Shown here: one piece after another, positions 1 to 40,692 of the stretch | How the letters are laid out: each line of letters starts with the position of its first letter | How positions within the stretch are numbered: the first letter of the stretch is position 1 | Source: Acidobacteriota bacterium | GTDB lineage: Bacteria > Acidobacteriota > Terriglobia > 20CM-2-55-15 | Assembly: GCA_022821145.1 (NCBI GenBank) | Contig: JAJEEE010000016.1 | Coordinates: 1-40,692, forward strand | DNA: 40,692 nt | Direction of reading: 5' to 3' | Made by a program: the position numbers and the translations under genes | The notes under the pieces: model-generated | Databases searched by the model: none | The model's input: only the letters and a program-made list of their open reading frames with translations | Told to the model about the DNA's origin: nothing

Positions 1-139
1 CAGCCACGGCGAGGAACGCCGCGGGTCCAATGGGGCATACGGTAATGTCTTGCTGATCGACTCCGTCTAGGCCTCCCCGCCCATCCGCCGATGCCCTAAC
101 CATCCCCAAGGTCCGCCACAAACTCGCGGGACCCTACAG
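1..139. repeat. Diverged left end of the 255-bp hairpin repeat array
   Basis: No gene is visible. The first ~45 bases hold an inverted hairpin (ACGGCG / loop / CGCCG type) followed by a TCCAATGGGGCATACGG stretch that matches, with changes, TCCAATTGGGCGTACGG inside the regular units at 140-649. The remainder (45-139) aligns poorly. It is read as an older, decayed copy of the inverted half of the repeat, so the array probably began upstream of the window. Confidence 0.55.
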
Positions 140-722
140 TAGTAGCCGCGGCGTTCCTCGCCGCGGCTGGACAACGAGCGAAGCGAGGCGTCAGTCCAAG
201 AAAACGATCTCGTCGTTCACGGTGTGGGCCCCTTGCGAGATCTCGGCTTGCTGACGCGGCGGCTCGGAGGCCGCCTTGTCCATCCGCGGCGCGGGACGCC
301 GCGGATCCAATTGGGCGTACGGCGATGTTTCGCGTCTCCCACAAGTCACGGCATGGCCCTCGATCCTACGCCGCCAACCTGCGGAACTCTCCTATAGTAG
401 TCGCGGCGTTCCTCGCCGCGGCTGGACAACGAGCGCAGCGAGCCGTCAGTGCAAGAAAACGATCTCTTCGTTCACGGTGTGGGCCCATTGCGAGATCTCG
501 GCTCGCTGACGCGGCGGCCCGGAGGCCGCCTTGTCCATCCGCGGCGGGGGACGCCGCGGATCCAATTGGGCGTACGGCGATGTTTCGCGTCTCCCACACG
601 TCACGGCATGGCCCTCGATCCTACCCCGCCAACCTGCGGAACTCTCCTATAGTAGTCGCGGCGTTCCTCGCCGCGGCTGGACAACGAGCGCAGCGAGGCG
701 TCAGTCCAAGAAAATGATCACT
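140..722. repeat. Tandem array, 255-bp period, paired inverted hairpins
   Basis: Three forward hairpins occur at exactly 255-bp spacing (cores near 147, 402 and 657). Each has stem CCGCGGCG or a near match, loop TTCCT, then stem CGCCGCGG, followed by a second weaker stem (TGGAC...GTCCA) and the tail GTCAGTCCAAGAAAA. Between them, units 140-394 and 395-649 carry an inverted hairpin (near 282 and 537), so each unit is a head-to-head pair. The third unit stops at about 722, just beyond the 3' end of the minus-strand gene ending at 756. The unit length is a multiple of three, so long spurious reading frames run through it; codon use and repetition argue against coding. Related single copies lie elsewhere in the window. 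Confidence 0.85.
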
Positions 723-755
723 TCAACGCCGACGCCCGGTCCCGCCCCGACGCTC

Positions 756-1253
756 TTACGCGACCGTCTTGAACTCGCCGCCGGCGAGCGACCGCTCGAT
801 GTCGGGGACTTGCGCATCGGCCGGATCGGCCACGCCCACCAGAACCCGGTCCTGGGAAGCCGACCGGTCATAGAAGGCGGGAAGCCGCCGTCCCAGGCCG
901 GCCGACCGGATCAACGCGATGACGGTGGCGACGATGGCCCCCAGCATCGTCAACTCGAACGCGACGATCAGGTTCGGCCAGACCGACACGATCGGCATGC
1001 CTCCTGTCCTCAACGGCCAGAGCAGTTGCGTCATCGAGGTCATCGACGCGCCGACGACGCATCCGATCACGCCTCCCAGCACGGCGAACCAGCCCATGCG
1101 CGCCGGTCTGTCCTGCGGGTCGTATCCGTGCGGCTCGAGCGGCTCGGGGGACATGACGACGATCGCCTCCCGCGGAATGCCCGCACCCGTCAGGGACGCG
1201 ACCGCGCGCTGCGCCTCGACCGGGTCCGAATACAGCGCGTAGGCCGCCTTCAC
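756..1253 (-). CDS. actD: ActD-like membrane subunit (DUF3341) of alternative complex III
   Basis: A 165-aa protein with two membrane helices (about residues 55-70 and 94-115) separated by a short loop, with soluble ends, which is the layout of DUF3341/ActD. ActD is a small integral subunit of alternative complex III (quinol:electron acceptor oxidoreductase). The N-terminal KAAYALYSDPVEAQRAV stretch resembles the family's start (a region recalling heavy-metal-associated ferredoxin-like folds). The start is GTG at 1253, inside a four-base GTGA overlap with the actC stop, which implies translational coupling. It is the last gene of the cluster: no actE (monoheme cytochrome) or actF (second NrfD-like subunit) follows, only the repeat array. 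Family assignment rests on length, helices and context. Confidence 0.8.
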   Translation of the reverse strand: MKAAYALYSDPVEAQRAVASLTGAGIPREAIVVMSPEPLEPHGYDPQDRPARMGWFAVLGGVIGCVVGASMTSMTQLLWPLRTGGMPIVSVWPNLIVAFELTMLGAIVATVIALIRSAGLGRRLPAFYDRSASQDRVLVGVADPADAQVPDIERSLAGGEFKTVA

Positions 1254-2626
1254 GACGCTTCTCCCCTCGCCGGCACGGGACCCGCGGCGGCATCCCGGGC
1301 CTCCGCCTCGACAATGTGCGGCGCGTCGTCCATGTCGTTTCCGGACTTCAGCTCCCAGATCGAAATGATCGGCACGAACTTGACGAACACGCAGTAGAGC
1401 AGCGCCATCGCCGCGAACGAGGCGACCATGACGACGATCTCGGTCCATCCCGGCGCGTACGAGCCCCAGGTATAGGGCAACTGCCGGTAGGACAGCGACG
1501 GGATCACGATGAGGAAACGCTCCAGCCACATGCCGACAACGACCCCCACAGAGGCGACGACGCACCCGGCGACCGTCCGCGTCCTCTTCGTCGACAGCAG
1601 CACCGCGGGGAGGACGAAGTTGCCGGCGACCATGATCCAGAACGCCGGCGCGTATTCGCCGGTGAACGTGGCCCAGAAGACGGGCATTTCGGTGATCTCG
1701 TTGCCGTACCAGACGGTCAGGCGTTCGGCGAACACGAAGTAGGCCCACAACAAGCTCATGGTCAGGAGCAGCTTTCCGAGCTTGTCGAAGTGGAGCGGCT
1801 GCAGGTACGCCTCCAGGCGCAGCAACCGGCGCAACAGGGCCATGGCGATGATCAGGGCGGCGATGCCGCTGAAGATCGCGCCGACGACGAAGTAGGGTCC
1901 GAAGATCGTCGAGTGCCACATCGGAACCACGGCCATCGCGAAGTCGAACGAGACGATCGTGTGCACGGACACGGCGATGGGAATGATCGCGATCGCCATG
2001 ATGTGCATGGCCGACTCGAGCCGGTTCCATTGGCGGGGCGTGCCCTGCCATCCCATGGCGAGCCAGCCGTAGATCGTTCTACGGATCCCGGAGGCGCGGT
2101 CCCGCACCAGCGCGAAGTCGGGGATCATCGGCAGGAACAGGAACAGCGTGCTGGCCAGCAGGTACGTGTTGATCGCGAAGAAGTCCCACATGAGCGGCGA
2201 GCGGAAGTTGGGCCAGAGTCCGCGCCCGTCGGGAAACGGAATCAGGTGGTAGAAGAGCCACGGGCGGCCCAGGTGAATCAGGGGCAACACGCCGCCGATC
2301 AGCAGCGCGAACGCCGTGATGGCCTCGGCGCATCGCGTGACGGGCCGCCGCCATCCGGCGTCGACGATGCGCAGAATGGCCGAGATCAGCGTGCCGGCGT
2401 GGCTGATGCCGATCCAGAAGACGAAGTTGACCAGGTAGAAACCCCAGAAGACCGGCGAGTTGAGGCCCGTCAGGCCGATGCCGGAGTACATCTGGACGGC
2501 CCAGGCCGCCACGCCCGCCGAGACGACGAGCATGAGCGCCGCGACCGTCAGGCGGTACCGCCTCGATGAGCCCTGCAGCGGCTTCAGCAACTCGTCGGTG
2601 ATGCGCTTATCCGCCGCCAGATTCAT
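1250..2626 (-). CDS. actC: ActC/NrfD-like quinone-interacting membrane subunit
   Basis: A 458-aa polytopic protein with about ten hydrophobic segments, typical of the NrfD/PsrC family that supplies the quinone site of complexes such as polysulfide reductase, Qrc and alternative complex III. Visible family features include the ISHAGTLISAILRI segment in the second helix, LIHLGRPWLFY after the third and VPMWHSTIFGPYFV in the middle. About 450-470 aa is usual for ActC. The start at 2626 overlaps the end of the upstream iron-sulfur gene by 20 bases; the stop overlaps actD. It should take electrons from, or give them to, the membrane quinone pool and pass them to the iron-sulfur subunit. ActC versus a Qrc/Psr-type homologue is decided by the neighbours, mainly actD and actA. 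Confidence 0.88.
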   Translation of the reverse strand: MNLAADKRITDELLKPLQGSSRRYRLTVAALMLVVSAGVAAWAVQMYSGIGLTGLNSPVFWGFYLVNFVFWIGISHAGTLISAILRIVDAGWRRPVTRCAEAITAFALLIGGVLPLIHLGRPWLFYHLIPFPDGRGLWPNFRSPLMWDFFAINTYLLASTLFLFLPMIPDFALVRDRASGIRRTIYGWLAMGWQGTPRQWNRLESAMHIMAIAIIPIAVSVHTIVSFDFAMAVVPMWHSTIFGPYFVVGAIFSGIAALIIAMALLRRLLRLEAYLQPLHFDKLGKLLLTMSLLWAYFVFAERLTVWYGNEITEMPVFWATFTGEYAPAFWIMVAGNFVLPAVLLSTKRTRTVAGCVVASVGVVVGMWLERFLIVIPSLSYRQLPYTWGSYAPGWTEIVVMVASFAAMALLYCVFVKFVPIISIWELKSGNDMDDAPHIVEAEARDAAAGPVPARGEAS

Positions 2627-3317
2627 CCCAGTCGCCTTTCTGGAGGTAGGTCACCGAGGGCTCGGCGCCCAACTCTTCCAGCAGCTTGCTTCCGCGGGGA
2701 GAGCGCGAGAGGCGCGACACGCGGCTGTCCGCATCGTCCAGGTCGCCGAAGACCAGGGCGTTCGCCGTGCACGACTGTGCGCACGCCGGCTGGAGCGTTC
2801 CGTCCTCGATGCGGCCTTCTTCGGTTTCGGCCCGGGCGTCGATGCGCGCGGCGTTGATCCGCTGGATGCAGAACGTGCACTTCTCCATCACGCCGACCTC
2901 GCGGACCGACACGTCCGGGTTCAACTGGAGGTCGAGCGGCCGGTCCCATTCCGGGTTGTGGAAGTTGAAGAACCGCACGTTGTAGGAACACGCGTTGGCG
3001 CAGTAGCGGGTTCCGATGCACCGGTTGTAGACCTGGGCGTTCAGGCCCTCGTCGGTGTGATAGCTGGCGTAGGTCGGACACACCGGCTCGCACGGCGCGT
3101 TGTCGCACTGCTGGCAGAAGACGGGCCGGAACGTCAGCCGGACGTCGGGGAACTCGCCCTCCCAGTAGCGTTCGACGCGGATCCAGTGCATCGCCCGACC
3201 CCGGGCGGCCTCCTCGGGTCCGACGGTCGGGATGTTGTTCTCGGCGTGGCACGCGGTCACGCAGGCTTCGCAGCCGGTGCACCGGTCCAGATCGACGGCC
3301 ATTCCCCATCTCGGCAT
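2607..3317 (-). CDS. ActB iron-sulfur half (separate gene, four Fe-S clusters)
   Basis: A 236-aa ferredoxin-like subunit with four cysteine groups: C13/C16/C19/C23, C68/C71/C76/C80, C100/C106/C110 and C147/C150/C179/C183. In the third group the second ligand position is Thr (CIGTRYC, T103), the pattern expected for a [3Fe-4S] cluster beside three [4Fe-4S] clusters, as known for the B2 domain of ActB. It would form the electron wire between ActC and the periplasmic subunits. In characterised ActB proteins this domain is fused behind the molybdopterin-like domain; here it is its own gene, starting nine bases after the stop of the upstream half. The ATG at 3317 was chosen because the ferredoxin motif begins at residue 13 and the frame upstream overlaps actB1. 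No Tat or Sec signal is seen, so it presumably travels with its partner. Confidence 0.85.
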   Translation of the reverse strand: MPRWGMAVDLDRCTGCEACVTACHAENNIPTVGPEEAARGRAMHWIRVERYWEGEFPDVRLTFRPVFCQQCDNAPCEPVCPTYASYHTDEGLNAQVYNRCIGTRYCANACSYNVRFFNFHNPEWDRPLDLQLNPDVSVREVGVMEKCTFCIQRINAARIDARAETEEGRIEDGTLQPACAQSCTANALVFGDLDDADSRVSRLSRSPRGSKLLEELGAEPSVTYLQKGDWDESGGG

Positions 3318-3325
3318 GACGACTC

Positions 3326-5569
3326 CTATCGCTCCAGGTCCGGGTGCTCCCGCAACGCGCCGCCGAACCGGACCAGATCTCCGGCGCCCTCGAGGCGCGC
3401 GATCGTCACCCGCGTGGCCGCCCAGGCCCAGCCGCCCGTTTCGGGTTCGACCGTCGGCGCCAGAACCCGAACAGGGTTCGCGCCCCGCCCCGTCGCGTAC
3501 CGGGTGAAGTTCTCGTGGCCCTGCCCCATGGGCATTGCGACGGCGTCGGGCGCAATCCCCGGGAAGATCAGCGCCGGCGCCTGGAGGGCGCCGTGCGCGG
3601 AGCGGACCTCCACCAGGTCGCCCGCCTCGACGCCCAGCTCGGCCGCCGTGCGCGGGTTCAACTCCACCCAACTGCTCCACATCGCCGTCGTCACAACGTC
3701 CGGAAGCTCCTGCAGCCACGGCAGATGCGCCAGCGAACCGTCCAGGAACGCCTGCGATACATACGGCAGGAAGTGGAACGGGTAGGCGTCGGCGCCGCCG
3801 TCGAACTCAGGCGCGGCATACGCCCTGGGCCGAACGTCCGGGAACGACGCCGGCTCCGGGACCGGAGCTTCGGGCCCGATCCAGACGCCGTTGGCCTGGG
3901 CGGCGATCCAGGCGCTGTCGAAGCCTTCGGGCGGAGGCAGCGCCTCGAACCGCTCGCGCGCCACGTCTTCGTAGGTCTCCCACTCCGTGGGCAGGTCGAG
4001 CGCGAGACGCCGTCCGACGTCGAGCATAACGTCGGCCATGTCTCGCGTGTCGTGCAGTGGACGCATGGCCGGACGCGCGGCGCTGGCGGCGGCGCGCGCC
4101 GTGCCGGCCTCGGGAACGTGGTCGACGAGAGCTTCCAGGAAGGAATGGTCGGGAAGGATCAGGTCGGCCATGGCGCTGGTCTCGTCCTGGAATGAGCCGA
4201 ACGACGCGATGAATCCGACACGAGCCAGCGCTTCGCCGACCCCCCACGCGGGGGGCGCGCCGAAGACGGGATTCGCGTCGTGAACCAGGAGCACGTCGAC
4301 GGGAGGCGCGCCCCCGGCCGGCGTCTCCAGTATCGATCGGGCCAGGGTCTCGATCGTCTCGCCCGCCGCGTCGAGCCCCCGCAACCCCTCGAGAACGGGC
4401 GTGAACCGCACGCCCCCGGGGACGCCCACGCTCCCGGCCAGCGCGTTCAGCGCGTTCACGGCCAGGGCGTTGAACAGGCCGTTGGTCTGGGCGAGCGGGA
4501 CGCCGGCGATCACGGCGATGGCGGGCCCGTTGTCGGCGAACTCCCGTCCGAGCTGTTCGACCGTAGCGGCGGGCACGCCGGTCACCTGTTCCACAGCCTC
4601 GGCGGCATAAGCCTGAAGGCCGTCGGACCACCCTTCGATCAACTCTCCGGCGCGGCCGCCGTCGGACGGGGACCGCCGGCCCGACGCCAGGATCGCCCGG
4701 GCCATGCCCAGGGCCAGGAACCCTTCGGTCCCGGGCCGGGCCGCCACCCACTGGTCTGAGTTCGCGCCGGTCTGGGACATGCGGAACTCGACCTGGACGA
4801 ACTTCCCGCGGATGCCCGGACGCCCCTGCCGCAACTCGCCGTAACCGACGCTCTGGGCGACGGGCGAGTTCCATGTCCCCAGGATGTCGGCGCCGAACGA
4901 AACGACGTAGCGCGATTGGGCGATGTCCAGCGTCGGGAGCTGGTGGAACCCGAAGCTCTCCAGGTTGGCCTGACGCAGCACCGCATCGCCGAACAGGTCG
5001 ACCACGACAGGCGCCGGCGCCCCGAATCGCTCGAGGAACTCGGAAATCACGACGCCGCGCCGGCTTCGCAACGGACGCGTCAGGAACCGGAGTCCGCGCG
5101 GGTCTCCGTCCTGAAGCAAGGCCTCGAGCCGCGCGGCCAACTCGGCGAGGGCCTCGTCCCACGAGACCGGCGCGAACGCCCCCGAGCCGCGATCGCCCGT
5201 CCGGCGCAACGGCTGGCGAACGCGGTCGGGATGATACGTCACCTGAATGGCCGCCTGCCCGCGAGCGCAGAGCCGCCCCCGGTTGACCGGATGCCCCGGC
5301 AGGCCCTCGAGCTTCTTGGCCAAGCCCTTCTTGACGATGCCCCGCACGCCGTCTCGAACCACCTCGACGTCGCCTTCCATCACGCGCACTTCCACGCCGC
5401 AGCCGGCCGGACACAGCGGGCAGACGCTGCGGCGCGTGACGGCCAGCCCTGGCGGCAGCGGCTCGTCGGAAATGAATCGTACGAGCTGCTCTTCCGGGTT
5501 TCCGCAAGCGGCGAGCGACGCCGACGCGCCGCTGATCGCGGTGGCCTTGACGAATTGTCGGCGGTCCAT
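3326..5569 (-). CDS. ActB molybdopterin-oxidoreductase-like half (Tat-exported)
   Basis: A 747-aa member of the molybdopterin oxidoreductase (DMSO reductase) superfamily. The N-terminus has a twin-arginine signal (RRQFVK, residues 3-8) followed by a hydrophobic stretch and a lipobox-like LAACG (C22), so it is probably exported folded and may be lipid-anchored. Residues C50, C53, C57 and C101 (CPLCPAGC ... GRLC) form the classical N-terminal [4Fe-4S] motif. The segment SFGADILGTWNSPV, where catalytic family members carry the Mo ligand, has no Cys/Sec there, as in ActB/QrcB-type structural subunits. ATG 5569 is preferred because the Tat motif follows directly. It lies 14 bases after actA. Likely role: large periplasmic scaffold subunit of an alternative-complex-III/Qrc-type quinone oxidoreductase; true Mo catalysis is unlikely but not excluded. 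Confidence 0.83.
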   Translation of the reverse strand: MDRRQFVKATAISGASASLAACGNPEEQLVRFISDEPLPPGLAVTRRSVCPLCPAGCGVEVRVMEGDVEVVRDGVRGIVKKGLAKKLEGLPGHPVNRGRLCARGQAAIQVTYHPDRVRQPLRRTGDRGSGAFAPVSWDEALAELAARLEALLQDGDPRGLRFLTRPLRSRRGVVISEFLERFGAPAPVVVDLFGDAVLRQANLESFGFHQLPTLDIAQSRYVVSFGADILGTWNSPVAQSVGYGELRQGRPGIRGKFVQVEFRMSQTGANSDQWVAARPGTEGFLALGMARAILASGRRSPSDGGRAGELIEGWSDGLQAYAAEAVEQVTGVPAATVEQLGREFADNGPAIAVIAGVPLAQTNGLFNALAVNALNALAGSVGVPGGVRFTPVLEGLRGLDAAGETIETLARSILETPAGGAPPVDVLLVHDANPVFGAPPAWGVGEALARVGFIASFGSFQDETSAMADLILPDHSFLEALVDHVPEAGTARAAASAARPAMRPLHDTRDMADVMLDVGRRLALDLPTEWETYEDVARERFEALPPPEGFDSAWIAAQANGVWIGPEAPVPEPASFPDVRPRAYAAPEFDGGADAYPFHFLPYVSQAFLDGSLAHLPWLQELPDVVTTAMWSSWVELNPRTAAELGVEAGDLVEVRSAHGALQAPALIFPGIAPDAVAMPMGQGHENFTRYATGRGANPVRVLAPTVEPETGGWAWAATRVTIARLEGAGDLVRFGGALREHPDLER

Positions 5570-5583
5570 GACGGTCTTCGATC

Positions 5584-6195
5584 TCAGTAGTGGCAGGTCA
5601 CGCAATCGATCGACGCCTGGCTCTGTTCATGGCACCCGACGCAGAAGCTCATGGTGTGGTCCACGGCCGGCTCGGCGACGATCATCTGCGTCACGTCTCC
5701 ATGACACACCGTGCACTCGATCTCCCGGCGAACGTGCGGCGCATGGTTGAAACGGACGTGAGCCTCGGGGAGCCAACCGTAGACGCGCTCCCAGGGCGGT
5801 TCCTGCCCGCTCTCGTAGAACGACGTCAGCAACTGGATCGGCTCGCGGTCCGTCGCCACGTCGAAGTGGCAGTCCATGCAGACCACGACGCTCGGAATTC
5901 GCGCGACGGGACCGCGCGCCGCACCGTCGTGGCAGTACGTGCATTCCAGGAAGGCTTCCTCGAAGTGGGTCCGGTGCGGAAACGGGATCGGCTGCACGGG
6001 TTCCCGACGCCAGCCGAGGAAGTGGGCCAACGCGTCGCGGAACGTGGCGTGGGCCGGCGAGAACACGGATCCCGATTGCGGCTCGACGAGCCGGTCCTGG
6101 GCGCTGATCAGGCGGACGCCCGCCAGGACGCCGATCAGGACCACGGACGCGGCCAGACCGCCCATCGACAACGCGAACCAACGTGGACGTTCCAT
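5584..6195 (-). CDS. actA: ActA pentaheme cytochrome c
   Basis: A 203-aa membrane-anchored multiheme cytochrome. One N-terminal helix (about residues 7-30) is followed by a periplasmic domain with five CxxCH heme c sites: C85-H89, C106-H110, C161-H165, C185-H189 and C198-H202, the last almost at the C-terminus. Five hemes and about 200 aa match ActA of alternative complex III; Qrc's QrcA has six. It would carry electrons between the iron-sulfur subunit and a soluble cytochrome or terminal oxidase. ATG 6195 was chosen because it sits directly before the anchor helix; longer upstream frames overlap the DUF6152 gene. It starts 23 bases after that gene, so the secreted proteins and the respiratory complex are probably one transcript. 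Confidence 0.88.
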   Translation of the reverse strand: MERPRWFALSMGGLAASVVLIGVLAGVRLISAQDRLVEPQSGSVFSPAHATFRDALAHFLGWRREPVQPIPFPHRTHFEEAFLECTYCHDGAARGPVARIPSVVVCMDCHFDVATDREPIQLLTSFYESGQEPPWERVYGWLPEAHVRFNHAPHVRREIECTVCHGDVTQMIVAEPAVDHTMSFCVGCHEQSQASIDCVTCHY

Positions 6196-6218
6196 ATTCG
6201 ACGCGAACCGCCCGCGCC

Positions 6219-6623
6219 CTATTGATTCTCGGGATCGTTGGGGCTCGAACCGCCCGCGAAGAGCATCGACCCATCCGGCAGCGTGATCTCGCCGCCGTTG
6301 GCGCGCAAGGCGCCGTCGATGGCCTGGTGGCCGTTGACGCGCACCTGTATTCCCGGAGGCACCGAGTCGCGCGTCCACCCGCGCTTGATCAGCGAGTTGG
6401 GCGGACCCAGCTCGATCATCCATGCCTCGACGGTGCCGTCGGATCTTGCAACGTCCAGGTGAATCCAGGCGTGCGGGTTGATCCAGTCCATCCGGGTGAT
6501 CGTGCCCTCCAGGCTCACGGGCTTCTCGATGTCGAACTCCGCGGAGAAGGCATGGTGGGCCCCGACCGGCGCCGCAACGGCGAGCAGGACGAACAGAACC
6601 GGAATCGTCAGGTGGCGTCGCAT
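6219..6623 (-). CDS. DUF6152 secreted protein
   Basis: A 134-aa exported protein. The Sec signal peptide (about residues 1-22) ends in PVGA, and predicted cleavage would leave a mature N-terminus His-His-Ala-Phe. The conserved block (SLEGTITRMDWINPHAWIHL) is characteristic of DUF6152, a small beta-rich family of unknown function. A strong ribosome-binding site (AGGGGGGA) lies about 5 bases before ATG 6623. It is placed between a secreted 330-aa protein (gap 10 bases) and actA (gap 23 bases), suggesting shared transcription with the respiratory complex. No catalytic motif is recognised; a mature N-terminal His plus the internal NPH could bind a metal, but this is speculation. Confidence 0.8.
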   Translation of the reverse strand: MRRHLTIPVLFVLLAVAAPVGAHHAFSAEFDIEKPVSLEGTITRMDWINPHAWIHLDVARSDGTVEAWMIELGPPNSLIKRGWTRDSVPPGIQVRVNGHQAIDGALRANGGEITLPDGSMLFAGGSSPNDPENQ

Positions 6624-6633
6624 CGAATCCCCC

Positions 6634-7626
6634 CTAGTCGTCCGCGGCGGCTTCGGCCGCTTCCCGCGCGCGGGCGGCGCTCAGGATATTCATCAACCCG
6701 TAGTTGCCCTCGTGGCAGGAATACTCCGGGGTCGGATGCGTCGTGTCGGTCGTCAGCGGCATGGTGAACGTCCAGGGTTGTCCCCATGTCTCCGGGTCGT
6801 CCATCGTCACGACCCACTGGATCCGGTCCGGGGCGATGCGCGTGAACCGCTCCGTAATCGTGAGCGTTTCGGCGTTCGTGTTCCGGTAGGTGGCGCCGTC
6901 CCTGAAATTCCTCGTCTCCACGACCAGCGTGTCGCCCTCCCACCGGCCGATGGCGTCGCCCATGTACGCGGTGATGTCCGAACCCACGTGGCCGGATCCG
7001 TCCAGCGGAATGATGCGCGCTTCGTGCACCATCTCGTACGTGATCCCCACGTAGCCCGGCGCCTGGAAGATCTGGTACGAGTTCCCGTAGATGGCGGGCA
7101 TCATCGAACCGGGCAGGCCGCGCGTGATGCACCGGTCGTAGAGGCTGCGGTCCGTCCAGGAGTCGGCCGGACCGCGTCCGCTCAGCCGCCGGGCCTCGGC
7201 GCGCGCCTCGATCCGGTCTTCCGCCGCCGGCGTCAACGGGGGTATCCGGCCGTCGGGCGGGTCGACGACCAGCCACGCCTGGCTGCCGTTCACCGTGTCG
7301 AGACCCGGCTGCCACCACCCGCTGGGCGCGTGGAGGGGGCCCGCGAAACGCTCGATCGTCCGGTCCTGGGCCGCCTGCTTGATCGCGGACAGTTCCTCTT
7401 CGGGTACGTCCTCGAGGCTGAGGCCGTCGAACTGGTCGGGGCGTTCCATCGGCGTCCCGTTCTCGCTCTGGTTCGTGAAGCGGCCGGAAATGTCGGGATC
7501 GCCCCACGGCGTCCGCGGCGGCGTCCAGTCCGCGTCCGCGATCGTCTGGGCCGCAACGGAAGCGGTCCACGCGAAGCTGAAACACGCGGCGGCCGCGATC
7601 ATCGACATCGGAAACCGTCGGCGCAT
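6634..7626 (-). CDS. Secreted protein of unknown function, paralogue of 10535-11557
   Basis: A 330-aa protein with a Sec signal peptide ending near ASVAAQ (about residue 27). No named domain is recognised. Blocks shared with the 340-aa protein at 10535-11557 are PRTPWGDPDIxGxFT near the N-terminus, VxDPPDGRIPxxTP, RCITRG, MVHEARxIPLD, GRWxGDTLVVETRN, ERFTRIxPDR and YxCHEGN near the C-terminus, defining a family with two conserved cysteines. The middle block resembles short lipocalin-like or beta-barrel repeats only loosely. ATG 7626 has an excellent ribosome-binding site (GGAGGAGG). It is the first gene of the run leading into DUF6152 and actA-D, so it may assist an envelope or respiratory function. 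Similar proteins are, from memory, abundant in Acidobacteriota-like genomes. Confidence 0.78.
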   Translation of the reverse strand: MRRRFPMSMIAAAACFSFAWTASVAAQTIADADWTPPRTPWGDPDISGRFTNQSENGTPMERPDQFDGLSLEDVPEEELSAIKQAAQDRTIERFAGPLHAPSGWWQPGLDTVNGSQAWLVVDPPDGRIPPLTPAAEDRIEARAEARRLSGRGPADSWTDRSLYDRCITRGLPGSMMPAIYGNSYQIFQAPGYVGITYEMVHEARIIPLDGSGHVGSDITAYMGDAIGRWEGDTLVVETRNFRDGATYRNTNAETLTITERFTRIAPDRIQWVVTMDDPETWGQPWTFTMPLTTDTTHPTPEYSCHEGNYGLMNILSAARAREAAEAAADD

Positions 7627-7700
7627 CGAAACCTCCTCCCACACATGAAGCGAATCGTGTTCGCGTAACTTCAGGATCGTATATACCGGCCCGATCGAAG

Positions 7701-9719
7701 TCAATTTCGTACCGGACGCGGACCGTATCGCGGAACAGGGCGGCCGCGTTCGTAGGCGCCCAGATCGGGCCCCTGCCCGGGGGCGTCGTCGTTGATCCCG
7801 GGCAGGCGGACGCCCGCGTCCACCGCGGCCGAGCCCTCGCGCAGCCGGAAATCGAAGTCCGCCGCGTCGTACACGGTACGCGGGTCCTCGCCTGGCGGCG
7901 CGACGTCCTGGAAGACGTCGTAGTCGACGATCACGCTGTTGCCGTCCTGTCCGGTGGCGGCGCTGTAGGCCTCCAGCGTCGGAAACCGCCGGACGTCGCG
8001 CGCGGCCGCCTCCAACTGCGCCTGCGCCCGCGTGGACAGCGGCGCGCGCTCGGTGGCCGATCCCGCCTCTCCCGGGAACCGCGACGTCAGCGAAAACGGC
8101 GGGGTGCTCCACTCGAAAGCGAACTCCCCGCCCGGGTTCGGCCGGAAGCCGTTGTAGTCGGAGCTCGAGTAGTTGGTGTTGGTCTCGACGGCGAAGATCT
8201 CCGGAGAACCGCTCCGCCCGAGGATCAGGTTGTTCCGGTAGTGCACGTTCGACGCGGCGAGCAGCATCGGCTTGACGGGCGCGATGAACGTGTTGTGGTA
8301 GACGACGATGCCGGACGAGGACGCGGTGAACTTGACGGCGCCGCCCTCGGGAGCGTGATAGACGACGTTGCGCATGAAGTAGACGGGACCGCCGAACATC
8401 GGCTGCACGCTCAAGGCGCGGTGACCGTGGTTGAAGCAGCGGTTCCTGAAGATCCGGATGTTGTGGGCGCCGCCGTCCGACTCGATGCAGTTGTCCTCCA
8501 CCAGCGTGATGTCGTTCCCGTAGAAATCGATCGAGACCGGCATCCGGTCCCGGATCGGGTCCGGCGTCCCGTCGGGGTTGCCGTAGGTCGCCACGTCGAT
8601 GCCGTCGTGGAAGCGCGTCACGTAGTTGTGCGCCACCACGTGGCCGGAGCCGTAGACCTTGACGGCGTACTCGGAAACCAGTTCCGGCGGACCCGACTCG
8701 GCGTTGAACGGTTGCCACGCCGCCCCGGTGAAACCCATGAGCCGGTCCGCGGCGAAACGTCCGATGAACACGTTGTCGGCGATGTAGTAGTCCCTGGAGC
8801 CCGACCAGTCGGTGTAGACGCCGCGTCCAACGTCCTCGAAGCGGTTGTTCTTGAGCGTCAGGCCGACCGATCCGGCGATGTTCTTGAGGCCCGCCTGGAA
8901 CGCCAGCTCCGTGTTCCGGATCGTCAACCCCTCGAAGTAGTTGTAGTCGGCGGCCATGACGTTGAAAAGGTTGTAGGCGCCGTCGCCGTCGAAGACGACG
9001 TCCCCGTCGCCCGCGGCCCGGATCGCGATCGGCCGGTCCGCGGTTCCGCGCGCGGTCAGGAAGTAGGTGCCGCTGGAAATCGTGCCGAGGCCGCCGCCGT
9101 AGCTGTACCGGTCGTCGCGGTAAACGCCGGCGTGCACCAGGATCGTGTCTCCCGGCCGCACCCTGGGCGGGTACGTGTTGAAGTTGTCCGAGCCCGACGA
9201 CCCCGTGTAGTAGGCGGCGAGCAGACCGGTGAAGGCCGGCTCCTCGCGCGGACCCTCGTATCCCGGCGGATAGACATGGTAGACGTTGCCGCCCTCGAAC
9301 GGGACCGGCTCCGGGCGCGTGCGCGCGGTGACGATCCGTTCCGCGTCGCCGTCCACGCCGTCGGGATCGGTCATGACGAACCGGCACTCGTATTCCGTGT
9401 CCGGCTCCAGCTCGAAAACGCTGCCGGCGAACATGTGCGGCGTGACGTATTGCAGGGCGTTCTCGTTGATGCGCTCACCACCGATGCGCAGCAGCGGGAG
9501 TCCCTCCATCCATTCGGCGTCGCCGGCTTTCCGATACTCGACGGTGACGACGGCGTCGCGGTCATCGTCGCCCGCGATCGACCACTCGAACCCCAGCGAG
9601 ATCAGCGTCGGCGGCTCGACGAAGAATTCGCCGGGAACGACGTTGTCGTCGGCGCGCGCGGTGCACACGGCCAGCGCGGCGAGAATCGAAACGAAACAGG
9701 CAGGGACGAGTCGGCGCAT
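7701..9719 (-). CDS. Secreted right-handed beta-helix protein
   Basis: A 672-aa exported protein. A signal peptide (cleavage near TARA, residue 23) is followed by a fibronectin-III-like region (about 30-140, with ELEPDTEYECRFVMTD), then a parallel beta-helix region (about 170-520) rich in short Asn/Gly-containing coils such as NYFEGLTIRNTEL, GLTLKNNRFEDVG, YYIADNVFIG, ITLVEDNCIES and IRIFRNRCFNHG. This is the fold of pectate-lyase-like and NosD-like proteins. The PGDTILVHAGVYRDDRYSYGG block is the usual entry to such helices. The C-terminal end (DFDFRLREGSAAVDAG...GPDLGAYE) is typical of proteins that end with a DUF-like right-handed helix cap. Substrate is unknown; polysaccharide binding or cleavage is possible. 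ATG 9719 directly precedes the signal peptide. Confidence 0.8.
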   Translation of the reverse strand: MRRLVPACFVSILAALAVCTARADDNVVPGEFFVEPPTLISLGFEWSIAGDDDRDAVVTVEYRKAGDAEWMEGLPLLRIGGERINENALQYVTPHMFAGSVFELEPDTEYECRFVMTDPDGVDGDAERIVTARTRPEPVPFEGGNVYHVYPPGYEGPREEPAFTGLLAAYYTGSSGSDNFNTYPPRVRPGDTILVHAGVYRDDRYSYGGGLGTISSGTYFLTARGTADRPIAIRAAGDGDVVFDGDGAYNLFNVMAADYNYFEGLTIRNTELAFQAGLKNIAGSVGLTLKNNRFEDVGRGVYTDWSGSRDYYIADNVFIGRFAADRLMGFTGAAWQPFNAESGPPELVSEYAVKVYGSGHVVAHNYVTRFHDGIDVATYGNPDGTPDPIRDRMPVSIDFYGNDITLVEDNCIESDGGAHNIRIFRNRCFNHGHRALSVQPMFGGPVYFMRNVVYHAPEGGAVKFTASSSGIVVYHNTFIAPVKPMLLAASNVHYRNNLILGRSGSPEIFAVETNTNYSSSDYNGFRPNPGGEFAFEWSTPPFSLTSRFPGEAGSATERAPLSTRAQAQLEAAARDVRRFPTLEAYSAATGQDGNSVIVDYDVFQDVAPPGEDPRTVYDAADFDFRLREGSAAVDAGVRLPGINDDAPGQGPDLGAYERGRPVPRYGPRPVRN

Positions 9720-9843
9720 CGTATCGGCCTCCGGGTTGCGTGGAGCGTTCGTAGGATTGTAGCCCACGCGCGGTTGCGATCCGGCCGCACCCGCGTCCCG
9801 GCCGGCAGGGTCGTGGCGGAACTACCGAACGGGAAGAAACCGG

Positions 9844-10068
9844 CTATGGCTGGACGGCCTCGATGATGCGGGTCTCCACGCGCGTCAGGCGCTCGTTCAA
9901 CTCGTAGACACGCCCGTTCAATTCGTAGATTCGTTCATCGAGCGTCTCGATTCGCGTGGCCAGGCGAACGTCGAGTCGTTCGATCTGCGACCGCGTCTGC
10001 GTGTGCAAGGCGAGGATCAGGCCGGCCAGACCCAGGCCGACCGTGACGACAGGGATCCGATCCTTCAT
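9844..10068 (-). CDS. Small membrane-anchored coiled-coil protein (copy B)
   Basis: A 74-aa protein: a single N-terminal membrane helix (IPVVTVGLGLAGLILALH, about residues 5-22) followed by an amphipathic heptad region with LDERIYELN / VYELNERLTRVETR. The C-terminal ~20 residues are nearly identical to the neighbouring 74-aa protein at 10203-10427. The ATG at 10068 is preferred over an upstream GTG because both copies share it and its GGGAAC/GGGAGC leader. It lies 134 bases downstream of its paralogue, with its own leader containing a CCGAAGGGCCTTCGG palindrome. No function is known; a small oligomeric inner-membrane protein is likely from its form. Confidence 0.7.
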   Translation of the reverse strand: MKDRIPVVTVGLGLAGLILALHTQTRSQIERLDVRLATRIETLDERIYELNGRVYELNERLTRVETRIIEAVQP

Positions 10069-10086
10069 CTTGGGTGTTCCCACCGA

Positions 10087-10103
10087 TCCGAAGGGCCTTC
10101 GGA
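10087..10103. repeat. Palindrome in leader of copy B
   Basis: A 17-bp perfect inverted repeat (TCCGAAGG, one-base centre, CCTTCGGA) sits about 20 bases before the start of the 74-aa gene. The same palindrome, followed by AAACGAGCG, precedes copy A, so it was duplicated together with the gene. It may be an operator or an RNA hairpin; there is no T-tract. Confidence 0.5.
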
Positions 10104-10202
10104 AACGAGCGTCGACATTCCATCATCGCCGCACGGCATCCACACGCAGGTATCGGCACGCGGGCGGAACCATGGCGCGCGGTCGGCGCAAGGAGAGTGC
10201 GG

Positions 10203-10427
10203 TTACGGCTGAACGGCCTCGAGCACGCGTGTTTCGACGCGCGTCAGGCGTTCGTTCAACTCGTAGACCCGTTGGTCCAACGACTCGATCCTCGCGGTCA
10301 AGCGTTCGTCGAGTTGTGCGATGTCCGATCGAACATCGGCGAACTGGCCTTGCGTCTGCGCGTGCAAGGCCAGCATCAGTCCGGCCAGACCCAGGCCGAC
10401 CGTTGCGACGGGGATCCAGTCCTTCAT
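10203..10427 (-). CDS. Small membrane-anchored coiled-coil protein (copy A)
   Basis: A 74-aa protein with the same plan as the one at 9844-10068: membrane helix (IPVATVGLGLAGLMLALH) then a heptad-repeat helix (LDERLTARIESLDQRVYELN). It differs from copy B mainly in residues 26-45 and is otherwise about 70-80% identical by eye. ATG 10427 was chosen as for the paralogue. The gene is followed by a 134-base spacer and the second copy. The pair reads as a recent tandem duplication with the leader included. It may act as a small envelope or phage-defence-type oligomer, but nothing in the sequence decides this. Confidence 0.7.
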   Translation of the reverse strand: MKDWIPVATVGLGLAGLMLALHAQTQGQFADVRSDIAQLDERLTARIESLDQRVYELNERLTRVETRVLEAVQP

Positions 10428-10445
10428 TGTGGGTGCTCCCAGCAA

Positions 10446-10460
10446 CCGAAGGGCCTTCGG
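10446..10460. repeat. Palindrome in leader of copy A
   Basis: CCGAAGGGCCTTCGG, the same palindrome as in the leader of the downstream paralogue, about 20 bases before the start codon and followed by the same AAACGAGCG. Its conservation while nearby bases changed suggests function in expression of these small genes. Confidence 0.5.
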
Positions 10461-10534
10461 AAACGAGCGGCCGCATTCTAACACGCCTGCCGAACCCCGT
10501 TAGGAGCCGTACGTGCGCGTGTCGACGGCGGCGA

Positions 10535-11557
10535 CTAGGGGTTGTCGGACGCCGCCTCGTCGGCCCGGGCGCCGCTCAGCATGTTGAACATGGCGTTGTT
10601 GCCCTCGTGGCACGCGTACTCGAAGACGTCGTACGTGGGCTTCTCGACGATGGGGAACCCGACGGTCCAGGGCGCGGTCCACGTGTTCGGGTCGTTGAAG
10701 GTGGCCTCGTAGTAGAGCCGGTCGGGACCGATGCGCGTGAAACGCTCGGTCAGGACCATGTCTTCGGTGTGGCGGTTGCCGCCGCCGTTGACCTGGACGC
10801 CGGTTCGATCCGTCAGGTTCCGGGTCTCCACGACCAGCGTGTCGCCGTCCCAGCGCCCGCGCGAATCGCCCATGTACATGCGGATGTCCTCGCCGACGTG
10901 GGGCGTGTCGTCCAGCGGAATCACCCGGGCTTCGTGCACCATCTCGTTCTGGATGCCCACGAAGCCGGGTCCCTGGATGATGCGCGTGCCGTTGCCGTAG
11001 ATCACGGGCCAGATGGAACCGGTCACGCCCCGCGTGATGCAGCGGATGTAGAGCGTGAACTCCTCCCAGGAGCCCACCGAATCGACGTTGAAGGCGCCCA
11101 GCGCGCGCCGTTCGCGGCCCTCGGGCGTCATCTCGGGAATGCGTCCGTCGGGGGGATCGATGACGAGCGAGGTCTGACGCGAGAACTCGTCGCCCAGCTC
11201 GAGCCAGTGTCCCGGAGGATTGATGCCGATCCGGGCGTCCTCGGGCTGGAATTCCTCGCCGAAGAGGCTCTCGGCCCGGGCCGTCTGCTGGGCGACGCGC
11301 TCGCCGTACTCTTCCGCGGTCAGGAACAATCGTTCTCCGAATTCCTCGGGCCGCTGGGTCGGCACGTTGAGCGAATCGTCGCTGGTGAAGGTCCCCTGCA
11401 GGTCGGGGTCGCCCCACGGCGTCCTGGGCGCGGTGTAGTTGCTCTCCCCGGCCAACCGCGCTCCCAGCGAGCCGCCGATAGGGGTCTGCGCTGCAGCGCC
11501 CGTGGAAACGGAAACCGCTGCGACAAGGGTCAGCGTCACATGAAATGCCCGGCTCAT
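10535..11557 (-). CDS. Secreted protein of unknown function, paralogue of 6634-7626
   Basis: A 340-aa exported protein with a signal peptide (cleavage near TGAAAQ, residue 24). It shares the ordered blocks of the 330-aa protein upstream of actA: PRTPWGDPDLQGTFT, VIDPPDGRIPEMTP, RCITRGVTGSIWP, MVHEARVIPLD, GRWDGDTLVVETRN, ERFTRIGPDR and YACHEGN. The longer middle section (about 60-130) differs. Two cysteines are shared by both proteins and could pair in the periplasm. It appears to be transcribed alone, 76 bases from era and separated from it by a strong hairpin. No known domain is recognised. Confidence 0.78.
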   Translation of the reverse strand: MSRAFHVTLTLVAAVSVSTGAAAQTPIGGSLGARLAGESNYTAPRTPWGDPDLQGTFTSDDSLNVPTQRPEEFGERLFLTAEEYGERVAQQTARAESLFGEEFQPEDARIGINPPGHWLELGDEFSRQTSLVIDPPDGRIPEMTPEGRERRALGAFNVDSVGSWEEFTLYIRCITRGVTGSIWPVIYGNGTRIIQGPGFVGIQNEMVHEARVIPLDDTPHVGEDIRMYMGDSRGRWDGDTLVVETRNLTDRTGVQVNGGGNRHTEDMVLTERFTRIGPDRLYYEATFNDPNTWTAPWTVGFPIVEKPTYDVFEYACHEGNNAMFNMLSGARADEAASDNP

Positions 11558-11590
11558 CGTTGCCTCCCGTTCAGGCTGTAGTTACTAGAA

Positions 11591-11624
11591 CCCGCGACGG
11601 GAGTCAACGTTGACGTCCCGCGGG
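11591..11624. terminator. Long palindrome between era and the secreted-protein gene
   Basis: An imperfect 34-bp palindrome: CCCGCG ... CGCGGG outside, GGGA/TCCC in between and a perfect 12-bp GTCAACGTTGAC centre. It lies 10 bases beyond the era stop and upstream of the next minus-strand gene. It could end the phoH-ybeY-corC-era transcript, but there is no T-run, so a protein-binding operator for the downstream gene is an equal alternative. Confidence 0.4.
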
Positions 11625-11633
11625 CGTACCGCG

Positions 11634-12542
11634 TCAGATTCCCAGCGTCTCGAGAATCCGGTCGTCGTCGCGCCACTTGCGGCGCACCTTGACGTGAAGC
11701 TCCAGGTGCGCACGCCGGTCGAGCAGGGCCTCGATGTCCCGGCGCGCGGCGGTGCCCGCCCGCTTCAGGAGCGCGCCGCCCCGTCCGATGACGATGGCCT
11801 TCTGCGAATCCCGCTCGACGTAGATCGACGCGTGGATCCGGACCGGGTCCTCGCCCTCCTCGAACCGGTCGATCACGACGGCCGTCGCGTGGGGCAGCTC
11901 CTGCCGCGTTTCCAGAATCAGCTTCTCGCGGACGATCTCCGCGGCCAGGAACCGCTCGGGCCGGTCGCTGATCTGGTCGGGCGGATAGTACATGGGACCG
12001 TCGGGCAGATACCGGTAGATCAGACGCCGCAACTCGTCCACGCCGTCGCCCTTCAGCGCGGAGACCGGAACGATCTCGTCGAACTCGCAGGCGGTCCGGT
12101 ACCGCTCGATCATCGGCAGCAGCGCCGGCTTCGCGATCCGGTCGATCTTGTTGAGCAACAGGAACCGACGGGACCGGACGCCGGCGATCATCTCCAGCGC
12201 GAACCTCTCGCCGCTCCCGCCCGGCGCCGAGGCGTCGACCATGAGCATCGCCACGTCGACGCGTTCCAGCGACTCGCGCACGGTGCGCATCATGCGCTCG
12301 TTCATCTTGTGGAGCGGCCGGTGGATGCCCGGCGTGTCCAGGAAGACGATCTGGCCACGGTCGTCGGAGGCGATGCCGTGCAGGGCCGTCCGCGTCGTCT
12401 GGGCACGGGGCGCGACGATCGAGACCTTGCGTCCGACCATCCGGTTCAACAACGTGGACTTGCCCGCGTTGGGGCGCCCGGCGATGGTCACGAAACCGGA
12501 TTTTCGGCTCGCCGCCGGATTCGCGGCCGCGTCCGCGGACAT
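11634..12542 (-). CDS. era: GTPase Era
   Basis: A 302-aa Era GTPase, which binds 16S rRNA near its 3' end and helps mature the 30S subunit. G1 GRPNAGKST (22-30), switch Thr in QTTRT (about 48-52), G3 DTPG (69-72), G4 NKID (131-134) and the G5 SAL region are all present. The C-terminal KH domain carries VIGRGGALLKRAG (about 253). Length is normal. The ATG overlaps the corC stop by one base (TGATG), and it ends the phoH-ybeY-corC-era cluster seen in many bacteria. Confidence 0.97.
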   Translation of the reverse strand: MSADAAANPAASRKSGFVTIAGRPNAGKSTLLNRMVGRKVSIVAPRAQTTRTALHGIASDDRGQIVFLDTPGIHRPLHKMNERMMRTVRESLERVDVAMLMVDASAPGGSGERFALEMIAGVRSRRFLLLNKIDRIAKPALLPMIERYRTACEFDEIVPVSALKGDGVDELRRLIYRYLPDGPMYYPPDQISDRPERFLAAEIVREKLILETRQELPHATAVVIDRFEEGEDPVRIHASIYVERDSQKAIVIGRGGALLKRAGTAARRDIEALLDRRAHLELHVKVRRKWRDDDRILETLGI

Positions 12543-13816
12543 CAGCGCGCCCCGGCCTTCCGAGCCAGCGTTCGGATCCTCACGCTCCGGACCCGTTTGC
12601 GGTCCGCCTCGATCACCTCGATCGCGAACCCTTTATTCCGGATCCGCTCGCCCGGCGAGGGCAGGCGGCCGAACAGCTCGACGACCGCGCCGCCGACCGT
12701 CGTGCACTCGGTCGACGGGAACACGTCGACGCCCAACTTGGCCTCCATCGCATCGAGCTCGAGGCCGCCGGGAACGACGTAACGCCCCGAGCCCTCGTCG
12801 CGCAGCGTCTCCGCGGTGGACTCGGGACCGTCGTCGATCTCCCCGACGATCTCCTCGACGAGATCCTCGATGGTGATCAGCCCCGAGATGCCTCCGTATT
12901 CGTCGACCACCAGGACGAGTTGCCGGGCCTGCCCTCTCATCTCCTCGAGCAGATCGTCGACGGGCTTGGTCTCGGGCACGAAGTGGGCCGGGCTCAGGAG
13001 CGGCCGCAGGTTCCCGGGCGGCTCGCCGGCCTGCGTGGCCGCCAGAAGATCGCGTTCATGGATGACGCCCTCGACGTTGTCGAGCTGGTCGCGATAGACC
13101 GGAATCCGCGAGTGGCGACGCGCCACCACCAGGTTCACCGCGCGCTCCACGCTCCAGGAGACGTCGGCCGCCACGATCTGCGTGCGCGGCGTCATGACCT
13201 CCAGCGCACGCTTGTCGCCGAACTCCACCACGGACTGGATCATCTCGCCTTCGTCCTGTTCGAGAATGCCCTCCTCCTGGCCCACGTCGATGAAGGCCCG
13301 GATCTCCTCCTCCGACGCCTCCTCTTCCTCGTCCTCCTCGACCGTCTCCCAGTGACGGAACCGGTTCAGGGTGGCGGTCATCACCCGGACCAGTGGCCGA
13401 AACACGTAGTAGGACAGGGCGAGCAGAGGCGCCAACCGGGTGACGATGGCTTCCGGACCCCGGTGGGCGATTGCGCGCGGGATGAACTGACGGAAGGCCA
13501 GGACCAGGATCAAGGTCACGCCCGCCGCGGCCGGCAGCGCCGCGACATAGGGAAGACCCAGCGCAATCGCCGTGCCGCTGAGCAGAACGGCCAACGCGAT
13601 CAGCAGCGTCTGGATGGCGATGTGGACCGCCATCAGCGCTCCGGCCGGGTCTTCGAGCGCGGACAGGACGAACGCGCGGCGGCCCGGCCCGGGATTCTCG
13701 ACGATGCGTCGCAGGGCGATCTTGCCCACGTTGGCGAGGGCGAAGTCCAGGACGGACATCACCACGAGTCCCCCGACCAGGACCAGGGTGAGAACGACGG
13801 GAAGCTCGATCAGCAT
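12542..13816 (-). CDS. CorC/HlyC-type CBS-domain membrane protein
   Basis: A 424-aa protein of the CNNM/CorC (UPF0053) family: an N-terminal DUF21 membrane domain with about four helices (residues 5-150), an acidic linker (EEDEEEEASEEEIRAF), a CBS pair (about 195-325, with MTPRTQIVAAD and VVDEYGGISGLITIEDLVEEIVGEI) and a C-terminal CorC_HlyC transporter-associated domain. Homologues take part in Mg2+/Co2+ efflux and its control by adenine nucleotides. The start overlaps the ybeY end by seven bases; the stop overlaps the era start by one. The operon position between ybeY and era is standard, so the call is firm at family level, while the transported ion is not shown. Confidence 0.92.
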   Translation of the reverse strand: MLIELPVVLTLVLVGGLVVMSVLDFALANVGKIALRRIVENPGPGRRAFVLSALEDPAGALMAVHIAIQTLLIALAVLLSGTAIALGLPYVAALPAAAGVTLILVLAFRQFIPRAIAHRGPEAIVTRLAPLLALSYYVFRPLVRVMTATLNRFRHWETVEEDEEEEASEEEIRAFIDVGQEEGILEQDEGEMIQSVVEFGDKRALEVMTPRTQIVAADVSWSVERAVNLVVARRHSRIPVYRDQLDNVEGVIHERDLLAATQAGEPPGNLRPLLSPAHFVPETKPVDDLLEEMRGQARQLVLVVDEYGGISGLITIEDLVEEIVGEIDDGPESTAETLRDEGSGRYVVPGGLELDAMEAKLGVDVFPSTECTTVGGAVVELFGRLPSPGERIRNKGFAIEVIEADRKRVRSVRIRTLARKAGAR

Positions 13817-14268
13817 CGGAGCTTGCGGCGCAGGCGAATCTCCAGGGCCCGCATCTCGCCGTCGTCGGTTTCGTGATCGTAGCCCATCAGGTGCAACAGA
13901 CCATGCAACGCGAGCCGTTCCACGTTGGTGTCCAGACTCAGCGCCGCCGACCGACGGGCCTGATTATATGCCGTTTCCGTGGAGATGAGAATATCGCCGA
14001 GATAGTCGTCCCCGCCCGTGAACGACAGCACGTCGGTCGGCGCCCGGACCCCCCGGTATCGCCGGTTGTAACGTTCGATGACGGAGTCGCTGACCAGCAC
14101 GACCGTGAACGGACGGTCGGTCTCCAGGTGCGAGGTCAGACGGTCCAGGAAGCCGAGAATGCGGCCGCGATCGACACGGTGCATGCGTTGGCGGTTGAGC
14201 AGCGCGTACGGCGCGGACGCCGGGGACCCGTCGTGCGGCCCGGCGCGATTTCGAGAGCCGGCGGCCAT
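13810..14268 (-). CDS. ybeY: Endoribonuclease YbeY
   Basis: A 152-aa YbeY, the metal-dependent RNase for 16S rRNA 3' end processing and ribosome quality control. The signature HGLLHLMGYDH places the zinc ligands at H122, H126 and H132. APTDVLSFT (about 76-84) is the other conserved block. Translation from ATG 14268 would be coupled to phoH, whose stop directly abuts it; the first ~25 residues are not conserved in type, so a downstream start is possible (for example the Met at 14184). The neighbours phoH and era fit its function. Confidence 0.95.
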   Translation of the reverse strand: MAAGSRNRAGPHDGSPASAPYALLNRQRMHRVDRGRILGFLDRLTSHLETDRPFTVVLVSDSVIERYNRRYRGVRAPTDVLSFTGGDDYLGDILISTETAYNQARRSAALSLDTNVERLALHGLLHLMGYDHETDDGEMRALEIRLRRKLRC

Positions 14269-15288
<1,020 letters not shown>

Positions 15289-15351
15289 TCTCCGGCTGCC
15301 GGCATTATACCAGCCGGTCTGCACGTCGGGACTTTCCGACGCTGTACCGGG

Positions 15352-15593
15352 GTCGCGGCGAGGAACGTCGAGACTACGGCCGGGGAGTTCCGGAAGTTCG
15401 CGGCCAAACACTCGGCGCCGGTCTTGGCGTCGGAAGGTCCAGGGCGATGCCACGACGCGGTGGGCACGCGAAACGTTCCCTCAATCCCCATCGGACCCGC
15501 GGCGTCCCTCGCCGCGGGTGGTCAACGCGCCCATGGCATAGCCATGGACGTGGTGGAGCGAGGCCTCAGTCCTGGAATATATCTCTTCAACGC
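15352..15593. repeat. Full-length dispersed composite hairpin repeat
   Basis: The 300-base gap between phoH and the tRNA gene holds a diverged but complete copy of the unit found at 140-649. In order: inverted hairpin arm (GCGGCGAGGAACG then GACTAC), spacer with GAGTTCCGGAAG, GATGCC and ACGCGAAAC matching the array's reverse complement, forward hairpin at 15496-15518 (CCCGCGGCG, TCCCT, CGCCGCGGG) and a tail GAGGCCTCAGTCC. The spacer, not only the hairpins, is shared, so this is a roughly 240-bp mobile-like element rather than a chance hairpin. Confidence 0.7.
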
Positions 15594-15627
15594 GCGACCT
15601 GCCTGTCGAACGCCCCGCACACCGCGG

Positions 15628-15656
15628 TTGCGGTTGCCCGACCCGCGGCATACAAT
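15628..15656 (+). promoter_or_regulatory. Promoter of intact tRNA-Ser
   Basis: TTGCGG, 17-base spacer, TACAAT; transcription would begin about 43 bases before the tRNA. The spacer GCCCGACCCGCGGCA is nearly identical in the second copy at 16739-16767. Confidence 0.65.
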
Positions 15657-15705
15657 CGTGGCGGAGCCCGCCGAACGAGCTCCCGCCTTGCGTTTGCGGC
15701 GATCC

Positions 15706-15792
15706 GGAGAGATGTCCGAGAGGCCGAAGGAGCACGCTTGGAAAGCGTGTGTGGGGGTAACTCCACCGTGGGTTCGAATCCCACTCTCTCCG
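15706..15792 (+). tRNA. tRNA-Ser (GGA)
   Basis: An 87-nt class II tRNA with all stems paired: acceptor GGAGAGA/TCTCTCC, D arm TCCGAGAGGCCGAAGGA, anticodon arm CACGC-TTGGAAA-GCGTG with anticodon GGA, long variable arm (TGGGGGTAACTCCACC), T arm GTGGG-TTCGAAT-CCCAC and discriminator G. CCA is not encoded. It reads UCC/UCU serine codons. A second, mismatched copy lies 1110 bases downstream. Confidence 0.97.
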
Positions 15793-15986
15793 TTCTATGT
15801 CGGATGTAACTCTATTATTTACAATATTTTGTGAATAACAGATGAGTAGATAGCCCACATTTTAACCCCTATTGTTTGCATCCCGTTCGCACCCGTTGGC
15901 GGCAACCACCTCCGCGGAAAAACGGGTACTGTCCCGGTACCGTTTGGACGGGATGATCATGCAGGTGGCAACCGTCCCCGGACAAT
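15793..15986. other. AT-rich intergenic patch behind tRNA-Ser
   Basis: The first ~90 bases after the tRNA are markedly AT-rich (ATTATTTACAATATTTTGTG and similar), unlike the rest of the window. The remainder contains GGTACTGTCCCGGTACC, a short imperfect palindrome. No gene, integrase fragment or RNA is recognised. The base composition and position directly at a tRNA 3' end suggest acquired DNA. Confidence 0.45.
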
Positions 15987-16175
15987 TTATGGGCCACTGC
16001 TCGCCGATGCTCCTCGTTCCCCGGCTTTCCGCAACGCGCCGAGGTCTACGATTCGGTGTCCCTCTTCACCTTGACTGCCCTGCAGATAGGCTGCGAGCCG
16101 CACTATGTCGTATCCGTGCTCCTGGGCCATGGCGTCCTTGATACGCCACAGTTCCTCGATCACTTCATCCGCCAT
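15987..16175 (-). CDS. Small partner protein of PIN toxin (putative antitoxin)
   Basis: A 62-aa hydrophilic protein beginning MADEVIEELWRIKDAMAQEH. The IKD-x2-A-x-EHGYD block is recalled from short proteins that commonly sit beside PIN-domain genes. It overlaps the 3' end of the PIN gene by 11 bases, so it is co-translated and lies downstream of the toxin, the reverse of the usual vapB-vapC order. No ribbon-helix-helix or AbrB DNA-binding motif can be made out, so antitoxin is an inference from context. Confidence 0.6.
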   Translation of the reverse strand: MADEVIEELWRIKDAMAQEHGYDIVRLAAYLQGSQGEEGHRIVDLGALRKAGERGASASSGP

Positions 16176-16656
16176 CTTCCGTTCCTCCCATCAGTTCCTG
16201 AGGCGTGCAGATCTCCGGACTCGCGTGCCCGTGGCGGGCGCAGGTGTCTCGGATGGCCGGCTTCGTTTCGGCGTTGTCAAGATGCCGGTAGTTCCAGGTC
16301 AGCAAGTAGTCTACTCCGTGCACCGCTGCAACGGCGACGTGAAGCGCGTCGTTCACGGCCCGCTGTGGAAGCGCCCCACCTCCCACAAGAGCGGTAGCCA
16401 ACGGTCCGACTGCATCCGTGATCGGCAAGAGTGGAATACCGGCCAAAGCCGCCAAGCGCCTCGCCCGCGCCTCCGCATCCCCCCTGCCGGCCTCCTGCAT
16501 CGTGATCTCGGACGTAAAGAGATCGAATCCGATCCTCCGCGTCTCCCACCAGTCGAGAGTGATTTTCTGGCAAGCGGCGGCCAGCAGGTCGGCCGTCGGC
16601 CGGGCCGTGAGGTAGGACACGACCGACGTTTCGATGTAGACAGTCTTCTTGGCCAC
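16165..16656 (-). CDS. PIN-domain protein (VapC-like toxin)
   Basis: A 163-aa PIN-domain nuclease. The fold's acidic residues appear as YIETSVVSYL (E9, replacing the common Asp), ITMQE (E55), NDALHVAVAAVHGVDYLLTW (Asp in ND) and the closing WNYRHL. Such proteins are usually RNA-cleaving toxins of type II toxin-antitoxin pairs. The frame starts with GTG 16656 (VAKKTVYIET), preceded by GGGAGA; no nearer ATG fits the conserved N-terminus. It overlaps the small downstream gene. The locus lies between two copies of tRNA-Ser and beside AT-rich DNA, which suggests horizontal gain. Confidence 0.82.
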   Translation of the reverse strand: MAKKTVYIETSVVSYLTARPTADLLAAACQKITLDWWETRRIGFDLFTSEITMQEAGRGDAEARARRLAALAGIPLLPITDAVGPLATALVGGGALPQRAVNDALHVAVAAVHGVDYLLTWNYRHLDNAETKPAIRDTCARHGHASPEICTPQELMGGTEDGG

Positions 16657-16738
16657 GCGCGTCTCCCGTCCAAATAAAAAGAGCCTCCAAATAGTTGATA
16701 ACAATAAGCCTCTCGATCGCAAGTCCCCCGCACCGAGG

Positions 16739-16767
16739 TTGCGGTTCCCCGACCCGCGGCATAAAAT
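16739..16767 (+). promoter_or_regulatory. Promoter of second tRNA-Ser copy
   Basis: TTGCGG, 17-base spacer, TAAAAT, duplicated with the tRNA from the copy at 15628-15656. It remains a good sigma-70-type promoter although the tRNA it drives is mismatched. Confidence 0.6.
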
Positions 16768-16815
16768 CGTCGTGGAGTTCCCTTGGGGATCTTCCCCATG
16801 CGTTCCCGGCGATCC

Positions 16816-16902
16816 GGAGCGATGTCCGAGAGGCCGAAGGAGCACACTTGGAAAGCGTGTGTGGGGGTAACTCCACCGTGGGTTCGAATCCCACTCTCTC
16901 CG
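16816..16902 (+). pseudogene. Degenerate second copy of tRNA-Ser (GGA)
   Basis: An 87-nt copy identical to the tRNA at 15706-15792 except for a few bases. Two changes break stems: acceptor GGAGCGA now gives C opposite T at the fifth pair, and the anticodon stem CACAC/GCGTG has an A opposite C. Anticodon GGA, variable arm and T arm are unchanged. It may still be charged weakly, but two uncompensated mismatches suggest decay. An annotation program would probably score it as a low-quality tRNA-Ser. Confidence 0.7.
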
Positions 16903-16966
16903 TCTGTGACGGGTTCGCGATGCTCGGCAGCGTGAGTCTGCCGAGACAGAGACGCCGTAATTCGCC

Positions 16967-17929
16967 TTGAGGCTCCTTTCCACCGAACGACCCGCTTCCT
17001 CCAGCCGCTACGCGAAAGTGTTCCTGATCCACAACCCGACGGCGGGTTGGTGGCGCGGGCGCGGCCCGAGGCAGGTCGCCCGCTCGACGCGCGAGTTGGA
17101 GCGTTGCGGCATGGCGGTGACCCTCTTGCCCACGACCGGCCCCGGCACGGCGACCGAACTGGCACGACACGCCGTCCGGCAAGGAGCGGACCTGATCGTG
17201 GTCTGCGGGGGGGACGGCACCGTCAACGAGGTGGTCTGCGGCATGGCGCGATCGCGCGTCCCGATGGCCGTGCTCCCAGCCGGTACGGCCAACGTTCTGG
17301 CCCGCGAGTTGAGGCTCCCGAGAAGGATCGGGGCGGCCGCGCGCGCCATTCCCTCGTCCACGCCCCGGCGTCTGGCGTTGGGGCTGGCCGGAAACCGTTA
17401 CTTCCTGCTGATGGCCGGCGTCGGGCTCGACGCGCAGGTGATTCGGAAACTGGAACCGGGATGGAAGCACCGGCTGGGGATCGCAAGTTATGTGCTCGAA
17501 GCGATCCGGCAGGCCATGTTCGAGACGCCGGCGGCGTTCATGGTCTCGACCGCCGACCGGCGGATCGAGGCAACGTTCGCGTGCATCAGCAAGTCGACCT
17601 ATTACGGGACGCTCCGCATGGTCCGCGAAGCGGACATGTTCTCGGAGAACTTCGTCGTGTATTGCTTTCGCCCGCGAAATCGCTTGCGTTACTTTCTTTA
17701 TGCATCGGCGCTGCTGATCGGATGCTTGCAACGGTTGGAGGACGTCATCTGCTTCCCGGCCCGCGAAGTTCACTGCGAACGGATCGAGCACGCGACCGGA
17801 GACGTGATGTTCCAGGTGGATGGCGAGCTTGCCGGCCGGCTGCCCTGCACCGTCGAGATCGTCCCGGACGCGCTGACCCTGCTCGTGCCCGGGTCGGCCG
17901 CAAGCCGTGACGAAGGCTCCGTGACATGA
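16967..17929 (+). CDS. Diacylglycerol/sphingosine-kinase-like lipid kinase
   Basis: A 320-aa protein of the DAGK/LCB5 family, which phosphorylates diacylglycerol or related lipids using ATP. The nucleotide site is seen as NPTAG (23-27), GGDGTVNEV (81-89) and PAGTANVLAR (104-113). The C-terminal half has the second lobe with GVGLDAQVIRKLE. The start is uncertain: TTG 16967 gives a 17-residue lead-in, and GTG 17018 directly before FLIHNPTAG is an alternative; neither has a strong ribosome-binding site. The stop overlaps the next gene's ATG (ATGA), coupling it to a potassium-channel gene. Confidence 0.87.
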   Translation: MRLLSTERPASSSRYAKVFLIHNPTAGWWRGRGPRQVARSTRELERCGMAVTLLPTTGPGTATELARHAVRQGADLIVVCGGDGTVNEVVCGMARSRVPMAVLPAGTANVLARELRLPRRIGAAARAIPSSTPRRLALGLAGNRYFLLMAGVGLDAQVIRKLEPGWKHRLGIASYVLEAIRQAMFETPAAFMVSTADRRIEATFACISKSTYYGTLRMVREADMFSENFVVYCFRPRNRLRYFLYASALLIGCLQRLEDVICFPAREVHCERIEHATGDVMFQVDGELAGRLPCTVEIVPDALTLLVPGSAASRDEGSVT

Positions 17930-18366
17930 TCCGCCAATTGATCTTGGGATCGTCGATGACGATGTTGAGCATCGCGATCCATGCCGGGTTCATAGCGGTC
18001 GCGGTGTGGGAAGTCCGCCGACGCGAAACGTGGCTCCGGCGTCCGCCGCTCATTCCGAAACTGGCCGGATCGCTCTGCGTCCTGTCGCTCTGGTTGATCG
18101 CGAGCATGACGCTGTCGGTCTGGTGCTGGACCCTCTACTTCTGGTGGCACGGCGCGGTCGGCGACCTGGAAACCGCGTTCTACTTCTCGCTGGTTTCGTT
18201 CACGACGCTGGGTTTCGGCGACGTCGTGCTGGACGAGCCGTTTCGTCTGGCGTCCGCGCTGCTGGCGGCCAACGGCCTCATCCTTTTCGGTCTGACCATG
18301 GCCGTACTCATCGACTTGATCCGAAGCCTGCACCCCATCGAGCCGGGGGAGGCTCCCGGGGAGTGA
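17926..18366 (+). CDS. Two-pore-domain-like K+ channel subunit
   Basis: A 146-aa membrane protein with a potassium selectivity filter TTLGFGDV (93-100). Helices lie at about 8-28, 46-74 and 108-130, with a pore helix before the filter, so this is a minimal Ion_trans_2 (Kcs-type) pore with one additional N-terminal helix and no cytoplasmic regulatory (RCK) domain. It would form a tetramer in the inner membrane. The four-base overlap with the lipid kinase gene suggests joint expression, and channel regulation by lipid phosphate is an attractive but untested idea. Confidence 0.85.
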   Translation: MIRQLILGSSMTMLSIAIHAGFIAVAVWEVRRRETWLRRPPLIPKLAGSLCVLSLWLIASMTLSVWCWTLYFWWHGAVGDLETAFYFSLVSFTTLGFGDVVLDEPFRLASALLAANGLILFGLTMAVLIDLIRSLHPIEPGEAPGE

Positions 18367-18400
18367 CGCCCGCCCGACCTCCGGTCGCCGGGACGTGTGC

Positions 18401-18406
18401 TATGAT
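18401..18406 (+). promoter_or_regulatory. Possible -10 element upstream of SRP RNA
   Basis: TATGAT, in the 180-base gap after the channel gene. No clear -35 is seen. Transcription from here would add about 130 nt before the recognisable SRP RNA core, so either a leader is processed or another start is used. Confidence 0.3.
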
Positions 18407-18545
18407 CACGCCGGGGCTGGGGAACGGCCACGGTCCGCAACGAGCCGGGCGCTCCGCGCATCGCTGATCCCTACAGAACCGAAAGATCCCGACGGACGGC
18501 TGCGGGCCCGTGATCGGCGCCCGCCCGGTCCGCTTGTCAGGCTCC

Positions 18546-18634
18546 GGGGGGCTGCGCAATCGGCGCCCGCGAACCCCGCCAGGTCCGGAAGGAAGCAACG
18601 GTAGCGGGTTCCCCGATGTGATGCAGTGTCCCCC
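18546..18634 (+). ncRNA. ffs: Signal recognition particle RNA (4.5S-type)
   Basis: About 89 nt folding into one long hairpin: GGGGGGCTGC at the 5' end pairs with GCAGTGTCCCCC at the 3' end, and GAACCCCGC pairs with GCGGGTTC around the conserved Ffh-binding apex AGGTCCGGAAGGAAGCA. The GGAA tetraloop and the symmetric and asymmetric loops are recognisable. It lies 33 bases before dnaX, an arrangement also known from Bacillus (scr-dnaX-ybaB-recR order). Confidence 0.93.
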
Positions 18635-18667
18635 GCGAGCCTGGCCCTCGGTCCGGGCCCCGTCCGC

Positions 18668-20158
18668 ATGAAATACCAGGTCATCGCACGCAAGTTCCGG
18701 CCGCAGGCGTTTCAGGAGGTCGTCGGCCAGGATCCCATCGTCCAGACCCTGCAAAACGCCATCCGGATGGACCGGATCGGCCACGCGTACCTGTTCAGCG
18801 GACCGCGCGGCGTGGGCAAGACCACGACCGCGCGGCTGCTGGCCAAGGCCCTGAACTGCGAGTCGGGCCCCACGCCGGAGCCGTGCAACGGCTGCCCCTC
18901 GTGCACGGAGATCGCCGGCGGCGGCTCGATCGACGTCCTGGAAATCGACGCGGCGTCCAACACGGGCGTCGACAGCATCCGCGAACTCAGGGAGAGCGCC
19001 CGGTACGCGCCGTCCCGCGACCGGTTCAAGATCTTCATCATCGACGAAGTCCACATGCTGTCGACGTCCGCCTTCAACGCGCTACTGAAGACGCTGGAGG
19101 AGCCCCCGCCGCACATCGCGTTCATCATGGCGACGACGGAGCGTCACAAGCTGCCGGCGACGATCCTGTCCCGCTGCCAGCAGTTCGCCTTCCGCACGAT
19201 CCCGCCGGCCGAGATCCGCGACCACCTCCGGAGCGTGGCCGGACGCGAGGGCGTGACGATCGGGGACGGCGCGCTGTCCTACGTGGTCCGGGCGGCGGAA
19301 GGCAGCATGCGCGACGCGCAGTCGCTGCTCGACCAGGTCATCGCTTTCGGAGGCCAGGAAATCGAAGACCGCGACGTTCGCGAGGTCCTGGGTTTCGTAC
19401 CGGCCGAGTTCCTGGACCGGGCGGTGGACGCCTTGATCCAAAGGGACTCCCGGACGCTGGTCGAGCTGGTCGGCGACGTGGTCGAGCAGGGCCTCCACCT
19501 CCAGCAGTTCGTGCGGGAGCTGCTCGCGCGAGTCCGCGACCTCCTGCTGGCCAGGGTTGGAATCGGGGACGCGATCCTCGGCAGCGCGGGGGAGCGCGAC
19601 GCGATCGCGAGGCAGTCGGAAGCGTTCTCGGAACAGGACCTGGTGCGTTTCTTCGACGTCCTGCTCAAGCTCGAGAACGACCTGCGGTGGACCGCCGAGC
19701 CCCGATTCCACCTCGAGGTGGGTTGCGTCAAGCTCGCGAAAGTCGCACAGCTTCGCGACATCGAGGACCTGATTCGAGAAATGAAAGGCGGCTCAGCCTC
19801 CCGGCCGCAACTCGAAGAGCGGCCCGGGAGGCCGGCGGCGCCGGCCCTTCGCGCGCCGGGGGCCGGCCCCGATCCCGTAGCGGTGGCGGCGGAACCCGAG
19901 GCGACGCCCCCCGCCCGTTCCGAACCGCCGGAAACCGGCCCGGACGGCCCGCCCGATCCAACGCGGGACTCCGTGGCCGCGCAACCGCTGGTCCAGGGTT
20001 TCCTGGACGTGTTCCGCGGCGAAATCATTCGCGTTGAAAGCGCCGACGCGGACGTCGAAAGCGCCGACGCGCGCGTCGAAAGCGCCGACGGGTCTTCCGA
20101 CGCAGCGGAGGCGAGCGGCGGGTCCGACGAATCCTCCAGCCAGGGAGCGTCCCGATGA
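18668..20158 (+). CDS. dnaX: DNA polymerase III subunit gamma/tau
   Basis: A 496-aa clamp-loader ATPase. Walker A GPRGVGKT (45-52), zinc cysteines C64/C73/C76/C79, Walker B IIDEVHM (D126-H129) and sensor SRC (168-170) are present, followed by the DnaX lid and collar (to about 370). The C-terminal third is Pro/Ala-rich, ending in a tripled VESADA repeat, and is shorter than the tau region of enteric bacteria. No slippery A-run for programmed frameshifting was noticed. ATG 18668 is chosen because MKYQVIARKFRP is the conserved N-terminus. The stop overlaps the ybaB ATG. Confidence 0.96.
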   Translation: MKYQVIARKFRPQAFQEVVGQDPIVQTLQNAIRMDRIGHAYLFSGPRGVGKTTTARLLAKALNCESGPTPEPCNGCPSCTEIAGGGSIDVLEIDAASNTGVDSIRELRESARYAPSRDRFKIFIIDEVHMLSTSAFNALLKTLEEPPPHIAFIMATTERHKLPATILSRCQQFAFRTIPPAEIRDHLRSVAGREGVTIGDGALSYVVRAAEGSMRDAQSLLDQVIAFGGQEIEDRDVREVLGFVPAEFLDRAVDALIQRDSRTLVELVGDVVEQGLHLQQFVRELLARVRDLLLARVGIGDAILGSAGERDAIARQSEAFSEQDLVRFFDVLLKLENDLRWTAEPRFHLEVGCVKLAKVAQLRDIEDLIREMKGGSASRPQLEERPGRPAAPALRAPGAGPDPVAVAAEPEATPPARSEPPETGPDGPPDPTRDSVAAQPLVQGFLDVFRGEIIRVESADADVESADARVESADGSSDAAEASGGSDESSSQGASR

Positions 20159-20454
20159 AGAACATGCAACAGATGATGCAGCAGGCCCAGAAGATGCAGG
20201 AAGAACTGCAGAAACAGATGGAGCAGACCGTGGTCGAAGCCAGTGCAGGCGGCGGCATGGTCGCGGTCCGCATGAACGGCGCCAAGCGGCTTCTGACAAT
20301 CGAGATCGATCCGGAGATCCTCGCCGCCGACGACCGGGACATGCTTCAGGACCTGATCGTGGCCGCGGTCAACGAGGCCGCGCGTCGCGCCGACGAAACG
20401 GTTCAGGGGCAGCTCGGAAGCCTGACGGCGGGACTCAAGTTCCCCGGACTTTAG
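20155..20454 (+). CDS. ybaB: YbaB/EbfC nucleoid-associated protein
   Basis: A 99-aa YbaB/EbfC-family DNA-binding protein. The start MKNMQQMMQQAQKMQEELQK, GGGMVAVRMNGAKRLLTIEIDP and the C-terminal LTAGLKFPGL are hallmark stretches. The family forms dimers that bind DNA. ATG 20155 overlaps the dnaX stop (ATGA), and recR follows after 8 bases, giving the widely conserved dnaX-ybaB-recR operon. Confidence 0.95.
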   Translation: MKNMQQMMQQAQKMQEELQKQMEQTVVEASAGGGMVAVRMNGAKRLLTIEIDPEILAADDRDMLQDLIVAAVNEAARRADETVQGQLGSLTAGLKFPGL

Positions 20455-20462
20455 GCCGATCC

Positions 20463-21062
20463 ATGAGCGAGATCGCGGAACCGGTCGCCCGGCTCATCGA
20501 GAGCTTCAAGAAGCTGCCTGGGATCGGCGCCAAGTCGGCGCAGCGGATGGCGTTCCACATCCTGAAGATGGAGCGGGAAGAGGCCGAGGAGATGGCCGGC
20601 GCGATCGTGGACATGAAGACGCGCATCCGGCACTGTTCGGTCTGCGGCAATCTCACCGACGTCGATCCGTGCCGGTTCTGCGTCCACCCGGCCCGCGACG
20701 AGCGGCTGCTCTGCATCGTCGAGGAATCGCACAACATCCTTCCGATCGAGAACACCCACGCGTTCAAGGGCCGGTATCACGTGCTGATGGGGGCGATCTC
20801 TCCCCTGAAGGGGATCGGGCCGGAGCAGTTGAACGTTAAACCCCTGATCGACAGGCTCCAGGCAGGAGCCGTGGAGGAAGTCATCGTGGCGACCAACCCG
20901 AACGTCGAAGGCGAGACCACGGCCCTCTACCTGTCGAAAGTGCTCAAGCCTCTGGGGGTGCGGGTGACGCGGCTGGCCATGGGCCTTCCCGTCGGCGGCG
21001 ACCTCGACTACGCCGACGCGGTCACGATGAGCAAGGCCCTGGAAGGGCGCCGCGAGTTCTGA
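20463..21062 (+). CDS. recR: Recombination mediator RecR
   Basis: A 199-aa RecR, which with RecO/RecF loads RecA on gapped DNA. Helix-hairpin-helix LPGIGAKSAQRMAFH (about 18-32), zinc finger C58/C61/C70/C73 and the Toprim motif (LCIVEES...GRYHVLMGAISPLKGIGPE) are intact; VATNPNVEGETTALYL and RLAMGLPVGGDLDYAD are standard. Length matches the family. ATG 20463 follows the ybaB stop closely. Confidence 0.97.
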   Translation: MSEIAEPVARLIESFKKLPGIGAKSAQRMAFHILKMEREEAEEMAGAIVDMKTRIRHCSVCGNLTDVDPCRFCVHPARDERLLCIVEESHNILPIENTHAFKGRYHVLMGAISPLKGIGPEQLNVKPLIDRLQAGAVEEVIVATNPNVEGETTALYLSKVLKPLGVRVTRLAMGLPVGGDLDYADAVTMSKALEGRREF

Positions 21063-21065
21063 CGC

Positions 21066-21091
21066 CCGGAAGCCGCGAGCCGCTATTCCGG
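21066..21091. terminator. Hairpin between convergent recR and nifU-like genes
   Basis: CCGGAA ... TTCCGG inverted repeat with a 14-base loop in the 20-base gap, overlapping the end of the minus-strand gene. A shared bidirectional terminator is plausible; there is no T-tract. Confidence 0.3.
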
Positions 21092-21391
21092 AATCAACGC
21101 CTCGAACCCGGGGACGGCGTCCTTCAGCTTCTTCTCGATTCCGAAGCGCAGCGTCAGGGCCGCGCTGGGGCAGCCGACGCACGCGCCGACGAGCCGCACG
21201 CGGACGGAACGGCCGGCGAACGCGACGATCTCGATGTCGCCGCCGTCCGCCTGCAGCGCGGGGCGCACGGCGTCCAGGACGGCCTCGACCCGGGCTTCGA
21301 ACCCGCCGCCGTCGACGTGAATCTCCCGACCCGTCGTCGGCGCGGGCGGGGGATCGAGTCGGACACCGAGCACACGGGCCAGGAAGCCCAT
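21083..21391 (-). CDS. NifU C-terminal-domain protein (Fe-S scaffold/carrier)
   Basis: A 102-aa protein with a NifU-like domain: LQADGGDIEIVAF (about 47-59) and the CVGCPSA motif (C71, C74) that holds a transient [4Fe-4S] cluster. The first ~25 residues are a short non-conserved lead. It belongs to the Nfu group, which delivers clusters to apo-proteins. It starts five bases after lipA; lipoyl synthase consumes its auxiliary cluster and needs Nfu for repair in known systems, so the operon makes functional sense. Confidence 0.92.
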   Translation of the reverse strand: MGFLARVLGVRLDPPPAPTTGREIHVDGGGFEARVEAVLDAVRPALQADGGDIEIVAFAGRSVRVRLVGACVGCPSAALTLRFGIEKKLKDAVPGFEALIPE

Positions 21392-21396
21392 CGGCC

Positions 21397-22272
21397 TCAG
21401 GCCCCCGCGCCGGTCCTCACCATGTCGTCGAACACGTCTTCGGCATGGTAGGAGCTGCGCACCAGGGGTCCGGAAAAGACCCAGCGAATGCCGGCGGCGC
21501 GGCCGATCCCGGCCAGTTCGTCGAACTCCTCCGGGGTGTAGTAGCGCCGGATGGCCGCGTGCCGGGGGGTGGGCTGGAGGTATTGGCCGACGGTCAGGAT
21601 GTCGACGCCGGCGTCGGCAACGTCACGGATCAGGTCCGCGATCTCGTCCGGGTCCTCACCGAGCCCGATCATGACGCCCGTCTTCGTGAACGGGACCGCG
21701 CCCGAGCGCCGGGCCGCGCTCAGGAGATCGAGGGCGACGCGATAGTCCGACTTGAAACGGACGTCCGGATACAACCGTTCCACCGTCTCCACGTTGTGAG
21801 AGAAGATGTCGGGACCGGAATCCAGGACCATTCGGAGCGCCGCGCGGGAACCCTGGAAGTCGGGTGTCAGCAACTCGATCTTGACCCCGGGATCGAGGCG
21901 GCGAATGTGGCGGACCGTCTCCGCGAATACGCCGGCGCCGCCGTCGGCCAGGTCGTCGCGGTCCACCGAGGTCACGACGGCGTGCTTCAGCCCCAGCCTC
22001 GTGACGGCGCGGGCCACGCGGAGCGGCTCGTCCGTGTCCACGGATCCCGGCCGCCCTGAGCGGACGGCGCAGTAGGCGCAGGCTCGGGTGCAGACGTCGC
22101 CGAGGATCATGAACGTGGCGGTCCGGAGCCGGCCCCAGCACTCGGCGATATTGGGGCAACGGGCGTCCTCGCAGACCGTGTTCAGGCCCTCGGACCGCAC
22201 CGTCCGGCGAACGGACAGGAAGTTCTCGCCGCCCGGCAACCGCACCTTCAGCCACGGCGGATGACGCCCCAT
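21397..22272 (-). CDS. lipA: Lipoyl synthase
   Basis: A 291-aa radical SAM enzyme inserting two sulfurs into octanoyl groups on lipoyl domains. The auxiliary cluster cysteines are C34, C39 and C45 (CEDARCPNIAEC); the SAM cluster is CTRACAYC (C61, C65, C68). The terminal GPLVRSSYHAEDVF carries the conserved serine ligand region. The ATG at 22272 overlaps the rng stop (TGATG), and nifU-like follows, so cluster supply is co-expressed. Confidence 0.97.
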   Translation of the reverse strand: MGRHPPWLKVRLPGGENFLSVRRTVRSEGLNTVCEDARCPNIAECWGRLRTATFMILGDVCTRACAYCAVRSGRPGSVDTDEPLRVARAVTRLGLKHAVVTSVDRDDLADGGAGVFAETVRHIRRLDPGVKIELLTPDFQGSRAALRMVLDSGPDIFSHNVETVERLYPDVRFKSDYRVALDLLSAARRSGAVPFTKTGVMIGLGEDPDEIADLIRDVADAGVDILTVGQYLQPTPRHAAIRRYYTPEEFDELAGIGRAAGIRWVFSGPLVRSSYHAEDVFDDMVRTGAGA

Positions 22273-24668
22273 CACTCGTAGACGTCGAAGCGTTCGGCCG
22301 GCAGCGTCGGATCGCTCTGGATGCGGATGTCCTTCCGCGATTCCTCCTCGATCTCGGTCAGGTCCACGAACTCGGCGGCCTTCAACGCCTTGGCCACGTC
22401 CGGACCCACGCGAACCGTCACTTCCTCGCCTTCGACCTGCCCCAGCATCTTTCGGAGCTCCTGGCGGATCTCGTAACAGACCGTCTCGATCGCCTTGACG
22501 TAACCGGAACCGGAGCAGCGCGGACACGGCGTTCCCAGCACGCGTTCCAACGACGCGTGCGTGCGTTTCCGCGTTATCGCGACCAGACCGAAATCGTTGA
22601 ACTGGAGAATTTTCGATGGGAACCGGTCCTTCTGGAGCGCCTCCTCCAGCGCCTGCATCACGCGCTGGCGGTTCTTGCGCTCCTCCATGTCGATGAAGTC
22701 GACCACGATGATCCCGCCCAGGTTCCGCAAGCGGAGCTGTCGGACGATCTCTTGCACCGCGTCGAGGTTGGTCCGGACGATCGTGTCTTCGAGGCGATTG
22801 GACTTGCCGACGAACTTGCCGGTGTTGACGTCGATCGCGACGAGCGCTTCCGTCTGGTTGACGACGATGTAACCGCCCGACTTCAGCCATACCTTCGAAC
22901 GCATGGCCTTGTCGATTTCCTGTTGCAGTCCGTATTCCTCGAAGATGGGCGTGTTCTTCAAGTGCAACTTGACGCGATTGACCAGAGACGGCTGGAACTT
23001 GCTGACGAAGTCCAGGACCTTCGCGTACTCAATCTCGCTGTCGAGCCGGATCGCCTTGAAGTCATCCGAAAGCTGGTCGCGAAGCACGCGCTCGACCAGG
23101 CCGAGATCGCTGTGAATGGCCGCCGGCGCCGACGCGCGCTCGCTCCGTTCGCGGATCTCCTTCCACAACTCGGACAGAAAACGCAGGTCTCGAACGAACT
23201 CCGCCTCGTCGCGCCCCTCGGCCGCCGTACGCACGATGAAACCGCCCTGCAGGTCCTGCCGGTTCTCGGCGATCACGCGGCGCAACCGCGCGCGCTCCTC
23301 GCCGGACGCGATCTTCCGCGATACGCCGACGTGATCGACGGTCGGCATGTACACCAGGTACCGCCCGGGAAGCGCGACGTGGGACGTGATTCTCGCCCCC
23401 TTCTTGCCCAGCGGCTCCTTGGAGACCTGGACCAGAATCTCCTGACCTTCCTTGAGCAGATCGGAAATGGTCGGGGTCGGGGCTGCGCCGGCCGCGTCGT
23501 CCGAATCGGAGGATCCGCCCGCCCGCCGCCGTGTGCGCGAAGGCGCCTTTCGAGTCAACGCCCCGCTGGAGCCGCGATCGATGATTCGCGCCCGCCGGAC
23601 TTCTCCATCCGGCGGGTCATCGCCGGCCGCGTCCTCGCCGGCGGGTGACGCCGCCTCCGTGGCGTCGTCAACCGGTTCGGCTTCGACCGGGGCCGGCGGA
23701 GGCCCCTCGTCCGGTCCGGGATTCTCGACGACGGGCTGTGGCGGGTCCGACGAACCCGCGGGGCGTTCCACCAAAGCGTCAACGCCGCCGGACGGTTCGT
23801 CGTCGGAAGCCGCAGCGGGCGCGGCTTCCGCCGGCGCAGCCGGCGCGGCTTCCGCCCGTCCCTCGGGCGCGGCCTCCGCCCGTCCGTCGGGCGCGGCGTC
23901 CGACACTGGCGCTGTCGATTCGGAACCCTTCCCGGAGACGTCATCGAGCGGGGACGCCCCGGCCCGGTACTTCTTCAGAGACTCGCCCGGCAGAACCGGA
24001 ATCTCACCGGCTTCGCCGGATACCTGGGGCTCGGCACGGGATTCGGATCGGGTTTCGAATGAAGGAATCCGGGTGCGGCTCTTCGGCCGGTCGCCGCGGC
24101 GACTGCTGCGCCGTTCCCCATCCAGGTCCGGGCTGCGATCCGAGTGCCCGCCCGGGGCGCGCGGCGGCCGGGACGGACTCTCGACGCGCCCCCCCCGATC
24201 GGGCGCTTCCGGAAGGTCCGTCGCATCCGGTCGTCGGGCCTCGTCCGGTTTTCCCGGCGCGTCGTCCGCGCGTCCGGACGCGGCGTCAGGCCCGGACACC
24301 GTCGCTTGCGCGGAAGGCTCGACGGGTTCGCGCGGCTTGCGATCCCGGCCGCGCGCGCGGGATCGTCCGTTCGCGCGGCGCGCGTCCCCGGACAGGGCCG
24401 CGTCCTCGGCGCCCGATACCATCCGCTCGTACTCGTCGGTGTCATCGATGAAATCCGAGACGTACAGGAAGGCGTCGCGTTCGAGCCCGATATCGACGAA
24501 CGCGGACTGCATGCCCGGCAGCACCTTCGTCACGCGGCCCTTGTAGATGTTGCCGGCGATCCCCTGGGAGCGCCGGCGTTCGATCAGGAACTCGACCAGG
24601 TCGCCGTCCTCGATGACGGCGACGCGTGTCTCTTGGGGTATGGAAGAGATGACCAGTTCTTTGCGCAT
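22272..24668 (-). CDS. rng: Ribonuclease E/G with large disordered insertion
   Basis: A 798-aa RNase G/E-family enzyme. The N-terminal S1 domain (NIYKGRVTKVLPGMQSAFVDIG, about 40-61) is split after SDFIDD by an insertion of about 320 residues (79-400), rich in Pro, Ala, Asp, Arg and Ser, with repeats such as AEAAPxAxAE. The family resumes at TISDLLKEGQEILVQVSKEP; AIDVNTGKFVGKS and VVDFIDMEERKNR supply the Mg-binding aspartates, and CPRCSGSG is the Zn-link. It cuts 5'-monophosphate RNAs, including rRNA precursors. ATG 24668 was chosen since MRKELVISS is conserved. The insertion contains scattered basic stretches that may bind RNA or partners, replacing the C-terminal scaffold of RNase E. Confidence 0.93.
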   Translation of the reverse strand: MRKELVISSIPQETRVAVIEDGDLVEFLIERRRSQGIAGNIYKGRVTKVLPGMQSAFVDIGLERDAFLYVSDFIDDTDEYERMVSGAEDAALSGDARRANGRSRARGRDRKPREPVEPSAQATVSGPDAASGRADDAPGKPDEARRPDATDLPEAPDRGGRVESPSRPPRAPGGHSDRSPDLDGERRSSRRGDRPKSRTRIPSFETRSESRAEPQVSGEAGEIPVLPGESLKKYRAGASPLDDVSGKGSESTAPVSDAAPDGRAEAAPEGRAEAAPAAPAEAAPAAASDDEPSGGVDALVERPAGSSDPPQPVVENPGPDEGPPPAPVEAEPVDDATEAASPAGEDAAGDDPPDGEVRRARIIDRGSSGALTRKAPSRTRRRAGGSSDSDDAAGAAPTPTISDLLKEGQEILVQVSKEPLGKKGARITSHVALPGRYLVYMPTVDHVGVSRKIASGEERARLRRVIAENRQDLQGGFIVRTAAEGRDEAEFVRDLRFLSELWKEIRERSERASAPAAIHSDLGLVERVLRDQLSDDFKAIRLDSEIEYAKVLDFVSKFQPSLVNRVKLHLKNTPIFEEYGLQQEIDKAMRSKVWLKSGGYIVVNQTEALVAIDVNTGKFVGKSNRLEDTIVRTNLDAVQEIVRQLRLRNLGGIIVVDFIDMEERKNRQRVMQALEEALQKDRFPSKILQFNDFGLVAITRKRTHASLERVLGTPCPRCSGSGYVKAIETVCYEIRQELRKMLGQVEGEEVTVRVGPDVAKALKAAEFVDLTEIEEESRKDIRIQSDPTLPAERFDVYE

Positions 24669-25129
24669 CAACAGTCCTGCGCCCGCCGCCGACACGGCAC
24701 AGGAATGCTTCGCGGCGCGAACGCGCGAACGCGCACTGCCGATGTCATGGAACCACTCCCGGCCCGGAGGAGCCGACTTGCGGGCTCTTTCGTCGAACCT
24801 GTCCGGCCGCGCCGGTCACTTCACGTGGAACCGGCCAACACTCATGGGGCCGGACGCTTGAACCGCTCCCCGGGAACCAGCGCCGGGGATTCGTTCGAGG
24901 CCGCGCGCAAGTCGCTCGACTCTAACGCCGTGGCGTACGGGCAAAATACTTGGAACAATCCGTGAGCGTACGCCGGAAATTCCCGACCGGCGCACGCGGC
25001 CGCCGGAACCGCTTCGTCCCGGCGTTTCCACAAGCCGCATAACCCACTGCCACATCGTGGGTTAGCCGAATCACCTCAGATTGACTGTGTCTATGGTGCG
25101 GCTGGAACTATAACACGAATCGCGGGGTG
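24669..25129. other. 460-base spacer between rng and rodA
   Basis: No gene or RNA is recognised. It would contain the promoter of rng and the end of the mre-rodA transcript. The one clear structure is a TAACCCAC/GTGGGTTA inverted repeat at 25040-25064. Confidence 0.5.
25040..25064. terminator. Inverted repeat downstream of rodA
   Basis: TAACCCAC and GTGGGTTA, eight bases each, separated by nine bases, 66 bases beyond the rodA stop. It is a reasonable transcript end for the mreB-rodA cluster but lacks a T-run; a regulatory site for rng is the alternative. Confidence 0.35.
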
Positions 25130-26230
25130 CTAGTTCACGTAACGGCACCGCCGGACGCTGACCACCAGACCCAATGCCAGGTACGCGGTCACCGTCGACG
25201 ATCCGCCGTAGCTCAGGAACGGCAGCGGGATCCCCGTGCTCGGCAGCAAATCGATCACCATGCCCACGTTGATCACGATGTGCCCCACGAACATTCCGGT
25301 GAGACAGACGACCAGGAACAGGCCCAGCGTGTCGCGCGGCTGGGCGGCCAGCGTCAAGGATCGCAACACCAGGGCGAAGAGCAGCGTCAGCGTGACGACC
25401 ACGCCCGCGAAGCCGAGTTCCTCGGCCACGACGGAGAAGATGAAATCCGTATGGCGCGTCGGGAGGAACCCCAACTGGTTCTGACTTCCCTGGAACAACC
25501 CGCTGCCCCACAGGCCGCCCGAACCGATGGCGATCATGGACTGACGGATCTGGTATCCGCTGCCGAGAGGATCCGCATCGCGCTGGACGAAGGTCATCAA
25601 CCGATCCTTCTGGTAGTCCTCGAGGGCGTACCAACCCAGGGGAAGGAGCATGATGAGCACGAGCCCTCCGAACAACAGGACCCGCGGGCTCACGCCCCGT
25701 ACGAACAGTCCGAACGCCAGGATCGGCACGTAGGTGAGCGCGGTTCCCAGGTCGGGTTGCAACGCGATCAACACCATCGGCAGGACCACGATCCCGACCG
25801 CCGTGAGCACCTGCTTCAGCGTCAGGTAACGCCGCGGCAATCCGGAAAAATATCGGGCCAGCGCGATCGCCACCGCCAGCTTCGCGAACTCGGACGGTTG
25901 AATGCTGATCCCGCCCGCCTGGAACCAGCTCCGGGAACCCGACACCTCGACGCCGAACAACCCCACGGCCAGGAGCGCGGCCATGGACACGCCGTAGATC
26001 GCGTACGCGTGACCGCACACGCCCCGATAGTCGACGGCCGCGACCGCGAGAAGAAGGCCGGCGCCGATACCGACCCAGACCATCTGCCGCGTGGCGAACC
26101 CGCTGGATTCCAGGCTGAGCGTGGAGCTGTAGATCTCGAGCACCCCGATGGTGCTCAACAGGAGGGCGGCCGACGGGAGGAACCACTCGAAGTCTCGCCA
26201 GAATCGCCGGCTGGTCAGGACGTCGATCAC
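25130..26230 (-). CDS. rodA: Rod-shape-determining SEDS protein RodA
   Basis: A 366-aa SEDS glycosyltransferase with about ten membrane helices that polymerises lipid II for the elongasome. Family stretches include GSRSWFQAGGISIQPSEFAKL, ALQPDLGTAL, GSGLFQGSQNQLGFLPTRHTDFIFSVVAEE and IPLPFLSYGGSS. The N-terminus begins at GTG 26230, ten bases after the mrdA stop; no ATG is available near. It partners with the PBP2 encoded upstream. Confidence 0.95.
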   Translation of the reverse strand: MIDVLTSRRFWRDFEWFLPSAALLLSTIGVLEIYSSTLSLESSGFATRQMVWVGIGAGLLLAVAAVDYRGVCGHAYAIYGVSMAALLAVGLFGVEVSGSRSWFQAGGISIQPSEFAKLAVAIALARYFSGLPRRYLTLKQVLTAVGIVVLPMVLIALQPDLGTALTYVPILAFGLFVRGVSPRVLLFGGLVLIMLLPLGWYALEDYQKDRLMTFVQRDADPLGSGYQIRQSMIAIGSGGLWGSGLFQGSQNQLGFLPTRHTDFIFSVVAEELGFAGVVVTLTLLFALVLRSLTLAAQPRDTLGLFLVVCLTGMFVGHIVINVGMVIDLLPSTGIPLPFLSYGGSSTVTAYLALGLVVSVRRCRYVN

Positions 26231-26240
26231 GGCGGCTCGA

Positions 26241-28055
26241 TCATTCGAGGTCGGCTTCGGCGGCGCCGATCGCCTCGTTCTTCTTGTCGAAATACGCCTG
26301 GAAAATCTGCCGCGCCGCCGGCAACGCGGCGCTGCTGCCGCCGCCGTTCTCGACGAACACGGACAACGCGATCTCCGGCGCGTCGAAGGGGGCGAACCCG
26401 ACGAACCAGCCGTGAGGCTGGAGATCCGGATTGTCCCCGGCGTTGCCGGCCGCCACGACCTGAGCGGTCCCGGTCTTGCCCGCGATGTCGACGCCGTCGA
26501 TGCGTACGGCGGCCCCCGTGCCGCCGGCATTCACGACGCCCCACAGCGCGTCGCGTATGGCGCGGGTCGTCTCCTCTCCCAGGGGATAGTTCTCGCGAGC
26601 CCGGGTCTCGCCGCCGCTCACCGGGTCATCCGACACTGCCACCAGCCGCGGTGGGACCAGCTCGCCGCCGATGGCCACACCGCCCACGGACCATGCCAGT
26701 TGAAGCGGTGTGACGCTCACCGCGCCCTGACCGATGCTCACCGAGGGCGTCTCGCCCGCGTACCACGGAGCGCTCTGGACGTCCATCTTCCACTGCCGCG
26801 AGGGAATCAGGCCCGGGTTCTCGTTCGGAAGGTCGATTCCGGTTCGACGTCCCAACCCCATCCGTACGGCGTGCTCCGAGATCCGATCGATTCCCAGGCG
26901 GTCGCCCACCAGGTAGAAGAACACGTTGCAGGAGTGAATCAGCGCGTCGCGGATAGTCAACGGACCGTGGCCCGCGGTATTCCAGCAGGCGAACGATTCC
27001 CCGTAGAGGGTGGCGTGCCCATGGCAGGCGATATGCTCGTCGAGGTCGACGACCTCCTCCACGAGGCCCGCCGCGGTCATGAAGATCTTGAAGATCGAGC
27101 CCGGCGAAAAGCGGCTCTGGACCGCCCGGTTCTGAAACGGTTTCCCGGGATCGGCGGTCAGGGCGTTCCATTCGTCCTCGGCGATTCCCCTCGAGAATGC
27201 CGTCGGGTCGAAAGCCGGACGGCTGACCAGGGCCCGCACTTCGCCGGTTCTCGGCGCCAGCGCGACCACGGCGCCCCTGGACGCGCCCAACGCCGCCTCG
27301 GCGGCGCGTTGCAGATCCAGGTCGATCGTCGTCTTCAGGTCGCGACCGGCCCGCGGCGGCGCCTCGCCGATCTGACCCATCTCGCGCTGGAACGTGTCGA
27401 CCAGGACGCGGCGGAAGCCATGGGCGCCCTGGAGCAACGCGTCGTACTGGCGTTCCAGCCCGACCTGCCCCACGACATCCCCGGGCCGGCGTCCGTCGAA
27501 CTCGCCGCCGTCCAACTGTTCGGGCGTGATCTCGCCGACATAACCCAGGGCGTGCGCCGCGACCTCCCCGTTGGCGTACCGGCGCCGCGGCGTGTAGTCG
27601 AGACTCACCTCGGGAATCTCGTACTTGCGCGCCCGCACGTAGCTGATCTCGGACAAGGAAAGGTCTTCGTGGAGCAGGACGGCGCGATGCGCCGGCTGGG
27701 CGGCGGCCGCCCGGACGCGGGCGAGCAACTCGCTTTCAGCAACCTCCAGGCCGGGCGCCAGTAGCGCAACGGTCTCCTCGGGACTCCTGAGGCTGTTCTC
27801 GGGAATCAGCGACAGGCTCCAGGCGGGCACGTTGTCGGCCAGAACGCGGTTTTCGCGATCGTAGATGCGTCCGCGCTCCGCGGTGAGAGGGATATCGCGG
27901 ATCCGGTTGTCCTCGGCGAGCTGGCGGAAGTACACGGCGTTTCCGATCTGCGTCCGCCAGAACCCGACCACCAGGATTCCGAAGACGAGGAGCACGCCTC
28001 CGAGGATTACCGTGATCCGGGAACTCAGCAGATCGAACTCGTCACGCCGCATCAT
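26241..28055 (-). CDS. mrdA: Penicillin-binding protein 2 (elongasome transpeptidase)
   Basis: A 604-aa class B PBP. One N-terminal membrane helix (about 14-33), a pedestal region (RGRIYDRENRVLADN, then GYVGEITPEQL and GQVGLERQYD), then the transpeptidase domain with SxxK at S320-K323 (SPGSIFK), SxN in IHSCNVFFY and the KTGTAQV box. It crosslinks peptidoglycan made by RodA in the side wall. The start overlaps the mreD end by 14 bases. Length and layout are normal. Confidence 0.96.
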   Translation of the reverse strand: MMRRDEFDLLSSRITVILGGVLLVFGILVVGFWRTQIGNAVYFRQLAEDNRIRDIPLTAERGRIYDRENRVLADNVPAWSLSLIPENSLRSPEETVALLAPGLEVAESELLARVRAAAAQPAHRAVLLHEDLSLSEISYVRARKYEIPEVSLDYTPRRRYANGEVAAHALGYVGEITPEQLDGGEFDGRRPGDVVGQVGLERQYDALLQGAHGFRRVLVDTFQREMGQIGEAPPRAGRDLKTTIDLDLQRAAEAALGASRGAVVALAPRTGEVRALVSRPAFDPTAFSRGIAEDEWNALTADPGKPFQNRAVQSRFSPGSIFKIFMTAAGLVEEVVDLDEHIACHGHATLYGESFACWNTAGHGPLTIRDALIHSCNVFFYLVGDRLGIDRISEHAVRMGLGRRTGIDLPNENPGLIPSRQWKMDVQSAPWYAGETPSVSIGQGAVSVTPLQLAWSVGGVAIGGELVPPRLVAVSDDPVSGGETRARENYPLGEETTRAIRDALWGVVNAGGTGAAVRIDGVDIAGKTGTAQVVAAGNAGDNPDLQPHGWFVGFAPFDAPEIALSVFVENGGGSSAALPAARQIFQAYFDKKNEAIGAAEADLE

Positions 28056-28560
28056 CAGCCGATCGCTCCAGGTATCCGAACAGGATCATGCCCGCCACCA
28101 CGTTGCACGCCGCCGAGAGGATCCATGCTCCGGGCGTCACGGGATACGACGTGACGTCTTCGGGTCTCGTCGCCAGGCCGAGGAGGAACTTGAGCAACAC
28201 GTCCGAGAACGTCGCCAGCCAGAGGGCGAGAACGCGCGTGACCCATTGATCCACATCCAGCCTGGATCCCGTCGAGGCCGCCATGAAACAGACCACCGTC
28301 TTGGCGAAACCGTTCGTCCCGAGCGCCGTACCGTACAAGGAGTCCTGGAGTACCCCCAGTACGCTGCCGACGGCGATGGCGGCCCCGCGATTGGCCCGTG
28401 TGAACCCATGATACACACAATAGACCAGGGGCAAATCGAAATACGCGAACACCTGGAAGTACCGGGTCAGTATCCCCTGCGCCAGCACTATCCCGACCAG
28501 TGTCCACGCGAGCTTGAGGACCCGCCAGACGTCGGCGTTCGGAGGAACCGGTCGATTCAT
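28042..28560 (-). CDS. mreD: Rod-shape-determining membrane protein MreD
   Basis: A 172-aa protein with about five hydrophobic segments; PLVYCVYHGFTRANRGAA and GSVLGVLQDSLYGTALGTNGFAKTVV match the MreD pattern. It links the elongasome to the membrane. Position between mreC and mrdA supports the call. Unusually, 281 bases and a hairpin repeat separate it from mreC, so it may need its own promoter. Confidence 0.92.
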   Translation of the reverse strand: MNRPVPPNADVWRVLKLAWTLVGIVLAQGILTRYFQVFAYFDLPLVYCVYHGFTRANRGAAIAVGSVLGVLQDSLYGTALGTNGFAKTVVCFMAASTGSRLDVDQWVTRVLALWLATFSDVLLKFLLGLATRPEDVTSYPVTPGAWILSAACNVVAGMILFGYLERSADDAA

Positions 28561-28630
28561 CGCGGTACGGATCCCGGGTATACGGCGGCTAGTGTTGCGT
28601 CACACGTGTTCGTGCGCATGATTCAGCGGT

Positions 28631-28710
28631 CTTTTTTTCCTGGACTTTCGCCTCGGCTACCGCGTCGTTGCCCGCCCGCGGCGAGGAACGCCGCGGGTCC
28701 GATGGGGCTC
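28631..28710 (-). repeat. Dispersed hairpin repeat between mreC and mreD
   Basis: In the minus orientation: CCCGCGGCG, TTCCT, CGCCGCGGG (28675-28697), then GGCAACGACGCGGTAGCCG, AGGCG and AAGTCCAGGAAAA, matching the forward half of the array at 140-722. It fills part of the 281-base gap 28561-28841, which otherwise has no recognisable gene. Confidence 0.75.
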
Positions 28711-28841
28711 ACGCATCGTGGATTCCATGACTTGTAGGTCTGGGGGCCACCGGTGTTTTCCGAGTCACGTCCGAACTCGCCCTCGTTTCTGGGACCCGTT
28801 TGCCGTCCTCATCTCCTGTCGTGAGCCTGGGTGACACGACA

Positions 28842-29681
28842 CTAGTCCGGCGAAGGATCCGCGACGACGCCCGTCGCCGCGGCATCGACCAGGCCCAAGA
28901 CCTCTTCGAGCCGTCCGAGGTCGGCCGCCGGGCGGACGCGGGCGGTCTGCATCATGTTCTCGATCGGACCGAGCTCGGAAACCGCGCCCACCGGCAAGCC
29001 TCGCGGATAGACGCCGTCCGTCCCCGACGTCACGAGCCGGTCTCCGACACGGAACTCCCCGGTCGCGTCGACGTGTTCGAGGCGCAGGGCCCGATCGCTC
29101 CGCCCGGCGACGATTCCGGGAACACGGCTCTCGTCCACGACCACGGCGACGGCGCTGTCGGGATCCGAGATCAGTTGGACCGTGGACGACCAGTGGGCCG
29201 CATGGATCACGCGCCCGACGAGGCCCGCCGGCGTCACCACCGACGCGTTCACCTCCAGGCCGTGCATCGTCCCCTTGTCGATGGTCAGCGTTTCGCGAGA
29301 CGTCGTCGCGTCGCGCCCGATCACGCGCGCCGCCACGCGGCCTCCGGCGATCGGGTCGGGCAGGTCGTAGAACTCGCGGAGTCGGCGAGCCTCGAGCACG
29401 GCGGACCTGTCGCGGGCCATTTGAATCTCCAACTCGGCGAGCCTGTCGCGCAGGACCTCGTTCTCCCGCCGCGCGTCGAGCAGAGCGACGTAGCCGCTCC
29501 AAACGCCGCCGACGCCATGGACGGCCGCGTCGACCCCGCGCTCGATCGGCGTCAGCACGTCAAGCAGGAACGTCCGCACCCAGCCGGCCCGGCCCGGGCC
29601 CACGGTGGGAACGGCCGCCAGCATGCCGTGACCGAGAAGCACCGCGAACAGAATCAGCCATGTCGCCCTGTTGGACTCCAT
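28842..29681 (-). CDS. mreC: Rod-shape-determining protein MreC
   Basis: A 279-aa protein: N-terminal membrane helix (about 7-25), a coiled-coil (LLDARRENEVLRDRLAELEIQMARDR, about 65-95) and the MreC beta-barrel domain with VIGRDATTSRETLTIDKG, GLVGRV and GDRLVTSGTDGVYPRGLPVG. It scaffolds PBP2 and RodA in the periplasm. ATG 29681 is chosen over an upstream TTG because GGGAG lies about eight bases before it. It begins 27 bases after mreB. Confidence 0.94.
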   Translation of the reverse strand: MESNRATWLILFAVLLGHGMLAAVPTVGPGRAGWVRTFLLDVLTPIERGVDAAVHGVGGVWSGYVALLDARRENEVLRDRLAELEIQMARDRSAVLEARRLREFYDLPDPIAGGRVAARVIGRDATTSRETLTIDKGTMHGLEVNASVVTPAGLVGRVIHAAHWSSTVQLISDPDSAVAVVVDESRVPGIVAGRSDRALRLEHVDATGEFRVGDRLVTSGTDGVYPRGLPVGAVSELGPIENMMQTARVRPAADLGRLEEVLGLVDAAATGVVADPSPD

Positions 29682-29708
29682 CGGCAACTCCCGGGGCCGG
29701 CCACGCGA

Positions 29709-30954
<1,246 letters not shown>

Positions 30955-32889
30955 ATGCTCGCCTTTTTCAGGCGCCGGAAATGGATTTGGGTGGTTCTGA
31001 TCGCGGTATTCAGCGTAGCCCTGGTGGTAACGCTGATCCCCGCGCAACTGGGAACCGGAGGCTTGGCCTGGGGCGACGTGGCCAGGGTCGGCGGACAGGA
31101 CATCACGGCCGCCGAGTTCCAGGAGTCGTTCCACGCCTATGTCGATCAGATGGGATCCGGGCTGACGCTGGACGTCCTGTTGCAGCTCGGACTGGACGCG
31201 CAAGTCGTGGAATCGCTGATCGACCAGTACGTGATGATCGCCGAGGCCGAACGTTACGGTCTGGACGCCACGCCCGGCGAGGTCGAGGCCGCCATTCTCG
31301 GGATCCCGGAACTGCAGGAAAACGGGGTCTTCATCGGCCTGGACCGTTACCGGGAGCTGTTGGCGGCCAACGGCCTCACCGTGGCCGATTTCGAACGAGG
31401 CATTCGCGACGACGTGCGTGTCCAGAAACTCTACGCCCTCCTGACCGATCCCATGACGGTGTCGCTCGAAGACGCGGAATCCGAGTACCGGTACGCCAAC
31501 GAGCAGGTCGCCATCGACTACTTCGTCGTCGACGGTCCGGCCCTCGAATCGCGGGTGGAAACGACCGAGGAGGAGCAGCGCGCATACTACGAGGAGAACT
31601 CCGCGCGCTACACGGTCCCGGAAATGCGGCGGGCGGAGTACGTCTTCGTCGACACGATACGTATTCGCGCCGAGGCCGAGGTTACTGAAGACGAAATCCT
31701 CGCCTACTACAACGAGCGCATCGACGACTACCGGATCCAGCCGCGTGTCGCGGCGCAGCACGTCCTGTTCCGTACTCAGGGTCGGTCGCCCGAAGAAATC
31801 GCGGAAATACGGAACCGTGCGGCCGAAGTCGCCGAGCGCGCCCGCTCCGGAGAGGACTTCGCGGAGTTGGCGCGCGAGTACTCGGAGGACACCGGGTCCG
31901 CACCGTTCGGAGGCGAGTTGCCGGCGTTCGGTCCGGGGGAAATGGTGCCCGCGTTCGAACGCGCGGCCTTCGAGCTGGACAGCGGCGCCGTCAGCGATCC
32001 CGTCGAAACCGACTTCGGGATACACGTCATCCGCGTCAATGACAACCAGCGGGAGCGCGTCCAGTCCGTGGACGAGGTCCGGATCGGCGTCGAATCGATC
32101 ATCCGGTTCGAAAAGGGCGCCGACATCGCCGCCGCCCAGGCGCAGGCCGTCGCGGTGGCGCTCGTAGGCAACCCCGATGTCGCCGCCGTCGCCGAGGAGT
32201 ACGGCGCGGACGTGCGCGAGACGGATCTGCTGGCGCGGGGAGACGTCTACAACGGGTTGTCGGACACCGCCGCGCTGGAGAACCAGATCTTCTCCCTCGA
32301 GGTCGACGAAGTCGGGCGGTCCGTCGAGGTGGCCAACGGACACGTGATCCCGATCCTCCGGGAGGTTCAGGAAACGCGGCCGGCGACATACGAGGAAGCG
32401 GTCGACGACGTATCCGAGGATCTGCGCGTTCAGTTGGCGGACGATCTGGCCACCGCGGCCCGGGGCGACGTCGAGCGGCTCGTGGCCGACGGCGCGTCAC
32501 TCGAGGAAGCGGCGGCGGCCGTCGGGCTCGACGTCGTGGCCAGCGGTCCGCTCGCGCGGGAGGGCTCGCTTCCCGAGTTCGGATCGACCGCGGAGCTGGA
32601 CAACACGCTCTTCTCGATCGCGGCCGGAACGACGGCCGCTCCGGTCACGGTGGCCGGGCGGACCATCGTGTTCGCGGTCCGGGAACGCCCCCCGCTCGAC
32701 GAGGAAGCCATGCGGCAGTCTCTGCCGGATCTGCAGACCCAGCTCCTCGCCGACAAGAAGTTGGGGTTCGTCGCGGCCTACGCTATCGACGTCAAGGCCC
32801 GGATGGAACGCGACGGCGACATCTGGAAGGCCGACCCGGGCCGACTCGCCGACGTCGCGGAGATGGCCCTGATCGGGCACGCCCACTGA
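30955..32889 (+). CDS. PpiD/SurA-like peptidyl-prolyl isomerase, membrane anchored
   Basis: A 644-aa envelope folding factor. An N-terminal anchor helix (about 10-30) is followed by a SurA_N-like chaperone domain (about 45-210) and one parvulin domain (about 255-375; RVAAQHVLFRTQG ... PAFGPGEMVPAFERAAFELDSG ... TDFGIHVIRV). The C-terminal half resembles the PpiD tail and is rich in acidic residues. It would assist folding of exported proteins from the membrane surface. ATG 30955 was chosen because CTGGAGGG lies 5 bases upstream and the anchor helix follows directly. Proline isomerase activity is expected but not certain. Confidence 0.9.
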   Translation: MLAFFRRRKWIWVVLIAVFSVALVVTLIPAQLGTGGLAWGDVARVGGQDITAAEFQESFHAYVDQMGSGLTLDVLLQLGLDAQVVESLIDQYVMIAEAERYGLDATPGEVEAAILGIPELQENGVFIGLDRYRELLAANGLTVADFERGIRDDVRVQKLYALLTDPMTVSLEDAESEYRYANEQVAIDYFVVDGPALESRVETTEEEQRAYYEENSARYTVPEMRRAEYVFVDTIRIRAEAEVTEDEILAYYNERIDDYRIQPRVAAQHVLFRTQGRSPEEIAEIRNRAAEVAERARSGEDFAELAREYSEDTGSAPFGGELPAFGPGEMVPAFERAAFELDSGAVSDPVETDFGIHVIRVNDNQRERVQSVDEVRIGVESIIRFEKGADIAAAQAQAVAVALVGNPDVAAVAEEYGADVRETDLLARGDVYNGLSDTAALENQIFSLEVDEVGRSVEVANGHVIPILREVQETRPATYEEAVDDVSEDLRVQLADDLATAARGDVERLVADGASLEEAAAAVGLDVVASGPLAREGSLPEFGSTAELDNTLFSIAAGTTAAPVTVAGRTIVFAVRERPPLDEEAMRQSLPDLQTQLLADKKLGFVAAYAIDVKARMERDGDIWKADPGRLADVAEMALIGHAH

Positions 32890-32952
32890 CGGCGGGCCCG
32901 ACACGGGCTCGTCCCGCGAGTGTCGTGTCTTGCAATCAGGTGCATTCGATTC

Positions 32953-33010
32953 CGGACTGACGCCTCGCCGCGATTGGAATTGCCACAGTCCTTTTCATGG
33001 ACTTGACTGC
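32953..33010. repeat. Possible remnant of the dispersed hairpin repeat
   Basis: GGACTGACGCCTCGCCGCG is the reverse complement of the tail of the repeat family (GAGGCGTCAGTCC), without the main hairpin. A second GTCC...GGAC hairpin follows. A decayed copy is likely, but the match is short. Confidence 0.35.
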
Positions 33011-33039
33011 GCCGGGCCACGCATCCGCGAGACCGGACA

Positions 33040-33205
33040 CTAGGAGCCTGTGGTGAAACCCCGCGTCGCACCGAGACCGGTGAGACGCCCGTCTGGCAAG
33101 GCGCGAGGAGGGAGCATATTCCCGATATGTGACCGACGAGCAACGCAGTCCAGACGGGATGCGTCGCCGGTCGAATGCAGCAGGGGTTTCACCACAGGCT
33201 CCTAG
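33040..33205. mobile_element. 166-bp MITE with perfect 23-bp inverted termini
   Basis: Positions 33040-33062 (CTAGGAGCCTGTGGTGAAAC...) are the exact reverse complement of 33183-33205. The interior is non-coding and itself folds: CCCGTCTGG/CCAGACGGG and CATAT/ATATG stems make the whole element one long imperfect hairpin. Both ends carry CTAG, which may be a 4-bp target duplication (as for IS5-type elements) or, read as TA, a Tc/IS630-type duplication; being palindromic it cannot be assigned. No transposase is inside, so it would need help in trans. Its right CTAG supplies the mdh stop codon. Confidence 0.85.
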
Positions 33206-34128
33206 ACCCCGATGATGTCGACGAGTTCGCGGACGGCCGCGGCGGACCGGTGGAGCGCCGCGCGTTCGTCCAGCGTGAGCGCCACCTGGACGATTTCCTC
33301 AACGCCGTCCCGGCCCAGTTTGGCCGGCACCCCGACGTACAGGCCGCTGATGCCGTATTCTCCCTCCAGGTAGGCGGCGCACGGCAGGATCTGGCGCTTG
33401 TCCAGAAGAATCGCTCGCACCATTTCGGCAATCGCGGCGCCCGGGGCGTACCAGGCGCTGGTGCCGAGCAGATCGACGATCTCGGCGCCGCCGGCCCGTG
33501 TTCGCTTCACGAGCCGGTCGATGGCGTCGGCGGTCAGCAGCTCCGTGATCGGGACGCCGGCCACCGTGGAGTACCGCGGGACGGGCACCATGGTGTCGCC
33601 GTGGCCACCCATCACGAACGCGTGCACGTTCTCGACCGAGACGTCCAGTTCCATCGCGATGAAGGCGCGAAACCGGGCCGAGTCCAGCACGCCGGCCATC
33701 CCGACGACCCGGCTCTTCGGGAAGCCGCTGGCCCGAAACGCCGTCTGGACCATCGCGTCCAACGGATTGCTCACCACGATCAGGACGCTGTCGGGGGAAT
33801 GCCGCGCCACCTGCTCGGTCACGCTTCGGACGATGGCGTGGTTGGTCCGGAGCAGGTCGTCCCGGCTCATTCCGGGCTTGCGGGGAACGCCGGCCGTGAT
33901 CACGACGATGTCGGATGCGGCCGTCGCGTCGTACCCGCGGGCGCCCGTGAGCCTGGAGTCGTGGCCCCGGATCGGCGCGGCCTCGGTCAGGTCCAGCGCC
34001 TTTCCCCGCCCGACGCCCTCGACGACATCGAGGAGAACCACGTCTCCCAGCTCGTTCTCGGCGCAATACTGGGCGGCCGCGGCGCCGACGTTGCCCGCCC
34101 CGACGACGGTGATCTTGTGCCGTCCCAA
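33202..34128 (-). CDS. mdh: Malate dehydrogenase
   Basis: A 308-aa LDH/MDH-family enzyme. NAD site GAGNVG (10-15) with D34 for NAD preference; substrate arginines R83 and R89 in VPRKPGMSR (the Arg-type pattern of malate rather than lactate enzymes); N121; catalytic D149 and R152; proton-relay H176 in GGHGDTM. It interconverts malate and oxaloacetate in the TCA cycle. The TTG at 34128 is preferred because GAGGAG precedes it by 8 bases and the NAD motif starts at residue 10. The TAG stop lies in the CTAG at the right end of a MITE, so insertion left the protein intact. Confidence 0.94.
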
Positions 34129-34183
34129 TCCGCGTTCTCCTCGACGCGGCGCGACGTTAACACGCGGCGAAATCGCCGTCAAA

Positions 34184-34212
34184 TTGACAGCGGTCTCCGG
34201 ATTCTGCTAGCG
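34184..34212 (+). promoter_or_regulatory. Promoter of arginine decarboxylase gene
   Basis: A perfect TTGACA -35, 17-base spacer, and CTAGCG as the -10 position (preceded by TG). It lies in the 132-base divergent spacer; the -10 match is poor. Confidence 0.4.
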
Positions 34213-34260
34213 TCGGTCGGTTTCTTCGCCGGCCGCGGGCCGCGTGGAGGTGCATCGAAA

Positions 34261-34830
34261 GTGTTCGTCGCCAGGAAGATATTCCTCACCCGGGGAGCGG
34301 GAAGGCACCGGGAGAAGTTGGCCAGCTTCGAGATGGCGCTGCGGGACGCGGGGCTGGCGCCCTTCAACCTCGTTCACGTCTCCAGCATCTTCCCTCCGCA
34401 CTGCAAGCTCGTGTCCCGAGCCGAAGGTCTCCGTTACCTGCACGCGGGGCAGATCGTCTTCTCCGTGGTCAGCACGAACGCCACGAACGAGCCGCACCGG
34501 CAGATCGCCGCTTCGATCGGCGTGGCGATACCCACCGACCGCGACGCCTACGGGTATCTTTCCGAGCATCACTCGTTCGGAGAGAAGGCGGACGTGGCCG
34601 GCGACTACGCCGAGGACCTCGCCGCCGAGATGCTGGCCACCACGCAGGGCGTGGAGTTCGATCCCGACAAGAGCTGGGACGAGAAACGGGAAATATGGCG
34701 CATCTCCAACAAGATCGTGCGCAGCACGAGCATCACGCGGGCGGCCGTCGGCGACAGGAAGGGCCTCTGGACAACCGTGGTCGCCGGAGCGATCTTCATC
34801 CCCGAACCGGTCTACACGCCCAGCGCGTGA
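34261..34830 (+). CDS. Pyruvoyl-dependent arginine decarboxylase
   Basis: A 189-aa PvlArgDC-family proenzyme. The self-cleavage site VSSIFPP (S41-S42) is intact; cleavage would give a pyruvoyl group on the alpha chain. GVAIPTDRDAYGYLSEHHS and AEMLATTQG are family stretches. It converts arginine to agmatine plus CO2. GTG 34261 was chosen because GGAGGTG precedes it and the family starts near VFVARKIFLT. No agmatinase, ureohydrolase or antiporter is nearby, so polyamine supply is more likely than acid resistance, though neither is shown. Confidence 0.93.
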   Translation: MFVARKIFLTRGAGRHREKLASFEMALRDAGLAPFNLVHVSSIFPPHCKLVSRAEGLRYLHAGQIVFSVVSTNATNEPHRQIAASIGVAIPTDRDAYGYLSEHHSFGEKADVAGDYAEDLAAEMLATTQGVEFDPDKSWDEKREIWRISNKIVRSTSITRAAVGDRKGLWTTVVAGAIFIPEPVYTPSA

Positions 34831-34857
34831 GCGCCGCCGGCGTCCGGAACGCTCCCG

Positions 34858-34869
<12 letters not shown>
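34829..34869. terminator. Hairpin between convergent decarboxylase and cstA
   Basis: GAGCGCCGC and GCGGCGCTC, nine bases each, flank the 23-base loop covering the ends of both genes. A bidirectional terminator is the natural reading. Confidence 0.45.
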
Positions 34870-36537
<1,668 letters not shown>

Positions 36538-36717
36538 GACGGTCTCCTCCTCGAGGTCGGGTTGACGCGGCCGAATCGGTCCCCTTTCTACACTTCGCCG
36601 AAATCGGTGTCAACCGGGCCCCGGACGGGCATCCCGCCCCAAGAGGGAACGTCTCTCGCTGTCGTCGGTGACGGCGCAACGTCACAGGGCGCGGGAAACC
36701 TCCCCAAGTGTTCCTCG

Positions 36718-36787
36718 GTACCCGCGGCGTTCCTCGCCGCGGGTGAACAACGAGGCGGTCGCCGAGGCGTCAGTCCAAGAAAATGAC
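36718..36787 (+). repeat. Dispersed hairpin repeat between SLC13 gene and cstA
   Basis: CCCGCGGCG, TTCCT, CGCCGCGGG (36721-36743), then GTGAACAACGAGGCGGTCG and the tail GAGGCGTCAGTCCAAGAAAA, the closest match to the array tail at 700-722. As there, the tail points to the 3' end of a minus-strand gene 45 bases away. The rest of 36538-36832 has nothing recognisable apart from the cstA leader. Confidence 0.8.
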
Positions 36788-36832
36788 CCGTTCAGTCGAC
36801 CTCGGCGTTGACGAAGCCGGACGAAAAACACC

Positions 36833-38335
36833 TCAACCCAGGAACGACGAAACAGCCCCGAAGTACAGCAGCACCACCGCCGGCACGACGACGATCGCCA
36901 CCAGGTCCATCACGATCCCGTAACGAATCATCTTCGTGAGGGGCACTTTCCCGCTCGAGTACACGATGGCGTTGGGCGGCGTCGAGACCGGCAGGGTCAC
37001 CGACACGCATGCCGCCAGGCTGGCCGCCACCGCCGGTGCGATGGGATTGACGCCGGCGGCCTGCGCGATCGAGATCACGACGGGAATCGCGATGTTGGCC
37101 GCCGCCGTGTTCGACATGGTCTCGGACATGGTCGTCGCGAACACCGCCGAGGTCAGCGTGAGCGCCACCAACGAGGACACGCCGAGCGTGCTCGTGATGC
37201 CGGTCCCCAGCGCCTCGGCCAGTCCCGTCCGGAAGGCCATCTGACCCAGGGCCAGCCCCCCGCCGAACAGGAGCACCGTTCCCCAATCGATCCGGGCCGC
37301 TTCCGACCAGGTGATCGTCGACCGTCGGCGCCGATCGATCGGCATCACGAACAGGAGCGCCGCGCCTGCGATCGCCGCGACCGAGATGGGGACGGCCGCC
37401 GAAACCGTCGAGGCCACGGGATGCCCGGCGCCGAGAACGAGCGACAGGAGGCCGGGCACGATCCACAGCGTCACCGTGATCAGGAACGCCGCCAGCACGT
37501 TCTTCTCGCCCCTCTTCCAGTCCCCGAGGGCCGCCTTGCGTTCCGCGATGATGCGCTCGGCGCCGGGCACCTCGCCCACGCCCCGAGCGCCGATCCGGTT
37601 CATGTAGACGACGAGAAAAACCATCAGGAGCAACGAGATCGGCACGCCGAACGTCATCCACTCGACGAACGTGATCTGGACACCGACAAACTCGTTCACC
37701 ATGCCGACGGCGATCACGTTCGGCGGCGTCCCCACGATGGTAGCCATCCCGCCCACGGAGCACCCGTAAGCCATGGCCAGCATGAGCGCCATTCCGTAAC
37801 GCGGGGACACGCCGCCCTCGGACTCCATGAACGCCACCAGCGACAGGCCGACGGGCAGCAGCATGGCGGCGGTCGCCGTGTTGCTCATCCAGGCGGAGAT
37901 GAACGCCGCGATGCCGGCGTACGCGGCCAGAATCCGCCCCGGGCGGGCGCCGATCAGGCGCCACGACATGACGCCGTAGGCGATCCTCTCGTTCAACCTG
38001 TGGACGAAGATGGCCTGGGCGATGATGAAGCTGCCGATGAACAGGAAGATGAGCGGATCGGCGAACGGGGCGAACGCCTCGCGCGCCGGCGCCACGCCGA
38101 GCACGACCGCCAGCGCGGGGCCCAGCAGCGCGGTCACCGGCAACGGCACGACCTCGGTGACCCACAGCGTGATCACCACGGCCATCACGGCGGCCAGACG
38201 TTGCGCCTCCGGGTCCAGCGAGCCGAGCGGAGCCGACAGGATCAACACGAAGAGCGCGGGCGCCAGAACGATGCCGGCGCGGCGCCGAAGCCTGTCGAAT
38301 CGCGTGGCCTCCGCCGCTTGCCCGGGCGACGTCAC
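36833..38335 (-). CDS. SLC13/DASS-family anion symporter
   Basis: A 500-aa divalent anion:Na+ symporter with about 11-12 helices. Both signature regions occur: AWMSNTATAAMLLPVG in the N-terminal half and LPVSTPPNAIVYSSG in the C-terminal half, the two SNT/STPPN motifs that bind sodium and carboxylate. GTG 38335 overlaps the thiF stop (GTGA). The family moves C4-dicarboxylates, sulfate or phosphate; the substrate cannot be read here, although the presence of mdh 3 kb away fits dicarboxylates. Confidence 0.92.
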   Translation of the reverse strand: MTSPGQAAEATRFDRLRRRAGIVLAPALFVLILSAPLGSLDPEAQRLAAVMAVVITLWVTEVVPLPVTALLGPALAVVLGVAPAREAFAPFADPLIFLFIGSFIIAQAIFVHRLNERIAYGVMSWRLIGARPGRILAAYAGIAAFISAWMSNTATAAMLLPVGLSLVAFMESEGGVSPRYGMALMLAMAYGCSVGGMATIVGTPPNVIAVGMVNEFVGVQITFVEWMTFGVPISLLLMVFLVVYMNRIGARGVGEVPGAERIIAERKAALGDWKRGEKNVLAAFLITVTLWIVPGLLSLVLGAGHPVASTVSAAVPISVAAIAGAALLFVMPIDRRRRSTITWSEAARIDWGTVLLFGGGLALGQMAFRTGLAEALGTGITSTLGVSSLVALTLTSAVFATTMSETMSNTAAANIAIPVVISIAQAAGVNPIAPAVAASLAACVSVTLPVSTPPNAIVYSSGKVPLTKMIRYGIVMDLVAIVVVPAVVLLYFGAVSSFLG

Positions 38336-39360
38336 GAACCGACCATCCGGGAGTAGACGGCCCGGGCCACCGACGGTTCCTCCGTTCCCCGGACGATCGC
38401 CCGCCCGTCGCGAAACAGCGTCAGCTCGAAACCCTCCGCCGCGCACCGCAAAAGGAACTCGTTGGATTCCACGGGGCCGAACACCTCCAGAGACCGGCCC
38501 AGTGTATCCAGGTCCAACTCCGAACGCGACCCGGGAATCAACTGAACCGCGTTCCGGCCGCACATCGTGATCGCGCGCACCGGCTCGGTGTGGAGGTAGT
38601 CGAAGCGCCCGCCCTCGCAGAGCGGGCACGCCCGGCGCAATTCCGCCTCCGGACGGAGCGTCTGGAACCGGAGCGACCAGACATCGATCGAAGCGAGGCG
38701 GACATCTCCGCCCGCCAGCCGGCCCGTCAGGCGCCGCAGCGCCGCGGCCACGGCCACGGACGCGAGGGCCGCCGTGGCCGGTGCGATGACGCCCGCCGTG
38801 TCGCACGTCGGCGATGAGCCGGCCGCCGGCATGTTTCCGACGACGCAACGCAGGCAGGGACCGTCGGGCACGACGGGCATGACCAACCCGTAACTCCCGA
38901 CGGCGGCGGTATAGATCCAGGGAATCCGCGCCTTCCGGCACGCGTCGTTCAGAACGAAACGGGTCTCGAAGTTGTCGAGGCCGTCCATGACCAGGTCCAG
39001 GCCTTCCAGCCACCCCTCGACGTTCGAGCCGTTGAGGTCGTCGACGGTCGCCTGGATCGCGGTCCGCGAATTGATCCGTTTCAACCGCCGCTCGGCCGCC
39101 ACGGCCTTGGGCAGGCGCCGCCGTGCGTCGCTCTCGTCGTACAGGGTCTGCCGATGAAGGTTCGAAAACTCCACCAGGTCGCGGTCGATCAGACGCAGCG
39201 CGCCGACGCCGGCGCGCGCAAGCTGCTCGGCCATGACGCCGCCGAGGGCGCCGAGGCCGACGACGCCGACCGACGCGCGGTCGATGGCTTCCTGTCCGGC
39301 GGCGCCGATCGGGGCGAAACGGACTTGCCGGGAATAGCGCTCCGCTTCAGCTCCGGACAC
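38332..39360 (-). CDS. ThiF/MoeB-family adenylyltransferase
   Basis: A 342-aa E1-like enzyme. GLGALGG (35-41) starts the Rossmann fold; DRDLVEFSNLHRQ, LNGSNVEGW and MDGLDNFETR form the ATP site; zinc cysteines are C169/C172 and C245/C248; SPTCDTAGV places a possible catalytic cysteine at C186. The last ~75 residues (CGRNAVQLIPGSR onward) extend the fold; no rhodanese domain. Such enzymes adenylate a ubiquitin-like sulfur carrier (MoaD, ThiS). GTG 39360 lies inside the fic gene end (14-base overlap). No moaD/thiS partner is next to it. Confidence 0.9.
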   Translation of the reverse strand: MSGAEAERYSRQVRFAPIGAAGQEAIDRASVGVVGLGALGGVMAEQLARAGVGALRLIDRDLVEFSNLHRQTLYDESDARRRLPKAVAAERRLKRINSRTAIQATVDDLNGSNVEGWLEGLDLVMDGLDNFETRFVLNDACRKARIPWIYTAAVGSYGLVMPVVPDGPCLRCVVGNMPAAGSSPTCDTAGVIAPATAALASVAVAAALRRLTGRLAGGDVRLASIDVWSLRFQTLRPEAELRRACPLCEGGRFDYLHTEPVRAITMCGRNAVQLIPGSRSELDLDTLGRSLEVFGPVESNEFLLRCAAEGFELTLFRDGRAIVRGTEEPSVARAVYSRMVGS

Positions 39361-39967
39361 GGTCCAGCTCCCTCACCATGCACCGGTAGATCGCACGCAC
39401 CAGCGGCTCGGTCTGCATCGCGATCGCCCGGGACAGAATCTCGTCGAACTCCTCGAGTTGTTCCGGGAGGACGAAGAAGGGCGGATATCCGGCCTTCAGG
39501 AGATACGCGTTGGCGAAGACGACGGACGCGGTCCGGTTGCCGAAGTCGAACGGCCAGATATCGATCAGACGGGTCAACGCCAGGGCCGCGCGTTCGATGG
39601 GATGGAGTTCGGCCACGCTCTCCACGCCCAGCCATTTCTCGAAGTTGTCCAGCGCCGGCTCCACGAACCGGGGTTCCGGGCAATCCTGTCCCGGAAAAAC
39701 GGCGGGATGGGTCGCCGTCCGCAGCCGCCCGGCTCCCGGGCGCCCTTCGAACAGAACGCCGTGAAGCCCGACGAGACCCTTCTTGGAGAATTCCCTGACG
39801 CCGCGGAGCGCCGCCGCCGCGTTCCGGGCGTCCTCGCCGTGGTCCAGCAACCGGTCGAATCGGTCGAGGCAGCCTTCCACGTCTCCCGGACCGATCGCGT
39901 CGAGCGCGGGAAACGGGCGCCCGCTCCGAAACGTCGAGTCCGAATGGATCGGGAGATCCCGCATCAT
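39347..39967 (-). CDS. Degenerate Fic-domain protein
   Basis: A 206-aa protein with a Fic-like fold. The alpha-helical lead GLVGLHGVLFEGRPGAGRLRT (about 65-84) and the stretch ERAALALTRLIDIWPFDFGNRTASVVFANAYLLKAGYPPF correspond to the active-site region of Fic AMP-transferases. The catalytic motif HPFxxGNGR reads WPFDFGNR: the His is Trp (W138) and one Gly is missing, so AMPylation or phosphocholination is unlikely. It overlaps smpB by four bases (ATGA) and thiF by 14. A structural or regulatory role with the ThiF protein is an inference from this coupling. Confidence 0.75.
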   Translation of the reverse strand: MMRDLPIHSDSTFRSGRPFPALDAIGPGDVEGCLDRFDRLLDHGEDARNAAAALRGVREFSKKGLVGLHGVLFEGRPGAGRLRTATHPAVFPGQDCPEPRFVEPALDNFEKWLGVESVAELHPIERAALALTRLIDIWPFDFGNRTASVVFANAYLLKAGYPPFFVLPEQLEEFDEILSRAIAMQTEPLVRAIYRCMVRELDRVRS

Positions 39968-40413
39968 CGCTCCCGGACGGCCTGGCGCGCTTCGCGGTCG
40001 ATCGTGCGCCGCCGCTCCCGCTCGCGCTTGTCATAGGTCTTCCGGCCCCTGGCCAGCGCCAGCTCGCACTTGATGCGGCCGTTCTTCAGGTACATGCGCG
40101 TCGGAACCAGCGTCTGCCCCTTTTCGGTCGTGCGGCCGATCAGGCGGCGGATCTCGGAGCGATGGAGCAGGAGCTTGCGCACGCGCAGCGGCTCGTGATT
40201 GGTCCAGTTCCCGTGCGAAAACGGGCTGATGTGGCAGTTGAGAAGCCAGACCTCGCCGCCCTTCACCAGGCCGTAGGCGTCCTTCAGGTTGACGCGGCCG
40301 GCCTTGGCCGACTTCACCTCGGTGCCGGTCAGTGCGACGCCGGCCTCCACCTTCTCCAGGAACTCGTATTCGCGCGACGCCTGGCGGTTCACCGCAAGGA
40401 CCGAATCGCTCAC
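39964..40413 (-). CDS. smpB: SsrA-binding protein SmpB
   Basis: A 149-aa SmpB, the tmRNA partner in ribosome rescue. NRQASREYEFLEKVEAGVALTGTEVKS, DAYGLVKGGEVWLLNCHISPF and the C-terminal basic tail RGRKTYDKRERERRR are characteristic. The GTG 40413 overlaps the stop of the upstream reading frame (GTGA). It precedes fic and thiF in one tight run, unlike the more usual rnr-smpB arrangement. Confidence 0.96.
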   Translation of the reverse strand: MSDSVLAVNRQASREYEFLEKVEAGVALTGTEVKSAKAGRVNLKDAYGLVKGGEVWLLNCHISPFSHGNWTNHEPLRVRKLLLHRSEIRRLIGRTTEKGQTLVPTRMYLKNGRIKCELALARGRKTYDKRERERRRTIDREARQAVRER

Positions 40414-40692
40414 CGGGGCGGCGCCGGCGACGGGTTCGGCGGCGGGAACGGAAGGCCCGGAGCGCCGGGGGGCGGCGCCGGAGCCTGCTTGTTCAGGTCC
40501 ATGATGGGCGGCGAGGTGTTGCCGAAGATGCTCGGCTGGTCGCCCGTGGCCGGCGCGACGGCGCCCGGGAACGCGCCCTGCCCCGGAACGGGCGGCGCGG
40601 CCGGGGGCGGCTCGCCGTCTCGGGCCGAAGCTCCGATGATGGCGCCTAACGGCGTCTGTATGACCGATGGCGCCGCGACGGCCGCGCCCGGA
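40410..40692 (-). CDS. C-terminal part of a proline-rich protein, cut by window end
   Basis: An open frame entering from beyond the window and ending with TGA overlapping the smpB start. The visible ~93 residues are Pro/Ala/Gly-rich (APPVPGQGAFPGAVAPATGD, then PAPPPGAPGLPF) and end in PAPPR; no motif is seen. Probably the low-complexity tail of a secreted or membrane protein. The coupling with smpB and steady frame support a real gene. Confidence 0.55.
   Translation of the reverse strand, partial: PGAAVAAPSVIQTPLGAIIGASARDGEPPPAAPPVPGQGAFPGAVAPATGDQPSIFGNTSPPIMDLNKQAPAPPPGAPGLPFPPPNPSPAPPR

Follow-up and report, generated by a model that had tools for sequence, protein, structure and literature searches.

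A tandem array in an Acidobacteriota genome is probably one cluster of a genus-restricted family of two-hairpin, REP/BIME-like repeats

Introduction

The window, which is the whole 40,692-nt stretch of DNA analyzed here (contig JAJEEE010000016.1 of an Acidobacteriota bacterium), opens with a tandem array of inverted hairpins that ends close to the convergent gene actD. Such an array could be a mobile repeat, a conserved RNA structure, a site used by other mobile DNA, a coding repeat or the scar of a rearrangement, and we asked which of these it is. The host genome is called G000 and the second member of the genus G001.

Results

Layout of the array

The first-pass annotation described a 255-bp array of paired inverted hairpins, and three measurements agreed with it. 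TRF reported a tandem array at 140–724 (period 255, 2.3 copies, 95% matches), a repeat search aligned 114–368 with 369–623 at 93% identity and placed a third copy of 99 nt at 626–724, and the hairpin-1 stems start at 144, 399 and 654 on the + strand, exactly 255 apart, and at 306 and 561 on the − strand. In the array, three A half-elements are separated by two B half-elements of inverted orientation; these, the neighboring gene and the other half-elements of the window are located as follows.

1–28, − strand: hairpin 1 (2–26) of an additional A half-element at the start of the contig; the model match for the same half-element lies on an overlapping contig (G000:C63:69824–69907)
130–212, + strand: A half-element 1, with hairpin 1 at 144–168 (loop TTCCT), GGACAA, hairpin 2, GCGTCAG and tail; model match 130–199
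216–320, − strand: B half-element 1, inverted, with hairpin 1 at 282–306, hairpin 2 GGCGGCCTCCGAGCCGCC and GCGTCAG; model match 246–320
385–467, + strand: A half-element 2; model match 385–454
471–575, − strand: B half-element 2, inverted; folds alone according to the consensus structure, plus a small third hairpin
640–724, + strand: A half-element 3; model match 640–709; ends ~30 bp from the actD stop
756–1253, − strand: actD (PF11821), the last act gene, transcribed toward the array; listed for context, outside the element
15481–15574, + strand: single half-element; model match
28640–28712, − strand: single half-element; model match
36706–36778, + strand: single half-element; model match; agrees with its G001 orthologue (L094) at 70 of 73 positions

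Two tRNA-Ser genes, both with anticodon GGA, lie ~1.1 kb apart at 15705–15793 and 16815–16904, and a single element ends ~130 bp ahead of the first.

The array extends beyond the contig start, the last 153 bases of contig C63 matching window positions 1–153 at 144 of 153. The suggestion that it adjoins an incomplete act operon and may mark a rearrangement was not borne out. actD is also the last act gene in G001, G004, G009 and G010, and in the last three it is followed by opposite-strand genes (EngA-like GTPase, MerR, SurE) and no act genes; a short ORF after actD in G004 had no Pfam match. In G001, actD faces a convergent PPIase/TPR gene over a gap of ~170 bp, where a tail-like remnant was seen by eye and the model found no element at E up to 0.02. 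Because C63 ends with the PPIase/TPR gene and overlaps window 1–153, the array occupies the convergent gap that G001 also has. Since the operon ends at actD in relatives and the gap is shared with G001, the array marks no rearrangement.

Structure of the half-element

Each half-element follows one plan: GGACAA links a 10-bp hairpin to a second, variable hairpin, which is followed by GCGTCAG and a short tail. Type A has a short head mostly ending in GT or GG, the 10-bp stem with loop TTCCT, and a tail like TCCAAGAAAATGATCTCTTC; type B follows the same plan with a loop that is mostly TCCCC and hairpin 2 GGCGGCCTCCGGGCCGCC. The unit is about 85–90 bp, beyond which conservation dropped to background (44 of 47 single elements, the other three being too near a contig end). 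The first-pass statement that the repeat is much larger than REP/BIME elements holds for the composite unit. Several single elements form a subfamily with longer common flanks (around TCATGGAATCCACTAT and GATCCGTTGAATCAAGCGCACGAACTCGTG), and some units are therefore longer than 90 bp. In three B elements (L044:2226, L044:2452 and L062:2046), the two hairpins were apparently fused into one by deletion.

A loose hairpin scan gave 595 matches, mostly chance, and was replaced by a stricter set of 127 cores (129 minus two non-elements removed by hand, L060:1569 and L071:6252), 93 of them from G000. Hairpin 1 of these cores, which were pre-selected to have 8 or more of 10 positions paired and whose pairing counts should be read accordingly, contained 1212 Watson-Crick, 10 G-T and 48 mismatched cells. 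The hairpin-1 loop was TTCCT in 99 of the 127, and the foot was GTAG in 57, GGAC in 27, GTAC in 26 and GTGG in 1, with a fourth base that pairs and covaries.

Covariation was counted on 50 aligned cores. Of all cells, 89.6% were paired, against 25–54% in slid-pairing controls, and changes affecting both sides were counted in 81 cells, the shuffled mean being 30.1; in neither case did any of 500 shuffles reach as high. Two of the five measures did not clearly exceed shuffles: the number of pairs with a double change (7; 42/500 shuffles as high) and of further pair types (16; 223/500). Around hairpin 2, GAC and the GTC of GCGTCAG form base pairs, the commonest pair occurring in 46, 46 and 50 of the 50 cores. 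In hairpin 2 of many A copies, GA lies opposite GA at positions where other copies show GC opposite GC, which may be read as tandem G-A pairs; these positions were scored as unpaired in the covariation count.

Folded alone as RNA, the − strand of 140–724 had z = −5.45, with 0/100 shuffles equally stable. As single-stranded DNA, the B half folded as drawn (z −3.8) and two other singles had z −2.9 and −6.5, while one A half of the window (z −1.1) folded no better than shuffles.

Distribution of the family

A covariance model identified at least 149 half-elements in 82 clusters of G000; the number is a floor because 150 candidates were scored in this search. One-unit BLAST hit 87 places in the same genome. 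Copies outside the window, which the first-pass annotation presumed, thus exist in quantity. Forty-seven clusters are single and 35 hold two to six halves, mostly alternating in orientation (exceptions include L044, L050 and L063), and the 82 counts clusters cut by contig ends separately, as with the window array and C63.

A core pattern allowing up to two mismatches matched 67 + 58 times in G000, 23 + 22 times in G001 and had no match in 397 further genomes sampled from the class, and the reversed-pattern control gave zero in every genome. A model search of relatives, in which the filters were stricter and 80 candidates per genome were scored, returned at least 80 half-elements in G000, at least 57 in G001 and none in 59 other relatives. 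Among contigs of GTDB species the exact pattern occurred in 19 stretches, 18 in MAG p16x33bins.48 (taken as G001) and one contig of p16x33bins.71, which was judged mis-binned; the exact pattern was not found in viral contigs. Record JAJEEA010000122.1 (L099) was taken as a mis-binned contig and not as a third host, because it carries all 5 model matches of its 6.6-Mb assembly and outside its intron (see below) mostly matches G000 at 90–98%. A single match in G054, inside an ORF called coding (L023:1217–1879), was taken as chance. Among the genomes sampled the family is genus-restricted, being present in both genus members examined.

At gathering score, Rfam reported only SRP RNA and two tRNAs in the whole window, none over the array, and on 1–760 with E up to 1 it gave weak matches far below gathering scores. 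A literature search of open-licence papers found no description of this repeat family.

The likeness to a REP/BIME composite proposed from the window alone extends to the genome: many palindromic copies are dispersed, extragenic and arranged in alternating inverted dimers or clusters. We consider it likely that the array belongs, as one of many clusters, to a genus-specific family of REP/BIME-like extragenic repeats.

Change between the two species

Array length differs between the relatives, as the first-pass annotation anticipated. At one site whose two versions are 96–98% identical, G000 (L039) has one unit more than G001 (L072), giving a gap of 281 alignment columns, and different arrays occupy two other orthologous gaps (L046 versus L074/L076; L049 versus L093/L157). 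The sole site filled in G001 (L078) and empty in G000 (L057) differs by 193 bp; no clear target duplication was seen there, and the difference may be a deletion rather than an insertion.

Six orthologous single sites were compared, of which four were nearly unchanged. At L047/L098, hairpin 1 shows a compensatory substitution of T:A for C:G, both sides of the stem being changed; at L211/L155, hairpin 2 has been replaced by a different hairpin and a hairpin-1 pair is broken in the G000 copy (L211). Cores were not clearly better conserved than flanks at the six sites. Neighboring genes differ on the two sides of elements at L071 (versus L034/L040) and L099 (versus L205/L214/L064), which may reflect recombination or assembly chimaeras; these sites were left out of the analysis.

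Genomic context and a possible RNA function

Genes were called with a custom script trained on six window genes, on which the distances to genes below rest. At score cut-off 15, none of the 149 half-elements overlapped a called gene, though 83% of those loci were called coding; at lower cut-offs, two were overlapped at 10 and at 8 and four at 5, by short low-scoring ORFs. Of 66 clusters with both neighbors known, 40 lie in tandem, 16 in divergent and 10 in convergent gaps. The upstream gene's 3′ end is the closer neighbor for 29 of the 40 clusters that lie between genes of the same direction (binomial p = 0.006; median distances 66.5 versus 161.5 bp). Tails pointing to gene 3′ ends were a trend only (43/69, p = 0.053), as they were among tandem singles (16/25, p = 0.23).

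Other REPs are scarce in divergent gaps. Such scarcity is without support here, because neither divergent (16/66 versus 11/28, p = 0.21) nor convergent gaps (10/66 versus 2/28, p = 0.50) differ significantly from the background, which is small.

An element lies within 500 bp of 16 of the 178 contig ends, and 37 of the 149 half-elements, including those at the window start, are that near an end. The repeats break short-read assemblies of G000, and gene neighborhoods at contig ends therefore need care.

The 3′ proximity in same-direction gaps, together with the covariation and the constant TTCCT loop, could suggest a functional RNA, that is, structures kept near mRNA 3′ ends for stability or termination and no longer mobile. 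We consider this unlikely. Ten G-T against 1212 Watson-Crick cells, in cores chosen for pairing, suit pairing at the DNA level at least as well; a terminator-like site was not found in window 1–800; no Rfam family reached gathering score over the array; and nearly a quarter of the clusters with known neighbors lie in divergent gaps.

The Y1-type gene as candidate mobilizer

If REP/BIME-like repeats, the elements might be canonical REPs or REPINs, cut and pasted by the genome's own RAYT-type (Y1) protein. A single Y1_Tnp gene occurs in each of G000 and G001; in G000, where it is the sole Pfam Y1_Tnp match, its HUH and Y motifs read NHVH and YVERNP. A GTAG foot is present in 57 of the 127 hairpins. 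The tie to a RAYT raised by the first-pass annotation nevertheless weakened on inspection: the gene has the same neighbors in both genomes and no element was found beside it in L070 (8 kb) or L153 (3.5 kb; best model score in these searches 11 bits, E 0.07). A Y1 gene is present in 9 of 11 genomes of the taxonomic family, while the repeat was found in the two genus members only, and the fourth base of the hairpin foot pairs and varies. The protein barely matches E. coli TnpA-REP (4er8; E 0.3), and it has WH where the four REP-linked subclasses keep WQ, or WE in 2.2, in the available sections of PMC6006769. Mobilization of the family by this protein is accordingly doubtful.

By its Y---NP motif the gene would belong to class 2 of PMC6006769, a placement by motifs alone that fits no row of the published table exactly. 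The same sections of that paper place no REPs near subclass 2.1 and link class 3, found in Acidobacteria among others, to atypical hairpins. Acidobacteria transposases flanked by other inverted repeats are mentioned in the portion of PMC3733652 consulted, and REPs were counted with a general tool in three other Acidobacteriota in that of PMC12306157.

For the REP/BIME-like family preferred here, single units would spread by copying of a single-stranded hairpin, through an HUH/Y1-type or a host enzyme and perhaps during replication, and arrays would grow and shrink through recombination or slippage between units. Copies would be tolerated immediately downstream of genes. Any that are transcribed would place their hairpins in the 3′ part of the mRNA and may protect or terminate that mRNA, a role also proposed for REPs.

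Intron and integrase islands between the hairpins

Four copies are interrupted by, or abut, other DNA. In L099, a group II intron (1619–3495; RF02001, with reverse transcriptase and maturase domains) lies between the two hairpins of an A element, flanked by hairpin 1 plus GGGCAACG on one side and by AGGCGGTAGCC and the rest of the element on the other. Class C group II introns insert behind hairpins. In L058, foreign DNA (2140–3591) with an integrase gene (PF00589) follows a B element cut at the end of GGACAAGGCG. In L044, foreign DNA (1–1997) abuts GGACAAGG between the hairpins of a B element, and an integrase remnant there shares 41% identity with the L058 integrase over 41 residues; in L060, foreign DNA from about 2133 abuts GGACAAGG of a B element, as judged by eye.

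These junctions could mean that the repeats are an attachment-site family, seeded by the integrases and introns that use GGACAA[C/G]G between the hairpins. We hold this very unlikely: the four copies were noticed without a systematic search, the integrase side joins opposite element halves in L058 and L044, and the RF02001 intron was not found elsewhere in G000 or G001. Less improbable, and put forward tentatively, is a REP-like family with two covarying hairpins per unit that spreads by means other than a linked RAYT and whose inter-hairpin strand group II introns and integrase-bearing islands may both use as a landing site.

Coding potential

That the repeat encodes protein has a negligible probability: an ORF at 325–717 (130 aa, ending GVSPRK) is open through the array, but copies 1 and 2 differ in that frame by 2 synonymous and 14 non-synonymous codon changes, and the periods of other arrays break the frame. 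Same-orientation spacings in other clusters are 246 to 311, plus 227 in L044, and often break the multiple of three, so the open frame is an accident of the window array. The first-pass warning of false proteins was justified, and open frames through such arrays are mistakable for small proteins. The half-element is a non-coding unit of two hairpins, in whose stems base pairing is conserved.

Discussion

The family is best filed as a new, genus-restricted, two-hairpin variant of REP/BIME-type repeats. The genus, in which one genome has about 150 copies, a related genome is available for comparison and the structure covaries, is usable as a test case, and REP-like repeats without a linked transposase, as the CGTC REPs are in the sections of PMC3733652 available, raise the question of what copies them.

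Comparison with known systems, as described in the available parts of the cited papers, shows both shared and differing features. REPs, BIMEs and REPINs with RAYTs in Escherichia and Pseudomonas (PMC2817692, PMC3116915) are likewise intergenic, many-copy hairpin units in alternating inverted pairs or arrays near gene 3′ ends. Each REP unit, however, holds one palindrome of 20–40 bp (PMC3733652), whereas here two hairpins make up 85–90 bp, the GT[AG]G foot is not an invariant unpaired motif (GTAG in 57/127 only), the RAYT gene has no flanking repeat and the family was seen in one genus only. CGTC-tagged REPs (PMC3733652) also lack a linked transposase, and the family here has a conserved GCGTCAG; in those REPs, the CGTC tag is unpaired and flanks one end of a single 8–9 bp stem, whereas here the GTC pairs with GAC. 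Class 3 TnpAY1, with atypical structures in about 600 copies in Solibacter usitatus (PMC6006769), shares the many hairpins and the phylum; it has the foot CnGA, a linked Y1 gene and a Y motif ending in EQ, whereas the Y1 gene here has YVERNP and stands without family hairpins beside it.
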